Shown here in pieces: positions 1 to 64,000 of a stretch of DNA of 64,000 bases (the stretch's first letter is position 1; every line of letters starts with the position of its first letter). Position numbers and translations under genes: made by a program. The notes under the pieces are model-generated. The model searched no databases and was not told the DNA's origin. It saw only the letters and a list, made by a program, of their open reading frames with translations. Origin of the DNA: Actinomyces massiliensis 4401292 (GTDB lineage Bacteria; Actinomycetota; Actinomycetes; Actinomycetales; Actinomycetaceae); assembly GCF_000269805.1 (NCBI RefSeq), contig NZ_JH711483.1, forward strand, positions 564,081 to 628,080, given 5' to 3'.

Positions 1-184
1 TTTCCTCCAGCTCTTTTACCGGCAGGCCGACAGAGGATCATCCCCGCTTACGCGGGGTTAACCGGCTAATGATGTACAAGTCCGGCACTCCGGCGGGATC
101 ATCCCCGCTTACGCGGGGTTAACCGAGGACGCCGGGATCGAGGAGCTGCCGACCCCGGATCATCCCCGCTTACGCGGGGTTAAC
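1..184 (-). CRISPR. Type I-E CRISPR array (leader-proximal end, continues left of the window)
   Basis: Three identical 28-nt repeats lie at 35-62, 96-123 and 157-184, separated by two 33-nt spacers (63-95 and 124-156). Positions 1-34 are a further, possibly partial, spacer. On the minus strand the repeat begins GTTAACCCCGCG and ends GGGGATGATCC, so CCCCGC and GCGGGG form the hairpin bound by Cas6e. This resembles the E. coli I-E repeat read in its transcribed direction, so the array is probably transcribed leftward, in the same direction as the cas genes. The base preceding GTTAAC is G at the two inner repeats but T at the leader-proximal one, so a 29-nt repeat with 32-nt spacers is also possible. 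Identical repeats suggest a maintained array. The leader-distal end lies outside the window. Confidence 0.97.
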
Positions 185-240
185 ACTTGGCGATCGTTGG
201 AATCCCAACGATGCCCAACCCTACCAGGTGGGTTCTGCCT
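185..240 (-). promoter_or_regulatory. Short CRISPR leader between cas2 and the array
   Basis: Only 56 bp separate the cas2 stop from the first repeat, so the leader, any array promoter and the integration signal must fit here or extend into cas2. The region is not AT-rich. It contains a perfect 8-bp inverted repeat (193-200 ATCGTTGG, 205-212 CCAACGAT) starting 9 bp from the repeat border, and a second hairpin (217-234, AACCC/GGGTT plus ACC/GGT with one bulged base). Known I-E leaders of enterobacteria need IHF; actinobacteria lack canonical IHF, so the dyad could be the alternative anchor. That role is inference. Confidence 0.6.
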
Positions 241-633
241 TCACTGGTGACCCAGTGCCCGCTCGGAGGCGTTGCGGTAGCGTCGCCGTCGTGCGGCGAT
301 CGACCACGACTCCTTCGGGGGCTTGACGGCGCCAGGGATTACCTGTGCTCCCTCAATCTGCCGGTACGGCGTGCGCATCACCAAGCATCCCTCGATATCG
401 ACCGGATCGCGATCGTGACCCAGTGATGCAATGGCAAAATGCTGTTCAGAGCGCACCGACCAGATCAATAGAGCGCGACCCTCGCCGATGTACGCACGGA
501 CCAGTTCCCACAACTGCTCGCGCACGCGCGCCGAAAGACGGCCGACAAATACGCCAGGGGAGACCTCGAGCAACCATCGAGTCATAGAGCCGCGAAGCGA
601 GGCCGGTGCCGCGGAAAGAATCAGCACTACCAT
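241..633 (-). CDS. cas2e: Cas2e, CRISPR spacer-acquisition subunit
   Basis: This 130-aa protein matches the type I-E Cas2 family (CasCD/ygbF-like), with the N-terminal beta strand MVVLILSA, the conserved stretch GVFVGRLSARVREQLW and the IWS segment near residue 58. Cas2 dimers bridge two Cas1 dimers to form the integrase that captures protospacers. It is longer than E. coli Cas2 (94 aa): residues ~100-130 form a basic tail (ARRRRYRN) that may contact DNA. The start overlaps the end of cas1 by 7 nt, indicating translational coupling. It is the last gene of the cas operon and abuts the CRISPR leader. Confidence 0.93.
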   Translation of the reverse strand: MVVLILSAAPASLRGSMTRWLLEVSPGVFVGRLSARVREQLWELVRAYIGEGRALLIWSVRSEQHFAIASLGHDRDPVDIEGCLVMRTPYRQIEGAQVIPGAVKPPKESWSIAARRRRYRNASERALGHQ

Positions 634-1565
634 CCGCCAGCATCCTCCCCGGCATAGTTAGAACCGCCGGCTATGGCTTGCTTCTGATAATCCCAGAGCG
701 AGACAACATTGACACCCAGTTCTTCGGAGTTATCTACCTCGAGCAAATGATAAATGTCCTTCACTGTTCGCTCGATGATTTTCAAATCGAAAATCCTATC
801 CCGGACACGTCGCCTGGTCGTCCCAGTCAAATCCTCCATCCCCTCGGCGACAACATCAAAAGCGATCGGGATCGTTGTCTCAGCCTTGTACAGGTCCGCA
901 ACGTCATACACGAACGACCGCTCATGCCCTGTATGAACGAAACCGAGGCCCGGAGAGCAGCCAAGGGAAACGATCACGCCGTGAACGACCCCGTACAGTG
1001 CCGCGTGCGCAGCCGACAACGCCTGGTTAATCGGATCCGAAGCTTCGAAGTCGTCGGGACGATAATCCCGGCGCGTCCACGGAACCCCGGTCCTCCGCGA
1101 ATTTTCCCGGTATACCTCACGGATCCGGGCGCCTTCGCGTCCTCTGAGCTGTTGCATGGTCAGTCCGTCCACATCCTCGCCGCTGAATCGCATGCAGTAC
1201 ATGTCGCGTGCCACGCGCAATCGCTTCTGAGGTGAGGAGACCCTGGTCGCCTGCTCCACCAGAAGACGCGTGGAGGTAGCCAGGGAACGACCATGAGCGT
1301 AATAGCGCACACCGCGCTCACCGACCCAGACTGCCGTCGTTCCGCATTCGCCGAGAAGGCTCATCGCCTGGTGGCTGACGGACGTCCCTGGCCCGAGAAA
1401 GACCGCAACCAAAGACGCCGCAGGGACATGGATGGTGCCCTGATCGTTGCGGGCAGTCAGAGCACCATCCTGACGATGGACAACGCTGTGTTCTAGGTAC
1501 AGGAAAGACATCCGGTCCTGCACAGGGGGCAGCGCCGTCACAGGGACCGGCAGCATCTTGGCCAT
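627..1565 (-). CDS. cas1e: Cas1e, CRISPR integrase
   Basis: Cas1 is the metal-dependent integrase that inserts new spacers at the leader end. From the chosen start (MAKMLPVPV, 312 aa) the metal-binding residues are E144, H211, D221 and D224. These match E. coli Cas1 E141, H208, D218 and D221 with a constant offset of three, so the enzyme should be active. The start at 1565 was preferred over the upstream ATG at 1610: it sits 5 bp after the cas6e stop and has GGAG 9 nt upstream, while 1610 would overlap cas6e by 40 nt. The gene is coupled to cas2 downstream. The basic helical C-terminal region is typical of the I-E subtype. Confidence 0.95.
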   Translation of the reverse strand: MAKMLPVPVTALPPVQDRMSFLYLEHSVVHRQDGALTARNDQGTIHVPAASLVAVFLGPGTSVSHQAMSLLGECGTTAVWVGERGVRYYAHGRSLATSTRLLVEQATRVSSPQKRLRVARDMYCMRFSGEDVDGLTMQQLRGREGARIREVYRENSRRTGVPWTRRDYRPDDFEASDPINQALSAAHAALYGVVHGVIVSLGCSPGLGFVHTGHERSFVYDVADLYKAETTIPIAFDVVAEGMEDLTGTTRRRVRDRIFDLKIIERTVKDIYHLLEVDNSEELGVNVVSLWDYQKQAIAGGSNYAGEDAGGW

Positions 1566-1570
1566 GCTTT

Positions 1571-2272
1571 TCAGCTCCGACCTATCCTGACGAGTGTCAT
1601 GAGCCCGCAACCGTAGGCTTTGGAACGACCGATGCCCGATACGAGTACATGGCGCAGCCTCTCCGCATCGGTGATGCTCAGCACGCCCTCATAGACGGTT
1701 CGATTGATGGTGACCTGATCTCGAGTTTTACCGTCCGGTCGTTGCCGGCCGAAAACCGGACGCTCTCTGCGCACCACAACTACAGAGTCTGTGGCGTCTG
1801 CACCATCATCGAGCCTCTCGCCGGTGGATAGGAGCTCAAAACCATAACCTGCGGTGCGAGTTATCAGCCATTCCCGCTGCTGCTCGGCGGTGACATGCCC
1901 GACTCTCTTACCGCGGATACCTTTCCCTTGAGATGCCGAGTACGAAGGATTTGCTGCGAGGCGGAAAAACCACTGCTGCCCGGCCTCAAGCTGCTCCAAA
2001 AATGGCGAATAGTCGAGGGTGCGCGCCAGCACCCCGGCTGTGCCCGCTTCGTGGACGATCTGGGAGCAGTCGGGTTCAGACGGCGAGAGCACGTACAGCG
2101 ATGCCGTTGTGCTCTGCGCTGCTCTGTCGACCCTCCACAGGACGCGACCGGAGCCGCCCCCGTCATGGCCCGCGGTTGCTTTCATGACGACGGCGTGCAT
2201 CACTTGAGGCGAACCCAGGTACTTACGAGCGAGTCGTCGAGTCGGATCGATTTCGATTTTGGTCAAGAACAC
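1571..2272 (-). CDS. cas6e: Cas6e (Cse3/CasE), pre-crRNA endoribonuclease
   Basis: Cas6e cleaves the CRISPR transcript on the 3' side of each repeat hairpin and stays bound as part of Cascade. The 233-aa length is close to the family norm. His26 (in MHAVV) is at the position of the general-base histidine known in Thermus Cse3. The C-terminal glycine-rich loop GIGRSKAYGCGLM (residues ~214-226) is the family signature. The start overlaps the end of cas5e by 10 nt. Its substrate should be the hairpin CCCCGC...GCGGGG in the adjacent array. Confidence 0.94.
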   Translation of the reverse strand: MFLTKIEIDPTRRLARKYLGSPQVMHAVVMKATAGHDGGGSGRVLWRVDRAAQSTTASLYVLSPSEPDCSQIVHEAGTAGVLARTLDYSPFLEQLEAGQQWFFRLAANPSYSASQGKGIRGKRVGHVTAEQQREWLITRTAGYGFELLSTGERLDDGADATDSVVVVRRERPVFGRQRPDGKTRDQVTINRTVYEGVLSITDAERLRHVLVSGIGRSKAYGCGLMTLVRIGRS

Positions 2273-2985
2273 CGGATTGCCTCCTCCACGTCGGCCATGG
2301 GGTCGTGTGCATCGGCGGTGTCAGCGCCAGATGCATGCACAGGGACCATGAGTCGCTCGACTTCCCGGAAGCTGTAGTCACGTCGCCGGGAGTCGAAGGA
2401 CAGCGGGACGTCTCTGCTTCCTCGCACGTCACCCAGCCGTTCCTCGACGGGCACAGCACCCTGATCAACGAGGATCTCCGCGGTGAAACCAGGATGCTCT
2501 CGGCGGAACCAGTCTGAGGCGAGCCATGGCTCATCCTGGAGTGCGTCGAGCAGCGTTGTCTTCCGCAGCCCCAGGGATACCGGATGCGTCGGAGGGCAGG
2601 AGCGTCGCCCCAGGTACAGAGGAAAGGCTGGATATCGAAGTGCCTCGCCAATTCCCTCCAAAAGCGCTTGGTCGCCTTCTATGCCGGTGAGGAATACGGC
2701 GTCAGCGAGGTAGTAGCGGTTTGATAGGGGCATGGGTTTGCGGCTGTCGGTGGGCACGGCAGTGTGGAAGTCGCGAATGACGGTGCCAGGCTGGTCCTTG
2801 CGCACTCCGAAACGGAGGGTGAGGAGATCCTCGATCGGGTCTGTCCTGCGCCTCCCTGTGGCCGCTGCCAGCATGCCGATGACACCGCTCTTGGTCGGCG
2901 CGAGCTCGGTGGCACGCACTGTGAACCGTGACTTCACCCCCCATGCCTGCATCGGGCCCGCGAGTCGCAGTAGGAGGACCGTCAT
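2263..2985 (-). CDS. cas5e: Cas5e (CasD), Cascade subunit capping the crRNA 5' handle
   Basis: This 240-aa protein opens with MTVLLLRLAGPMQAWGVKSR, the N-terminal signature of Cas5 of subtype I-E (LxLxGPMQAWG). This is followed by TELAPTKSGVIGMLAAATGR, the conserved SGVxGLLAAALG motif. In Cascade, Cas5 binds the 5' handle of the crRNA and contacts Cse1 and the first Cas7. The start codon overlaps the cas7e stop by one base (TGATG), so translation is coupled. No unusual features were seen. Confidence 0.94.
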   Translation of the reverse strand: MTVLLLRLAGPMQAWGVKSRFTVRATELAPTKSGVIGMLAAATGRRRTDPIEDLLTLRFGVRKDQPGTVIRDFHTAVPTDSRKPMPLSNRYYLADAVFLTGIEGDQALLEGIGEALRYPAFPLYLGRRSCPPTHPVSLGLRKTTLLDALQDEPWLASDWFRREHPGFTAEILVDQGAVPVEERLGDVRGSRDVPLSFDSRRRDYSFREVERLMVPVHASGADTADAHDPMADVEEAIRCS

Positions 2986-4112
2986 CAGACCTGCTCCTGG
3001 CCAGGTAGGCGGGGAGCCACGACGCTGCGCACTTGTTCTGGCAGGTCTTTGAAGGACACACGCTCCCCGAGCGAGGCGATGACGTCGTTGTTCGCGAGGG
3101 CGACGACGAGGCTGCGCAGCGGCGTCAGGCCGTAGTTATTCTCGATCGTCGCAGCGTGTCGGGCCAGTGCCTTGATCGACCGGTCGACGTAGCCGTGGGT
3201 TCCCTCCGCGGGGACAGCCTCCTCGAAGGCCCCCACGAGGGAGACGGGCTGGTCCTCTCGCACAGTAACAAGAATGCTCTCCGGCACGGTGCGGTTGGCG
3301 AAGGTGTTCTGCTTACCGGTGGGCATGGACAGGCAGAAGCCCCTGATGAAGACCTCCAGTGCCTTCAGCGTGGCCTCGCTGTCACCGAGGTTGTGTCGCA
3401 GCAGGTCCACGTTGATGGTGGCATACCGGTACATGGTGGCCGAGGAGAACTCGACGGTACCCATCATGCCGGCGCCGGCATCCTCCTCCTCGGAGCGGCT
3501 CTTCTCATCATCCACAGCGGTGAAGAAGTCGTACTCGTTCTCTGCGGCATGCGTGGAAATGGCATGGGCTACCTGGCAGGCGGCATCAATATTGAGATCG
3601 GTGTCGTCGGCGACCATTCGGCCGAACAGAGCGATATCGACGGCGTGCGCCTCCTTGACGATTTTCTTGACCGTCTTGGCATCGAGTGCTTCCCCGCTGT
3701 GCGCGGAGGCGATGGCGAGCTCCGCCAAGCGCGCGATCTGGCTGGTGGACAGGAAGAGGAGATAGCCGGACTCCTGGGGTGCATTTTTCTTGCCACGTGG
3801 GGGAGAGAGCTTGATCTTGGCGGCCTTGAATACCCCTTCGGCAAGGGATAGCGCGTTCTCTGTGAGGTCAGGAGCCTCTTCGGCGATCCGTGAGGCGAGC
3901 AGCTCGACGACTCGCTTGGTACGCACACCGACGTCGGAGGCATCCAGGAGATCGTTGAAGTACAGGCGGGCGGCCCGTTTCCAGGACTGACTGGAGACCC
4001 GCAGGCGCCTCACACCCCCGTAGACGGCGGACTTCGGGGAGCCTGAATCATCACGGTTGACACAGGAGGGCGGCAGGTTCTGGATGACATGGATGTCGAC
4101 GTAGGTGCTCAT
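2985..4112 (-). CDS. cas7e: Cas7e (Cse4/CasC), Cascade backbone
   Basis: This 375-aa protein belongs to the Cas7 family of type I-E, six copies of which polymerise along the crRNA. Visible family signatures are the N-terminal VDIHVIQNLPPSCVNRDDSG segment, the RRLRVSSQSWKRA motif (residues ~35-47), the acidic central insertion (EEEDAGAGMMGT) and the FCLSMPTGKQNTFANRT motif near residue 264. It lies 2 bp after cse2 and overlaps cas5e by one base. It is likely the most strongly translated subunit. Confidence 0.95.
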   Translation of the reverse strand: MSTYVDIHVIQNLPPSCVNRDDSGSPKSAVYGGVRRLRVSSQSWKRAARLYFNDLLDASDVGVRTKRVVELLASRIAEEAPDLTENALSLAEGVFKAAKIKLSPPRGKKNAPQESGYLLFLSTSQIARLAELAIASAHSGEALDAKTVKKIVKEAHAVDIALFGRMVADDTDLNIDAACQVAHAISTHAAENEYDFFTAVDDEKSRSEEEDAGAGMMGTVEFSSATMYRYATINVDLLRHNLGDSEATLKALEVFIRGFCLSMPTGKQNTFANRTVPESILVTVREDQPVSLVGAFEEAVPAEGTHGYVDRSIKALARHAATIENNYGLTPLRSLVVALANNDVIASLGERVSFKDLPEQVRSVVAPRLPGQEQV

Positions 4113-4114
4113 TG

Positions 4115-4801
4115 TTAGTTCTCCGATTCCGGTGCGGTGGTGGTGCAGTCGGCGCGGGGCGCCGTCTTGGTGTCGCTTGTTGTAGAAAGGAAGTGGTATT
4201 GGCGTGCCCAGGTGAGGCGGACCTTCTTCGCTCCGCCCGGGCGCTGGAAGCGGGCGATGTCGTCAACGAGCATGGCGTGATCCAGGGTGATGTCGCGGGC
4301 GCGCAGCAGCGAGATGAAGTTCCGCAGGTGATGGCGCAGTTCGGTGATGGTGGTCGAGGTGACGAGGGTATTGAAGCGCTTTCGGGCGGAGTCGTTGTCC
4401 TCCTCCCACCCCACGAGCTCCCGAGCGGCATGGCCCAGCCCCCTACCGGGACGGAACATGCGTGTGGTTCGGGACTGCTGATGTACGGCATATAGCGTCA
4501 TAGCGGTGTGGACGGCCACCTCCTCCCACGTGGGGGCGTCGTCCGTATTGTCTGGGACCTCCACTTGAGTGAGTTCCCAGATCTCGGGAATCTCGCCGGG
4601 CTCCTTGGTAGCTGCGCCGCGCAACGCCGCCATCTCACCGCGAGCCCGCGCTTCATTGCGGAGGTAGCGGTTCTGCAAACCGTTATCGCCGTTAAGGCGG
4701 CTATCCACGAGGCGTCCGATGTCCCCCAGGTGGCGGGCTCGTTGGGGCACAGGTGGTGTATCTGCCGCATCAGGCAGTGTGCCGGTATCTGGTGTCTTCA
4801 T
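4115..4801 (-). CDS. cse2: Cse2 (CasB), Cascade small subunit
   Basis: Cse2 forms a dimer along the inner face of Cascade and stabilises the R-loop. The protein is 228 aa, alpha-helical in character, with the conserved WEEVAVHTAMTLYAVHQQ helix (residues ~90-107) and the GRGLGHAARELVG segment near residue 120. The C-terminal WARQYHFLS is also typical. Its start overlaps the cse1 stop by 4 nt (ATGA). The first ~35 residues are low complexity and probably disordered. Confidence 0.92.
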   Translation of the reverse strand: MKTPDTGTLPDAADTPPVPQRARHLGDIGRLVDSRLNGDNGLQNRYLRNEARARGEMAALRGAATKEPGEIPEIWELTQVEVPDNTDDAPTWEEVAVHTAMTLYAVHQQSRTTRMFRPGRGLGHAARELVGWEEDNDSARKRFNTLVTSTTITELRHHLRNFISLLRARDITLDHAMLVDDIARFQRPGGAKKVRLTWARQYHFLSTTSDTKTAPRADCTTTAPESEN

Positions 4802-6465
4802 GCCGTTGTCCTTTCTCCGTCCTCGATTGGTGCGTTCTGCGGTTCGAATGGTGGTACCGCCTTGTTAAGGGCGGTGCGGAAGTAGGACAGAGCACGGCCG
4901 ACGTCCATGCGCCCCTTGCCCTCACCACGTCCTGCGAAGGCTGTGTCGGGCACAGCGGAAGCGAGCGCCTCTTGTTGTTTCCGGGCTTCGCTGCGCAGCA
5001 GGGATCGCCACTTATCGCGGGCCTCGGCGGGATCGGCGCCGTCGAGGGAGGCCAGCCAGCGCGGAAAGCGCTCATCAATGAGCTGATAGAAGGCGGCTCC
5101 AGCGTGATCGCGCGCGGCCGAGGCGGTGTCCGGGCTCCCACCGCGAGCCTTGTCCAGGTTCGCGGCCAGGTTCCGCAGTGCGAAGGCGACTCCTTCCGTC
5201 TCCTCCATGGCGTCATGAACAACACCGAGCAGACGCGCGCTGCTCCGATCGAGCAGGCCGGCCGGAAGTGAAAGAACATCGTTAACAAGCTCAGTGACGA
5301 CTGCCTCCTGAGCCCCGTACTCAATACCGACGGCGTGCAGAGGAATGAGGCCGCTCAACGGCACAATGCGGTTCATCATGAGTTCCTGGTAGAAGGAGAT
5401 GACCCCGGGGGAGCGGTACCGAGTCACCATTCCGGCGCCCTTGACCGTGATCGACGGACTCAATTGAGCGACCAGAGTGGACAGGCCTCGCCAGAAGGCC
5501 CGGTCCGTCGGCAGCTTGCGTGGCATGTAAACGGTTGCCTTGAGCTTCTTGGTCTGGGGCTCGGAGTAGCGCCACGCGGTCATGGGCTCGACCAGGTAGC
5601 GGTTCTGAGGCGTCGCCTTGTCCCCATTGCCGAGGAACAGGCCGGTGACGCGGGCGTCGTCGCCGTGGAGGAGGACACGGCGCGTCTGCCACGTGTAGCA
5701 GGACACCGGCCCGGTGGGCTCCAGGGTGAGCGAACCTGCGGGGCCATCCGGATCGCGTTCCCATGGCGGGATATCTTCAGCCGGATCGACATCGTGCAGC
5801 CCGTCAACCTTCTCGCATACCACGGTGTTGAGCAGCAGTGTTCGCTCTAAGTTCTCCCCATCCACGGTCACGACGCCGATCTGCCCCGTCCAGCCCGGAC
5901 CAATCGGATAGCCCTTGCCATTCTTGGCTTGCGGATCGTCTACGGCGCCAGAACGGATGCCGGACGGGTCGAAGGCATGAACATGCACCAGCCAGCGGGC
6001 CGCCTCAGACCAGCTGATGTACTCCAAGCCCTGCGCGATCCTCGTGGTGAAGAAGGGGTCCCCGTTGGGAACATCCACAATGAGGGACTCCAGACCGGAG
6101 GTCTTTCCCGAAGCGGCATGGATTCCCGCCACCTGGAAGAAGGGGTGCTCCGGGTGGCGCAGGTAGAAGCGGTCTCGATATCCCTCCAGGTAGGCGGCGG
6201 CGTCGCGTCCGAGCTTGCCCGGGTCATCCCAGTACTCCTCCCAGACATCCATCTCCTCCGGCCCGCCCATGGCGCGGTGGCAGATGGCCAGGAGCAGGCG
6301 CTGGATGGCGACATCCTGACTGGCGATCTCCCCGTGGATCCCGGAGATGTCCGTCGCTTCGCGAAAGACGGTGAGGAGCGAGACCTCGTCGGAGGTGCCG
6401 TCGAGTCGGATGACCCGTATCCAGGGCTCATCGAGAAGATTGAAGCTCGGTGCGATCGGTGTCAT
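4798..6465 (-). CDS. cse1: Cse1 (CasA), Cascade large subunit (PAM recognition)
   Basis: Cse1 (Cas8e) reads the PAM and recruits Cas3. The 555-aa protein begins with the family signature FNLLDEPWIRVIRLDG, followed by a region matching the I-E large-subunit fold (HPEHPFFQVAG at ~100-110). The C-terminal half contains the four-helix bundle region (HAGAAFYQLIDERFPRWL near residue 470). It overlaps cas3 upstream and cse2 downstream by 4 nt each. The PAM it recognises cannot be derived from the sequence. Confidence 0.94.
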   Translation of the reverse strand: MTPIAPSFNLLDEPWIRVIRLDGTSDEVSLLTVFREATDISGIHGEIASQDVAIQRLLLAICHRAMGGPEEMDVWEEYWDDPGKLGRDAAAYLEGYRDRFYLRHPEHPFFQVAGIHAASGKTSGLESLIVDVPNGDPFFTTRIAQGLEYISWSEAARWLVHVHAFDPSGIRSGAVDDPQAKNGKGYPIGPGWTGQIGVVTVDGENLERTLLLNTVVCEKVDGLHDVDPAEDIPPWERDPDGPAGSLTLEPTGPVSCYTWQTRRVLLHGDDARVTGLFLGNGDKATPQNRYLVEPMTAWRYSEPQTKKLKATVYMPRKLPTDRAFWRGLSTLVAQLSPSITVKGAGMVTRYRSPGVISFYQELMMNRIVPLSGLIPLHAVGIEYGAQEAVVTELVNDVLSLPAGLLDRSSARLLGVVHDAMEETEGVAFALRNLAANLDKARGGSPDTASAARDHAGAAFYQLIDERFPRWLASLDGADPAEARDKWRSLLRSEARKQQEALASAVPDTAFAGRGEGKGRMDVGRALSYFRTALNKAVPPFEPQNAPIEDGERTTA

Positions 6466-9413
6466 TGGGAACGGACCTCCTTGAGTCCAGTGGAGGGGGA
6501 GTACTCGAGCGTGGTGCCGGCCAGCTGCGCCCGACCGTCCTCCAGGAGGAGGAACAGCTGCCCTTGAAGATCGCGATCATCCTGCCAAGCGGGTACGACA
6601 CGAATTTCGAGCTCTTGGATGACCTGGTCGATGACTCGCTCGTTGGACAGGCTCGGGGGCAGCCTTACTGCGGACATCATCATGGTGCGCACGACCTTCG
6701 GATCCGGGACGAGATTGGTGGGGATGATGTGCCCCGGATCGCCGGGCTTTTGCGGCAGTGTGCGCAGTTCCTCCTGACCACCCACCCGATGAAGCTCCAG
6801 GAGGATGACCTCCAAGGAGTCCTCGCCGTCGCGCACCTGGGCGCGTCCCTTCTCCTCGTTGTCGGAGGCGGTCGTGTGCAGCCAGTCCACGAGCGATGTG
6901 CTCGTCCCCGCCTTGTTCGGCTCGCAGAGGAGGAATCCCTTTGCTGCATTGTGCTTCTTCTGCTGCTCCGCCTCATAGACCTCTCGGGCTCTGGCTATCG
7001 GGTCCCGCCAGTGCGGCGGTACCGGAGCGTCAGTTCCGTAGACGGCCTCGATGAGGTCGTGAACATCATCGGGTACGGTCACCACTCCCGAGCCACTGAT
7101 GACCCGGTCCAGAGCGGCCGCACTCATGAGCATGTCCTGCTCTCCGTAGATCGTCTTGGCGCCGGGCTCCACAGCCGGGTTGTCGGAGGCGGTGGAGGGC
7201 AGCCAGTCGATGTAGCAGGTCGGGCTGGTGAGCTGGGCAGGACGCGGCCGCTCGTGGCGATGCAGGCGCCCCATGCGCTGGAGGATCAGATCAATGGGAG
7301 CCAGATCCGTCACCAGCAGGTCGAAGTCGATGTCGAGGGACTGCTCGACCACCTGCGTGGCGACGACAATTGCTCGGTGGGGTCGCTGCGGATCGTTCCG
7401 CGGTGGTCCGAAGCGGTGGAGGAGATCGGCGTCTTTGGCCAGTCGGTCGCGGATGGTGAAGCGCGCATGGTTGAGACTCACATCCTCCCCGAAGGTCTCA
7501 CGCAGTAGTTCGTAGGTCTCCTGCGCCCGCCGTACCGTGTTGCGGACGACGAGTGCGCACCCGCCGTCGGCCAGTTTCTCTTCCAGAAGCGGCGCTAAGG
7601 CATCCTTGGAAAGCCTCTTGATGCGCACCGTGCTGCGGCGCTCTGTTGAGGAGGTTGGGACGACCTCGGTTCGCTCGCGGCCCGCGGTGATGAGGCAGGG
7701 GAAGGGCGTGCGCACAATCTCAGGGGAAGGGCGCTTGGGAACTCGTTTACCTGCGGCCAAGCGCAGTCCCCGCCGGTAGGCGTCCACCAGGGCCGTGCAC
7801 CGCGCCTCGGACAGAGTGGCCGACAACAGCACCACCGGCACCCCGTAGGAGGCGAGCCAGGTCAGGGTCCTGTCCAGGTAGACGTTCATGTAGGTCGAGT
7901 AGGAATGCACCTCATCGATAACGACTACCTTGCGGCTCAGGCCCAGGTGGCGCATGGCCAGGTGCGGGGAGCACAACGCCCCGAAAAGCAAGTGATCCAC
8001 CGTGGTAACGACGAAGTCGGAGAGCATCGCCTTCTTCCGCCCGTTGAACCAGGCCAGAATGGCCACGTCGGCCTGGCGCTGAGCCGCGGCGCTGACCGCA
8101 CGCCCTCTTCTGATCTCCTCCTCATCCGGGCTGATGCAGGTCGGCGCGGGAAAGTCGTCGGCCTCGCCGCCGAGTCCTCCGAGGAGCCGGTCATGGATCT
8201 CATAGCCGCGGCGTCGCAGTAATCGGGCCTCCTGGTTGAGCCGTGAGCGACCGTGCAGGAGTTGGACGGCGAAGTCCGACGGCGCCCCGTCCTCGGCGTA
8301 AGCCCCCTCGATGTTCTCCAGCCAGGACAGTTCGCGGGAGAACATGGCGTCCGTGGTCGCCTGGGTGGGCAGGGCGAAAAGCGTTCCGGCCCGACCGGTC
8401 CTGGCAGCGAGAATCTCTGCAGCCATGAAGGCCGCCTCGGTCTTGCCGCCTCCTGTGGACTCCTCGACGATGAGCAGGCCCGGCAAGTCCATGGTTCGGG
8501 CCGCTGTCAGGGTGCGTGCCTGCACGTTGGTGGCACGGGCCTCGTCGGGCAGATCGAAGCGCTGGGCGAGCAGTGAGTCGGCGTCGGCACCGTCGTCTCG
8601 GGGGCACCACGGCGAGGGGATCTCCAGGCGGGCCAGACCCGTGGCGACACGCGTGGCATGGGCGTCGGGGGCGAACAGACGCGCGCCGTCGTCGTCGAGT
8701 GAGAGGAGCTCGAAGTACTTCTCCGTGGAGGCGATCCAGTCCGCCACGATGACCAGGCCCGACAGCTCCACGAGGAAGGGCTGAGACCAGCGGTGCCGCG
8801 CCCAGTGTGGCAGCAGGGGTTCTGCGCCCGTGCGAGTGGTGACGAGGTCGAGGAGTTCGCGCTGGGTGGCGGCCCATTCCTCACTGCCAAGGAGATGCTC
8901 GTGTCCGGAATAGTCGGTGGTCAGGGCGGCCTTCGTGGGAGGGATGCCGTGGTGAGCGCCGACGACGGAGGCCAGCGCCATGGCGGGACCGTGTCTCCAG
9001 CCGTGTCCATCCTCTAACCAGGGCTCCAGAATCAACTGGCCCGCCAGAGCGTGAGGGACATTGCGACGCTCAAGCGGATCGACTTGCTCGTGCGGCAGGC
9101 CCGCCTCCTTCATCCGGTCGTCCAGTTTCCCGACCTGGCAGGAGAAGGCCGGCGTGCACTTGCCGATGTCATGAACTCCCGTGATCCAGGATGCGAGAAG
9201 GCAGAACTCCTCCGTCGGTGTCAGGCCCGACGTCGATCCCGCGAACTCGCGTTCAATGAGGTCTCCGGCCGTGGGGGCCAGCCAGCGCTCGGCGAGATGC
9301 TCGGCGACTGCGGAGCTGTCGAGCAGATGCAGCCAGAGCGGGAGCCACTGATCGCTCTCGGGGTTGTAACCGAACTTCGCCCAGACGGACCGTGCACGTT
9401 CCGAGAGTGTCAT
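6462..9413 (-). CDS. cas3: Cas3, HD nuclease-helicase of type I-E CRISPR
   Basis: Cas3 is recruited by Cascade and degrades the invader. This 983-aa protein carries both activities in one chain: an N-terminal HD nuclease (HD at residues 81-82 in GVHDIGKC, further histidines in VVGAHHG near 153) and a superfamily 2 helicase. The helicase has Walker A ESTGGGKTE (~318-326), DEVH (500-503), LLSATL (~529) and the QRMGRLHRHE motif VI near 715. Length is slightly above E. coli Cas3 (888 aa). A strong Shine-Dalgarno (AAAGGAGGAG) lies just before the ATG. It is the first gene of the operon, and overlaps cse1 by 4 nt. No inactivating change was seen. Confidence 0.96.
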   Translation of the reverse strand: MTLSERARSVWAKFGYNPESDQWLPLWLHLLDSSAVAEHLAERWLAPTAGDLIEREFAGSTSGLTPTEEFCLLASWITGVHDIGKCTPAFSCQVGKLDDRMKEAGLPHEQVDPLERRNVPHALAGQLILEPWLEDGHGWRHGPAMALASVVGAHHGIPPTKAALTTDYSGHEHLLGSEEWAATQRELLDLVTTRTGAEPLLPHWARHRWSQPFLVELSGLVIVADWIASTEKYFELLSLDDDGARLFAPDAHATRVATGLARLEIPSPWCPRDDGADADSLLAQRFDLPDEARATNVQARTLTAARTMDLPGLLIVEESTGGGKTEAAFMAAEILAARTGRAGTLFALPTQATTDAMFSRELSWLENIEGAYAEDGAPSDFAVQLLHGRSRLNQEARLLRRRGYEIHDRLLGGLGGEADDFPAPTCISPDEEEIRRGRAVSAAAQRQADVAILAWFNGRKKAMLSDFVVTTVDHLLFGALCSPHLAMRHLGLSRKVVVIDEVHSYSTYMNVYLDRTLTWLASYGVPVVLLSATLSEARCTALVDAYRRGLRLAAGKRVPKRPSPEIVRTPFPCLITAGRERTEVVPTSSTERRSTVRIKRLSKDALAPLLEEKLADGGCALVVRNTVRRAQETYELLRETFGEDVSLNHARFTIRDRLAKDADLLHRFGPPRNDPQRPHRAIVVATQVVEQSLDIDFDLLVTDLAPIDLILQRMGRLHRHERPRPAQLTSPTCYIDWLPSTASDNPAVEPGAKTIYGEQDMLMSAAALDRVISGSGVVTVPDDVHDLIEAVYGTDAPVPPHWRDPIARAREVYEAEQQKKHNAAKGFLLCEPNKAGTSTSLVDWLHTTASDNEEKGRAQVRDGEDSLEVILLELHRVGGQEELRTLPQKPGDPGHIIPTNLVPDPKVVRTMMMSAVRLPPSLSNERVIDQVIQELEIRVVPAWQDDRDLQGQLFLLLEDGRAQLAGTTLEYSPSTGLKEVRSQ

Positions 9414-9542
9414 CAGAGCTCCTCCTTTGGAGTTTCTGTGAGCAGGGACCGAGCAAGACTATTACCCAGGTCACAAATACATGCTTCCTGTGATCGAATC
9501 GTTACCGGCGATGCGGCGTCCCCGGCGCCGCACTGCTCACCG
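9414..9542 (-). promoter_or_regulatory. Upstream region of the cas operon
   Basis: These 129 bp separate the cysteine desulfurase gene from cas3, both on the minus strand. The desulfurase side has a GC-rich hairpin (9513-9518 GCGGCG with 9526-9531 CGCCGC) that could end upstream transcription. Nearer cas3 a TAATAG hexamer is a possible -10, but no convincing -35 accompanies it. The cas3 ribosome binding site occupies the last ~15 bp. A cas promoter here is inferred from layout. Confidence 0.4.
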
Positions 9543-10793
9543 TTAGGCTCGTCCGGCCCGTCCGGCCGAGTAGGCCCTCCGCGCACTCTCCAGCGCCGCG
9601 GGCAGGGCTGCGAGCAGCCGCTCGACGTCGTCGGCGCTGGTGCCCCGCCCCATGGAGCAGCGCAGCGTTGCGCGCGCGGGACCCTCATCGAAGCCCATGG
9701 ACAGCAGCACGTGGCTCGGCTGCGTCACTCCGGCGTGGCAGGCGGAGCCCGCCGACACATCAATACCGGCCATATCCAAGGCCATGAGCAGCGCCTCGGT
9801 GTCGCCGTCCTCGAACCACAGGTGCGCCGTGGAGGGCACGTGCGCCACGCTCCGGGAACCCTCGGGAAGCGTTGCGTGCACACCCGGCAAAGCCGTCGCC
9901 CCCTCCAGTACGCGCCTGCGCAGCGCCTCTAGCCTGCCGGACTCCTCGGCCCGCTCCGCCACCGCCAGCTCGACCGCCAGCGCCAGAGCCCGCGCCCCGA
10001 CAACATCCTGACTGCCCGAACGCACCCCCCGCTCCTGGCGGCCCCCACCGGTCGGCGTTACCAACACCAAGTCGCGCCTGGCGACGAACGCCCCGATACC
10101 GATCGGCGTCCCGAGCTTATGACCTGTCACCGTCATGGCGTCCAGCCCCCAGGCGCGGAAATCGACCGGAGTCTTGCCCAAGGCCGCCACGGCATCGGAA
10201 TGCACCGGCACATAGCCGGAATCCGCCGGCCGTCGCGCCCCACTCGCCTCGCGAACCGTCTCGACCAAGCCGGCCATGTCCTGCACGACGCCCGTCTCGT
10301 TATTGGCCGCCATAATGCTCACCAGTGCGGTTCCCGGCCCCGCCGTCACCGCCGCGCGCAGACTCGCCGGATCGACCAGTCCGGCCCCGTCCACGCCGAC
10401 CTCGACGTGCTCGGCCCCCAGGTGGCCGGCCGCAGTGCGCGCCGAGTCCAGCACCGCCGGATGCTCAAGGGGGGAGGTGACCACCCGAGGGGCCGACACC
10501 CCTGCAGCCCGCGCCGCCAGGGCGCGGCCGGCGACCACTAGCGCGTCGGCCTCGGTGCCGCCGGAGGTGAACAGCACCTCGTGCGGGTCGACGTCCAGGG
10601 CCGCCGCCAGGCGGGCACGCGCCTGGGCCAGCATCGCCCCGACGCGCCGCCCCGAGGCGTGCTGGGCTGCCGGATTCGCCCACCCGCCCAGACCCTCGCT
10701 CAGGTCCGCGGCCACCTGAGCGGCGACCTCGGGTCGCACGGGCGTGGTCGCGGCATGGTCGAGGTAGGTGCGGGGGACTGCGCTGATGCTCAC
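9543..10793 (-). CDS. Cysteine desulfurase (IscS/NifS family)
   Basis: This PLP enzyme removes sulfur from cysteine for Fe-S cluster assembly or tRNA thiolation. The 416-aa sequence shows YLDHAATTP at the N-terminus, the cofactor-stacking His111, PLP-binding Asp200, the Schiff-base Lys226 in VTGHKLGTP, and the persulfide Cys352 in SAGSACHAG. In many actinobacteria this gene precedes mnmA and the ligA-gatCAB genes; here mnmA is absent and ligA-gatCAB lie 45 kb away. The GTG start has no Shine-Dalgarno but sits exactly 6 nt after TAGAGT, so the mRNA is probably leaderless. A role as the partner of MnmA is inference. Confidence 0.92.
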   Translation of the reverse strand: MSISAVPRTYLDHAATTPVRPEVAAQVAADLSEGLGGWANPAAQHASGRRVGAMLAQARARLAAALDVDPHEVLFTSGGTEADALVVAGRALAARAAGVSAPRVVTSPLEHPAVLDSARTAAGHLGAEHVEVGVDGAGLVDPASLRAAVTAGPGTALVSIMAANNETGVVQDMAGLVETVREASGARRPADSGYVPVHSDAVAALGKTPVDFRAWGLDAMTVTGHKLGTPIGIGAFVARRDLVLVTPTGGGRQERGVRSGSQDVVGARALALAVELAVAERAEESGRLEALRRRVLEGATALPGVHATLPEGSRSVAHVPSTAHLWFEDGDTEALLMALDMAGIDVSAGSACHAGVTQPSHVLLSMGFDEGPARATLRCSMGRGTSADDVERLLAALPAALESARRAYSAGRAGRA

Positions 10794-10799
10794 GCGCCC

Positions 10800-10805
10800 A
10801 CTCTA
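10800..10805 (-). promoter_or_regulatory. -10 element for leaderless cysteine desulfurase mRNA
   Basis: TAGAGT on the minus strand is followed by 6 nt (GGGCGC) and the GTG start at 10793. This matches the actinobacterial TANNNT consensus and leaves no room for a ribosome binding site. Confidence 0.6.
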
Positions 10806-10932
10806 GGGACGGCGCCCGCTTCCCGGGCATGAGGCCGCTCGCCATCCGTTGCTGCTCGGAGACTGCTGGACCTCGCAGTGAAGTGAGCAGAGTGAACCGA
10901 TGGCGGCCGCCACCCCCGCCCTGCCCCGGGCC

Positions 10933-10938
10933 TAGGCT
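10933..10938 (+). promoter_or_regulatory. -10 element for leaderless nudC mRNA
   Basis: TAGGCT ends 7 nt before the ATG at 10946 and no Shine-Dalgarno is present. It is divergent from the desulfurase promoter, and the two start sites lie about 150 bp apart. Confidence 0.55.
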
Positions 10939-10945
10939 TGACGTC

Positions 10946-12148
10946 ATGAGCACGTCTCGAACCCGGCCCATCCGCTCTGCCGCCCCGCTCAAGAACGAGC
11001 GAGATGAGGAGGACGGATACGGTCGCCGCTCCCTGTCCCGCTCCACCACCGACCGCGACGCCTCCCGTCGTGAGGAGCCGGAGCTGCTGGCGAGGCTTGC
11101 GGCCGATCCCGCCACTTGCCTGGTGGTCGTGGACGCGCGCGGGCGCATCGCCCTGGACGCCCCCGCCATGCACCCCGACCTGCCCGAGGATGGCCTGACC
11201 CCTCCGGCGCCCTCAGACCGCGACCGCGACGTGTGGGACAAGGACGACCCGGCAGCACCCCGCCCCCGCCTCGCCCCGCTGACTGCCGCCGACCTGGGCG
11301 CCGGAGCCCCGCCGAGCTCGCCGCTCCCGTCGGTGCCAGAGGCCTCGGGCGTGCCGGCGGCTCTCGCCGGCCTGACGACCATCTACCTCGGCCGCGAAAG
11401 CGGCACCGGCACCGGGGACGCCGCCGGGGAGTCCTGGCTGGCCGTCGTCGTCCCCGATGCGTCCGCCGCGGACCCGGCCGACGCCGAGGGCGCTGATCGC
11501 GCCCATCGTGAGCTGACCGTTCTTCTGGAGCGATATCCGCTGTCCGCCCTGCGCGCCGTCGGCCACACTCTGAGCGCGCACGACGCCGGGCTGGCCACAT
11601 CCGCGGTCGCCCTGGCCGCCTGGCACGCGCGGACGCGCTTCTGCGTCGTCTGCGGCGGGCGCACCACGGCCGACCAGGCCGGGTGGGTGCGCCGCTGCAC
11701 CGCCTGCGGCGCTCTCGACTTCCCGCGCGCCGATCCGGCCGTCATCATGGCCGTCACCGACGACGCCGACCGCATCGTTCTGGTTCACGGCGCCCGCTGG
11801 GAGGCCGGGCGCTACTCCACGGTCGCCGGCTATGTGGAGGCGGGGGAGTCCTGCGAGGCCGCCGTCGTGCGCGAGGTCGCCGAGGAAACCGGGTTGCGCG
11901 TGGCCTCGGCCGAACTCGTCGCCTCCCAGCCCTGGCCCTTCCCGCGCTCCCTCATGCTCGGCTACCGCGCCCGCCTCGCACCGGGCGAGCATCTGGCCCG
12001 CCCCGATGGCGAGGAGGTCACCGACGCCCTCGTGCTCTCGCGCACCGAACTGGACGAGGCCCTGGCGGCCGGAACCGTGGTCCTGCCCGGGCCCACATCC
12101 ATCGCCCGCATGCTCATTGAGGACTGGTACGGCGGGCCGATTCGTTGA
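10946..12148 (+). CDS. nudC: NADH pyrophosphatase NudC (Nudix)
   Basis: NudC hydrolyses NAD(H) to NMN(H) and AMP and in other bacteria removes NAD caps from RNA. From the chosen ATG (400 aa) a four-cysteine zinc ribbon (C233, C236, C251, C254) precedes the Nudix box, which runs from about residue 295 (GYVEAGES) to REVAEETG (ends ~317). The NudC-specific SQPWPFP motif follows at ~327. The N-terminal 60 residues are charged, low-complexity sequence. The start at 10946 was chosen because TAGGCT lies 7 nt upstream; the ORF is open to 10829 but that part looks non-coding. The gene precedes uvrD2, as in mycobacteria. Confidence 0.92.
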   Translation: MSTSRTRPIRSAAPLKNERDEEDGYGRRSLSRSTTDRDASRREEPELLARLAADPATCLVVVDARGRIALDAPAMHPDLPEDGLTPPAPSDRDRDVWDKDDPAAPRPRLAPLTAADLGAGAPPSSPLPSVPEASGVPAALAGLTTIYLGRESGTGTGDAAGESWLAVVVPDASAADPADAEGADRAHRELTVLLERYPLSALRAVGHTLSAHDAGLATSAVALAAWHARTRFCVVCGGRTTADQAGWVRRCTACGALDFPRADPAVIMAVTDDADRIVLVHGARWEAGRYSTVAGYVEAGESCEAAVVREVAEETGLRVASAELVASQPWPFPRSLMLGYRARLAPGEHLARPDGEEVTDALVLSRTELDEALAAGTVVLPGPTSIARMLIEDWYGGPIR

Positions 12149-12265
12149 GAGTCTCGGTGAGAATCGCAGATAGTCCCGCAGACTCCGACTGCGGTCGCCC
12201 GGCGCCCTACTGCTCGCTCATCAGCACGCGTCAGTACATGTCGGCGGCTCGTGGCAGGCTGATCC

Positions 12266-14410
12266 GTGATGAGTGAGCCCCCCCCGCGCCCCGCCGCCCC
12301 GGCTCGGCCGAAGCCCCGTGAAGCGGCCCTGCCCAGCCCCGCCGCGCTGCTCGATGCCCTGGACCCCGACCAGCGCCAGGTCGCCGAGCACCTTGAAGGG
12401 GCCCTGTGCGTCCTCGCGGGTGCGGGCACGGGAAAGACCCGGGCCATCACCTATCGCATTGCTCATGGAGTCGCCGTCGGCGCCTACCAGCCCGCCCAGG
12501 TCCTGGCCGTCACCTTCACGGCCCGCGCCGCCGGAGAGATGCGCTCGCGCTTGGCCGATCTGGGTGTGATCGGCACCCAGGCGCGCACCTTCCACTCCGC
12601 CGCTCTGCGTCAGTTGACATACTTCTGGCCCACGGCGATCGGCGGGCGCCGCCCCGAGATCGAGAAGTTCAAGGGCCGCCTCGTCGGCACCGCCGCCCAC
12701 CGCCTCGGCCTGTCCACCGACCGCGCCCTCATCCGCGACCTGTCGGCCGAGGTCGAGTGGGCGAAGGTCACCATGACCCTGCCCGAGGACTACGCCCAGA
12801 AGGCCGCCGCCCTGCGCCGCGATCCCCCCGGGGGTCTGGAGCTCGCCACCGTCGCTCAAGTGCTGGCGACTTACGAGGAGGCCAAGACCGAGCGCGGAGT
12901 CATCGATTTCGAGGATGTCCTGCTCCTGATGGTCGGCATCCTCCTGGACCGCGAGGACATCGCCGATCAAGTGCGCGGCCAGTACAAGCACTTTGTGGTC
13001 GACGAGTACCAGGATGTCTCCCCGCTCCAGCAGCGCCTCCTGGACCTGTGGCTGGGCAGGCGCCGCCAGCTGTGCGTCGTCGGGGACGTCTCCCAGACGA
13101 TCTACTCCTTCACCGGCGCCACCCCCGACTTCCTGACCGGTTTCGCATCCCGCTACTCCGGTGCCCGCACGGTCAGGCTGAGCCGCGACTACCGCTCCAC
13201 CCCGCAGATCGTGTCGCTGGCCAACCGGGTGCTGTCGCGCTCGCGCCGCGGAGGCGGGGCGCTGGTGCTGCCCGCCGGCGCCGTTGAGCTTGTCGCGCAG
13301 CGCCCCGGCGGGCCCGCCGTGCACTTCAAGGACTATGAGGACGACGTCGCCGAGGCCGCGGGTGTGGTCGAGCAGGTCGGCCGGTTGCGCTCCAGTGGTG
13401 TGCCGCTCAGTGAGATCGCCGTCCTGTACCGCACCAACTCCCAGTCCGAGGCGATCGAGCGGGCCCTGTCCGATGCCGGTATCGGCTACCTGGTGCGCGG
13501 CGGTGAGCGCTTCTTCGAGAGGGACGAGGTCAAACGCGCCGTTGTCATGCTGCGCGCCGCCGCCCGCACCGAGCGGGCAAACCTCACCGGCGATGTCGGC
13601 GCCGATGCCCGGATGGTGCTGGGGCGTGAGGGCTGGAGTGAGCAGCCCCCGGCTCCCCGCGGTGCCGTGCGCGAACGGTGGGACTCCTTGAACGCCATCG
13701 TCGAGCTGGCCGATGAGCTCGGTTCCAAGCGCGGCGCCGACTTGGACGGGCTGGTCGCCGAGCTCGGTGAGCGCGCCGCCGCCCAGAACGCGCCGACGGT
13801 TGAGGGTGTCACCCTGTCCTCCCTGCACGCCGCCAAGGGCCTGGAGTGGGATGCCGTCCTGCTCGTGGGCGTCAGTGAGGGCCTGCTGCCGATCTCCCTG
13901 GCCGAGGGGCCCGCTGCTATCGAGGAGGAGCGGCGACTGCTGTACGTGGGGGTGACGCGCGCCCGCGAGCACCTGGTCATCTCCTACGCCCGCGCGCGCA
14001 ACTCCGGGGGGCGCGCCTCGCGCAAGCCCTCTCGTTTCCTGGACGGCATCTGGCCCGCTGATGGCGGGCCGGACCGTCTGCGCCCTCGTTCCGCGTCCTC
14101 CCGTCAGACTCCCAAGGAGCGCGCCAAGCAGACCGCGGCCGAATTCGAGGCGGACAACGATCCGGCCACCATCGCCCTGTTCGAGTCGCTACGGGCCTGG
14201 CGGGCCAAGGTCGCCAAGGAGCGCTCCAGGCCCGCCTACACGGTCTTCGCCGACACGACCCTGCGCTCCATCGCGGTGGTCAAGCCCGGCACTTTGCCCC
14301 AGCTCTCTCTCATTCACGGAGTCGGCGCAGTCAAGCTCCAGGAGTACGGGGCCGATGTGCTCTACGTGGTTCGGGAGTTCCAGGGCGGGGGAGCGGGGGC
14401 CGACCATTAA
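12266..14410 (+). CDS. uvrD2: UvrD2-like superfamily 1 helicase with C-terminal HRDC domain
   Basis: This 714-aa ATP-dependent 3'-5' DNA helicase of the UvrD/Rep family has Walker A AGAGTGKT (51-58), VVDEYQDVSPLQ (motif II), GDVSQTIYSF (motif III) and VGVTRARE (motif VI). A C-terminal HRDC-like domain (about 632-705) gives the UvrD2 architecture. Mycobacterial UvrD2 carries a tetracysteine zinc module between helicase and HRDC; no cysteine occurs in that linker here (see findings). GTG 12266 and ATG 12269 are both possible starts. The 3' end overlaps the convergent downstream gene by 4 bp. The nudC-uvrD2 neighbourhood is conserved in actinobacteria. Confidence 0.93.
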   Translation: MMSEPPPRPAAPARPKPREAALPSPAALLDALDPDQRQVAEHLEGALCVLAGAGTGKTRAITYRIAHGVAVGAYQPAQVLAVTFTARAAGEMRSRLADLGVIGTQARTFHSAALRQLTYFWPTAIGGRRPEIEKFKGRLVGTAAHRLGLSTDRALIRDLSAEVEWAKVTMTLPEDYAQKAAALRRDPPGGLELATVAQVLATYEEAKTERGVIDFEDVLLLMVGILLDREDIADQVRGQYKHFVVDEYQDVSPLQQRLLDLWLGRRRQLCVVGDVSQTIYSFTGATPDFLTGFASRYSGARTVRLSRDYRSTPQIVSLANRVLSRSRRGGGALVLPAGAVELVAQRPGGPAVHFKDYEDDVAEAAGVVEQVGRLRSSGVPLSEIAVLYRTNSQSEAIERALSDAGIGYLVRGGERFFERDEVKRAVVMLRAAARTERANLTGDVGADARMVLGREGWSEQPPAPRGAVRERWDSLNAIVELADELGSKRGADLDGLVAELGERAAAQNAPTVEGVTLSSLHAAKGLEWDAVLLVGVSEGLLPISLAEGPAAIEEERRLLYVGVTRAREHLVISYARARNSGGRASRKPSRFLDGIWPADGGPDRLRPRSASSRQTPKERAKQTAAEFEADNDPATIALFESLRAWRAKVAKERSRPAYTVFADTTLRSIAVVKPGTLPQLSLIHGVGAVKLQEYGADVLYVVREFQGGGAGADH

Positions 14411-15354
14411 GATGACGAGGGCGCTGCGGTCCCGGAATCCTCCGCCGCATCCAGTGAGCTGCACAGGCACTCGGGGTGAGACGCCCAGAGCCGTTCCACG
14501 CCCACGGCCTCGACTCCCGAGATCTCGACGCTGCGCCCGGCCCATTGTTGCCCGCGTCCGGACAGCACCTCTGTGACTGCGCGCGCCGCCAGAGTCGCCG
14601 CCTGATGCAGCAGCAGTGTCTCGGTCGGTGGCGGGGCCAGCAGGCGCAGCTGGGTCGCCACCGCCGGCCACTGCGGGTCGGCGTCGCGCTCCCGCAGATC
14701 CAGACACGTGGCGCAGGGCGGGGAGCCGGGCGCCAGGAGCGGGCCCACCCGCACGCTCACCTCCCGCACGACCACCGGCAGGTGAGCGACCCCGGCTACG
14801 GACAGTCCCCGGGCCCGCACCGGCTCGATCAGGTGCCCCTCGACGGTGACGACCAGATCGGGGAGTGTCCCCAGGGGCATGCGTGTGCGCACGGGCGGGT
14901 CGAGGGCGTCCGTCCATGCGCACAGCTCCTCGTCCTCCGGCAGCAGCGCGCCCACCCCGGATTCGGCGAGCAGGGCGACGAGTTCGTGAGCCAGCCGACC
15001 GCCGCCGATGATGCCGACGACGCCGCGGCGCAGCGCTTGCGTGCGCACGCGCGGATTGTCGGAGACGCGTTCCCAGTAGACCTCATCCTCGCTCGCGGGC
15101 GTCGAGGCATCGCGAGTCAGGACGCCGGCCTCGTCAAGGACGGACATGAGTTCGCGGGCGCGAGCGATCGGCACCTCGCTCCACCTCGCCACCTGGTAGA
15201 CGTCGCCGGGCGACATGCTCGTCGGCAGACGGTCGAGGAGCTGCTGCTCCTGGTAGCTCAGCCCATCGACGACGACGGCGTGGCCCGGTTCGGCGCCGAT
15301 CTGCGACTGGCCGAGGCATCGCCACAGTATGGGGGACTGTCCTCTGACTCGCAT
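14407..15354 (-). CDS. ThiF/TOMM cyclodehydratase-like protein of unknown function
   Basis: This 315-aa protein has a winged-helix-like N-terminal part (YQVARWSEVPIARARELM), a Rossmann segment VVGIIGGGRLAHELVALL (~111-128) and a region resembling ThiF/E1-like and TOMM leader-binding proteins. It contains PLLAPGSPPCATCLDL followed by RDADPQWPAVATQL. The CxxC and the C-terminal HPECLC could together bind zinc. The ATP-binding residues of genuine E1 enzymes are not obvious. A homologue is usually found near uvrD2 in actinobacteria (family knowledge), with no assigned role. No peptide precursor gene is visible nearby. GGAG lies 5 nt before the ATG. Confidence 0.7.
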   Translation of the reverse strand: MRVRGQSPILWRCLGQSQIGAEPGHAVVVDGLSYQEQQLLDRLPTSMSPGDVYQVARWSEVPIARARELMSVLDEAGVLTRDASTPASEDEVYWERVSDNPRVRTQALRRGVVGIIGGGRLAHELVALLAESGVGALLPEDEELCAWTDALDPPVRTRMPLGTLPDLVVTVEGHLIEPVRARGLSVAGVAHLPVVVREVSVRVGPLLAPGSPPCATCLDLRERDADPQWPAVATQLRLLAPPPTETLLLHQAATLAARAVTEVLSGRGQQWAGRSVEISGVEAVGVERLWASHPECLCSSLDAAEDSGTAAPSSS

Positions 15355-15481
15355 GGGTGCTCCAGACGGCGCCCGGTTCGGGAAGACTGCAGGGTGACTA
15401 GGACGACTGCCGCGGACGCTCTAGCCGCACAGTGGCACGGCGCGGCTGTCGTGCGCCACGATTCGGGTACCCTGTGGAAAA

Positions 15482-15517
15482 CCGCGATTGCGCGGTAGCG
15501 GTCCGAGAACGGACCGC
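15482..15517. other. Two tandem hairpins between the PDZ protease and ThiF-like genes
   Basis: CCGCG-ATTG-CGCGG (15482-15495) is followed by a perfect 8-bp stem GCGGTCCG-AGAA-CGGACCGC (15498-15517). Neither is followed by a T-run. They lie in a 240-bp gap (15355-15594) that shows no ORF worth calling. They could act as a weak terminator or RNA processing signal. Confidence 0.5.
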
Positions 15518-15594
15518 ACCCGCCACGCACCGGGTTTCTCAGGGCTTCTCAATACGACTCGGTGCGTCTGTCGCTGCGTCTCAGTCTCGCTGTC

Positions 15595-16893
15595 TCACTG
15601 CTGGGCCAGCACCGCCTCGCAGGTGGATGCTCCCGAGGTGTCCTCGGCGGCGATGGCTTCGACGGTGGTGACGGCCTCGTGCAGTGTTGAGACTGCATAG
15701 ACCTCCAGTCCGTCGGGGACATTCCCCACGACGTCCGCGCAGTTCGAGGCCGGGGCCAGGAAGTATCCGGAGCCGTCGGTCTTGGCGCCGGCCATCTTCT
15801 GCTCGATGCCGCCGATGGGCCCTATGGAACCGTCGAGGGCGATCGTGCCGGTTCCGGCGATGTCCTTGCCACCGGTCAGGTCGCCGGGGGTGAGCTCATC
15901 GACGATGCCCAGGGCGAACATGCTGCCGGCGCTGGGGCCACCGACCTTGGACAGCCCGAAGGTCGCCTCGATGTCCGAGTCGGCCTCGGCCGACAGGTAC
16001 ACGCCCAACAGGGAGCCCTCGGAGTCCGGTGAGCCGTCGGAGTTCGCATCCGGGGGCGTGATCGTGGTCAACGAGACGGTCATCGGCTCGCCGTCGCGCT
16101 CGATGCCCAGCTCGACTGCCGTCCCCGCAGGGATGGTCGTCAGCAGTTCGCGCAGCGCCGTGTAGGTCGTCGTCGGCGTCGCCTGTCCCCCGGCCGGGGT
16201 GATGGAGGTCAGGACGTCCCCCTTCTGGAGGAGGCCCTCGGTCTGGTCCGGCCCGGTGCCCTCAACGGTGAGCACCATGCGGGTGGCCATCCCGGTCTCC
16301 ATGAGCGCGGCGACCACGGCGGTGTTCTGGGAACTGGTCATCTGGGCCTGGTTGGTCTCCTCGACGTCCTGCTGGGACAGGGACGGCGGGCAGACCTGAT
16401 CGCGTTCCAGGATCGTCTTGTTGGGCGAGAGCCAGGCGCCCACGACGTCGAAGAGGGTGACCGGGTAGCCGGGGCACCCCGAAACCGACACCGTGGTCAT
16501 GCGCAGCGCTCCTTCGGCGGGGTAGGTCTGCGCGCCGGTGACCGTGATGACGCTCTGGTCCGAGTCGTCGCCGGGAACCGCGGCCAGCACGTTCCAAGTC
16601 GGGCCGGGCGCCTCAATGACCTTGTTGACCCGCACGGTCGCCCCTGCGACGACGAGGCCCACTGCCAGCAGCAGTGCGCCGATCCCGATCATGAGCCGCT
16701 TGGACCGCAAGCGCCTGAGTCCACGGATCCCCGTTCTAGAGCCGGAATCGTCGCCGGCTTCCATGCCCGGTTCCACGCCGGAGCCCGGATCGGCCTCGGA
16801 GCCGGCGGCGGGTTCGACCTCGCTGCTGGATGTCGCGTTGGACTGCGTCTCGTGGTGCTGTTCGTCCATCACGCCCCCATCATGCGTCCTCAT
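15595..16893 (-). CDS. Membrane-anchored PDZ-domain Lon-like protease
   Basis: The 432-aa protein has an acidic cytoplasmic N-terminus, one transmembrane helix (LMIGIGALLLAVGLVVAGATV, ~67-87), a degenerate PDZ domain (GLLQKGDVLTSI near 220) and a C-terminal Lon-type protease domain. The catalytic serine is in GGPSAGSMFALG (~325) and the lysine in GIEQKMAGAK (~370), the Ser-Lys dyad of Lon-like proteases. It belongs to the YlbL/Rv3194c group, which acts outside the cytoplasmic membrane. Two starts are possible (16893 and 16869). It is divergent from the DUF2342 gene, an arrangement conserved in actinobacteria. Confidence 0.9.
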   Translation of the reverse strand: MRTHDGGVMDEQHHETQSNATSSSEVEPAAGSEADPGSGVEPGMEAGDDSGSRTGIRGLRRLRSKRLMIGIGALLLAVGLVVAGATVRVNKVIEAPGPTWNVLAAVPGDDSDQSVITVTGAQTYPAEGALRMTTVSVSGCPGYPVTLFDVVGAWLSPNKTILERDQVCPPSLSQQDVEETNQAQMTSSQNTAVVAALMETGMATRMVLTVEGTGPDQTEGLLQKGDVLTSITPAGGQATPTTTYTALRELLTTIPAGTAVELGIERDGEPMTVSLTTITPPDANSDGSPDSEGSLLGVYLSAEADSDIEATFGLSKVGGPSAGSMFALGIVDELTPGDLTGGKDIAGTGTIALDGSIGPIGGIEQKMAGAKTDGSGYFLAPASNCADVVGNVPDGLEVYAVSTLHEAVTTVEAIAAEDTSGASTCEAVLAQQ

Positions 16894-17093
16894 GGGGCAC
16901 CGGGTCTCACTGATTCGGCCGATCGAGCGGCAGGTGTCGCCATTGCCACTCCATTTGCGGCGGCCGGATGGGGCCGGTTCACGGTTCGCGCACAGGAATG
17001 GGTGGCATGCTCATGGTGTTGCGTCTGAGGCGGCTTTAATTCAACCTGGAATCAACCGCACGGCATGACGCTCGCACCACCGGGAGGAATCAC

Positions 17094-18533
17094 ATGAGCG
17101 AGGACCCCTTCGACGACATCGAGCAGATGCTTTCCGCCCTCTTCGGCGCCGAGGTCGCCGGGGACGCCGTTGCCGCTCTGCGCTCCTCCGGCGTCGATCC
17201 CGCTCAGTTCGCCCAGATGAGCGGGGTGGACATGTCTCAGATCAGTCCCGGGCAGATGATGGCGATGCGCGCCCAGATGCAGCAGATGATGGCCGGTGCG
17301 CAGGATGGTCCGGTCAACTGGACCATGGGGCGCACCCTCGCCCTCCAGGAGGCCGGCAAGGGCGGTGATCCGTCTATCACTGCCGCCGAGGCCGATGCGA
17401 CCCGCCAGGCGCTGCGGGTGGCCGACCTGTGGCTGGACACGGCCACCGATCTCATGCCGGCGCCCGGGGCGCGCGAGGCGTGGTCCCGCTCGGAGTGGGT
17501 CGAGCAGACGCTGCCGGTGTGGAAGGACGTGTGCGCCCCGGTCGCCGAGGCCGCTACCGCTGCTCTCGCCACTGCCCTGGAGAGCCAGGCGGAGGACCTG
17601 GCCGCCGCCAATCCCGAGCAGGGGGACGCCGCTCGCCAGGTCGGCGCCCTGACCCAGATCATGCGGTCGATGGCGGGCACCGCCTTCGGCCTCCAGGTCG
17701 GCCATGCCGTCGGCGAGCTCGCGGGTCAGGCCGTGGCCGCCACCGACGTCGGGCTGCCGCTGAAGCGAGAGCCCGGTACCGCGCTTGTGCCCGCCAATGT
17801 CACGGCCTTCGCCGAGGGCCTGGAGGCCGATGCCGAGCAGGTCCGCATGTTCTTGGCAGTGCGTGAGGCTGCCGCCTCACGTCTGTACGCCCACGTCCCA
17901 TGGCTGCGCAGCCAGCTGCTGGGTGCTGTCGAGACCTACGCGCGTGAGATCCGGATCGATACCGGCGCCATTGAGGAGGCCGTCTCTCAGGTCGACCCCT
18001 CCGATCCTGAGGCGATCCGCTCGGCGCTGGAGTCGGGCATGTTCGCCCCGCAGGAGACGCCTGCCCAGGTCGAGTCGCTGGAGAAGCTGGAGACGCTGCT
18101 GGCGCTCGTGGAGGGCTGGGTCGAGGTCGTCACTGCGCAGGCCACCGCTCCGCATCTGCCGCATGCGATACCGCTGCGGGAGATGGTGCGTCGCCGCCGG
18201 ATTCAGGGCGGCCCCGCCGAGAAGGTCTTCGCCCGCCTCATCGGTCTGGAGTTCCGGCCCCGCCGTGTGCGGGAGGCGGCGCACCTGTGGGAGTTGCTGG
18301 GCGGTGAGGTCGGCGACGGCGAGCGCGACGCGTTCTGGCAGCATCCCGACGTCATGCCGACGGCCTCCGAGCTGGCCGCTCCCGAGGACTTCCTGACCAT
18401 GCGCCGGGCGGCCCAGGATATGGAGGCCGAGGTGGATGCGGACCTCGCCTCATTGCTGGACGGCACGCTGGGCTATGCCGATGGCGTTCGCGACGCCGAC
18501 GAGAACCGCTCCGAAGGCTCGGGAGACGACTGA
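17094..18533 (+). CDS. DUF2342 / zincin-like family protein
   Basis: This 479-aa protein belongs to the DUF2342 family, often named zinc-dependent metalloprotease or putative hydrolase. It has a Met/Gln-rich N-terminal segment (MMAMRAQMQQMM, ~61-72), the conserved GTAFGLQVGHAVGELAGQ region and REAAASRLYAHVPWL (~261). The C-terminal half has LVEGWVEVVT and PLREMVRRRRI. A classical HEXXH is not present in the expected REAAASRLYAH segment, so protease activity should not be assumed. GGGAGGAATCAC before the ATG supports the start. It lies divergent from the PDZ protease, like Rv3195/Rv3194c. Confidence 0.85.
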   Translation: MSEDPFDDIEQMLSALFGAEVAGDAVAALRSSGVDPAQFAQMSGVDMSQISPGQMMAMRAQMQQMMAGAQDGPVNWTMGRTLALQEAGKGGDPSITAAEADATRQALRVADLWLDTATDLMPAPGAREAWSRSEWVEQTLPVWKDVCAPVAEAATAALATALESQAEDLAAANPEQGDAARQVGALTQIMRSMAGTAFGLQVGHAVGELAGQAVAATDVGLPLKREPGTALVPANVTAFAEGLEADAEQVRMFLAVREAAASRLYAHVPWLRSQLLGAVETYAREIRIDTGAIEEAVSQVDPSDPEAIRSALESGMFAPQETPAQVESLEKLETLLALVEGWVEVVTAQATAPHLPHAIPLREMVRRRRIQGGPAEKVFARLIGLEFRPRRVREAAHLWELLGGEVGDGERDAFWQHPDVMPTASELAAPEDFLTMRRAAQDMEAEVDADLASLLDGTLGYADGVRDADENRSEGSGDD

Positions 18534-18544
18534 TCCGCGGATCT

Positions 18545-18610
18545 GCGCCGAGATCGGTCGTACTCCGCGCCGAGATCGGTCGTACTCCGGGCCGAGATCG
18601 GTTCACACGA
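18545..18610. repeat. 22-bp tandem repeat, three copies (CGAGATCGGTC family)
   Basis: CGAGATCGG starts at 18549, 18571 and 18593, exactly 22 bp apart. Copies 1 and 2 are identical over 22 bp (GCGCCGAGATCGGTCGTACT plus CC); copy 3 is degenerate and overlaps the stop codon of the PPA1309 gene. The array fills the space between two convergent genes. Related arrays with the same period occur at 57861 and 63664. Confidence 0.9.
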
Positions 18611-19196
18611 GTGTCGATCCCAGGGCCTCGATGAGTCCCGGTACGAGGGCGTCGCCGCTCACCACTCGATCGGCCGAGTCCTGCGCCCTGGAGCGGACCG
18701 CGCACCAGGACTCACCGGTGCGCAGTACCCCGACCACTATCCGCACGTCCTCGCGGTCAGATCGTGAGCTCAGGAAGGCCAGGCGCTCCTGAGCATCGTG
18801 AATCTTGGCGGCCTCCTGCTCGGCCTCGGGCGGCAGCACCACTCGCTCCACGGTGAGCGCCGCCCCGTCGACGGCCTGCGGCCAGGCGAGCTGGCCCAGC
18901 AGGTCTTCCAGGTCCGCGGCGGCCGGCAGGTTCTCCTGCTCGATCATGGTCAGCGCCTGCGGGTCGCGTCGCGCCTCGGCCAGCGCCGCGTCATCGAGAA
19001 CCTCGGCCAGCTCGGGGTCCTGTGCCAGAGCCGCGGCAGTGCGCACCAGTGCGAAAACCGTGACCGGGGCGTCCCAGCCGCGTTGAGCGACATGCTCCTC
19101 GAGCTCGACGACGGCGCGGGCCAGGGCAGCCTGTCCCGCAGTGGCGGGCGTTGAAGCGGGCTGACGGTCAGGTGTTTGCTCAGTCATGTCAGTCAT
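18603..19196 (-). CDS. PPA1309-family protein, unknown function
   Basis: The 197-aa protein matches the actinobacterial PPA1309 family by order and pattern of its motifs: an N-terminal helix LARAVVELEEHVAQRGWDAP, FALVRT, ALTMIEQENLP, LEDLLGQLAWP and the strand LTVERVVLPPEAE. It is soluble, acidic and has no recognised catalytic motif. The start is supported by TAGGCT exactly 6 nt before the ATG and the lack of a Shine-Dalgarno. The gene is convergent with DUF2342 and divergent from UPF0182, as in other actinobacteria. Confidence 0.8.
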   Translation of the reverse strand: MTDMTEQTPDRQPASTPATAGQAALARAVVELEEHVAQRGWDAPVTVFALVRTAAALAQDPELAEVLDDAALAEARRDPQALTMIEQENLPAAADLEDLLGQLAWPQAVDGAALTVERVVLPPEAEQEAAKIHDAQERLAFLSSRSDREDVRIVVGVLRTGESWCAVRSRAQDSADRVVSGDALVPGLIEALGSTLV

Positions 19197-19202
19197 GCGT
19201 TG

Positions 19203-19208
19203 AGCCTA
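19203..19208 (-). promoter_or_regulatory. -10 element for leaderless PPA1309 mRNA
   Basis: TAGGCT (minus strand), 6 nt (CAACGC), then ATG at 19196. No ribosome binding site fits between them. Confidence 0.6.
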
Positions 19209-19351
19209 CGGCTCACGCGAGTGGCGCAATGGGTTTTGTGGGCTCAGCGTGACCTGTGGAACGATTGCGGTAACCGGCGTCACCGGCGTCGGAGTCCGTA
19301 CGTGCGCATTCGCGCGCATTTCGCAACACCGCAACAACACGGAGCGTGACC

Positions 19352-22300
19352 GTGAGCACCAGGCCTGACGACGATTCCGACGACAAGCCCGAGCGTCCTG
19401 CGCCCGACGACTCCTCCCCGTCCAGCCGGGAGGATCGTGTGCGCGGCGGTTTCTTCCAATCCGATGATGCCGGTGCCGACGGCGCCTCTGACAAGGGCTC
19501 TCGCAAGGACCCCCGCAAGCATTCGGCCGGCGGCGCGTCCGAGGGCTCCGGTGACAGCGGTGAGGACGGCGAGAGCTCCCAGCGCGGCTTCGACCCGGCG
19601 TCTTTCCTGTTCGGCGCCGCCGCTCCGTTCGGCTCGCGACGCCCGGACGACTCGGATGACGAGGGCGGTTCCGGACGGAAAGGCTCGAGCGGATCGGGCG
19701 GGCCTCGACGCCCCTCGCGTCCCACACCCGGGGCCGCGGACGGACCACGTCGCCCGGGCCCGTTGGCCTGGACCCTGGGAATCCTCGCCGCGTTGGCCGC
19801 GGTCGTCATCTTCCTGTCGCGCACGTGGACCGAGGTGCTCTGGTTCGACCAGCTCGGCTTCGCGCGCGTGGTGTGGACCCAGTGGATTGCGGCCGGCGTC
19901 ATGTTCGTCGTTGGTTTCCTCATGATGTTCGGCGCTGTGTTCGCCGCCATCACCAGGGCGTATCGCTCGCGCGAGATCGGTCTTCCGCACGATGAGGCGA
20001 CCCGTAACCTCGAGGCTTATCGCACCGCGGTGGAGCCGATGCGCCGGGCACTGACCTGGGGCGTGCCCGGGGTGTTGGCGCTGCTCGCCTCGGCGTGGGA
20101 GCTCGCCCCGCACTGGCAGGAGGCGCTGCTGGCCATTCACTCGCACTCTTTCGGCGTCACCGATCCGCAGTTCGGCCTGGACATCTCGTTCTACGTATTC
20201 ATCCTGCCGGTGCTGGAGATCGTGGTCTCCTTCCTATCGCGCGTGGTCGTGATCGCCGGCATCGCCAGTGTCGTCGTCCACTACCTGTACGGCGGAGTCT
20301 CGGTGGCCCGCAAGCCCCACTTCACGAGGGCCGCGCGTCTTCACCTGACCGTTTTCCTCGCCCTGTTCTCCGTGCTTCACGGTGCGGGCTACTGGCTCGG
20401 CCGCTACTCCTCGCTGTACGCCTCGAATACGAAGTTCGACGGCGCCGGTTACACCGATGTCCACGCCTCCATTCCGGCTCAGGCGATCCTGGCCGCCATC
20501 AGCGTTGCGGTGGCGGTGCTGTTCGTCGCCTCGGCGCGCACCAGTTCGTGGCGGCTGCCGGTCACGGGTGTGACCGTCATGGTCATCTCGGCGCTGATCG
20601 TGGGTGTCGCCTACCCGGTGGTCATTCAGAAGTTCGTCGTGGATCCCAACGCCCAGCGCGAGGAGTCCGAGTACATCGACCGCAACATCAAGGCCACTCT
20701 GAGTGCTTACGGCCTGGGCGATGTGGAGGCCTCCGCCTACAACGCCAAGACCACTGCCGAGGCGGGCCAGCTCATGGATGATGCCGAGTCGACGACCTCG
20801 ATCCGCTTGCTGGATCCGAACCTCGTCTCTCCGGCCTTCAAGCAGCGTCAGCAGAACAAGCAGTACTACTCGTTCGACTCCCAGCTCAACGTTGACCGCT
20901 ACGGGGTGTCGGGCGAATCCCGCGATACGGTGATCGCGGTTCGCGAGTTGAGCCAGGAGGGTCTGGAGAACGGGCAGCGCACGTGGATCAATGACCACAC
21001 CGTTTACACCCATGGCTACGGCGTGGTCACCGCGTACGGGAACACGGCCAGCTCCGACGGCTCACCCGCGTTCTGGGAGGGCGGAATCCCCTCCGAGGGG
21101 GAGCTGGGCGACTACGAGCCGCGCATCTACTTCGGCAAGTCCACGCCCTCCTACTCGATCGTGGGCGGGGACGACGGCGGGAATCCGCGCGAGCTCGACT
21201 ACCCTGATGACTCGGCTCCTTCTGGCCAGATCAACACCACCTTCTCCGGCAGCGGGGGGCCGAACGTCTCCAACCCGTTCAACCGGCTCCTGTATGCGAC
21301 GAAGTTCGCCGAGATGAACATCCTGTTCTCCCAGGAGGTCCGCTCCGGCTCTCAGATCCTCTACGACCGCGACCCGGCCAAGCGGGTCGCCAAGGTCGCC
21401 CCGTGGCTGACCCTCGACGGCAATCCCTATCCGGCTGTCATTGATGACGACGATGATCCGAGCACGCCCAAGCGCGTCAAGTGGATCCTCGACGGCTACA
21501 CCACGACTAACAACTACCCCTACTCCCAGCACGAGTCCCTGGAGGACTCCATGAGCGATGCGACGACGGGGCAGGCGTCCCTGCTCGGCGCCCCCAAGGA
21601 GTCCAACTACGTGCGCAACTCCGTCAAGGCCGTCGTCGATGCCTATGACGGCAGCGTCAAGCTGTACGAGTGGGATGAGCAGGACCCGCTCCTGGACGCC
21701 TGGCAGTCCGTCTTCCCGGGCACCGTCACGCCGATGAGCGAGATGAGCGCCGACCTCATGGCTCATATGCGTTACCCGGAGGACCTGTTCAAGGTCCAGC
21801 GCACGGTGATGGCTACCTACCATGTCACCGATCCGGAAGACTTCTACTCGGGCGGCGACTTCTGGAAGGTCCCCGATGACCCCACGAAGGAGGGGGACTC
21901 CCCGCAGGCGCCCTACTACCTGACCCTGAAGATGCCGGACCAGGACGAGGCGTCCTTCTCCCTGTCGAGCGTCTACATCATCGGCGGGAACACGGATCGC
22001 AATGTGCTGACCGGATTCCTCGCGGTGGACTCCGAGACGGCCAGCGGCGAACCGGGCGTGAGGAACCCCGATTACGGCAAGCTGCGATTGCTCGAGCTGC
22101 CGAGATCCTCCAATGTGTCGGGCCCCGGGCAGGTGCAGAACAACTTCAACTCCTATGGCAATGCCAGTCCGGTCCTCAACCTGTTGAGTCAGCAGGGCTC
22201 GCAGGTCATCAAGGGCAACCTGTTGACTTTGCCGGTGGGCGGCGGTCTGCTCTACGTCCAGCCCGTGTACGTCCAGTCCTCCTCGGGGACGCAGTACCCG

Positions 22301-22768
22301 CTGCTGCGCAAGGTGCTGGTCTCCTTCGGCGACAAGATCGGCTTCGCCGACACGCTGCAGGAGGCTCTCGATCAGGTCTTCGGAGGGGACTCGGGGGCGA
22401 CGACGGGTCAGGAGGTCGTCGACGGCGACTCCGCCGCGGCCAACGACACGTCCTCGAGCACCGATCCGTCCGCCGATTCGGGGACGGAGCCCACGGCTGA
22501 TCCGAGTGCGGCGGCATCCGCCAGCGCCCAGCCGCCGACGGCGAGCGCGCAGCCCTCGGCATCGGCCTCGGCTAGCGGGAGTGCCTCGGCATCCATTGGC
22601 GATCCTCAGACGGATCTCGATACCGCCCTCGCGGATGCGAAGTCCGCTATGGATGACTCCAACAAGGCGATGCAATCGGGGGACTGGACGGCCTACGGTG
22701 AGGCGCAGACCAGGCTCAACAACGCCCTCAACCGGGCCGTCGAGGCCCAGAAGAAGCTGGGCGGCTGA
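19352..22768 (+). CDS. UPF0182 family membrane protein
   Basis: This large protein (1138 aa) has a disordered charged N-terminus (~1-125), seven predicted transmembrane helices between ~130 and ~430, a long extracytoplasmic region (~435-1000), a Ser/Ala-rich linker and a helical C-terminus. That is the UPF0182 (Rv3193c-type) architecture, whose biochemical role is unknown. The GTG at 19352 was preferred over the in-frame GTG at 19346 because GGAG (19341-19344) lies 7 nt before it. A GC-rich hairpin at 22842 probably ends the transcript. Confidence 0.92.
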   Translation: MSTRPDDDSDDKPERPAPDDSSPSSREDRVRGGFFQSDDAGADGASDKGSRKDPRKHSAGGASEGSGDSGEDGESSQRGFDPASFLFGAAAPFGSRRPDDSDDEGGSGRKGSSGSGGPRRPSRPTPGAADGPRRPGPLAWTLGILAALAAVVIFLSRTWTEVLWFDQLGFARVVWTQWIAAGVMFVVGFLMMFGAVFAAITRAYRSREIGLPHDEATRNLEAYRTAVEPMRRALTWGVPGVLALLASAWELAPHWQEALLAIHSHSFGVTDPQFGLDISFYVFILPVLEIVVSFLSRVVVIAGIASVVVHYLYGGVSVARKPHFTRAARLHLTVFLALFSVLHGAGYWLGRYSSLYASNTKFDGAGYTDVHASIPAQAILAAISVAVAVLFVASARTSSWRLPVTGVTVMVISALIVGVAYPVVIQKFVVDPNAQREESEYIDRNIKATLSAYGLGDVEASAYNAKTTAEAGQLMDDAESTTSIRLLDPNLVSPAFKQRQQNKQYYSFDSQLNVDRYGVSGESRDTVIAVRELSQEGLENGQRTWINDHTVYTHGYGVVTAYGNTASSDGSPAFWEGGIPSEGELGDYEPRIYFGKSTPSYSIVGGDDGGNPRELDYPDDSAPSGQINTTFSGSGGPNVSNPFNRLLYATKFAEMNILFSQEVRSGSQILYDRDPAKRVAKVAPWLTLDGNPYPAVIDDDDDPSTPKRVKWILDGYTTTNNYPYSQHESLEDSMSDATTGQASLLGAPKESNYVRNSVKAVVDAYDGSVKLYEWDEQDPLLDAWQSVFPGTVTPMSEMSADLMAHMRYPEDLFKVQRTVMATYHVTDPEDFYSGGDFWKVPDDPTKEGDSPQAPYYLTLKMPDQDEASFSLSSVYIIGGNTDRNVLTGFLAVDSETASGEPGVRNPDYGKLRLLELPRSSNVSGPGQVQNNFNSYGNASPVLNLLSQQGSQVIKGNLLTLPVGGGLLYVQPVYVQSSSGTQYPLLRKVLVSFGDKIGFADTLQEALDQVFGGDSGATTGQEVVDGDSAAANDTSSSTDPSADSGTEPTADPSAAASASAQPPTASAQPSASASASGSASASIGDPQTDLDTALADAKSAMDDSNKAMQSGDWTAYGEAQTRLNNALNRAVEAQKKLGG

Positions 22769-22841
22769 TAACCGGGCTGATGGTGATGCGCTGACGGCCT
22801 GGCATCTGCCGGTATCACAGCGGTTCGGGCCGGTTCGGGCT

Positions 22842-22876
22842 TGGTGCGTCCGCGGGAGTCTCCTGCGGGCGCACCA
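22842..22876 (+). terminator. Terminator-like hairpin after the UPF0182 gene
   Basis: TGGTGCG pairs with CGCACCA and the stem continues inward with CCGC/GCGG and G-T wobbles to a 3-nt loop, about 15 pairs. The downstream sequence is pyrimidine-rich rather than a true T-run. Confidence 0.55.
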
Positions 22877-23016
22877 CCATTCTTCTCGGCCGTTTTCGGT
22901 TGTTCTCGGCTGTTTCAGTCATGCTCGGATGCGGCTCCAGTGCTGAAGGCTTGTGGATGCCTTGACGCGCCCGGCACTCCGAGGCGTGTGGGTGAGCAAG
23001 GGCACGTGTCAGCCGA

Positions 23017-23045
23017 TTGTGTTCCGCAGGCGCGGCTACTAATCT
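23017..23045 (+). promoter_or_regulatory. Promoter of the initiator tRNA
   Basis: TTGTGT (23017-23022) and TAATCT (23040-23045) are separated by exactly 17 bp. The tRNA 5' end follows 13 bp after the -10 hexamer. Confidence 0.7.
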
Positions 23046-23057
23046 TCCTCATGCCGC

Positions 23058-23131
23058 CGCGGGGTGGAGCAGTTCGGTAGCTCGCCGGGCTCATAACCCG
23101 GAGGTCGCAGGTTCGAATCCTGCCCCCGCTA
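23058..23131 (+). tRNA. tRNA-fMet (CAT), initiator
   Basis: A 74-nt tRNA without encoded CCA. The acceptor stem GCGGGG/CCCCGC leaves position 1 (C) unpaired, and the anticodon stem ends in three GC pairs (GGG-CTCATAA-CCC). Both are hallmarks of initiator tRNA. Anticodon CAT is at 23092-23094 and the T-arm reads GCAGGTTCGAATCCTGC. It lies downstream of UPF0182 and has its own promoter and terminator. Confidence 0.96.
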
Positions 23132-23154
23132 CGAAGCACCGCAAGGTGGCAAAT

Positions 23155-23196
23155 GACTCCGACCCCTGTCATTGAACAGGGGTCGGAGTCTTTTTT
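23155..23196 (+). terminator. Intrinsic terminator of the initiator tRNA
   Basis: A perfect 15-bp stem (23155-23169 with 23176-23190), 6-nt loop CATTGA and a run of six T (23191-23196). It is the only textbook rho-independent terminator in this window. Confidence 0.95.
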
Positions 23197-23282
23197 GTTG
23201 TCCAAACCGAGATTCGGATTCGGTGATTGGTCGGCGATTGCGGGCATATTGTTCATGCGTATCAGAATTCTTGGAAGGTTCA

Positions 23283-25061
23283 GTGTCCCCTCTATCTGAG
23301 ACGAGCGTCGTATCGACGGGATTTGTCATTGGATTCGCCGCCGTCACCGTCCTTGCGCTGGCTGCGACGGTTCTCCTGCTGTGCTGGCTCCTGAGTCGTC
23401 AGCGCTCTGCGCATGAGGCCGGGGATATCACCGGGCATGCCGCTAAGCATGCGAAGAGCGCGTCCGCGGGCTCCGCCTTGCTCCGCCATCGTCTCCTGCT
23501 GGCGGCGCTGCCCGCGGTCCTGGCCTGTCAGCTTCTCGTGACTGGCCTGGCGACGGCGCGGATCAATACGACGCTGCGGTTCGCCAACACGCTCGGACAG
23601 GTCGTCGAGCTGGCGTCCGGCTCCGGCCATGCCTCGGGGCCGACCGAGCTCGCACCGGTCGCCGGCCCGCAGCCGACTGGTGATGCTGATGGCGCCGACA
23701 GCACCCCCACGAGCGCAGGATCGGAGATGCCGCCCACTCCCGATCCGGCCTATGTCGCTTCCCTGGAGGCGACGTCAGAAGGCGGGAACACCTTCAAGAC
23801 GACCTTCCACGGACCCGCCAGCGGCATCACGGACGAGGTCTGGTTCTGGACGCCGCGCGGGTATTCCGCCACGGATGGGAAGTCCTACAACGTTCTGACC
23901 CTTCTGCACGGCGTGCCCGGCACAGCTGACGGCATTGTCCCGGGACTGGACCTCGGCACTCAGCTGCAGGCCGCCATCGACGACGGGCGTCTGCCCCCGA
24001 CCATCGTCGCCGTGCCCTCGCTCAACGCTGATGCCGCCCAGCGCTCCTCGCCCGACTGCGCGGACATCATCGGGCGCGCCAAGGTGGGCACCTGGATCCA
24101 GGAGGACGTGCCGAGGATGATCCGGGCCACCTTCCCGGGAGTCCGTGAGGAACGCCAGGCATGGGCCCTGGGCGGGGTCTCCTCCGGCGGCTACTGCGCG
24201 GTGTGGACCACCATTGTGCGCTCGGACGTCTATGCGGCCGCGGGCTCCTTGTCCGGCTACGACGTCCCCGCTGAAGGTGGACTGGCCTCGCCCGAGCTCC
24301 GTGACGCCAATACCTTGAGCGCTCTGGTGGCGGGCCGCCAGCACCCGCCGATCAGCCTGTGGCTCCTGGGCGCGCAGGACGATCCACTGGCCGCCGGGAC
24401 GGTCACCGACCTGCCGGCCGCCGTCACCGGTGAGGACGCCGTTGAGGTGGTCAGGCCCCCTGAAGGTGGACACTCCTGGGCTCTGTGGAAGGAGCAGACC
24501 TCGGCGTTCCTCACCTGGTGGGCGCAGCGCCCGGATGTCAACCCGGATGGGGCCGTGCTACCGACTCCGTCTCCTACTCCGTCACCGACGCCGACTCTCG
24601 ATGCAGCAGTCTCCGACGTATCCGAAGAGGCGCCGGCCGCCGAGGCGCCCCCGGCTCCGGCTACGCAGGAGGGGAGTCTCGGACTGGCTGGCCGCCTGGT
24701 GCGGTCTTTCACCCAGATCCGGGGCACGGGTGTCATCACCATGGTCTTCCTGCTGACGCTCGCGGCGACTCTGGCGTGCCTGGTCGCCCCGGCCCGGGCG
24801 GCTGCGCGCGATGAAGCTGGGGACGGCGGGGACAGTGAGAACGACACCGGGGCGGCAGAGGCGAGCACCGGCCCCAGCACCTGGGTCGGTGCGGCTCGCG
24901 GCTGGGGAAGGATCGTGGTCCACGTGGCCGGCAGGACGCTGCTCCTGATCAGCGCGTGTGCTCTGGCCGCAATCCTGGTCGGTCTGATCGGCAACAGGAT
25001 CGGCGCCTTCTACCCGACCTGGGGGTTGGCCTGGGCGGACATCGGCCCGGCCCTGTGGTGA
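23283..25061 (+). CDS. Membrane-anchored esterase (alpha/beta hydrolase, PF00756-like)
   Basis: From the GTG start the protein has 592 aa. Two N-terminal transmembrane helices (~10-33 and ~72-92) are followed by an extracytoplasmic esterase domain with TFHGPASGITDEVWFWTPRGY, LTLLHGVPG and the nucleophile elbow GGVSSGGY, and a candidate His in PPEGGHSWALW. A Pro/Thr-rich linker leads to two C-terminal helices. This layout recalls the antigen-85/esterase-D family fixed in the membrane. Substrate unknown. The GTG at 23283 has GGAAGG 4 nt upstream; the longer reading frame from 23172 runs through the tRNA terminator and is rejected. Confidence 0.82.
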   Translation: MSPLSETSVVSTGFVIGFAAVTVLALAATVLLLCWLLSRQRSAHEAGDITGHAAKHAKSASAGSALLRHRLLLAALPAVLACQLLVTGLATARINTTLRFANTLGQVVELASGSGHASGPTELAPVAGPQPTGDADGADSTPTSAGSEMPPTPDPAYVASLEATSEGGNTFKTTFHGPASGITDEVWFWTPRGYSATDGKSYNVLTLLHGVPGTADGIVPGLDLGTQLQAAIDDGRLPPTIVAVPSLNADAAQRSSPDCADIIGRAKVGTWIQEDVPRMIRATFPGVREERQAWALGGVSSGGYCAVWTTIVRSDVYAAAGSLSGYDVPAEGGLASPELRDANTLSALVAGRQHPPISLWLLGAQDDPLAAGTVTDLPAAVTGEDAVEVVRPPEGGHSWALWKEQTSAFLTWWAQRPDVNPDGAVLPTPSPTPSPTPTLDAAVSDVSEEAPAAEAPPAPATQEGSLGLAGRLVRSFTQIRGTGVITMVFLLTLAATLACLVAPARAAARDEAGDGGDSENDTGAAEASTGPSTWVGAARGWGRIVVHVAGRTLLLISACALAAILVGLIGNRIGAFYPTWGLAWADIGPALW

Positions 25062-25076
25062 CAGGCGGTTGGTGGT

Positions 25077-25115
25077 GAGTTGTGCCCCGCCCCGATCCGG
25101 GGCGGGGCACAACTC
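25077..25115. terminator. Bidirectional terminator hairpin between convergent genes
   Basis: A perfect 17-bp stem (25077-25093 with 25099-25115; arms GAGTTGTGCCCCGCCCC and its complement) with loop GATCC. It lies between the esterase and CPBP protease 3' ends. There is no T-run. Confidence 0.8.
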
Positions 25116-25178
25116 GCTAGTTGGGAGCTGACAGCGGCTGAGGGCGCCGTTCAGCCGCCGGCTGGTCAGTGCGGCTTT

Positions 25179-26111
25179 TCAGTGGCCGTCCGGCAATGCG
25201 TAGGGTCCGCGTGCGGCGACCTCCGTCCAGCGCTGCTTGCTGATCCGGGAGGCCAGCAGCGCAGCGATGGTGCAGAAGGCCAGGCCGGTCGCGATCCACG
25301 TGAGCCGATTTTCTGGGAGGCCCACGCCCATGAAACCGATGAGCTTGTCGCCGAGGTGGGAGCCGCCGTGGATTCCGACGGCGGCCCAGGCGCTGCGCAT
25401 TCTCAACGCGAGGTAGGCGGCGGCCAGCGCGAATCCGAAAGGAGTGGCGAGGTAGAGGATGTGATCCAGGGCGTTCTGCTGGCCGCCGCTGGAGATCAGG
25501 TGCGGGATGGTGAAGACGATTGCCGAGATCCAGACGGCGCGCTTGGGGTGATCGGAGAGGCTCTGCAGGAGATAGCCGCGCATCACGGCCTCCTCTCCAA
25601 TGCCTTGGTAGATGTAGCAGAACACGATGATATGTACGACCATGAACCAAACCGGCAGTATGGCCGACCCACTCCACGCCTCCTCCGGGGCCCGGATTCC
25701 GATGCCGAGAAGGAGGAAGATTGCGGTGAGCCCGCCGATGACGGCGACAGAGATCCCGGTTCCGGCCAGCAGGCCGAGCAGCGCGCGGCGGTTAATGGTC
25801 AGGCCGGTGACGCGCATGGGTCGGCGGTCCACGTACCGGGTGAGCAGGAAGGTGAACAGGAGATACAAGGGAAGAGGAACTAACCAGACGAGAATTTCCG
25901 CCTCCATACGGAGCAGGGGATCACTCGAGTTGAGCGCTTCACTCAGCGGGGTGACGAAATACATCATTGCCAGGACGAACGGCATATGAGCGATGAATGC
26001 GACAAGCGCCAGGAGGGCGCGCGCCCAGCCTGGCAGACGAGGACGGTGCTGCTGCGGCTCGGTACTCTTCGGCTCGGGGTCTGGACGTCGTGTGGTGTGT
26101 GGTTGGGTCAT
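25179..26111 (-). CDS. CPBP (CAAX/Abi) intramembrane metalloprotease
   Basis: The 310-aa protein has about eight hydrophobic helices and the four CPBP motifs: EE and R in GIGEEAVMRGY (E173, E174, R178), H204 in TIPHLIS, and H249 in AVGIHGGSH. These residues form the glutamate/histidine active site of the Rce1-like family. Substrates are unknown; relatives process or protect against bacteriocin-like peptides. Start: TAGCGT lies exactly 6 nt before the ATG on the minus strand, indicating a leaderless mRNA. It is divergent from a two-component system. Confidence 0.9.
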   Translation of the reverse strand: MTQPHTTRRPDPEPKSTEPQQHRPRLPGWARALLALVAFIAHMPFVLAMMYFVTPLSEALNSSDPLLRMEAEILVWLVPLPLYLLFTFLLTRYVDRRPMRVTGLTINRRALLGLLAGTGISVAVIGGLTAIFLLLGIGIRAPEEAWSGSAILPVWFMVVHIIVFCYIYQGIGEEAVMRGYLLQSLSDHPKRAVWISAIVFTIPHLISSGGQQNALDHILYLATPFGFALAAAYLALRMRSAWAAVGIHGGSHLGDKLIGFMGVGLPENRLTWIATGLAFCTIAALLASRISKQRWTEVAARGPYALPDGH

Positions 26112-26117
26112 GTTTCG

Positions 26118-26123
26118 ACGCTA
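26118..26123 (-). promoter_or_regulatory. -10 element for leaderless CPBP protease mRNA
   Basis: TAGCGT (minus strand) followed by CGAAAC and the ATG at 26111. Divergent from the kinase promoter about 100 bp away. Confidence 0.6.
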
Positions 26124-26217
26124 TGAGCTCGCCCGAGGAGGTCTCGCGTGACCGAAGACAGGATTCCTGGCGCATATTCGTGACCCCGGTCACGGGACTG
26201 CCAAGTGCCGGCCGGTT

Positions 26218-26223
26218 TACGGT
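26218..26223 (+). promoter_or_regulatory. -10 element for leaderless sensor kinase mRNA
   Basis: TACGGT followed by GAGCGG (6 nt) and the ATG at 26230. The spacing is the same as for the divergent CPBP gene. Confidence 0.5.
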
Positions 26224-26229
26224 GAGCGG

Positions 26230-27529
26230 ATGAGCACCCAGCAGCAAGACGTCATTGGCCGGCCGGATCGGTCGAAGGATGCTTTGCCGACGGGTGCTGC
26301 TCTTCTACCCGTCCTGCAGATCCTCGCACTGATGTGCCTGACGCTCTTCTGGTGGTCGCTTGTCGAGTCCGTAGGAGTCTCGGAGTTCACCGGGGCCGAG
26401 ATGGCGGCTCTGTGCTACATCCTGGCCGTGACCGGCGTGATCGGCGCCGTGTGGACGCTACGACGACGGCTCGCGCCCGGTCGCGGACGCGCGGCCTGCT
26501 CGGTGGTCGTACTGCTTCTCCTGATCGGGCCGACCCTGCTGGGTAGGGTCAGCTTCTCCATGCCGGCTGTCATGCTGGCCACCGCGCTACTGGTCGTTGA
26601 CATCGGTGTGCGCACGAGCCTGGCCGGCGATGTGCTCGTATCCGCTGTGTGCCTGCCGTTACTGTCCCTGAGCCTCGGAAACTCATGGGCGGAGACCCTG
26701 CCCGATGTCCTCTCCATCATGACCCTCATGCTGGTGGGCACTGTTCTGGGAATGGTTCTGTCGAGGTACGACGCCGCCCTGGCCGCCCAACACCGTGCGA
26801 TCACCGAGCGCGACGCGGCCCTGGAGAACGTCCGTCGGGAGGCCGCGCTGGAGAAGGAGCTCATGCTTGCCCAGGAGCGTGCGCGGGCCGCGCACGAGCT
26901 GCACGACGGGCTGGGACACCGGCTGACGCAGATCGGGGATGAGCCTGGAGTTCGCGAGCCGTGTGCGTTCATACAATCCTGATAAGGCCTGGAACGAGGT
27001 GGCGGTGGCGGAGCGCACGAGCCGCGAGGCGGTCGGCGAGATGCGCACCTGGGTGCGGGCCCTGAGCCCTGTGCGCGCCGAGAACGGCCGGGGCGTCGCG
27101 GGCCTGGAGGCCGTTGCGGCGTCGTTCCGCGGGACGGGGCTGGAAGTGAGGGTCCGCGACGAGCTCGGCCCGTACGAGCTCGCCGAGGCCGCCGAGCTCC
27201 TCATGTACCGCACCGTGCAGGAGGGGCTGACCAACGCCCTCAGACACTCCCGGGCGCGCACGGTGGACATCCTGGCGGCTGCCAGCAGCGACGGCCTCCT
27301 CATCTCGGTGGCCAACGACATCCCCGCTGACCGCCGGCAGGCGGTTCCGCAGGCACTGGTGGGGGAGGATGACGGCGCTTCCGCCGGGTTCGGCGTCAGC
27401 GGCCTGTCCGAGCGCGCTGCCGAGATGGGAGGCAGAGTGACGGCTGGCAGGATCGGCGACTCCTTCCTGCTCACCCTGATGCTTCCGTATCGGCAGCTCG
27501 CGACCCCACTTCGTCCGGAGGCGTCATGA
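26230..27529 (+). pseudogene. NarL-type sensor histidine kinase split by a frameshift
   Basis: Two overlapping frames together make one kinase of about 430 aa. The first (26230-26982) has several transmembrane helices and the HisKA_3 box with phospho-acceptor H225 in AHELHDGLGH. It then shifts frame after LTQIG and stops. The second (26939-27529) starts MSLEFASRV and carries the rest of the dimerisation domain and the ATPase domain (EGLTNALRHS N-box, GFGVSGLSERA G-box). Deleting one G from GGGG at 26935-26938 restores a continuous reading ATC GGG ATG AGC. The response regulator that follows, overlapping by 4 nt, is intact. The cause could be an assembly error, a true mutation, or slippage at the G-tract. 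Confidence 0.85.
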
Positions 27530-28182
27530 ACGCTGCGATTCGGGTACTTGTGGTTGACGATCAGCAGCTCCTGCGTCGGGGACTGATGATGCTCTTCAGC
27601 ACTGTTAACGACATCGACGTGGCGGCCCAGGCCGCCCACGGAGCCGAGGCCCTGGCGGTGCTGCGCGCCGAGGAGGTCGACGTCGTCCTAGCGGACGCGA
27701 AGATGCCGGTGATGGACGGGATCGAGCTCGTGCGGCAGTGCTCCCGGGCGCACCCGGATCTGCCGGTCCTGGTGCTGACCACCTTCGACGATCCCGACGT
27801 CGTCCAAGGTGCAGTTGCAGCTGGGGCGGCCGGGTTCCTGCTGAAGGACACCTCGATCGAGTCCTTGGCCGAGGCGGTCCGCGCTGTGGCGGCGGGTGGC
27901 CTGGTCATTGACCCGCGTGTGGCTAGGCTCGCCCTTGCTGCACCGCAGGACAAGAAGACAGAGTCGTCCGCCGTACTGGCGATCCTGACCCCGACCGAGC
28001 GCGAGGTTGCGGCGCTGGTAGCCGAGGGGCTGACGAACCAGGAGATCGCCGCTCGCATGGTGCTCGCCGAGGGCACGGTCAAGAATCATGTCTCCGCCCT
28101 GCTGCGCAAGCTGCAGGCCACCGACCGCACCGTGCTGGCACTGACCCTGTACAAGGCCTTTCACGCTGACTCCGGCTCGTGA
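27526..28182 (+). CDS. NarL/LuxR-type response regulator
   Basis: This 218-aa regulator has an N-terminal receiver domain with the acidic pair D11/D12, phospho-acceptor D57 (VVLADAKMP), T85 and K107. The C-terminal LuxR-type helix-turn-helix is LTPTEREVAALVAEGLTNQE, continuing to GTVKNHVSALLRKL (~155-200). It is translationally coupled to the upstream kinase by a 4-nt overlap (ATGA). Because that kinase is frameshifted, phosphorylation may be lost or come from another donor. A target could be the divergent CPBP gene, which is inference. Confidence 0.93.
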   Translation: MNAAIRVLVVDDQQLLRRGLMMLFSTVNDIDVAAQAAHGAEALAVLRAEEVDVVLADAKMPVMDGIELVRQCSRAHPDLPVLVLTTFDDPDVVQGAVAAGAAGFLLKDTSIESLAEAVRAVAAGGLVIDPRVARLALAAPQDKKTESSAVLAILTPTEREVAALVAEGLTNQEIAARMVLAEGTVKNHVSALLRKLQATDRTVLALTLYKAFHADSGS

Positions 28183-28265
28183 AGGAGCGGCTACCGGTTC
28201 GCGCATTGATCGCGCGCCTGAGCCCGGACGCCGGCTCCGAGGGTGGCACGCCGCCTGCGATGCAT

Positions 28266-28294
28266 TGATGGGGAGCCCGGTGAGCTCCCCATCA
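28266..28294. terminator. Terminator hairpin between response regulator and csbD-like gene
   Basis: An 11-bp perfect stem (TGATGGGGAGC, 28266-28276, with GCTCCCCATCA, 28284-28294) and a 7-nt loop. It lies 11 bp past the stop of the minus-strand gene and could serve both convergent transcripts. Confidence 0.7.
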
Positions 28295-28304
28295 GCTGCA
28301 TCAG

Positions 28305-28493
28305 CTACTTGTCGTTCTTGAGGCGGTCCACGGCCCCCTCGACCACGCCCCTGGCGTCATCGACGGCGCTCTTGACCCTGCCCTCGGCCTGCTGAAGCCT
28401 GCCCTCGGTCTCGGTCTCCTTATCGTCCGTGACCTTCCCGGCGACCTCCTTGGCCTTGCCGGACAGTCTGTCGTAGGCCCCGTTGTCGTTCAT
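28305..28493 (-). CDS. CsbD-like stress protein
   Basis: A small 62-aa hydrophilic protein of the CsbD family, with YDRLSGKAKEVAGKVTDD and the repeat-like EGRLQQAEGRVKSA. The family is induced in general stress in many bacteria and its molecular function is not known. AAGGAAGG lies 7 nt before the ATG, so initiation is Shine-Dalgarno dependent. It stands alone, with its own terminator hairpin. Confidence 0.88.
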   Translation of the reverse strand: MNDNGAYDRLSGKAKEVAGKVTDDKETETEGRLQQAEGRVKSAVDDARGVVEGAVDRLKNDK

Positions 28494-28610
28494 AATGAAT
28501 CCTTCCTTTTGGGTGCTAAGAACATAACATTTTCCGTCTGGAATGGGTCTTGGTGTTGCCTGTGAGGCACCTATTACCGACGACTATTATCATGGTGCTG
28601 GGATCAATGA

Positions 28611-29633
28611 ATGAGTGGTCGCAAGGAAGGTGAGGTGCGCGTGCGCCCGGTGGTGATGAGTGATGTCGCCCGTGAGGCGGGCGTCTCTCAGCAAACGGTC
28701 TCGCGTGTCCTGCACGACCATCCCTCGGTGCGCCCCGAGACCCGTGCCCGTGTCAACGCCGCCATCGAGCGTCTCGGCTACCGGCCCAATCTTGCGGCGC
28801 GGTTGCTGGCGGCCGGTCGCAGTCGCACGGTGGGCGTGTTGCTCACCTCGCAGCTCAGTCATGGTACGGCGGCCATCTTCGCGGCGATTGCGGACTCCGC
28901 TCGGCAGGAGGGGTACCAGCTCGTCGTGGTCTCGGCCCGGGACGACTCCTCGGTCTCGGTCGCCATGGCTCTCGACGAGCTCGCCGGCTATAGGGTGGAG
29001 GTCTCCATCATTCTGGCGCGGCGCATCGCGGCCCTGGATGAGCTCGGGGCCAAGCCGGCGAGCAGGCCCCGGATTCTTGTGGCCGGTCAGGGCGGGATCG
29101 CAGGGGTGACCACGGTCGCCATCGATCAGACATCCGGTGCCATTGCCGCGACGGAGCACCTGTTGCGCACCGGGCGCAGACGACTGGTTCACGTTGCCGG
29201 AGACCTCAGCAATGTCGATGCTGTTGCTCGCCGTGACGCATTCGTGCGCACCTGCGCCGATGCCGGGGTGGAGGCCGTCGTCGTCGACTCAGGCGCCTGG
29301 TCGGCGGAGGCCGGGGCCCGTGCCGGGGCCGAGGCTCTGGGGGCCTCTCCCGATGGGGTGTTCGCGGCCAACGACGACTTGGCCCTGGGGGTGATGCGGG
29401 CGCTGCACGACGCCGGGTATCGCGTGCCCGATCATGTGGGCCTGATCGGTTTCGACGATGTGCCGTCCAGCCGCATGCTCGTTCCCTCGCTGACGACGGT
29501 GGTTCAGGACTTCCGCGCTCTGGGTCGCGCCGTCATGGCGCAGGTCGTCGCGGTGGCCGACGGCGAGGAGCCCGAGGATGTGCTGCTGCCGGCGCGGCTC
29601 GTCATCCGGGAGTCGACCCGGCCTGCGACCTGA
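28611..29633 (+). CDS. LacI-family regulator, probable L-fucose repressor
   Basis: The 340-aa protein has an N-terminal LacI helix-turn-helix (MSDVAREAGVSQQTVSRVL, ~16-34), the hinge helix (AARLLAAGRS) and a periplasmic-binding-protein-like effector domain ending in GLIGFDDVPSS. It is convergent with fucA and adjacent to the fuc genes, so L-fucose or L-fuculose-1-phosphate is the likely effector (inference). A LacI-type palindrome lies between fucA and fucI. The start is uncertain: in-frame GTG codons at 28635 and 28641 follow AAGGAAGG and may be the true ones. TATTAT at 28585-28590 is a possible -10. Confidence 0.9.
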   Translation: MSGRKEGEVRVRPVVMSDVAREAGVSQQTVSRVLHDHPSVRPETRARVNAAIERLGYRPNLAARLLAAGRSRTVGVLLTSQLSHGTAAIFAAIADSARQEGYQLVVVSARDDSSVSVAMALDELAGYRVEVSIILARRIAALDELGAKPASRPRILVAGQGGIAGVTTVAIDQTSGAIAATEHLLRTGRRRLVHVAGDLSNVDAVARRDAFVRTCADAGVEAVVVDSGAWSAEAGARAGAEALGASPDGVFAANDDLALGVMRALHDAGYRVPDHVGLIGFDDVPSSRMLVPSLTTVVQDFRALGRAVMAQVVAVADGEEPEDVLLPARLVIRESTRPAT

Positions 29634-29663
29634 TGCCGCTCCCGGTGCCTTTCGGCTGCAGCT

Positions 29664-30341
29664 CTAGTGAGCCGGGTGGGTGTCCTGGGCCTTGGGTGCC
29701 TTCTGGCCGTATGTCTTGATCTTGGAGATGACGGTGGCGATCTCGGAATCGTCGAGGATCTTCGGGGTTCCGGCGCTGAGCGTGCGCAGGTAGAGCTCGC
29801 ACACCCATTCCAGCTCCTGGACCAGAACGTAGGTCTCCGCCAGGGTGGGGCCGGCGACGACCGATCCGTGATTGCTCATGAGGGCGGCGGTGCGCCCCTG
29901 CAGCGCGCGCTCTACGTTGCGGGCGAGTTCGGGCGACCCGTACGTGGCGTAGTCGGCCACGCGCACATCGGGACCGCCGAACATGGAGATGTAGTAGTGC
30001 ACCGCCGGCAGGGCCTTGACGCCCTCCAGGCTGGCCACGGCGGTGGCGGCGTAGGAATGGGTGTGGATCACTGCCGGCAGGCCGGTCGTGCGCAGCGTCG
30101 TCAAGTGCAGATCCAGCTCACTGGCGGGCTTGAGCGGGCCCTCGACCTGCTCGCCCGATTCGTAGTCCACGACGGCCACGAGATCGGGGCGAAGATCCCT
30201 GTAGGGCAGGCCGCTCGGGGTGATGGCGACGAGGTCGCCCTCGCGAATGGACAGGTTCCCCGCGGTGCCGACGATGAGTCGATCGGGGGCGAGGCTCTGG
30301 CAGGCGGCTGTGATCTCGGTACGGGCGTGCTCCAGGAGCAT
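29664..30341 (-). CDS. fucA: L-fuculose-1-phosphate aldolase (class II aldolase)
   Basis: FucA splits L-fuculose-1-phosphate into dihydroxyacetone phosphate and L-lactaldehyde. The 225-aa product shows GTAGNLSIR, the Glu in SELDLH, the zinc ligands in HTHSY and the third His in SNHGSVV, all typical of the class II aldolase/adducin family. The ATG at 30341 was chosen because it gives the usual N-terminus (MLLEHARTEI) and has GGAGG 12 nt upstream; an ATG at 30389 has no ribosome binding site. It is divergent from fucI with the operator between them. Confidence 0.9.
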   Translation of the reverse strand: MLLEHARTEITAACQSLAPDRLIVGTAGNLSIREGDLVAITPSGLPYRDLRPDLVAVVDYESGEQVEGPLKPASELDLHLTTLRTTGLPAVIHTHSYAATAVASLEGVKALPAVHYYISMFGGPDVRVADYATYGSPELARNVERALQGRTAALMSNHGSVVAGPTLAETYVLVQELEWVCELYLRTLSAGTPKILDDSEIATVISKIKTYGQKAPKAQDTHPAH

Positions 30342-30412
30342 GGGTCTCTCTTTCCTCCGGGCGGCGTCTCGGCGCGCCTCTTTGCGCATGACGTGACGCG
30401 AGCAGTCTGGTT

Positions 30413-30432
30413 TGAGAGCGCTCTCATGTCAA
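30413..30432. promoter_or_regulatory. LacI-type operator and fucA -35 element
   Basis: TGAGAGCGCTCTCA (30413-30426) is a perfect 14-bp palindrome with the central CG typical of LacI-family operators. On the minus strand a consensus TTGACA (30432-30427) directly abuts it, and CAGACT follows 17 nt later as a possible -10 for fucA. The operator therefore fills the fucA promoter spacer, where a bound repressor would exclude RNA polymerase. Confidence 0.78.
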
Positions 30433-30548
30433 GACCATTGATTTTCAAAAAGCATCTTGACGGCTAAGAGAGGTGGTGCCAGGATCAATGTGTGCGCTCA
30501 CATCAGTGAGGCGCTGGTCACCGACGCCCAGCAAGAGAGGTACTCACC

Positions 30549-32336
30549 GTGTCTAACCACGTGTCTGCTCACAGTTATCCCGCCATCGGGATCCGCCCGC
30601 TCATCGACGGCCGCCGCCACGGTGTCCGCGAATCCCTTGAGGACAAGACCACGCAACTGGCCAAGGATGTGGCCGAGCTGATCTCCTCGTCCCTGAACTA
30701 CCCCGACGGCTCACCGGTCAGGTGCGTCATCGCCGAGACCAACATCGGCGGTGTCAGTGAGGCCGTCGCCTGCAAGGAGCAGTTCCGCACCGAGAACGTC
30801 GGTGCTGAGCTCACCGTAACGGCCTCCTGGAACTACATCACCGAGGTCCTCGACCTCGATCCCTCCATCCCGCACGCCATCTGGGGCTTCAACGGCACCG
30901 AGCGCCCCGGGGCCGTGACCCTGGCCGCGGCCGCCGCCGCCTACAACCAGCTCGGGATCCCCTGCTTCGGCATCTACGGGCACGACGTCCAGGATGCCGG
31001 CGACTCCGGCCTGACCGACGACGTCGTCGAGGACATCCTGCGCTTCGCCCGTGCGGCCCTCGGGGTCTCCCTCATCAAGGGCAAGAGCTACCTCGCCATG
31101 GGCACGGTCTCCATGGGGATCGCCGGGTGCCGGCCCCCGGAGCAGTTCCTGGCCGACTACCTGGGCATGCGCACCGAGTACATCGACATGATCGAGATCG
31201 ACCGTCGCATTGAGAACGGCATCTACGACACCGCCGAGTACGACAAGGCCATCTCCTGGGCGCGCGAGCACCTGACCATCGGCGAGAACCGCAACCTGCC
31301 GGCCAACACCCGCACCCAGGAGGAGTACGACCGTCAGTTCGAGTACTCCATCAAGATGGTCCTCGTCGCCCGCGACCTCATGGAGGGCAACCCGCGCCTG
31401 GCCGAGCTCGGCTTCGTCGAGGAGGCCGGCGGCCACAACGCCATCGCCGCGGGCTTCCAGGGCCAGCGCCAGTGGACGGACTACAAGCCCAACGGTGACA
31501 TCATGGAGACCCTCCTGAACACCACCTTCGACTGGAACGGCAAGCGCCAGGAGGTCGTCTTCGCCACCGAGGGAGACGCCTGCAACGGATTGGCGATGCT
31601 GTTCAACTCCGTCCTGACCAACCGCCCCCAGCTCTTCAGCGACGTGCGCACCTACTGGAGCCCCGACGCCGTCAAGCGCGTCACCGGCTACGAGCTGGAG
31701 GGCGTGGCCGCCGAGGGCTTCATCGACCTGCGCAACTCCGGCGCCACCACCCTCAACGCCACCGGCCAGGAGAAGGACGCCGAGGGCAACCCGGTCATCA
31801 AGCCCTGGTGGGAGATCACCGAGGAGGAGATCGCGGCCGACCTGAAGGCCACCACCTTCCACGCCGCCAACGCCGAGTACTTCCCCGGCGGTGGATTCTC
31901 CACCCACTTCGTCACCGCCGGGGGCATGCCGGTAACGGCCTCACGGCTCAACTTCGTCGCGGGCCTCGGGCCGGCGCTGCAGATCTCGGAGGGCTGGACC
32001 ATCGAGCTGCCCGATGAGGTGCGCGACATCATCGAGGGCCGTACCGACCCGCTGTGGCCCACGACCTTCTTCGTGCCGCGGCTGACCGGCAAGGGCGCCC
32101 ACGCCTCGGTCTACGACTGGATGGCCAACTGGGGAGCCAACCACACGGCCACCGGCTACGGGCACTTCGGGGCCGACCTCATCACGCTGGCCTCCATGCT
32201 GCGCATCCCGGTCTACATGCACAACGTGCCCACCGAGCGGATCATGCGCCCCAAGGCGTGGATCCCCTTCGGCACGGCGGACCTGGAGAGCGCCGACTTC
32301 CGCGCCTGCTCCACCTTCGGCCCGATCTACCGGTAA
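30549..32336 (+). CDS. fucI: L-fucose isomerase
   Basis: FucI converts L-fucose to L-fuculose using a divalent metal, the first cytoplasmic step of the pathway. The 595-aa length equals that of characterised enzymes (~590). Conserved sequences include IGIRPLIDGRRHGVRESLE at the N-terminus, MGTVSMGIAGCRPPEQ, the active-site region FATEGDACNGLAMLF (E and D metal ligands) and the C-terminal GANHTATGYGHFGADL. The GTG start has GAGAGG 8 nt upstream. fucK follows after 10 bp. Confidence 0.97.
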   Translation: MSNHVSAHSYPAIGIRPLIDGRRHGVRESLEDKTTQLAKDVAELISSSLNYPDGSPVRCVIAETNIGGVSEAVACKEQFRTENVGAELTVTASWNYITEVLDLDPSIPHAIWGFNGTERPGAVTLAAAAAAYNQLGIPCFGIYGHDVQDAGDSGLTDDVVEDILRFARAALGVSLIKGKSYLAMGTVSMGIAGCRPPEQFLADYLGMRTEYIDMIEIDRRIENGIYDTAEYDKAISWAREHLTIGENRNLPANTRTQEEYDRQFEYSIKMVLVARDLMEGNPRLAELGFVEEAGGHNAIAAGFQGQRQWTDYKPNGDIMETLLNTTFDWNGKRQEVVFATEGDACNGLAMLFNSVLTNRPQLFSDVRTYWSPDAVKRVTGYELEGVAAEGFIDLRNSGATTLNATGQEKDAEGNPVIKPWWEITEEEIAADLKATTFHAANAEYFPGGGFSTHFVTAGGMPVTASRLNFVAGLGPALQISEGWTIELPDEVRDIIEGRTDPLWPTTFFVPRLTGKGAHASVYDWMANWGANHTATGYGHFGADLITLASMLRIPVYMHNVPTERIMRPKAWIPFGTADLESADFRACSTFGPIYR

Positions 32337-32346
32337 GGGGACGACC

Positions 32347-33819
32347 ATGAGCCAGACCGGTTCCCACGGCGCCGTCGCACTCGACCTCGGCTCCAGCTCC
32401 GCCCGCGCCATCCTGGGGGTGCTGTCCCATGGCGTGCTCACGATGAGGGAGGTCCACCGGTTCCCGCATCAGGCCCAGCGGCAGGAAGGAGCGCTGTGCT
32501 GGGACATCGAGGCCCTGACCGGCGCCGTGAGGACCGGTCTGGCCCGGGGCCGGGAGGCCCTGGGCGCCGAGCCTGACAGCATCGGCATCGACACCTGGGG
32601 AGTCGACTACGGGCTGCTGGATCACGAGGGGCGACTCCTGCGTCCGCCGCGGGCCTACCGCGACGAGCGCATGTCGCGCCATGCCGCCGGGCTCGATGCC
32701 CGCATCAGCCGGGAGGAGGCGTGGCGGGCCACCGGGATCGCCCCGCTGGAGATCAACACCGCCTACCAGGTCTACGCCGATCTCCAGGAGGATCCCGGAC
32801 TGCATGATCAGGTCGGCCTGCTCCTGCCGCTTCCGGACCTGCTCGCCTACAGCCTTGGAGCCCCGGCGTCTGTGGGGCGGGCCATCGCCAGCACCACCCA
32901 GATGGCCGCCCCCGGGGCCCGGGAATGGTCGGCTCCCATGGTGGAGGCGGTGGGCCTGCCCCCGAGGTGGCTGCCGCCCCTGGTGGACGACGCCACCGTC
33001 GCCGGCCGGGTCGAGGGCACGGGCACCTCGATCGTGCGCCCCGGTGGGCACGACACCGCCTGCGCCGTGCACGCCTTGGGATTGGAGCCGCAGGAGACGG
33101 CCCTGTTCATCTCCTGCGGCTCCTGGAGCCTCATCGGGGCAACGCTGCCCGAGCCCCTGTTGGAACGGCAGGTGCTCGAGGCCGGTTTGACCAACGAGGT
33201 CCGCACCGACGGCGGCGTGCGTCTTCTGCGCAACCTCACCGGGCTCTGGCTGCTGCAGGAATGCCAGCGGGCCTGGAACGACGACGATGTCGCCTCCCTG
33301 GTCCGGGCCGCCGGCGAGCAGCCCTCACTGGGCGTCGTTGTCGACCCGGACGACGAGGTCTTCGCCCGTCCCGGCGATATGCCGGGCAAGTTGGCCCGGT
33401 GGTGCCAGGAGCACTACGGAACAGCACCGGAAGGCCGGGCCCAGACCGTGCGGCTCATCCTGGAGTCCCTGGCCTGCGCCCACGCGGCCTACGCCGAGCA
33501 ACTCGCCTCGCTGGCGGGATCCCGCTTGGAGGCGTCCGCTCCCATCCACCTCATCGGGGGCGGTGCGCGCAACCGCCTCCTGGCCCAGATGACGGCCACC
33601 GCCTGCGGGCGCGAGGTGATCGTGGGAGCCGTGGAGGCCAGTGCCACCGGCAACCTCCTGGCCCAGTTCGAGGCCCTGGGCGTCACCCGCCCCGAGGACC
33701 GCGGTCAGATCCTGAGCGATTCCTGCCCCCGCACGGTGCTGGCACCGCAGGACGACCAGGACGACACCGCGGCCTTCACCGCCATGCGCAACCGCCTCGC
33801 CGAGGCCAAGCGCCAGTAA
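32347..33819 (+). CDS. FGGY-family kinase, probable L-fuculokinase (RhaB-like)
   Basis: The 490-aa sugar kinase has the actin-like ATPase signatures DLGSSSARA at the N-terminus and HLIGGGARNRLLAQM in the C-terminal half. Its sequence (GIDTWGVDYGLLD, PRAYRDERM) looks closer to rhamnulokinase RhaB than to E. coli FucK. Position between fucI and the mutarotase argues that the in vivo substrate is L-fuculose, phosphorylated at O-1. The RhaB-like identity is therefore a non-orthologous replacement (inference). The ATG follows GGGGACGACC. It could also accept L-rhamnulose, although no rhamnose isomerase is in the window. Confidence 0.88.
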   Translation: MSQTGSHGAVALDLGSSSARAILGVLSHGVLTMREVHRFPHQAQRQEGALCWDIEALTGAVRTGLARGREALGAEPDSIGIDTWGVDYGLLDHEGRLLRPPRAYRDERMSRHAAGLDARISREEAWRATGIAPLEINTAYQVYADLQEDPGLHDQVGLLLPLPDLLAYSLGAPASVGRAIASTTQMAAPGAREWSAPMVEAVGLPPRWLPPLVDDATVAGRVEGTGTSIVRPGGHDTACAVHALGLEPQETALFISCGSWSLIGATLPEPLLERQVLEAGLTNEVRTDGGVRLLRNLTGLWLLQECQRAWNDDDVASLVRAAGEQPSLGVVVDPDDEVFARPGDMPGKLARWCQEHYGTAPEGRAQTVRLILESLACAHAAYAEQLASLAGSRLEASAPIHLIGGGARNRLLAQMTATACGREVIVGAVEASATGNLLAQFEALGVTRPEDRGQILSDSCPRTVLAPQDDQDDTAAFTAMRNRLAEAKRQ

Positions 33820-33845
33820 TACCAGCAATACCAGCACCGATCACA

Positions 33846-33882
33846 GCGGCCCGCCCGAGAGATGGGGGCCCGGGCGGGCCGC
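33846..33882 (+). terminator. Hairpin between kinase and mutarotase genes
   Basis: A perfect 12-bp stem (GCGGCCCGCCCG, 33846-33857, with 33871-33882) and 13-nt loop, without a T-run. It may end or attenuate the fucI-kinase message. The rest of the 255-bp gap holds only short GTTGTCG/GTTGCCG-like repeats. Confidence 0.6.
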
Positions 33883-34074
33883 ACCGCACGCATCAGCGAT
33901 GCACCGCTATGACGATGCAGCGTTGTCGGGTTGCCGTGTTGTCGCATTGCCGTCGTGCCGCCTTACTGCGTTGGCAGCGGCTCGCCTTGGCGTCCCTTGA
34001 GCGCCGGCGCATTTCAGATCCCGGCACGGACCCCACTGCCACTCCTCAGCCAATCCTCAACGGAAGGAACCATC

Positions 34075-34503
34075 ATGCTCCGCAACATCCCCGCCAATCT
34101 GTCGCCCGAACTGGTCCGCATCCTCATGGAGATGGGGCACGGCGACGAGATCCTCCTGGCCGACGCCAACTTCCCCGGACACCACCTCCACCCGCGCACC
34201 GTGCGCGCCGATGGCCTGATGATCCCCGACCTGCTGCGCTCGATCCTCACCCTCATGCCCCTGGACCGCTACTCCGACTACCAGGTGGCGCTCATGGAGA
34301 CGGTGGGGGACGACCCCAGGCCGCCCGTGTGGGACGTCTACGAGCAGATCTGGACCGAGGCCGAGGCCGCTGCCGGGCCGGTGACGGCCCGGACCATCGA
34401 GCGCATGGCCTTCTACGAGCACACCCCCAGCGTCTACGCCGTCGTACTGACCGGCGAGACCGCGCTGTACGGGAACCTCATCCTCAAGAAGGGGGTCCTG
34501 TGA
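34075..34503 (+). CDS. fucU: L-fucose mutarotase (RbsD/FucU family)
   Basis: This 142-aa enzyme interconverts alpha and beta anomers of L-fucose so that FucI receives its preferred form. Family signatures are LVRILMEMGHGDEILLADAN and FPGHH at the N-terminus and YEHTPSVYAVVLTGETALYG at the C-terminus. The ATG at 34075 was chosen because GGAAGGAACC lies just upstream and the family starts at MLRNIP; the frame is open to 33931 but that extension has no family match. It belongs to the fucose cluster. Confidence 0.93.
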   Translation: MLRNIPANLSPELVRILMEMGHGDEILLADANFPGHHLHPRTVRADGLMIPDLLRSILTLMPLDRYSDYQVALMETVGDDPRPPVWDVYEQIWTEAEAAAGPVTARTIERMAFYEHTPSVYAVVLTGETALYGNLILKKGVL

Positions 34504-34608
34504 CCGCGGTGGTGCGCTCTGCCCGCGCCACGGTCCCGCCCCTCCTCGCCACCTCTTCAATGCCCCGTCCGCATTCGTAATCCGTCCACCTGCAATGGAG
34601 CAGAGCTC

Positions 34609-36030
34609 ATGACCTCCACATCCGCATCCATATCGTCCATGTCAGCCATGTCCCGTCAACAATCGCATTCCGCCGGCGAGGATACGGCGGGGCCTCCGGC
34701 CGCCGGCGGTTCCGGTGCGCCCGATGCGCTTGATCCCGATGCGTCCTCCAAGGGCCGGCCCCGCTTCGTCTATGCGGGCATGGGACTGCCCTTCGCGCTG
34801 CTGGTGACCTGCTTCGCCTCATGGGGCTTGTCCACGGACCTGACGGCCCCACTGGTGAAGGTCTTCCGCTCCATCTTCTCCATGAGCAATGTGCAGTCCT
34901 CGCTGGTGCAGTCTGCGTACTACGGTGCGTACTTCTGCCTGGCGATCCCGGCCTCCTTCATCAACAGCCGCCTGGGGTACAAGGGCGGAGTCGTCATCGG
35001 TCTGGGGCTGGCCTCCACCGGCGCGCTGCTGTTCATCCCCGCGGCCCACGTCATGACATACTCGCTGTTCCTGGCGGCCCTGTTCACCCTGGCATCGGGG
35101 CTGTCGATCCTGGAGACCAGCGCCAACCCCTTCGTCATCGCCATGGGCCCCGAGGAGAACGGGACGCGCAGGCTCAATTTCGCCCAGGCCTTCAACCCGA
35201 TCGGCTCCAACCTCGGCGTGCTCATCGCAGCCGTCCTCATCCTGCCCCACATCAACACCACCACTGCCGCTGAGCGCGCTGCCATGTCCCAGCAGGAGCT
35301 GGTGGCCACCCGCAGCTCCGAGCTCCAGGCCGTCATGGGCCCCTACGTGGCCCTGGGCATCCTCTACCTCCTGCTGGCGGTCTCGATCGGCTTCGTCAAG
35401 GTGCGCAAGGAGCGCAAGGAGGAGCCCATTGCGGCCTCCGAGGGAGGCAGGTTCATGCGACTGCTGAAGAACAAGCGCTACAGCTTCGGCGTGGTGGCGC
35501 AGTACTTCAACATCGCCGCGCAGACCTGCATCTGGACCTACACCCTCCACTACGTCACCGACGCACTGGGCGTCAGTGATGCGGTCGCCGGGTACTGGCT
35601 CCAGGCCAGCCTCATCATCTTCCTCGTGGCCCGCTTCGCCATGGTGGGGCTCATGGGCTGGCTCGATGCGCGCAAGCTCATGCTCATCATGTGCTGCCTG
35701 GGCGTCGGCCTGTCGCTCTTCGCCATGTCGAGCGTCAACCTGGTCGGCTGCATCGCCGTGGTCTCGCTATCGGCCTGCATCTCCCTGCTCTTCCCCACGA
35801 TCTACGGGGAGGCCCTCAAAGGTCTGGGCGCTGACACCAAGTTCGGGGCCGCAGGACTGGTGATGGCCATCATCGGCGGTGCGACCATGCCGCTGGTGCA
35901 GAGCTGGGTCATCGACCACTCCAATGCTGCGCTGTCCTACGGAGTCGTCGCAGTGTGCATGGCGGTTCCCGCCGCCTACGCCGTCTACACGCTGCGCCTG
36001 AAAGACCCTGAGAAGAGCAGCGAGGCGTGA
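34609..36030 (+). CDS. fucP: L-fucose permease (MFS, FucP family)
   Basis: FucP imports L-fucose by proton symport across the cytoplasmic membrane. The 473-aa protein has a disordered ~50-residue N-terminus and twelve hydrophobic helices. FHS-family markers include QSAYYGAYFCLAIPASFI and SILETSANPFVIAMGP (E169, N173), the latter being the sugar/proton region known from E. coli FucP, and LNFAQAFNPIGSNLG. GGAGCAGAGCTC precedes the ATG. A strong hairpin follows 8 bp after the stop. It completes an uptake-to-aldolase set with fucA, fucI, the kinase and fucU. Confidence 0.95.
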   Translation: MTSTSASISSMSAMSRQQSHSAGEDTAGPPAAGGSGAPDALDPDASSKGRPRFVYAGMGLPFALLVTCFASWGLSTDLTAPLVKVFRSIFSMSNVQSSLVQSAYYGAYFCLAIPASFINSRLGYKGGVVIGLGLASTGALLFIPAAHVMTYSLFLAALFTLASGLSILETSANPFVIAMGPEENGTRRLNFAQAFNPIGSNLGVLIAAVLILPHINTTTAAERAAMSQQELVATRSSELQAVMGPYVALGILYLLLAVSIGFVKVRKERKEEPIAASEGGRFMRLLKNKRYSFGVVAQYFNIAAQTCIWTYTLHYVTDALGVSDAVAGYWLQASLIIFLVARFAMVGLMGWLDARKLMLIMCCLGVGLSLFAMSSVNLVGCIAVVSLSACISLLFPTIYGEALKGLGADTKFGAAGLVMAIIGGATMPLVQSWVIDHSNAALSYGVVAVCMAVPAAYAVYTLRLKDPEKSSEA

Positions 36031-36038
36031 CGCCGCCC

Positions 36039-36091
36039 GGGTCCTGTATCGTGCCATTGGGCTATGAGCCCAATGGCACGATACAGGACCC
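36039..36091. terminator. Perfect 25-bp stem hairpin after fucP
   Basis: Arms 36039-36063 and 36067-36091 are perfectly complementary over 25 bp with a 3-nt loop ATG. It begins 8 bp after the fucP stop and has no T-run. Its position suggests the fucose-operon terminator, but the stem is far longer than needed (see findings). Confidence 0.8.
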
Positions 36092-36107
36092 CGCTCTGCG
36101 CTCTCCG

Positions 36108-36193
36108 CGGTTCTCCGAGCAGCCGGGCGGGCAGCCGTGCATGTGTTGATATGTTCATGTGCTGCAGTCCTGCTCCAGCTGCTCGGAGAACCG
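36108..36193. repeat. 16-bp inverted repeat pair upstream of fumC
   Basis: CGGTTCTCCGAGCAGC (36108-36123) and its exact reverse complement (36178-36193) are separated by 54 bp. The spacer contains an AT-richer stretch, CATGTGTTGATATGTTCATG. It is a separate structure from the 25-bp hairpin just to its left. Confidence 0.8.
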
Positions 36194-36269
36194 GCTCGAG
36201 GATGAGGATTGAAGCGGGCGAAACGCGCTTCACCGTGCTTGTCCGCGCACTGCGGGAACGCCGAGCGCA

Positions 36270-36275
36270 TAGCCT
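36270..36275 (+). promoter_or_regulatory. -10 element for leaderless fumC mRNA
   Basis: TAGCCT, then TGTCTC (6 nt), then the ATG at 36282. No Shine-Dalgarno is present. Confidence 0.6.
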
Positions 36276-36281
36276 TGTCTC

Positions 36282-37718
<1,437 letters not shown>

Positions 37719-37750
37719 TCCCGGCCCGCCCAGCAGGAGGCGGATCGGTT

Positions 37751-37792
37751 ACGACGGCGCCCCGGCATGCGAGGGGGCCGGGGCGCCGTCGT
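37751..37792 (+). terminator. Terminator hairpin after fumC
   Basis: A 16-bp perfect stem (37751-37766 with 37777-37792) and 10-nt loop, GC-rich, without a clear T-run. An in-frame ATG for the next gene lies inside the loop and is therefore unlikely to be used. Confidence 0.75.
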
Positions 37793-37853
37793 CGCTCTGG
37801 CCGGTCAGGAGCCGGTTAGGATAGGCGCCCGCATCGATCCCGAGGAGCTCATC

Positions 37854-38240
37854 TTGCTCGTTGCTGCTGCCGTTCTGGCCGTCATGGCCGCCGAGGTCCA
37901 TATCCTCATCTTCTACATGGAGTCGATCGCCTGGGAGGGGGCTCTGGCCCGCAAGACCTTCGGTGGTACACCTGAGGAGGCCCGCCCTCACGCCTTCTAC
38001 GCCTACAACCAAGGTTTTTACAACCTCTTCCTGGCCATCCAGACGGTGGTCGGCGTGGTGCTCATGCGCTTGGGGGTCACTCACGCCGGTGCGGCCCTGA
38101 TCCTGGCCGGGACAGGTTCGATGCTGGCGGCGGCACTGGTGCTCTTCACGGTCTCTCCCCAGCACCGTGCCGCGGCGCTCAAGCAGGGCGCCTTCCCGCT
38201 TCTGGCGATCATCTGCCTGGTGACCGCACTGGTGCTATGA
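37854..38240 (+). CDS. DUF1304 family membrane protein
   Basis: A small hydrophobic protein (128 aa) with four transmembrane helices, matching DUF1304: AAEVHILIFYMESIAW near the N-terminus, and YNQGFYNLFLAIQT and KQGAFPLLAI later. Function unknown. The TTG at 37854 was chosen: GAGGAG lies 6 nt upstream and TAGGAT (37818-37823) is a plausible -10. The ATG at 37767 sits in the loop of the fumC terminator. Confidence 0.8.
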   Translation: MLVAAAVLAVMAAEVHILIFYMESIAWEGALARKTFGGTPEEARPHAFYAYNQGFYNLFLAIQTVVGVVLMRLGVTHAGAALILAGTGSMLAAALVLFTVSPQHRAAALKQGAFPLLAIICLVTALVL

Positions 38241-38346
38241 GCCGTGACGTCTTGGACTCCGTCGAATAGCTCCGCGATTCTCGGGGCTCGAATCGATGCG
38301 GTGCCGCAGCCGTATGCGGGCGCCAGGGGATGGCAGACTGCCCTTC

Positions 38347-39026
38347 GTGACGCGTTCAAGCACTTTGGGGCTTCTCGTGGAAGTTCTGCTCGTCCTCCTG
38401 GGCCTGGGGACGATCCTGGGGGGAGTCTCCGTATTCGCGACCTGCTGCATAGTGGCCTGGATCGTTCTGGCGCTGATCTACGTGGCCATCATCCTGTGGT
38501 TCGCCTGGTGCGTCCGACTGGTTCCGGATCAGACCGACACTCAGGAGACTGCACTGGTGCTGCCATCCTGGTTGGTCTTCCTCCTGGGCTGGACTCCGGT
38601 GATCGCCGCTTTCATGGGGCTGACCGGCGGACTTACTGAGCAGGTCAGCCCCGACCAGATCGCTGATCAGATCACCCAGTTGCTCACCACTGACCGGGAC
38701 ACCGCGTTGCGAATCGCCGGGGTCGCCATCGATGCGGTCACGGTCCTCATGGCGGTCCTGGGCTGGTCGCTCCTCCATCTGGGATACGCCCGTCACTACG
38801 AGCGCCTCGACCACCTGTACGGCTCCGCTATCGAATTCCCGGGGACAAGGATGCCGAGCTCACCGACTACATGTACTTCGCCATCACCATCGGCACCACC
38901 TTCGCCACCTCCGACGTCAACGTGGTGTCGCGCCGCCTGCGCTGGACAGTGGCGACGCATTCGGTGCTGGCCTTCTTCTACAACGCCATCGTCATGGCGA
39001 TCGCCTTCAAGATCCTTACTGACTGA
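38347..39026 (+). pseudogene. DUF1345 family membrane protein, broken by a frameshift
   Basis: The first frame (from GTG 38347) encodes a DUF1345-like protein with several helices up to LYGSAIEFPG, then runs into unrelated Ser/Pro/Thr-rich sequence. The +1 frame immediately continues the family: DKDAELTDYMYFAITIGTTF, then SDVNVVSRRLRW and a final helix FYNAIVMAIAFKI, ending at TGA 39024-39026. Adding one G to GGGG at 38841-38844 repairs it. The repaired protein would be about 227 aa. CAGACT lies 7 nt before the GTG. Confidence 0.82.
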
Positions 39027-39215
39027 ACTGGTTGAACTGGCTGGGCAGTCCCTCGGCCGTTCATGTTCTCTCGGCCATGGGGGTGACGCCTCTGGCGCCC
39101 ATTAGCAATAGGACTCCTGGAAGCCTGTTCATGGGCCCCGAGTGCCCCGCCCAGGGCCGCCTCGCTGCGGGGATGGCCCTGCTTTGGTGTCGGCACGGCG
39201 CAGTGAGCGCGCCAG

Positions 39216-39360
39216 GTGTCCAAAACGGAGGAGATCAACCCGGGCACCATGCAGCGCGACACCGAAGCCCACTGAAAACACGCCGAAAACACCAGGCAAT
39301 CGCACGGTTTCTTGAAGACACCCAGGCCAGCGAGGCTTTAATCCCCTCCGTTTTGGACAC
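39216..39360. mobile_element. 145-bp element bounded by inverted repeats (possible MITE)
   Basis: GTGTCCAAAACGGAGG (39216-39231) and its exact reverse complement (39345-39360) bound the element. Similarity continues inward for about 8 bp with mismatches (GAGATCAA against GGATTAAA). No clear target-site duplication flanks it and there is no transposase. It lies in a 512-bp gap (39027-39538) with no other gene; the right part is T-rich (39490-39520) and leads into the VOC gene promoter region. Confidence 0.55.
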
Positions 39361-39538
39361 ACTCAGCCCAACAAGCCCATCAACCGACCCCCATAGGCAC
39401 GCCGGCCCCACCGACACGACCGCCCCCCCGGGGACGACACTTAGAGACCCACGCATAAGCCTCGAGGACTCCGCCGGCGGGCACACTGCTATTTTTGATT
39501 TTTCTGCTTTTTCTTCTTCTGAGGAGTGAGGCTGAGAC

Positions 39539-39991
39539 ATGCCCCGTATCGATCATGCTGCTCTATGGGTATCCGACCTCGCCGGTGCGCGCGACTTCTA
39601 TGTCAGCTGGTTCGCCGGACGGTCCAACGGCGAGTACCACAATCCTGCGACTGGCCTGCGCACCTTCATCATCACCTTCGAGCCCGATCATGCCGGTGAG
39701 GCTTCCAATGGGCGCTCCGCCCGGCTCGAACTCATGAGCCGTCCCGATATCGCCGCCTCCACCGGTGCCGACACACTCGGCTGGGCCCATGTCTCCTTCG
39801 CCCTGCCCGGCCGCGCCGATGTCGACGATCTGGCCGCCCGAGCGCGCGCAGCGGGCGTGCCCGTGGTCGACGGCCCACGACGCACCGGTGACGGTTACTA
39901 CGAGGCCGTTCTCCTCGACCCCGAGGGCAACCGCGTTGAGATCGTCGCCGGTGACTATACCGACGAGATCGCTCTGCGCCCCGAGGCGTGA
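39539..39991 (+). CDS. VOC/glyoxalase family protein
   Basis: A 150-aa protein with the vicinal-oxygen-chelate fold signature: MPRIDHAALWVSDLAGARDF at the N-terminus, a second half starting WAHVSFALPGRADVDDLA and ending YYEAVLLDPEGNRVEIV. Candidate metal ligands are H6, E64 and H84-type residues plus E133-type in the last motif. The substrate is unknown; relatives include lactoylglutathione lyase and resistance proteins. GTGAGG lies about 7 nt before the ATG. It stands alone. Confidence 0.85.
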   Translation: MPRIDHAALWVSDLAGARDFYVSWFAGRSNGEYHNPATGLRTFIITFEPDHAGEASNGRSARLELMSRPDIAASTGADTLGWAHVSFALPGRADVDDLAARARAAGVPVVDGPRRTGDGYYEAVLLDPEGNRVEIVAGDYTDEIALRPEA

Positions 39992-40075
39992 GCCACCGGC
40001 TAGCAAGGGTTAGCAAGGACTCGTGACACCTCGAGCTCGAGGCGTCTGCGGGACTCTGCTCGCCCTCGTCGGTGT

Positions 40076-40105
40076 GCGCGATCCCGCATATCGTCGGGAT
40101 CGCGC
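40076..40105. promoter_or_regulatory. Dyad upstream of the SGNH hydrolase promoter
   Basis: An 11-bp perfect inverted repeat, GCGCGATCCCG (40076-40086) with 40095-40105, and an 8-nt spacer. It occupies the -35 region of the TAGACT promoter, so it could be an operator, or the terminator of the VOC gene. Confidence 0.55.
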
Positions 40106-40110
40106 GGCCG

Positions 40111-40116
40111 TAGACT
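40111..40116 (+). promoter_or_regulatory. -10 element for leaderless SGNH hydrolase mRNA
   Basis: TAGACT, 8 nt, then GTG at 40125. No Shine-Dalgarno is present. Confidence 0.5.
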
Positions 40117-40124
40117 CGCGCCAC

Positions 40125-40952
40125 GTGAGTACCTTCGCCGCATCCGGACGCAGTATCCGCCGGGCACTGCGCCGCCCCCTCGCCATTGCCGAGGCTGCCA
40201 TCGCCCGTCGTACTGTGCGCCTCGCCCCTGAGCCGCCGGGAGAGCGCGAGGGCGTTGTCACGCCTGACGGAGCGCATGCCCCCGCCGGCACCGGGATCAT
40301 CCGCGGCGGCGGTGCGCCGCTGCGGCTGGCTGCTGTGGGGGATTCGCTCATCGCCGGCTCGGGTGTCCAGGCTCAAGAGCAGACCCTTGTGCCGCGTATC
40401 GCCCGCATTGTCGCCGCCGGCACTGGACGCGACGTCGAATGGGTCACGCACGCCAAGCTGGGTGCCACCATGCGACGTGTGCGCTACCGCTTCCTGCCCG
40501 AGGTGGCCGACGCCGACGTGCTCTTCGTGTGCGCCGGTTCCAACGACCTCATGGCCCGTCGCAGCCTTGACGAGTGGACTGATGACCTCGCCGCCGTCCT
40601 CGACGACGCTGCGCGGCGCGGCCGGCACATCGTCACCTGCAGCGCCGGCCAGCTCTACCGCAGCCCCGCCCTCATGCCGGCCCTGCGCTCCGTTCTGCGC
40701 GAGTGGACCGACGCTCAGACCGAGGCCTCGGCCGTCGTCTGCGCCGAGCGGGGCATTCCCTTCGTCGACGTCGCCCACTGCGACCTCGACGACGGCTTCT
40801 GGGCCGATGACGGGTTCCATCCCTCCGCCGCCGGCTATGAGATGGCCGCGGGCATGGTTGCGCGAGTCGTGCTCACCCGGCTCGAGGACTGCGATGCGCG
40901 CGATGACGGCCTTTGCTCCGCCGTTGCTTCGACCGGGCAGTTGGCCTCGTAG
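40125..40952 (+). CDS. SGNH/GDSL family hydrolase
   Basis: This 275-aa esterase-like protein has the SGNH blocks: AVGDSLIAGSG (block I, nucleophile Ser), CAGSNDL (block III Asn) and DDGFHPSAAGY (block V, Asp and His). There is no cleavable signal peptide; the N-terminus (SIRRALRRPLAIAEAAIARR) is basic and amphipathic. The substrate is unknown, such as acetyl or acyl groups on carbohydrate. GTG 40125 was chosen from the TAGACT element; the longer reading from 40023 crosses a strong dyad. Confidence 0.88.
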   Translation: MSTFAASGRSIRRALRRPLAIAEAAIARRTVRLAPEPPGEREGVVTPDGAHAPAGTGIIRGGGAPLRLAAVGDSLIAGSGVQAQEQTLVPRIARIVAAGTGRDVEWVTHAKLGATMRRVRYRFLPEVADADVLFVCAGSNDLMARRSLDEWTDDLAAVLDDAARRGRHIVTCSAGQLYRSPALMPALRSVLREWTDAQTEASAVVCAERGIPFVDVAHCDLDDGFWADDGFHPSAAGYEMAAGMVARVVLTRLEDCDARDDGLCSAVASTGQLAS

Positions 40953-40991
40953 CGCGGCTGGCCCGGTTTCCGCGTGCTGTACTCAGGGCCC

Positions 40992-41516
40992 TCAGCGCTC
41001 GTCGAGCATCCCGCGCAACCAGTCGATCTCGGCTCGGCGTGCGGCGCCCGCCACGCGCACCATGCCCCGGCGGTAGGGGTCGGGCTCACGGGCAGCGCGG
41101 CGGGGCGTGCCGTCGGTGTCGTAGAAGAAGGCCGGTGACGGAGCCTGGAGGATGGCCAGTCGGCGGCGAAGTACGGCTTGACGCTCGGCGGCCGAGGGCA
41201 GGTGCGACAGGAAGGCGAGCACGGTCAGGAAGCGCGGCATGGAGGTCATCGCCGCCTCGTCCGGATGGCGCAGCAGTGCATGTAGGCGCTCGCGGCCTGC
41301 CGTGGTGATCTCAACGCGGCGGCGCATGCGGCCCCGCCCTCCGGGCTCCTCCGTGCGGACCAGGTAGCCGGCTTTCTCCAGGCGGGCCAGTGCGGGGTAG
41401 AGGGCCCCGTCGGACAAGTGGCTTCCGGGGCCGTCGAGCTCGACGATGCGGCGGCGCAGCTCGTAGCCGTGGAGAGGCCCGTCGTCGAGGAACCCGAGGA
41501 TCTTGAGGGTGAGCAC
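40992..41516 (-). CDS. PadR-family transcriptional regulator
   Basis: A 174-aa regulator with an N-terminal PadR winged helix (LKILGFLDDGPLHGYELRRR, then SDGALYPALARLEKAGYL) and a helical dimerisation C-terminus (Vtr-type). It is divergent from the ABC importer operon and probably controls it and itself. The GTG at 41516 was chosen because TATCTT ends 7 nt upstream; an ATG at 41543 lies upstream of that promoter element. The 100-bp divergent region contains TCGAATCGA within ACATCGAATCGACAT, a possible binding site. Confidence 0.88.
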   Translation of the reverse strand: MLTLKILGFLDDGPLHGYELRRRIVELDGPGSHLSDGALYPALARLEKAGYLVRTEEPGGRGRMRRRVEITTAGRERLHALLRHPDEAAMTSMPRFLTVLAFLSHLPSAAERQAVLRRRLAILQAPSPAFFYDTDGTPRRAAREPDPYRRGMVRVAGAARRAEIDWLRGMLDER

Positions 41517-41523
41517 GAAGCTC

Positions 41524-41529
41524 AAGATA
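41524..41529 (-). promoter_or_regulatory. -10 element for leaderless padR mRNA
   Basis: TATCTT on the minus strand, 7 nt (GAGCTTC), then GTG at 41516. The adjacent ACATCGAATCGACAT could be an autoregulatory site. Confidence 0.5.
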
Positions 41530-41616
41530 CATCGAATCGACATAAATGAATTGAGACTGTACGGTGGTTGTGCGTGCCGGACCGTTGTGCGTGCACGCGG
41601 AAGGGAGACTCTAGGC

Positions 41617-42540
41617 GTGAGTTCTCACGAGGCCCCCGGCGTGGCCCATACAGCCAGCACCATTGAGTTCGACGCTGTGACCAAGCGCTATCCCGCTCTC
41701 GCCGGTGGGCGCCGTGACGCCCCGCCGGCTGTGGAGTCCTTCTCCGCCCGCTTGCCCGCGGGCACGGTCACGGTCCTGCTCGGCTCCTCCGGATGCGGCA
41801 AGACCACGCTGCTGCGCATGGTCAATCGCATGGTCGATCCCACCGAGGGCCGTATCCTGCTCGACGGCGAGGACGTGCGCGATCGCGATCCCGTCGCGCT
41901 CAGGCGCTCCATCGGCTACGTCATGCAGAATGCGGGCCTGCTCCCGCATCGTCGTGTCATCGACAACATCACCCTCGTGCCCCGCCTCGGCGGGGTCGAT
42001 CGCGGAAGAGCCCGTGATCGTGCTCTGGAACTGATCGACATGCTGGGCCTGGATCGTGACCTCGCTCAGCGATATCCCCACCAGCTCTCCGGCGGACAGG
42101 CCCAGCGCGTCGGGGTGGCCAGGGCGCTGGCCGCCGACCCCGGTGTTCTGCTGATGGATGAGCCTTTCGGCGCAGTCGACCCGCTCGTGCGCCGTGAGCT
42201 TCAGCGCGAGCTCATCCGCATCCAAGCGGATCTGGCCAAGACCATCGTTTTCGTCACTCACGACGTCGATGAGGCCCTGCTGCTCGGTGACGAGATCATC
42301 CTGCTGAGCGAGGGCGCCCGCATTGCGCAGAGGGGCACTGGCGCCGAGCTCGTCGCCGACCCCGCCGATGATTTCGTCGCGCGCTTCCTCGGCCTGGATG
42401 ATTCCGAGCGTGCGCTGCGCCTGCATGAGATCGCCGGACGACATGTGGTTCAGGATGCGGTTGGACGAACACTGGGCGTTCTGGATGCCGCGGAGGATGC
42501 GCTGGCCGCCGCTCACCCCCACGAGGCGGTCGGCACGTGA
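41617..42540 (+). CDS. Glycine-betaine/choline-type ABC importer, ATPase
   Basis: The 307-aa ATPase of the OpuCA/ProV type has Walker A GSSGCGKTT, Q-loop YVMQNAGLLPHRRV, signature LSGGQAQRVGVARAL, Walker B VLLMDEPFGAVDP and the switch histidine in FVTHDVDEA. The tandem CBS domains found at the C-terminus of many OpuCA/OpuAA proteins are missing: only a ~60-residue tail follows the ATPase. GGAAGGGAG 9 nt before the GTG supports this start. It is first of four coupled genes for a compatible-solute importer. Confidence 0.9.
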   Translation: MSSHEAPGVAHTASTIEFDAVTKRYPALAGGRRDAPPAVESFSARLPAGTVTVLLGSSGCGKTTLLRMVNRMVDPTEGRILLDGEDVRDRDPVALRRSIGYVMQNAGLLPHRRVIDNITLVPRLGGVDRGRARDRALELIDMLGLDRDLAQRYPHQLSGGQAQRVGVARALAADPGVLLMDEPFGAVDPLVRRELQRELIRIQADLAKTIVFVTHDVDEALLLGDEIILLSEGARIAQRGTGAELVADPADDFVARFLGLDDSERALRLHEIAGRHVVQDAVGRTLGVLDAAEDALAAAHPHEAVGT

Positions 42541-43205
42541 ACTGGGTGCTCACCAATGCCCCGCTGGTGGAGACCTATGTGGTCGCCCACCTCCTGCAGG
42601 TGATCCCAGCGATCCTGGCCACCCTCGTCCTGTCCCTGCCCCTGGCGCGCCTGGCGCAGCGAGTGGCGCCCCTGAGGGTGTTCATCGTCTCCGGCTCCTC
42701 CCTGATGTACGCCATCCCCTCCCTGGCGCTGTTCGTCATCCTCCCGCTCATCCTGGGCACGGGGATCCGCGATGTCGCCAATGTCGTGGTTGCCCTGACG
42801 CTCTACGGCATGGCCCTGCTCGTGCCGGCCACCGTCGAGGCGCTCGAGGCCGTCGATGATCGGGTGCGCGATGCCGCCACTGCCGTGGGCATGGGAGCGG
42901 TGCGGCGCTTCCTCACCGTCGAGCTGCCACTGGCCGGTCCTGCGATCCTGGCAGGACTTCGGGTCGTGACCGTTTCCACGGTCTCCTTGACGACGGTCGG
43001 AGCGGTGCTGGGCGTGCCCAGCCTGGGATGGCTCTTCACCAATGGCTTCCAGCGCGGACTGACCGCAGAGATACTCACGGGCCTGGTCGTCACGGTGCTG
43101 CTGGCCGTCGTTCTCGACGGGCTGGTCGTCCTGGCCGGGAGACTGCTCATGCCCTGGACCCGCCGAGAGCGGGCCACAGCCCGGGCCGACCGAGAGGGCG
43201 TATGA
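42537..43205 (+). CDS. Glycine-betaine/choline-type ABC importer, permease 1
   Basis: A 222-aa inner-membrane permease of the OpuCB/ProW type with five to six helices and the EAA loop EALEAVDDRVRDAATAVGMG (~103-122). Its start overlaps the ATPase stop (GTGA, 4 nt) and its end overlaps the second permease (ATGA). It forms a heterodimer with the next gene product. Confidence 0.92.
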   Translation: MNWVLTNAPLVETYVVAHLLQVIPAILATLVLSLPLARLAQRVAPLRVFIVSGSSLMYAIPSLALFVILPLILGTGIRDVANVVVALTLYGMALLVPATVEALEAVDDRVRDAATAVGMGAVRRFLTVELPLAGPAILAGLRVVTVSTVSLTTVGAVLGVPSLGWLFTNGFQRGLTAEILTGLVVTVLLAVVLDGLVVLAGRLLMPWTRRERATARADREGV

Positions 43206-43876
43206 ACTACCTTCAGAGCACCATCGATTATGTCCTGAACGCCGAGAACTGGACCGGTGCCATGGGCCTCGGCGCTCTTATGACCCAGCACGTGGGCTAC
43301 TCCCTGCTGGGAGTGGGTGTCTCCGCGCTCATCGGCGTGCCGCTGGGATGGTGGGTCGGTCACACCGGCAAGGGGCGAGGTATGGCCGTGACCGTCTCCG
43401 GGGCTGTGCGCGCCCTGCCGACGCTGGGCCTGATCACTTTGTTCGGGCTGGCCCTGGGCATCGGTCTGCGTGCGCCGCTGCTCGCACTTGTCGTCCTGGC
43501 CCTGCCCAGTGTCCTTGCGGGTGCCTACACCGGCATTGAGGCTGCAGATCGTCTCGCCGTCGATGGTGCTCGTGCCAGCGGCATGAGCGAGGCCCAAGTG
43601 CTCACACGTGTCGAGATCCCCCTCGGAGCGCCTCAGCTCGTCGGCGGACTGCGGTCGGCCAGCCTCCAGGTCATCGCCACCGCCACGCTGGCGGCCTACA
43701 CCGGTGCAGGAGGACTCGGCAGACTCATGTTCCTCGGCCTCAAGACCCAGGACTACACCAGCATGCTTGTGGCATCTTTCCTGGTGGTTGTCCTGGCCCT
43801 GGGCTCCGAAGCCGTCTTCAGTCTTATTCAGCGGGCCGTCGCACCGGCTGGCACGCGCCACAGGAAGGACTCCTGA
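43202..43876 (+). CDS. Glycine-betaine/choline-type ABC importer, permease 2
   Basis: A 224-aa permease of the OpuCD type with about six helices and an EAA motif EAADRLAVDGARASGMSEAQ (~112-131). The start at 43202 was chosen by the ATGA overlap with permease 1; the reading frame is open further upstream but inside that gene. Downstream it overlaps the binding protein by one base (TGATG). Confidence 0.92.
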   Translation: MNYLQSTIDYVLNAENWTGAMGLGALMTQHVGYSLLGVGVSALIGVPLGWWVGHTGKGRGMAVTVSGAVRALPTLGLITLFGLALGIGLRAPLLALVVLALPSVLAGAYTGIEAADRLAVDGARASGMSEAQVLTRVEIPLGAPQLVGGLRSASLQVIATATLAAYTGAGGLGRLMFLGLKTQDYTSMLVASFLVVVLALGSEAVFSLIQRAVAPAGTRHRKDS

Positions 43877-44787
43877 TGCTCCCCACCACCCGCCGTCGCC
43901 TCCTCGCAGGAGCCGGCCTGACTGCTCTGACGGGCGCCCTCGGCGCCTGCGGGCTCGGCAAGGATCCTTTCGCCTCCGGAGATTCTGACGACTCGGCATC
44001 CGGTCCCATCGTCATGGGCAGCCAGCAGTACTACTCCAACGAGATCATCGCCGAGATCTACGCCCAAGCCCTGGAGAGCGCAGGCTACGAGGTCACGCGC
44101 GTCTACCAGATCGGACAGCGCGAGGTCTATCTGCCTCAGCTCGAATCGGGCGATATCACCGTCATTCCCGAATATGGAGGCAATCTCCTCCAGTACTACG
44201 CCAAGGAGCCGGAGGCCACCGACGCCGATTCCGTGCGCGCTGAACTCTTCACGGTTCTGCCCCAGGACCTGACGATCCTGGAATCGGCCGAGGCCACCGA
44301 CCAGGACTCCTATACGGTCACTCGTGCAACGGCCGACGCCTACGGCCTGGCCTCCATCGCGGATCTGTCCCAGCTGGGGGATCCCGTGAAGGTCGCCGCG
44401 AACTCCGAGTTCGAGACTCGCCCCTACGGTCCCAAGGGGGTGCTGTCCACCTACGGCGTGAACATCGAGATCGATCCCGTGGAGGACACCGGAGGTGCGC
44501 TAACCGTCAAGGCCCTGACAGACGGCACTGTGGAAGCGGCCAATATCCCCACCGCCAGCACGACCCTCGTGGACAACGACCTCGTCCTGTTGGATGACCC
44601 GAAGAATCTCATCCTTCCGGAGCACGTCACCCCGCTGGTGCGCAAGAGCCTCCCAATTGGCGCCGCCCAGGCCCTTGATGCGGTGTCGGCGCGCTTGACC
44701 GCCGAGGAACTGCGCGCCCTCAACGCCCGCTCCACCAAGGAGCAGCTCGAATCCGCCGCAATCGCTTCCGACTGGCTCGCCAAATAG
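43876..44787 (+). CDS. Glycine-betaine/choline-type solute-binding lipoprotein
   Basis: This 303-aa OpuCC/ProX-like binding protein has a twin-arginine-like N-terminus (TTRRRLLAGAGL) and lipobox LGAC with Cys25, so it is probably a membrane-tethered lipoprotein, possibly Tat-exported. The binding domain shows SQQYYSNEIIAEIYAQALES, EYGGNLLQYY and the tail KSLPIGAAQALDAVSARLT. The exact ligand (betaine, choline, carnitine, ergothioneine) is not determined by what can be seen. It closes the operon controlled by the divergent PadR gene. Confidence 0.9.
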   Translation: MLPTTRRRLLAGAGLTALTGALGACGLGKDPFASGDSDDSASGPIVMGSQQYYSNEIIAEIYAQALESAGYEVTRVYQIGQREVYLPQLESGDITVIPEYGGNLLQYYAKEPEATDADSVRAELFTVLPQDLTILESAEATDQDSYTVTRATADAYGLASIADLSQLGDPVKVAANSEFETRPYGPKGVLSTYGVNIEIDPVEDTGGALTVKALTDGTVEAANIPTASTTLVDNDLVLLDDPKNLILPEHVTPLVRKSLPIGAAQALDAVSARLTAEELRALNARSTKEQLESAAIASDWLAK

Positions 44788-44814
44788 GAAGATGCGGGAG
44801 GCGGTGGTCTCGAT

Positions 44815-46299
44815 CTATTTCAAGGGATCGCGTCTCCGATCCTGCTCGGGACCGGCGCCCGAGTGTCCAAGGGCCGGGGCGGCCCAGGCTGCGATAATGC
44901 TCGCGCTGAGCACACAGAGCGCCAGGATGAAAGGTGCGAGCGGGTGCCAGCCGTACAGCACGGTGGCCGTCGCGGGCGCGAGGATCCACGTCATGGCGCC
45001 TGTGGCATTGAGGATCCCGGCTGCCCCGCCCTGCTCCGCGGGGCTGACGGCGAGGGAGCCGCCGGCGGTGAAGCCCGGTCCGACCAGACCACTGGACATC
45101 CCGATGGTGAAGGTCGCTGCTGCCATGAGCCATAGAGCCGGGGCCAGGGCGAGGACGGCGAGTGCCACTGCCGCCATGGTCACCCCGGTGCGCACAAGGC
45201 GGCCGGGCCGCCACCCCAAGCGCGGCACGATGAGCAGTTGGGTGAGCATGGCCCCGGTCGCATTCGCCAGCAGCATGACGGCGGTCAGGCTGATGGCGCG
45301 CTCGGGTGCCAGGTGCAAGCGGTCTTGGACGATGAACCCGGCGATGATCTGGACGACGCCGGCGGTGAAGAACATGCCGAAGGCCGCCCCAATCCATGGC
45401 AGGAGCCTGGCATCGGACCATGAAACTCGAGGAGGCAGCGGCGCGCCGCGACTATGACGCTCGAAGTCTTCGGCACCCCGAGCCGCAGTACGGGCGCGAT
45501 CCTCTGTCTTCCGGATGGATGTCGTCTGCTGTTCGGGGTGTGCGGTGCCCGCTGCAGCGTTGGTCGTCCTCATGACGCTGCGATGGGTCGTTCCCCGCGG
45601 ACGGTGCGCAGCGGAGCGCCGTCCTTCGGGGATGGCGACGGCCGCGATTCCCAGCGCCACCAGGATGAACAAGGGGGTGGCGTGCACTGGGGCGTAGATC
45701 GACCATGCGCCCAGCGCACTGGAGAGCAGCGATCCGATGACGATGCTCAACTGCACTGAGCCGGAGAAGGCCGCCATGCCTCGCACGCGAGAGGCTTCAT
45801 CCGTGGTCAGCTCGGCGATGAGGGCCTGTCCGGTCGGCGGAATCGCCGCGGTCGCGGATCCGAAGAACGGGCCCCGCGCGGCCACTATGCCGATTCCGGC
45901 GGCCGTGGCTCCTAGGTGACCGAAGACGCGTAGGCCGACGGTGGCGCTGAAGAGGCATCCCGCGCTGAGGGCCAGGCACAGGGAGATGAGCAGGACGCGC
46001 CGTCGGCCCCAGGAGATGGACCGCCTGCCCCAGAACTGGGACAAGAGCGTCACAGCGAGCGCGGCGGTCGATACCGCCAGTCCGACGACCCATTCGCGTA
46101 GCCCCAGGGCGCGCGCCAGCGGTGCGATCGAGGTATTGAGCATGTTCTGCGCGACGTATGTGAACAAGCAGATGGCCAGCAGGGCGCGCAGTGTCGCATG
46201 GGCGTGGGGAAGCGCCGAGAGAGGCGACGAAGGGGAATGAACACGCCCGTGGGATTCGGGGAGAGCACTGTGAGACGTGGGGCGGCCGGACGCGAGCAC
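44815..46299 (-). CDS. MFS transporter (efflux-type)
   Basis: A 494-aa major facilitator with twelve predicted helices and a long charged loop (~225-300) between helices 6 and 7. The helix 2-3 loop reads SQFWGRRSISWGRRRVLL, an MFS motif-A variant. A drug or metabolite exporter is likely, but the substrate is unknown. The GTG start at 46299 has no Shine-Dalgarno and lies 6 nt after TAGAAT. An 18-bp dyad covering the promoter suggests specific repression. It is downstream of folA and convergent with the ABC importer. Confidence 0.88.
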   Translation of the reverse strand: MLASGRPTSHSALPESHGRVHSPSSPLSALPHAHATLRALLAICLFTYVAQNMLNTSIAPLARALGLREWVVGLAVSTAALAVTLLSQFWGRRSISWGRRRVLLISLCLALSAGCLFSATVGLRVFGHLGATAAGIGIVAARGPFFGSATAAIPPTGQALIAELTTDEASRVRGMAAFSGSVQLSIVIGSLLSSALGAWSIYAPVHATPLFILVALGIAAVAIPEGRRSAAHRPRGTTHRSVMRTTNAAAGTAHPEQQTTSIRKTEDRARTAARGAEDFERHSRGAPLPPRVSWSDARLLPWIGAAFGMFFTAGVVQIIAGFIVQDRLHLAPERAISLTAVMLLANATGAMLTQLLIVPRLGWRPGRLVRTGVTMAAVALAVLALAPALWLMAAATFTIGMSSGLVGPGFTAGGSLAVSPAEQGGAAGILNATGAMTWILAPATATVLYGWHPLAPFILALCVLSASIIAAWAAPALGHSGAGPEQDRRRDPLK

Positions 46300-46305
46300 C
46301 GCGCA

Positions 46306-46332
46306 ATTCTACCGCTTGCAGATGTCTACAAG
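46306..46332 (-). promoter_or_regulatory. Leaderless MFS promoter with overlapping dyad
   Basis: TAGAAT (46311-46306, minus) is 6 nt before the GTG. Immediately upstream, 46315-46332 is an imperfect dyad, CTTGCAGA-TG-TCTACAAG (7 of 8 pairs), which overlaps the folA stop codon. A repressor bound there would cover the -10/-35 spacer. Confidence 0.6.
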
Positions 46333-46958
46333 TGACGCCAGACCTCCACGCGCCAGCGGGCATCTCCGGATACGGGGCGCCAGGTGCCCGGGGCGTCGGA
46401 GCGTTCAGGGTCGATGCGCCACTCCTCGGTGGAGATCGCCGGCGCCCGTACCAGGGCGGATTCCGGCAGGCCCCGGTCGCGGGCGCGCTGTGCGGCGTCC
46501 AGGCCCAGGACGCTGACCACGAGCACATCGGGCAGTCCTGCGGCCATGGCCTGCGCGTAGACGTTCCCGCCGCCGATCACCCACAGCCTGGGCAGCCCGG
46601 CCGCCTCATCGGTGCGGGAGTCCTCTCCGAACTCGGCGGACAGCCCTCGGGCGGCCAGTGATAGTCCCTCGTTCAGGCGAGAGGCGGACAGTGCTCCGGG
46701 TGCCCGCCACTGACGGTCGCGAGTGAGCACCACATTGCGCCTTCCGCGCAGGGCGCCCCCCAGCGAATCCCACGTGACGCGCCCCATCACCAGGCCGCAG
46801 CCCATCGTCATGGCCTTGAAGTGCTGAAAGTCCGCGGGCACGCGCCAGAGCATTCCGCCGTGCGCACCGAGAACCCCGGTGACGTCCTGCGCCCAGATCA
46901 TGCCCAGGCCGCCGACGGGCGGTACCGGGACCGTTCTGGGCAGATCCCCCTCATCCAT
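46326..46958 (-). CDS. folA: Dihydrofolate reductase
   Basis: DHFR reduces dihydrofolate to tetrahydrofolate, regenerating the cofactor consumed by ThyA. The 210-aa protein has LGMIWAQDVTGVLGAHGGML, the substrate-binding acid in WRVPADFQHFK, GLVMGRVTWDSL and the NADPH loop VIGGGNVYAQAM. It is about 40 residues longer than E. coli DHFR because of an insertion near the middle and a longer C-terminus. ATG 46958 with GAGG upstream was chosen; GTG 46982 is an alternative. It lies 39 bp after thyA. Confidence 0.92.
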   Translation of the reverse strand: MDEGDLPRTVPVPPVGGLGMIWAQDVTGVLGAHGGMLWRVPADFQHFKAMTMGCGLVMGRVTWDSLGGALRGRRNVVLTRDRQWRAPGALSASRLNEGLSLAARGLSAEFGEDSRTDEAAGLPRLWVIGGGNVYAQAMAAGLPDVLVVSVLGLDAAQRARDRGLPESALVRAPAISTEEWRIDPERSDAPGTWRPVSGDARWRVEVWRHL

Positions 46959-46997
46959 ACGGGCCTCGCTCTCGGCGCGCACTCACACCGCCCGCAC

Positions 46998-47861
46998 TCA
47001 CACCGCTACCGGCGCTTTAATCGCGGGGTGATGCGCGTAGCCCTGCGAAGCATCGATGTCCTCCATGGCGTAGGCATCGATCGACTCGGCTGGTGCGAGG
47101 CGGAGCGTGGGGAACGGGTACGCGGCGGGCACTCGAGAGAGCTGCTCTCGCACCTGATCGACATGGTTGTCGTAGATGTGGCAGTCGCCCCCGGTCCATA
47201 TCAGTTCGCCGACTTCCAAGTCCGCCTGCTGAGCGAGCATATGGGTCAATAGGGCGTAGGACGCGATATTGAAGGGAACGCCCAGGAACAGGTCGGCGCT
47301 GCGCTGATAGATCTGCAGGCTCAGGCGCCCCTGCGCCGTGTAGCACTGGAAGAAGGCATGACAGGGAGCCAGCGCCATGGCATCCAGGTCCCCCACGTTC
47401 CAGGCTGACACGATCATGCGTCGCGAATCCGGATCCTTCCGCAGAGTGCTGATCAGATCCTTGACCTGATCGATCGCCTCGCCGGAGCGAGTGGGCCAGC
47501 TGCGCCACTGCGAGCCGTACACAGGCCCGAGTTCGCCGTCGGCATCGGCCCATTCATCCCAGATGGTGATTCCCCGCTCCTGGAGCCAGTGCACGTTGGT
47601 GGCTCCCTGGAGGAACCACAGCAGCTCGCCCTTGACGGCTTTCATGGCTACGAACTTGGTGGTGATGCGAGGAAATCCGACGCTCAGGTCGTAGCGCAGT
47701 TGACGGGCGAAGACCGAGCGCGTGCCTGTCCCGGTGCGGTCGCCCTTGGGGACGCCGTGGGTGAGGACCTCGGCGAGGAGCTCCTCATAGGCGACATCGA
47801 CGCCGTCGGGTGCTTCCAGGCCCAGAGCGGCCAGAGCGGGATAGCGATCCATCGGGCTCAC
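46998..47861 (-). CDS. thyA: Thymidylate synthase
   Basis: ThyA methylates dUMP to dTMP using methylenetetrahydrofolate. The 287-aa sequence has [19 protein letters not shown], the catalytic Cys167 in [28 protein letters not shown] and the dUMP-binding [10 protein letters not shown]. The GTG start overlaps the upstream gene stop by 4 nt (GTGA); an ATG three codons in is possible. The thyA-folA order couples the two linked folate steps. Confidence 0.97.
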
Positions 47862-48553
47862 GCGTCGATCACTTCGGCATGGTCGGCATGGTCGGCGAGC
47901 TGGGCGGCCGGGCCGAGGGCGGAGCGGGCGCCCTCGATGACCTGGTTGGCCAGGGCCCTGCCTCCGGTCCAGCCGATGGCCGCGCCGATTCCGAAGGGGA
48001 TGAGGCGCCCCAGCGCCAGGGCCCCGCTCTTGGTGGCCATCCGCTTGGCCATTCGCCGCGTGAGCTCCTTGTTGATGGTCTTGACCGTCGGCAGCGGCAT
48101 CTGTGCCAGGTACTGCGCCGCCCAGAACAGGGTGGTCAGTCCCAGCGATCCCTGGATCGCCTCGGAGCCCTCGCGTCCGAGCAGCGCGGACATCACCAGG
48201 GCGCGGCGCTTGTCCGTGTCGATGACGCGCAGCCCCTGCAGTTCGGCGACGGTGAGTACGTAGGTGACCGCCGACGCCAGGAACACCGCGGTCTGACCGA
48301 TGGTCAGCGCCGTGGCCGTGCCCGCGCCCACCGCTGGGAACGCGGCTGAGGCTCCGACGGCGCCTGACGACAGGCCGGCCTCGGTCCGGAACCGTGAGGC
48401 GGCCATCTCGACGAGTTCGGCATTGTCGGCGCCCGGACGGTCGTGTCGCATACGGGCTATCCGCTCCTCAATGCGGGCGGCGGGGATGTCCAGCGCCTTG
48501 TCGAGCGCGCGTTCGAGGGCCGAGCGACTGGCGACGTTCTTCGATGCGGCCAT
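47858..48553 (-). CDS. EcsC-like protein, unknown function
   Basis: A 231-aa protein with a helical N-terminal region ([20 protein letters not shown]), a hydrophobic glycine-rich centre ([20 protein letters not shown]) and a C-terminal amphipathic segment ([20 protein letters not shown]). The pattern resembles the EcsC family (weak recognition). AGGAGG 5 nt before the ATG at 48553 fixes the start. It is translationally coupled to thyA but a functional link is not obvious. Confidence 0.65.
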
Positions 48554-48618
48554 GGGGTACCTCCTGGAGTGGTGCCAACGGGGCAACGGCTACTGGAGCC
48601 GGATCCTGATCCGGGCTT

Positions 48619-49062
48619 CTAGTCCTGGTCGTCGAGCAGGTGCAGGCGCACTCCGGCGCCCTTCTCGATGGTGTGGCCGACTGTGCAGGCGCGCTCGATG
48701 GCGGCCTCGACCCGGCCGGTGAGGATGTCTCGCTGCTCGGGGGATAGAGCGGCGAGGTCGGCGATGACCTGGACGTCGAAGTCGGTGTAGCGCTCTTCCT
48801 CCTCATTCTTCAAAGTTGCCACGATGACGTTGGCCTCGAAGTCATCGCCCAGGGCCTTCGCCAGGCGGTGATCCGCTGACAGGGTGTTGCAGGTGCCCAG
48901 GGCGAGCTTGATGAGTTCGCCGGGGGAGAACTCGCCGGGGCCCATGCCCACGCGCACCTGCGCGCCACGGGCGTTGTGACCCAGATACTGACGGGTTCCG
49001 GTGCGCTCGGCCCACACGGAGTTGGTCTCGGTCGGTGTGATGACCTCGGGGTGCTCACTCAT
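48619..49062 (-). CDS. OsmC/Ohr family peroxiredoxin-like protein
   Basis: This 147-aa protein has the OsmC fold markers FSPGELIKLALGTCNTLSAD (first redox Cys) and ERACTVGHTIEKG (second Cys), the pair that reduces organic hydroperoxides. EEERYTDFDVQVIADL lies between them. It probably uses lipoyl or thiol partners (family knowledge). No Shine-Dalgarno is visible; CACGAT six nt before the ATG is a weak leaderless candidate. It lies 65 bp from the EcsC-like gene. Confidence 0.87.
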   Translation of the reverse strand: MSEHPEVITPTETNSVWAERTGTRQYLGHNARGAQVRVGMGPGEFSPGELIKLALGTCNTLSADHRLAKALGDDFEANVIVATLKNEEEERYTDFDVQVIADLAALSPEQRDILTGRVEAAIERACTVGHTIEKGAGVRLHLLDDQD

Positions 49063-49132
49063 GGCGCGATCGTGTCACGTCGCGGGCAAGATGAGCTGAA
49101 GGCACGCGCGTGGCGGAATGCGCTCAATCGCA

Positions 49133-49189
49133 TCGAGCCCGCTGGGGCGACGGCGAGCAAGATGCTCAGCCTCACCCCAGCGGGCTCGA
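49133..49189. terminator. Long-arm hairpin between DUF2505 and osmC genes
   Basis: A perfect 15-bp inverted repeat (TCGAGCCCGCTGGGG, 49133-49147, with 49175-49189) encloses a smaller GAGCA/TGCTC hairpin. It could end the DUF2505 transcript or structure the osmC upstream region. The 169-bp gap has no gene. Confidence 0.65.
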
Positions 49190-49231
49190 CGGTTCTGTTT
49201 CAATGGGACGTGTGGCCGCCCTGGGCAAGCA

Positions 49232-49729
49232 TCAGTGCGCGGCCAGCCAAGCGGCAGCGCGCGCCTCCTCATCGGCGACGGCGCGGTCGGTCATGGACAT
49301 CGCCTTCTCCTCGATCTTGTGTCCCACCAGCGGGACACTGACGTTCAGATCGACCTCAATGGTGACCTCAGTGGCATTCTCGCCGGCAGGGCGCATCGCG
49401 GTGGTGGCTCCGGCGTTGACCGGCGCGCCCTTGAGAGTGATGTCGATGTCTCCGGTGCGGGCGCCGTCATCAGCGGGCTCGCCCCAGGACTCCGCCAGGG
49501 TGAAGGAGATGGTGGAGCGCACGAAGCGCTTGGCGGCGGCGGGGAGACGGCTGGGCGGAACGGACCCGGCGATGGTGGCCACAAAACCCTGGCCGCGGGC
49601 GGCCACGTCCACGGTGGCGTCCTCAAGCCCGAAGCGGTCGATACGGCCGCGCTGGTAGTCGGAGTCGGAGAGCATGGTGGCAACGCGCTGGGGATCGGCT
49701 GGGTAGGTCATGGAGATGGTTTTCTTCAT
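49232..49729 (-). CDS. DUF2505 family protein (SRPBCC-like)
   Basis: A 165-aa protein of the actinobacterial DUF2505 family, starting MKKTISMTYPADPQRVATML and containing GFVATIAGSVPPSRLPAAAK and VDLNVSVPLVGHKIEEKAM. These resemble the START-like fold of the polyketide-cyclase superfamily; ligand and role are unknown. ATG 49729 was chosen because the family begins there, although the frame is open to 50179 inside the opposite gene. It is divergent from pdtaS. Confidence 0.85.
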   Translation of the reverse strand: MKKTISMTYPADPQRVATMLSDSDYQRGRIDRFGLEDATVDVAARGQGFVATIAGSVPPSRLPAAAKRFVRSTISFTLAESWGEPADDGARTGDIDITLKGAPVNAGATTAMRPAGENATEVTIEVDLNVSVPLVGHKIEEKAMSMTDRAVADEEARAAAWLAAH

Positions 49730-49769
49730 GGGAGGATCCTGCCATGAGGACCGGCCGCCGCGCCGCCGG

Positions 49770-49775
49770 TAACAT
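49770..49775 (+). promoter_or_regulatory. -10 element for leaderless pdtaS mRNA
   Basis: TAACAT, six nt (CGGGTT), then GTG at 49782. Only 52 bp separate the two divergent start codons. Confidence 0.55.
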
Positions 49776-49781
49776 CGGGTT

Positions 49782-51254
49782 GTGCCCAACCTCCTGTCTC
49801 CCTCGACCCGCGGCTCCATCGACCTCCCTGCTGCAGATCTCGACTGGCTCCACCAGCTCATCGCCGATTGGCAGGTCATCGCCGATCTGTCGGTGTCCGA
49901 CCTGATGCTGTGGATTCGCACCGACACCGGCCGTTTCGTCGCCGCAGCGCATTGCCGGCCCGCCACCGGGGCCACCGTCCACCTCGAGGACGTCATCGGT
50001 CGGCGCATGCCCGTTGCTCGCGAGGCCGTGGCGCTGGAGACGCTCACGAGCGTGCAGGTCGTCGTGGCCGCGGATCCGGAGTGGACTGGCACGACTGCTG
50101 TGCGGGAGGAGTACGTGCCGGTGGTGCGCGACAGCGAGCCGATCGCCGTCGTCACCCGGGAGACCTCCGTCGGGGTCATGCGCGGCGGGCGAATCGTCCA
50201 TCAGGCCCAGGAGGACCTCGCCGATGCCCTGTGCCTCATGATCGCCCAGGGCGCCTTTCCGATTCGCGGTGCGGCCACCGGGGTGCGTCATGGCACGCCG
50301 CGCGTAGGAGACGGCGTCGTTCGCCTGGATGATGACGGCACCGTGGTGTACGCCTCGCCCAACGCGCGTTCCTGCTTCTACCGTCTGGGACTGACCGACG
50401 ATATCGACGGGCGCGTGCTCGCTGAGGCCGTCACCGCGATCATCCCCGAGCGCACGCCCGTGGAGGAGACGATGGCGGTTGTGCTCATGGGACGCCAGGC
50501 CTGGCTGGCCGAGGTCGAGGCCAGCGGCGTCTTCCTGTCGATTCGCTCCATACCCCTGCGCCGCGACGGCGAGCGCACCGGGGCGCTGCTGCTGGTGCGG
50601 GATGTCTCGGAGATCCGACGCCGCGAGCAGGCGCTGCTCAACAAGGACGCCACCATCCGTGAGATCCACCATCGCGTCAAGAACAACCTGCAGACGGTCT
50701 CCGCGCTGCTGCGCCTCCAGGGACGCCGCGCCACCAACGATGAGACGCGCGAGGCGCTGGCCGAGGCTGAGCGCCGTGTGGCCACCATTGCCACGGTGCA
50801 CGCCGCCCTGAGCCAGAACGTGGACGAGACCGTCGACTTCGATGAGGTCTTCGCCTCGGTGCTGCGCGGTGCTGCGGCCGTGGCGACCGCCGGCGGTCGT
50901 GTGACCACGCACATCGAGGGCACCTTCGGCGTGGTGCAGGCCGACGCCGCTCAGGCGCTGGCCACTGTGCTCGCCGAGCTGGTGACCAACGCCGTCGAGC
51001 ACGGGCTCGAGGACTGCGATGGGACCGTGACCGTTACCGCCGAGCGCGACGGTGATGATCTGACCGTCCATGTGATCGACGATGGGGTCGGCTTCGAACC
51101 TGGTACAGCGATGACGGGGCTGGGAACCCGGATCGTGAGCACCCTGGTGCACGGTGAGTTGCGCGGCATCATCGACTGGCAGCCCGTGACCGATCCGGCG
51201 CGGGGCGGGCACGGCACCGATGTCGTGGTGCGGGCTCGGCTCGCCCCCTCATGA
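49782..51254 (+). CDS. pdtaS: PdtaS-type sensor histidine kinase
   Basis: A 490-aa soluble kinase with an N-terminal GAF-like domain (~20-150), a PAS domain (~175-275) and a HisKA_2/HATPase core. The phosphorylated H-box is IREIHHRVKNNLQTVSALL (H296/H297) and the N-box is ELVTNAVEHG; the C-terminal ATP lid reads GVGFEPG and GLGTRIV. In mycobacteria PdtaS phosphorylates the RNA-binding antiterminator PdtaR; no pdtaR is in this window. As in mycobacteria it is adjacent to whiB1. Leaderless GTG start. Confidence 0.9.
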   Translation: MPNLLSPSTRGSIDLPAADLDWLHQLIADWQVIADLSVSDLMLWIRTDTGRFVAAAHCRPATGATVHLEDVIGRRMPVAREAVALETLTSVQVVVAADPEWTGTTAVREEYVPVVRDSEPIAVVTRETSVGVMRGGRIVHQAQEDLADALCLMIAQGAFPIRGAATGVRHGTPRVGDGVVRLDDDGTVVYASPNARSCFYRLGLTDDIDGRVLAEAVTAIIPERTPVEETMAVVLMGRQAWLAEVEASGVFLSIRSIPLRRDGERTGALLLVRDVSEIRRREQALLNKDATIREIHHRVKNNLQTVSALLRLQGRRATNDETREALAEAERRVATIATVHAALSQNVDETVDFDEVFASVLRGAAAVATAGGRVTTHIEGTFGVVQADAAQALATVLAELVTNAVEHGLEDCDGTVTVTAERDGDDLTVHVIDDGVGFEPGTAMTGLGTRIVSTLVHGELRGIIDWQPVTDPARGGHGTDVVVRARLAPS

Positions 51255-51292
51255 TCGCGACGATAGGTGATAGCGACTTGCTCCCATACGAG

Positions 51293-51324
51293 ACGCCCGT
51301 CGGATCATCAGAGGCGACGGGCGT
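51293..51324. terminator. Hairpin between convergent pdtaS and whiB1
   Basis: A 10-bp perfect stem (ACGCCCGTCG, 51293-51302, with 51315-51324) and a 12-nt loop. It lies between the two convergent 3' ends and could serve both. Confidence 0.65.
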
Positions 51325-51351
51325 AGCGGCTGCGCGAGGGCGGGTGAGGCG

Positions 51352-51600
51352 TCAGGAGGAGCGGCGGGCACGAGCTGCCCGGCGCTTGAGGGAGCGGCGC
51401 TCATCCTCGCTCATGCCTCCCCACACACCAGCGTCCTGACCGTTCTCCAGGGCCCATTTCAAACAGGTGTCGACGACCTCGCAGCGGGCGCACACCTCTT
51501 TAGCCTCGGCGATCTGGGCGATGGCCGGGCCGGTGTTGCCGACGGGGAAGAAGAGCTCCGGGTCAACCGTGAGACATGCTGCCTGGCTGCGCCAGTCCAT
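51352..51600 (-). CDS. whiB1: WhiB1-like iron-sulfur transcription factor
   Basis: An 82-aa Wbl protein with the four cluster-ligating cysteines C9, C37, C40 and C46 and the GVWGG turn (58-62), followed by a basic DNA-binding tail (RRSLKRRAARARR). In mycobacteria WhiB1 is essential and binds the primary sigma factor, sensing nitric oxide. GGGAG 5 nt before the ATG supports the start. Its 222-bp upstream region (51601-51822) holds no gene and probably the whiB1 promoter. Confidence 0.95.
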   Translation of the reverse strand: MDWRSQAACLTVDPELFFPVGNTGPAIAQIAEAKEVCARCEVVDTCLKWALENGQDAGVWGGMSEDERRSLKRRAARARRSS

Positions 51601-51822
51601 GAGGGCTCCCTTCGAGGCTACGTACCGCGACCGCTCTGCGCCCGTTGTCTCGAGTCATGTGTGAGGATGAGCAACAGGCCGTCGCTTCCTGAGGAAACTT
51701 TCACACGCGTGCGCAGGTGTGGCAAGAGTTCAACAGTGAGAGGTGCGTCGACAGCCTGTCATCATGCTCACAGGCGCGAACCTTTGATTCTGAGCGCTTC
51801 GAGACCATGGCGCGGCTCGATC

Positions 51823-54800
51823 TCAGTCAGCGGCCTTACTGGCGTCATTGGTGACCTGAAGCGGAAGCGCACTCGTTCTGGAGATCAGGACTCCTCGCCC
51901 CGGGGCCGTCAGCGCCCGCGGATCGACCATCGGCCTCAGGGAGCGCCCCGCCGCTTGTGAGGCCGGGCCGATTCCGGGCCACAGCACAACCAGGTCGCCG
52001 CGCTCGCGCAGAGTGGCCAGCGGGCCTCGATAGGTTCCCACGGCACGATCAGTGCTTGCCGAGGCCAGGACCGAGCGCCCGGCCCGCAGGGCCTCCTCCA
52101 CCTGGGCATGCACGGCCGCCTCGGCCATGTCGAGGTCGTCGACCACCAGGATTTCCTCGTCCGATATCTCACGTAACTCGCGGCGACAGCGCTGTAGCGC
52201 ACGCAGAGTTGTCGTACGGCCCGACCCCGGCGGCCCGATCACGAGCACGCATCCGCGGGGGACCGGCAGGGGCAGCGCGTCGTCCCCGCCCACTGCCCAT
52301 GTTCCGGGAGCGGGCGGCACCGCACGGGGGATCGTGGCCAGCCGATGCGTCGGGCGCGCCGGAGCCCTCCTGGGCGCGCGCGGAATAACGACCTGGGCGG
52401 TCAGGGCGTGCTCCGCATCGGTGGCTCCGTCGAGGATCACGCCCCGTCCGGGGCTCGAACCCGTCACCACTCCGCGCGGCAGACCCGCGACTGCGGCCTG
52501 AGCGGGCTGCGGCGCTCCGAGCACCAGGTGCAGTCCGATCCGGGCTGCCCACCTCGCTCCGGCCATGGCCAGCGGAGCGGTCAGGACCAGCCCTGTGCGC
52601 GTTGCGGGGGCCGTGCGCACAACGATCTCGAGCAGGGCCTGCCCCTCACCCGGGCCCAGCACCTCGTCCACGGCGGACGTCATCGCGTCGACATCGTCGA
52701 TGACGAGCAGTTCGCCGGCCAGCTCCCCGGACACCGCGAGCGACCACAGTCGCGCCAGACGCCGCGGATCCTCCGGTCCGACAACAGTGCCCAGGCCAGG
52801 ACCGGTGATCGCCGCCAGTTGAGGGGGCATCGCCCCTGCCACGCACAGCGATACCGCTAGGTTCGTCTCCAGAGCCGAGGTCACCACTGTGAGCGCCGTT
52901 GTCGTGCGCCCCGAGCCCGGTGAGCCGAAGACTCCTAGGGGCCGGTCCACGGACCAGCGCCAGTGCCCCAGCCGTTGCTCCCGGGGGTGGTCGGTGGCGG
53001 CCAGAATCGGACCGTCGGCAGGGCTCGTGGCCGGGCCCAGTGCCGCCGCTTCTTCCGCACTGATGGACGTCGGCAGGGGCGGAGCCCAGGGGCGCCACGG
53101 CGGGGAGGAGTTCTTGGTGGCGGCACGCACCTCGGCCACGAGCGCCTCCAGGTGCGACGTGCTCCCGCACCAGGGGGCTTGAGCCGGTCCGCCCTCATCG
53201 GCGGGATCCGAGCCCACGACCAGGACACGCCCGGGATGCGGCTCGAGGGCTGCGGCGCCGTCGTGGCCCAGGACGTCACGCGAGTCCCCGGCATCAAGGA
53301 CTCTTAGGCATACGCGCAGCGTCGTATTGGCACGAATGACCGGTGAAACTGCTCCTGCGGGCCGCTGTGTGGCCAGGATCAGGTGGATTCCCAGGCTGCG
53401 GCCCTGGGCGGCCACACGCACGAGGGAATCCAGGATATCGGGATGCTGACTCGCGAGCGTGGCGAACTCGTCGACCACCACGACGAGTCTGGGTGGTGCC
53501 TGGACCGAGGATGTCGAGCCCCTTGTCGAGCCCTTCGCCGGGCCCATTGTTGAGCTCAGCGCCGTCACGTCCTTCGCGCCGGCCCGGGCCAGAAGCCGCT
53601 CACGGCGCTGCACTTCAGCCTCCAGGGAGGCGAGTGCCCGGGCGGTCGCCGCCGGATCGAGGTCGGTGAGCACCCCAGCGGTGTGAGGCAGATCGGCCAG
53701 CGGCCCGAACGCGGCCCCTCCCTTGTAATCGACCAGAATCAGGGCGAGGCGCGAGGGCGGCAGATCGAGGGCGAGCTGGAACAGCCAGGCGATCAGCAGC
53801 TCGGACTTGCCCGATCCGGTTGTGCCCGCCACGAGCGCATGCGGGCCGTCACTGACCAGATCGGCGCGCACCGCCCCCTCGCCGCGGATTTGGTGCATTC
53901 GGCGCATTCCGAGCACTGCCGGGAGCGCGTCGGGCCCACCGCGGGACTGCTTGAGGCGCCAGTGCGCCCCGATCCCGTCACGATCCACCCTTCCGGTGAC
54001 GTCCTCCAGAACGACGTCGTCAGGTAGCGCGCTGTCATCGAGAGCGCTTTCCGCGGTGATCCCGATGAGCTCGCATGCCGCCTCCCACCAGCGATCGCTC
54101 AGGATCGGAAGGTTCGCCGGGGCGGCGCGCACGGTGCCGGCTCGCCCCGGCGGGGCTCCGGAAGCGACCAGTAGCTCCGCGCCGTGCACGGCCGCCTCAC
54201 GACCCCAGACGAGGCGATATCCCTGGTCGGTCACGGTGATGCGCGCTTGTCTCCTGGCTGCAAGCTGGGCGATCCACCACCGCGCCGCGGTCTGTGCGCC
54301 TGGGCCGGTCAGCGCCGTGCGCTGGCCGGGGGACAGGTCGAGCAGCTCAGTGCGTCTACGGTGCCATAGCCAGGCGGAGCGCGGACCCTCGGCTGCGGCG
54401 CTACCCGCCCGGTCATCAGAGTGCACGGCCAGCGACAACAGCAGGGAGGCCGGGTCGGGTGTCCGCTTGTGCCAGCCTGTTCCTCTTGTCCTCCTGCTGC
54501 GGCCGTGATCGCCGCCGGGGAGCATCGACCCCAATCGCATCACGGCCATCAACACCATGGGCGCCATGGCCAGTAACCCGTATGCGCCCCGCCCCGTCAT
54601 GCGCATGGCGGCAACCGCCACGATGAGGAGTATGAGCATGCCGGGAATCATCGCCATGCGCATCCAGCGGTTCCGGGAGCGCTTGGCGGGGGCTGGGACC
54701 GTGAGGTTGCGGGGTCGGCGTCGCAGCTCCAGGACGGTGTCGCCCACCAGGATGAGCGCGCCTTCACGGCAACGGGCTGGGCGGGCTCCCAGCCCCCGCC

Positions 54801-55134
54801 ACCAGAACCGCCGGCGTACACGGGTGCCGTTGGCCGATCCGGCATCGTTGATGCGTACCGCCCGGGCTTCGACAGTGACCGTCAGGTGGCGCCGCGATAC
54901 GGCGGGGTCGGTCAGGACCTCGCCACGGCCGAGCGCACCTTTCGTCGGCACCGGCAGGATCAGTCCCGCATCCGGTCCCGCGAGTACTGCCAGATGCCAG
55001 AGTCGCGATAAAGCATCTTTGGCAGCCCGAGTGCTCGCATGCGGCACCTCGGCCGCCGATTCGCGCACGGGGCTGTGAGTGAGGGCGGCGGGGGAGGACG
55101 GGGGCATGACATGAGAGTGACCCAGCCGGTGCAC
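51823..55134 (-). CDS. Orphan FHA-FtsK/SpoIIIE ATPase (EssC/EccC-like)
   Basis: This 1103-aa protein has an FHA domain (~68-106, with SRRHL and SANGTRV), two transmembrane helices (~161-178 and 184-199) and three FtsK/SpoIIIE-type ATPase modules. Module 1 has an intact Walker A GTTGSGKSE (437-445) and Walker B VVVVDEF (551-557). Modules 2 (737-745) and 3 (967-975) read GSGRTTT, with arginine replacing the Walker lysine. This is the layout of type VII secretion motors (EssC/EccC), but no WXG100, EccB, EccD or mycosin gene is nearby. No Shine-Dalgarno is evident, so ATG 55134 or 55107 could start it. A DNA-pumping role cannot be excluded. Confidence 0.82.
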   Translation of the reverse strand: MHRLGHSHVMPPSSPAALTHSPVRESAAEVPHASTRAAKDALSRLWHLAVLAGPDAGLILPVPTKGALGRGEVLTDPAVSRRHLTVTVEARAVRINDAGSANGTRVRRRFWWRGLGARPARCREGALILVGDTVLELRRRPRNLTVPAPAKRSRNRWMRMAMIPGMLILLIVAVAAMRMTGRGAYGLLAMAPMVLMAVMRLGSMLPGGDHGRSRRTRGTGWHKRTPDPASLLLSLAVHSDDRAGSAAAEGPRSAWLWHRRRTELLDLSPGQRTALTGPGAQTAARWWIAQLAARRQARITVTDQGYRLVWGREAAVHGAELLVASGAPPGRAGTVRAAPANLPILSDRWWEAACELIGITAESALDDSALPDDVVLEDVTGRVDRDGIGAHWRLKQSRGGPDALPAVLGMRRMHQIRGEGAVRADLVSDGPHALVAGTTGSGKSELLIAWLFQLALDLPPSRLALILVDYKGGAAFGPLADLPHTAGVLTDLDPAATARALASLEAEVQRRERLLARAGAKDVTALSSTMGPAKGSTRGSTSSVQAPPRLVVVVDEFATLASQHPDILDSLVRVAAQGRSLGIHLILATQRPAGAVSPVIRANTTLRVCLRVLDAGDSRDVLGHDGAAALEPHPGRVLVVGSDPADEGGPAQAPWCGSTSHLEALVAEVRAATKNSSPPWRPWAPPLPTSISAEEAAALGPATSPADGPILAATDHPREQRLGHWRWSVDRPLGVFGSPGSGRTTTALTVVTSALETNLAVSLCVAGAMPPQLAAITGPGLGTVVGPEDPRRLARLWSLAVSGELAGELLVIDDVDAMTSAVDEVLGPGEGQALLEIVVRTAPATRTGLVLTAPLAMAGARWAARIGLHLVLGAPQPAQAAVAGLPRGVVTGSSPGRGVILDGATDAEHALTAQVVIPRAPRRAPARPTHRLATIPRAVPPAPGTWAVGGDDALPLPVPRGCVLVIGPPGSGRTTTLRALQRCRRELREISDEEILVVDDLDMAEAAVHAQVEEALRAGRSVLASASTDRAVGTYRGPLATLRERGDLVVLWPGIGPASQAAGRSLRPMVDPRALTAPGRGVLISRTSALPLQVTNDASKAAD

Positions 55135-55356
55135 TGCGCGCAGAGGGGTTGTGATCGGGGGAGCCCTGCTTATGCACGAACATGGCTTGTGGAGCCCGGT
55201 GCGCGGATGCCGCCGTCATCATCCGGCCCTCGAGTTCCACCGGGCTCTCCGGCGGCTCCGATGACCCACGATTACGACTGCTGATGCCGTTGTCCTGAGC
55301 GTGCCACGGATGAGCCCTTCACTGATGGGTGCGCAATCCACATCGGGTTGGGATGA

Positions 55357-57819
<2,463 letters not shown>

Positions 57820-57860
57820 CCATCCCCTTCTAGAGCTCTCCTGCTCTTCACGCTCTTCAC

Positions 57861-57940
57861 GCCGAGATCGGTCCGGTTCCGCGCCGAGATCGGTCCGGTT
57901 CCGCCGCGAGATCGGTCCGGTTCCGGCTCGAGATCGGTCC
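57861..57940. repeat. 22-bp tandem repeat, four copies (CGAGATCGGTC family)
   Basis: CGAGATCGG starts at 57863, 57885, 57907 and 57929, exactly 22 bp apart; three copies share GAGATCGGTCCGGTTCCG. The array begins about 40 bp after the ligA stop. It is the largest of three related arrays in the window. Within each unit CCGA and TCGG form a short dyad around GA. Confidence 0.92.
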
Positions 57941-58019
57941 AAACCCGCTCAGCGCGGAGAACCTGCGGGATCTACAAGCGGAGGAGCGCGAGTGCGTGAA
58001 AGGGCTTCTGCTGTAGAAA

Positions 58020-58053
58020 TGGCCCGCCACCACAGCATGTGGGCGGCGGGCCA
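58020..58053 (-). terminator. Terminator hairpin of the L,D-transpeptidase gene
   Basis: TGGCCCGCC (58020-58028) pairs with 58045-58053, and an inner CCACA/TGTGG stem closes on a 3-nt loop. On the minus strand it follows the transpeptidase stop by about 60 bp and is followed by TTTC. Confidence 0.7.
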
Positions 58054-58110
58054 GTTCCGTTGTGATGATTCGAGCGAGTCGAGTGAGAAGGCGATTCTGA
58101 GGATCAGCTC

Positions 58111-59982
58111 TCAGAAGTGACTGGTGACTGTCGTGCCTTTCTCCGCCCAGTTGTAGATCCAGTGGGCCTCATCCACCGGCATGTTGAGGCAGCCGTGCGA
58201 GTCGGAGTACCCGAAGCTGCTCCTCCAGTACGCGCCGTGGAGTGCGTAGCCCTGATAGAAGTACGAGATCCACGGCACGTTTTCGGTCTCGTAGTTCGAG
58301 CCATCGGCATTCTCTCCGCGCATCGTCTGCGTCTCGTTCTGCTGGTAGATGCGGTAGGTGCCGGTCACGGTCGGAGTTGCGGCTGCGCCGTCCACGACGC
58401 TGACAGGCCCATGGACGACCGTGGCCCCCTCGTAAGCGGTCACGGTCTTGCTCGACAGATTGATATCGATCCACTTCTCGCCGTCGGTGGCCTGGTAGGG
58501 CAGGTTCTCCGCACCAGCGGCGATCTTGCGCTCCTCCCAGGTTGCTTTGAGCTCCTTGGTCTCGAAGGAGCCGGAGTAGGACTTCCCGCCGGAGAGCGCG
58601 TCGACGATACCTTCATCGACCGTATCCGCGTTGGTGACCTCACGGCCGTCGACCGCGTCGACGCTGATGGCCACCTCCTTGCCCTGCGAATCGACGTTGC
58701 GCTTGCCGGTGACCGGCTCCTCGTTGACGTCCTCGACCTGAGCGTCGACCCACTCCGAGACCTTGCTGCTGTTCACGCTGATCGTCGGAGCTGCGGACTC
58801 GCTTGCGGTCACCGTGATCCACGAGGCCTTCGTGGCATTGTCGGCGGTGTAGGACTCGTCGTCGGCACCGGTCACCGTGACATCCTGCGTCACCCACCCA
58901 TTGGCCTTGTCGGCAACAGTCTGCGCATCGGCATCGGAGACGGCGGGGGCCTTGGTCTCGTAGGTCACCGAGACGTCGGCGGACGACAACGAGGTCGCAG
59001 CGGTGGCGGCGGCATTCTTCAGGGCATCCGAGTCCACGCTGGTGCCCTCGGAGCCCGGTGAGACCACGAACGTGGTGTTCTCGTCGTCGAGCGTGATGCT
59101 TGCATTGCGAGCGACGGCCTGATCCGCCGGGATGAGGGACTCGGCGTAGGCCGTGGTGACGGAGTCGTCGGTGGTTGTGACCACCGTGACCTGCCCATCG
59201 GACAAGAGGGCCGTGAAGCGGTCCGGCACGCTCTCACCGCGTGCCATCACCGTGTCGGCGGTCGCCTCGGCATCAATGGTTGTCCCCAGATCCGCTAGCG
59301 TGGCGGTGGTGGTCACATCCCCGCTGATATTGACGCTGGCGTTGCCGGCCTTGTTCTTGATGGCGTCGACGATGTCGTCGCGGCTCATCCCGGCGACGTC
59401 CATCCCCGCGACCGTCGTTCCGGGCACGGCGACATCCTCGTAGTGGGCCGCGTAGGCGTATCCGCCCGCGCCGACGCAGACCAGCAAGAGTGCGCCTGCG
59501 CCGGCCAACATGGGCCACCGGCGATGGCGCTTGGCGGAGGCGATGTGAGGGGCGGCTGCCGCAGGAGCGACGGGGGCGGCCGCGGGGGCTTCGAAGCCGT
59601 TCGAGGGAGCCTCGGCGACGGGTGGCAGCCCTGCGAATCCGGGGAATCCTGGCTCCCCTTCATGAGCCCCGGGGGCGGGCGCGATCGCATCGGCCGCGAC
59701 CGGGTTGCTCTCAGCCGAGCCGCTCTCGGCACCACTGGCGGGCGTCGGCGTTGTAAAGGCCGACTCGGGGGTCGGCCCCGAGCTCGGGGACGTGTGAGTT
59801 GGGAGCGCAGGGGCCGTGGCTTCAGCGGCTGAGGGAGGGCTCATCACGGTAGTCGCGCCGTAGGAGGCGCTTTCGGCGGACATGTTGCCTCCCGCTGACG
59901 CCTCTGACGCAGGCGCATCGTTCGGAGGCGGCATCTCCTCGACCACCGGTGGCGAGCCAGGGGTGAAGTCTTCCGTAGGCAT
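58111..59982 (-). CDS. L,D-transpeptidase (YkuD) with PG-binding modules
   Basis: A 623-aa cell-wall enzyme that makes 3-3 crosslinks or attaches proteins to peptidoglycan. It has a long Pro/Ala-rich cytoplasmic segment (1-150), one transmembrane helix (~157-177), VanW/PG_binding_4-like repeats (~180-490) and a C-terminal YkuD domain. The catalytic motif is HGAYWRSSFG followed by SDSHGCLNMP with H596 and Cys598. ATG 59982 was chosen for the GAGG 4 nt upstream; the frame is open to 60108. A promoter at 60058-60086 and a terminator hairpin flank it as a single gene. Confidence 0.92.
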   Translation of the reverse strand: MPTEDFTPGSPPVVEEMPPPNDAPASEASAGGNMSAESASYGATTVMSPPSAAEATAPALPTHTSPSSGPTPESAFTTPTPASGAESGSAESNPVAADAIAPAPGAHEGEPGFPGFAGLPPVAEAPSNGFEAPAAAPVAPAAAAPHIASAKRHRRWPMLAGAGALLLVCVGAGGYAYAAHYEDVAVPGTTVAGMDVAGMSRDDIVDAIKNKAGNASVNISGDVTTTATLADLGTTIDAEATADTVMARGESVPDRFTALLSDGQVTVVTTTDDSVTTAYAESLIPADQAVARNASITLDDENTTFVVSPGSEGTSVDSDALKNAAATAATSLSSADVSVTYETKAPAVSDADAQTVADKANGWVTQDVTVTGADDESYTADNATKASWITVTASESAAPTISVNSSKVSEWVDAQVEDVNEEPVTGKRNVDSQGKEVAISVDAVDGREVTNADTVDEGIVDALSGGKSYSGSFETKELKATWEERKIAAGAENLPYQATDGEKWIDINLSSKTVTAYEGATVVHGPVSVVDGAAATPTVTGTYRIYQQNETQTMRGENADGSNYETENVPWISYFYQGYALHGAYWRSSFGYSDSHGCLNMPVDEAHWIYNWAEKGTTVTSHF

Positions 59983-60057
59983 TGATCCTCGTCCTGAGCA
60001 GCGCGCATGCGGCCGCCCTGTCATGGCTCCCGTCCGGTTCTGAGAGCTTTGGGCTCC

Positions 60058-60086
60058 ATGACAGCGGTCGGTCGTTGGAATGTCAA
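60058..60086 (-). promoter_or_regulatory. Promoter of the L,D-transpeptidase gene
   Basis: Minus-strand consensus -35 TTGACA (60086-60081), a 17-bp spacer and TGTCAT (60063-60058). The predicted 5' UTR is about 70 nt. It lies in the 305-bp divergent gap 59983-60287, which otherwise contains only the gatC promoter. Confidence 0.6.
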
Positions 60087-60275
60087 CGGTAAGTACTGCC
60101 CATGTCATGTGACCTCACGCATGAACGTTGAAATTACAGCGTTCCGCAGATGAAATATCCCGGTGAGAGGTGCTTGTGCGACACGCCGTTGTCAGGTTCG
60201 GCCCACTGGCACCGGCCGGTCGGGGACTGCTCTCACGATGTGTCCGGATGGGGCCGCGGCTTGGATGCACCCGGA

Positions 60276-60281
60276 TACACT
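60276..60281 (+). promoter_or_regulatory. -10 element for leaderless gatCAB mRNA
   Basis: TACACT, six nt (CTGCCC), then the gatC ATG at 60288. No Shine-Dalgarno precedes it, whereas gatB has GGAGGAGG. Confidence 0.6.
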
Positions 60282-60287
60282 CTGCCC

Positions 60288-60593
60288 ATGTCTGCCATCT
60301 CCTCCGACGAGGTCGCCCGTGTTGCGGCGCTCGCGCGGGTGGCGCTGAGCGAGGAGGAGGTGACGCGTCTGGCCGGCGAGCTGGACGCCGTCGCCTCGTC
60401 CTTCGCCCGGGTCACCAGCGTTGTGACGCCCGACCTGCCCGCCACCTCGCACCCCGTGCCCCTGAACAATGTGCTTCGAGAAGACGCACCCGGCCCGACG
60501 CTCGACGTCGATGAGCTACTCTCCGGCGCTCCCGCGGCCGAGGACTCCATGTTCCTCGTCCCCCAGATCCTGGGGGAGGACTCCGCCTCATGA
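60288..60593 (+). CDS. gatC: Asp-tRNA(Asn)/Glu-tRNA(Gln) amidotransferase subunit C
   Basis: GatC (101 aa) stabilises the GatA-GatB interface. It has [20 protein letters not shown] and the conserved [11 protein letters not shown] (ending near residue 68), typical of the family. The ATG at 60288 was chosen from family length and the TACACT element; the reading frame is open back to 60150. It overlaps gatA by 4 nt. Confidence 0.94.
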
Positions 60594-62134
60594 GCACCAC
60601 CGGGACGAATCCACTGATCCGCCGCTCGGCCGCCGAGCAGGCGGCCGCCCTCGCGGCCGGGGAGGTCTCCTCGCGAGAACTCACCGCTGCCCACCTGGAG
60701 CGCATCGAGGCGGTCGACGGCGCCGTCAACGCCTTCCTCGACATCGATGCCGAGCGGGCCCTCGCCCAGGCCGACGCCGCGGACGCCGAGCGGGCCGAGG
60801 CGGCCCGGGACGGCCGTCAGATGCCCGAGCTCACCGGCGTGCCCGTGGCCGTCAAGGACCTCATCGTCACCCGCGGGCAGGTCACCACTGCCGCGTCCAA
60901 GATCCTCCAGGGCTGGGTGCCGCCCTACGACGCCACCCTGGTGCGCAACCTGCACGCCGCCCACACCCCGATCCTGGGCAAGACCAACCTGGATGAGTTC
61001 GCCATGGGCGGCTCCACCGAGCACTCCGCCTTCGGCCGGACCTCCAACCCGTGGGACCTGGGCCGCATCCCCGGGGGCTCCTCAGGGGGATCGGCCGCCG
61101 CCGTCGGGACGTTCGAGGCGCCGCTGGCCGTGGGCACCGACACGGGCGGATCGATCCGCCAGCCCGCCGCCGTCACCGGGACCGTGGGAGTCAAGCCCAC
61201 CTATGGGACGGTCTCCCGCTTCGGCGTCATCGCCATGGCGTCCTCGTTGGACACCCCCGGCCCCATGGCCCGCACCGTGCTGGACACCGCCCTCCTCCAC
61301 GACGTCCTGGCCTCCCACGACCCGCTTGACTCCACATCCCTGGCGGACGCGCCGCGCGGTATGGCCGGAGTCGTGCGCGCCGCCCAGGAGGGACGCGACC
61401 TGAGCGGGCTTCGCGTGGGCGTCATCGCCGAGCTCGACGGCGGCGAGGGCTACCACGACGGCGTCGTCGCCTCCTTCCACAGCGCCCTGGAGCTGCTTCA
61501 GGCCGCCGGGGCACAGATCGAGACCGTCTCCCTGCCGCATCTGGAGTACGCGCTGGACGCCTACTACCTCATCATGCCCGCCGAGGCCTCCTCCAACCTG
61601 GCCCGCTACGACGGCATGCGCTACGGCCTGCGGGTCGAGCCCGCCGAGGGCCCCGTCACCGCTGAAACCGTCATGGCGGCCACCCGCGGCGCCGGCTTCG
61701 GCGACGAGGTCAAGCGGCGCATCATCCTGGGCACCCATGTACTGTCCGCCGGCTATTACGATGCCTACTACGGCTCGGCTCAGAAGGTGCGCACCCTCGT
61801 TCAGCGCGACTTCGCCGCCGCCTGGGACAAGGCGGACATCCTGGTCTCGCCCACTGCCCCGGTGACGGCCTACCGATTCGGGGAGAAGGACGACCCTCTG
61901 GCCATGTACAAGCTGGACGTCACCACGATCCCGGCGAATCTTGCGGGCGTGCCCGGCATGAGCCTGCCCTCGGGCCTGAGTGACGACGGGCTGCCGGTCG
62001 GCTTCCAGATCCTGGCGCCGCAGCGGGCCGATGACCGGCTCTACCGCGCCGGCGCGGTCCTGGAGGCCGCACTCGAGGAGACATGGGGGGCGCCGCTGCT
62101 GTCGCGGGCCCCCGAGCTGGAGGAGGCACGATGA
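60590..62134 (+). CDS. gatA: Asp-tRNA(Asn)/Glu-tRNA(Gln) amidotransferase subunit A
   Basis: GatA releases ammonia from glutamine and feeds it to GatB. The 514-aa amidase-signature enzyme has the Ser-cisSer-Lys triad: K89 (VAVKDLIV), S164 ([10 protein letters not shown]) and S188 ([12 protein letters not shown]). The length and motif spacing are normal. It is coupled to gatC and gatB by 4-nt overlaps. Confidence 0.97.
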
Positions 62135-63627
62135 GCCAGACGCTGATGGACTACGACGAGGCGGTGCGCCGCTACGACCCGGTCCTGGGACTGGAGGTGC
62201 ACGTCGAACTGGGCACGGCCACCAAGATGTTCGACGCCGCCCCCAACATCTTCGGCGCGCAGCCCAACACGATGGTCACCCCTACCTCGGTGGGCCTGCC
62301 CGGCGCACTGCCCGTGGTCAATGCCCGGGGGGTGGAGTACGCCATCCGCATCGGCCTGGCACTGGGGTGCGAGATCGCCGAGTCCTGCCGCTTCGCCCGG
62401 AAGAACTACTTCTACCCGGACCTGGCCAAGGACTTCCAGACCTCCCAGTCCGATGAGCCGATCGCCCACGATGGTGCCCTGGAGATCGAGTTGGAGGACG
62501 GCTCCTTCTTCACGATCCCGATCGAGCGGGCCCATATGGAGGAGGACGCCGGGAAGAACACCCACGTGGGCGGTGCCGACGGACGCATCGAGGGCGCCAG
62601 CCACTCCCTGGTGGACTACAACCGCGCAGGCGTCCCCCTGGTGGAGATCGTCACCCGCCCCATTGAGGGCGCGGGTGCCAGGGCCCCCGAGGTCGCGGCA
62701 ACCTACGTGCGCACTCTTCGCGACATCTTCCGGGCGCTTGGCGTCTCCGAGGCGCGCATGGAGCGCGGCAATGTGCGCGCCGATGTCAATGTGTCTCTGC
62801 GCGAGTCCCCGGACGGCCCTCTGGGGACGCGCACCGAGACGAAGAATGTCAATACTTTCCGCGGGATCGAGCAGGTCGTCCGCTATGAGATCCAGCGCCA
62901 GGCCGCGATCCTTGCCGCCGGAGGCGAGGTGCTGCAGGAGACTCGCCACGGTCAGGCCGATGGCACTACCCGTGCCGGTCGTGTGAAGTCCGATGCCGAT
63001 GACTATCGCTACTTCCCCGAGCCGGATCTCGTGCCCGTGGCGCCCAGCCGGGAGTGGGTCGAGACGATTCGCGCCTCGCTCCCGGAGATGCCGGCCGCCA
63101 AGCGCCGTCGTCTCAAGAAGGAGTGGCAGCTGGCCGACGATGAGATGCGCGACGTGGTCAACGCCGGTGCACTTGAGCTCATTGAGGCCACAGTGCTTGC
63201 CGGTTCGAGCGGTCAGTCCGCCCGCAAGTGGTGGATGGGCGAGCTCGCCCGCGCAGCCAAGGATCGTGAGGTCTCCCTTGAGGAGCTGCCGGTATCGCCG
63301 GAGCAGGTGGCCGAGCTGCAGGGCCTGGTGGATTCCGGGCGGCTGACCGACAAGCTGGCCCGCCAGGTGCTTGACGGCGTGCTGGCAGGCGAAGGCGGGC
63401 CGAGCGCAGTCGTCGAGGCGCGTGGACTCGAGGTCGTTTCGGACGATTCGGCTCTTCTGGCCGCCGTCGATGAGGCCCTGGCGGCTCAGCCCGATGTTGC
63501 CGAGAAGATTCGAGGCGGCAAGGTCAAGGCGGCTGGCGCGATTGTGGGTGCGGTCATGAAGGCGACCCGTGGTCAGGCTGATGCCCGGCGTGTGCGTGAG
63601 CTCGTGATGGAGCGGGTTGCTCGTTAG
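62131..63627 (+). CDS. gatB: Asp-tRNA(Asn)/Glu-tRNA(Gln) amidotransferase subunit B
   Basis: GatB binds mischarged tRNA and performs the kinase and transamidation steps. The 498-aa sequence contains [47 protein letters not shown] and the C-terminal YqeY-like tail. The ATG at 62131 was chosen from the GGAGGAGG and the 4-nt overlap with gatA. It completes the operon. Confidence 0.97.
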
Positions 63628-63663
63628 ATCAGTTGCGATCCGCTCCCCATATATCGCCGTCAC

Positions 63664-63694
63664 CGAGATCGTTTCGGCTCCGCATCGAGGCCGG
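63664..63694. repeat. Degenerate two-copy relic of the 22-bp repeat
   Basis: CGAGATCGT at 63664 and CGAGGCCGG at 63686 are again exactly 22 bp apart, with TTTCGGCTCCG between. It lies about 35 bp after the gatB stop, in the 298-bp gap before the malic enzyme gene. Confidence 0.65.
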
Positions 63695-63925
63695 TCAGAT
63701 GCGCCTGGAAGTAATCGATGCCGCTGTGGGGCCGATGCGTCTTCCGCGCGAGTTCTGTGCGGGGCGCGTCGGCCTCACGCGCTGTCTCATGGAGCGGTCC
63801 TCCCGGGGCCTTCCAACTGCGCACTGGCGATAAAGTTTCTTCGTCGAATACCGACTGCTACCGACTGCATGATGACTCGTGCCCGGTCCGCCGACCGGTC
63901 TCCGTCCTCCCGAAGGAACACATAT

Positions 63926-64000
63926 ATGGCTCAGCCCAGCCCCAGTTACACCGTTGCCCTGCACTTGGAGGTCCCTGCCTCGCAGAAGGCCGTCACGACC
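63926..64000 (+). CDS. Probable NAD-dependent malic enzyme, N-terminus only (cut by window end)
   Basis: Twenty-five codons are visible, beginning MAQPSPSYTVALHLEVPASQ. This resembles the N-terminus of actinobacterial NAD-malic enzymes that carry an ACT-like regulatory domain. GAAGGA lies 8 nt before the ATG. The catalytic part is beyond the window, so the call depends on this short match. Confidence 0.5.
   Translation, partial: MAQPSPSYTVALHLEVPASQKAVTT

Follow-up and report, generated by a model that had tools for sequence, protein, structure and literature searches.

The window, that is the whole analysed stretch of 64 kb, lies on contig C3 of an Actinomyces genome of 3.37 Mb (labelled G000) and holds three short tandem arrays, each built on an 11-bp core with a period of 22 bp and reading with the gene that ends upstream of it. 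The arrays and the features next to them are the following:

17094-18533, plus strand: ORF upstream of array 1, a putative DUF2342 gene (name given by an earlier sequence-only reading)
18549-18603, plus strand: array 1, three 11-mer cores at a 22-bp period, sense to ORF 17094-18533; it directly adjoins the stop codon of ORF 18603-19196, which is convergent
18603-19196, minus strand: ORF convergent to array 1, a putative PPA1309 gene (name likewise from the earlier reading)
57820-57862, plus strand: pyrimidine-rich leader between stop codon and array 2, with the 9-bp tandem repeat GCTCTTCAC
57863-57939, plus strand: array 2, four exact 11-mer cores at a 22-bp period, sense to ORF 55360-57819
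63664-63696, plus strand: array 3, decayed, two cores at a 22-bp period, sense to ORF 62131-63627, whose stop lies 36 bp upstream

Array 1 is located between the two convergent ORFs, and its cores (CGAGATCGGTC at 18549 and 18571, CGAGATCGGTT at 18593) are exactly 22 bp apart. Because base 18603 ends the third 11-mer and also begins TCA, the minus-strand stop, the array overlaps a stop codon, as the sequence-only reading had described, by a single base. The cores of array 2 start at 57863, 57885, 57907 and 57929, 43 bp 3' of the stop of the ORF ending at 57819. In array 3 the two cores (CGAGATCGTTT at 63664 and CGAGGCCGGTC at 63686) carry two mismatches each around a consensus-like spacer, and the matrix scan picked up the first unit only. 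All three loci named earlier are real, two as intact arrays and the third as a decayed pair of equal period. At one mismatch or fewer, the window contains 13 matches compared to 3.75 expected, a number reached in none of 100 shuffles. A lone exact 11-mer lies at 19972-19982, inside the large ORF 19346-22768 and with no neighbours at 22 bp. A tRNA gene on the plus strand (23058-23131) is the window's only Rfam match at gathering level.

The 22-bp repeat is a larger observation than first described. The genome contains 761 exact copies of CGAGATCGGTC (383 on the plus and 378 on the minus strand) and 444 exact pairs at the 22-bp period (212 and 232, respectively), with 0 for the reversed pattern in both cases; the proposal of a genome-wide element with this period was hence confirmed by a scan which could have failed to show an excess or the period, and showed both the excess and the period. 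The anatomy of the element was assessed in a sample of 864 kb, made up of the window and 40 further stretches of 20 kb, which contains 311 exact motifs. Among 214 neighbouring exact motifs less than 400 bp apart, the spacing was 22 bp (186), 44 bp (24) or 66 bp (3) in 213 and 23 bp in one. A matrix scan of the same sample yielded 95 arrays, chains of 2-9 units, and none with the reversed control; among the 110 arrays and strong single units, 8 were located in predicted genes. Each array has the structure (CGAGATCGGTC + 11-nt spacer)n, with the units head to tail, followed by a closing core ending in C or T. The CCGA-GA-TCGG dyad pointed out previously is present in the core and is the only one there, and the spacers follow a rough consensus of [CG]NN[TC]TCCG[CG]N[TC]. 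In 51 arrays, spacer identity was 0.709 for next-but-one spacers, compared to 0.544 for adjacent spacers and 0.575 between different arrays; since none of 1000 within-array shuffles reached this difference, array growth or constraint has a 44-bp component. Spacer orders are hardly common between loci, with 5 of 149 spacer pairs present in two or more arrays. The 5' flank of the arrays is C-rich independently of gene direction (C-skew 0.27 vs 0.02 after 413 other genes). Two arrays of opposite orientation 12 kb apart (L135:227-358 and L135:12383-12492) have identical flanks and apparently belong to an inverted segmental duplication, and array density drops along contig C1 of this genome, from 39 per 200 kb (sampled at 0-0.5 Mb) to 11 per 200 kb (1.5-2.0 Mb).

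The orientation of the arrays was analysed against genes called with a simple home-made codon-usage caller, for 83 of the 95 own arrays of at least 2 units (2 were excluded for incomplete flanks, and 10 for lying in predicted genes or for not having two neighbours). Counting stop codons within 60 bp, 38 arrays were sense only, 5 antisense only, 9 both and 31 neither, where the nine count as both due to a short convergent gap. Among the matches listed, the loci of A. gerencseriae gave 19 sense to 1 antisense (2 both, of 43 arrays) and those of A. israelii 18 to 1 (4 both, of 65 arrays), from 63 of 65 loci (28 and 35, respectively; L087 and L096 were excluded); the counts across species are not independent, as some sites are orthologous. 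Small samples gave sense to antisense ratios of 2:0 (G025), 3:0 (G016) and 4:0 (G023), and the 1:1 of G024 breaks the pattern. An apparent lack of strand preference, with 31 same against 23 opposite orientations in codirectional gaps, gave way to strong polarity once this was measured at the nearest stop codon. A replication-linked orientation was likewise dismissed, as the array strand did not clearly follow the weak GC skew when contig C1 was divided into eight bins.

The 5' side of an array is close to the stop codon, with a median of 29 bp for codirectional sense and 23.5 bp for convergent arrangements, and on the 3' side the distance is large (199 and 212 bp, respectively). Counting gaps of at least 20 bp, arrays of two or more units are present in 20/86 between convergent genes, in 40/300 between codirectional genes and in 2/94 between divergent ones. 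With the element subtracted from the gap length, arrays were found in 3/178 codirectional gaps below 60 bp, 6/66 of 60-120 bp and 31/188 above 120 bp; short, operon-like gaps are avoided, and the arrays therefore sit where transcription units probably end. In A. israelii, divergent gaps are not poor in arrays (12/42 vs 13/40 convergent, in a sample chosen for arrays and among the matches listed), and in G024 three of six arrays lie in divergent gaps. A gene start is found on the 5' side of own arrays in 11/83 cases in solo settings, plus 11 in clusters. The arrays are polar and placed at transcription-unit ends, an observation that is new here and that adds weight to the 3'-end signal, one of three readings left open before.

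Exact pairs occur in 7 of the 49 genus genomes. At up to 3 mismatches 39 of the 49 give matches, with 0 to 716 copies per genome; the controls at this setting gave 0 to 3 per genome, and single-digit copy numbers are near control level. Several clades have a unit of their own at the same period, resembling CCGAGACCGGTCGAAAACGTCA in G006, G008 and G016, CGAGATCGGGACATCNTGACN in G025 (G011 being similar), and CCGAGATCGGTAGAAATAACCR in G027, G010 (A. glycerinitolerans), G034 and G028, while part of G024 has CCGAGTTCGGTMGATATAACCA; in G023 the period is 23 bp where spacers end in ACGTA. Such retention of the period across diverged units strengthens the protein-binding array, the second of the readings left open. 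In 100 kb each of G015, G020 and G026, loose matches were near control (5 vs 2, 4 vs 1 and 5 vs 3, respectively), with no excess at lag 22. A single 200-residue protein was used for a tree of 30 of the 49 species, on which the label "many arrays" (at least 20) switches 4 times compared to 9.1 in shuffles. Many Actinomyces have few or no arrays, and the element is therefore dispensable in the genus. Among 297 genomes sampled from the order at up to one mismatch, the sole match was the window's own genome. The absence outside Actinomyces rests on this sample and on this setting, which misses variant units: five other sampled genus members scored 0, two of them with variant arrays (G008 and G025). 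At G008:C12:152195-152266, and similarly in G006, two-unit arrays stand back to back and inverted with a gap of 8-9 bp, so that in these two species they make up a perfect hairpin with arms of 32 bp. G016 (L208-L212) displays, within 100 kb, a strong repeat excess at lags of 19 bp (46) and 38 bp (34), which represents a different tandem family.

Array sites and orientation are common to species, while copy number changes. The ORF 18603-19196 is matched in every one of the 49 genus genomes searched, and among the 30 of 49 species seen, a counterpart of array 1 at equal place and orientation is present in A. gerencseriae, A. ruminicola (G027) and G028, with degenerate copies in G010 and G041; A. 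israelii has no array at this site, where two stops lie 15 bp apart. For 62 orthologous intergenic pairs among the matches listed, arrays were present on both sides in 9 (8 different own sites), in the relative only in 3, in the own genome only in 3 (2 different own sites) and on neither side in 47. Orientation was equal for at least one array at 9/9 common sites, and at 5/5 where each side has a single array. Centred on genes, sense arrays were common in 9, relative-only in 3, own-only in 4 and absent in 63 cases (odds ratio 47, p 6.5e-7; among the matches listed), a common fraction that is raised by the picking of relatives' loci for holding an array, with a few own genes counted against two relatives. 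Unit numbers differ at orthologous sites, for instance 2 vs 6 and 2 vs 8, and local tandem duplication must therefore also happen.

Known types of element were searched for. No RNA hairpin was found: for 40 arrays, the mean fold z against dinucleotide shuffles was +0.24 on the array strand and +1.11 on the other. An intrinsic terminator was discarded, the array fold not exceeding shuffles and neither element nor flanks giving a GC-rich hairpin. One A. israelii site had pointed to an array in the loop of a split terminator; this too was discarded, the inverted repeats that flank 47 solo arrays being equal to permuted ones (5.55 vs 5.60). The substitution of arrays for hairpin terminators was not significant (p 0.11; stems of at least 12 after 5/40 ends with arrays vs 47/265 ends without, p 0.50); as hairpins are not significantly rarer after arrays than after other genes, terminators are not clearly replaced by them. 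Against Rfam, a stretch of 201 bp at array 1 matched only s2m, below threshold and at a chance-like E of 0.42. A RAYT-driven REP was not supported, with Y1_Tnp (PF01797) in 0/49 genus genomes and control matches in 5/14 genomes; nor was a Mu/Tn7 transposase, with PF09299 in 1/49 genomes (G019, not the window's) and in none of 14 control genomes. A phage or plasmid origin was also rejected, viral contigs holding no exact match and phages and plasmids no match; the neighbouring genes matched three plasmid records, covering at most a quarter of the query. What is left after the hairpin, split-terminator, RAYT and Rfam searches is a polar element acting at the DNA level or as linear RNA.

About half of the arrays (49/95) are solo, and others are part of composite units. 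Among 32 close array pairs (< 1.2 kb), 22 face each other, 8 run in the same direction and 2 face away; when both arrays have at least 2 units, 18/25 are facing and none face away. A non-coding core of about 400 bp was found 19 times in the 864 kb, and for 17 of these an array lies no more than 300 bp away. An 85-bp core is located between two facing arrays at 7/7 places, several times nested at one end of a composite with the 400-bp core. The larger core has CACATGGGAG/CTCCCATGTG inverted repeats (for example L131:10829-11165 and L143:11374-11779), with longer matches also at the A. israelii loci L038, L047 and L083; the smaller is seen at L130:19757-19842, L135:140-226, L151:6086-6165 and four more places. 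Some sites that hold a composite in the window's genome have, in relatives, a solo array or no array at all. A palindromic repeat of about 70 bp (GTCGAGATCGAC...TTTTTCGCACGAGATCGA...; for example L134:14156-14268 and L142:1505-1574) is an independent dispersed element, found at 28 places in the 864 kb and at 22 of these without an array within 300 bp.

The recurring cores and composites make some arrays look like the ends of mobile units, which keeps alive the possibility that the family is selfish and of no use to the host, a set of dispersed repeats in which solo arrays as well as composites are non-autonomous mobile elements. The 22-bp units would then be putative enzyme sites, several per end as in Mu and Tn7, with insertion in one orientation near transcript ends and selection removing copies at other places. 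The predominance of facing arrays, the two cores, the composites of the window's genome and the patchy distribution all speak for this possibility, to which we give serious weight while holding it to be clearly less than an even chance. However, chance tolerance at gene ends does not give a polarity of 38:5, the rarity of common spacer orders is unlike the copy-and-paste of a fixed element, and viral contigs gave no exact match and phages and plasmids no match. An oriented insertion mechanism would moreover be required, and searches for two families that might supply its enzyme, Y1_Tnp in the 49 genomes and the Mu-type C-terminal domain in the window's genome, found none. A selfish origin can also hold at the same time as a barrier function; such a joint reading has been argued for REPs as well.

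Two further explanations account for less of the data. An array in the 3' UTR, bound as linear RNA by an RNA-binding protein or an RNase, might set mRNA 3' ends or stability with no DNA binding at all, as the sense polarity after stop codons would suggest, but such a signal does not need a fixed 22-bp spacing, and with neither RNA structure on the array strand nor an Rfam family in the window besides the tRNA we consider it improbable. A slippage-prone simple repeat without function, the third of the earlier readings, agrees with the differing copy numbers at orthologous sites and with the 44-bp alternation of spacers. Slippage can, however, neither put one 11-mer at hundreds of places nor give polarity, and dispersal and polarity together make this explanation very unlikely.

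We therefore tentatively prefer, at somewhat short of even confidence, a polar cis-element of 3' ends, in which a protein-bound DNA array acts as a one-way barrier or a termination aid. The element consists of a C-rich leader and 11-bp cores (CGAGATCGGTC here) with 11-nt spacers, mostly reading with the gene that has just ended. Starting from a polar element at transcription-unit ends, we infer the following steps. With about two helical turns per period the cores would lie on one face of the DNA, where a putative lineage-specific protein could bind them side by side, and the bound array would present a one-way obstacle to RNA polymerase. The C-rich leader would fit Rho loading, and Rho possibly joins in. 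The outcome would be sharper transcript ends and less run-on. Units multiply through local tandem duplication, often as 44-bp pairs. Phased protein sites are favoured by the near-absence of indels while spacers diverge, and by the period being kept with other units, though a constant period would also come from tandem duplication alone. It is conceivable, if rather doubtful, that several Actinomyces clades end many transcription units with one-way, helically phased sites for a DNA-binding protein that evolves fast, and that sites and protein change in step from clade to clade.

The best-studied dispersed bacterial repeats of such abundance are hairpins, many of them tied to a transposase and read as selfish. 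The 22-bp family shows neither a hairpin nor a RAYT, its two-turn period is retained as the unit changes from clade to clade, and it is strongly polar at transcription-unit ends. Word searches of the open-access literature yielded no description of a 22-bp repeat of this kind, and among the matches listed for the motif string all were unrelated by title; the arrays look like a hitherto undescribed signal that acts in one direction where transcription units end. A protein roadblock, if true, would be a new route to bacterial transcription termination and a direct way to a fast-evolving DNA-binding partner, and if the arrays are selfish, their polarity points to an oriented insertion mechanism. 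Under either reading they could serve as variable-number markers in Actinomyces.

Mu and Tn7 ends carry several sites of about 22 bp each, in direct order at each end and inverted between ends. Multiple direct sites at two inverted ends fit the composites but not the solo arrays, and unlike in Mu/Tn7, about half of the arrays are solo and PF09299 is missing from the window's genome. The MIRU of mycobacteria, units of 40-100 bp inside operons, likewise are actinobacterial short tandem arrays of variable copy number, oriented with genes and with a copy that may touch a stop codon. Going by this definition the Actinomyces unit differs, being 22 bp long and avoiding operon-like gaps (3/178 codirectional gaps below 60 bp).

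REPs and BIMEs, in the parts of two reports drawn on here (PMC3733652, PMC2817692), number in the hundreds between genes, chiefly in unidirectional and convergent gaps, and are regularly spaced in clusters; binding of REPs by gyrase, IHF and Pol I has been reported, as has a contribution to Rho-dependent termination (PMC3733652, PMC2817692). The Actinomyces element resembles them in having more than 100 extragenic copies per genome (761 exact cores here), in occupying convergent and codirectional gaps and in the regular spacing within its arrays. Unlike the 20-40 bp hairpin palindrome of REPs, it forms arrays of 22-bp units without a hairpin. The column profile of the 311 motifs reveals no fixed tag comparable to GTAG/CGTC, and only 40/216 spacers end in CGT, which reads CGTC before the core. 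Where BIME units alternate, the 22-bp units run head to tail, though whole arrays often face each other; strong polarity, and the lack of Y1_Tnp in 49 genomes, also set the arrays apart.

The roadblock terminators of rDNA, Sal boxes bound by TTF-I, are polar tandem sites just after the transcribed region. The Actinomyces arrays are similar as polar site arrays just after transcribed units, a likeness only in how the two would work, while unit, phasing and kingdom differ. By this analogy the phased arrays, with their clade-by-clade units, might be a bacterial, genome-wide counterpart of the rDNA roadblock terminators, an idea we regard as somewhat unlikely.
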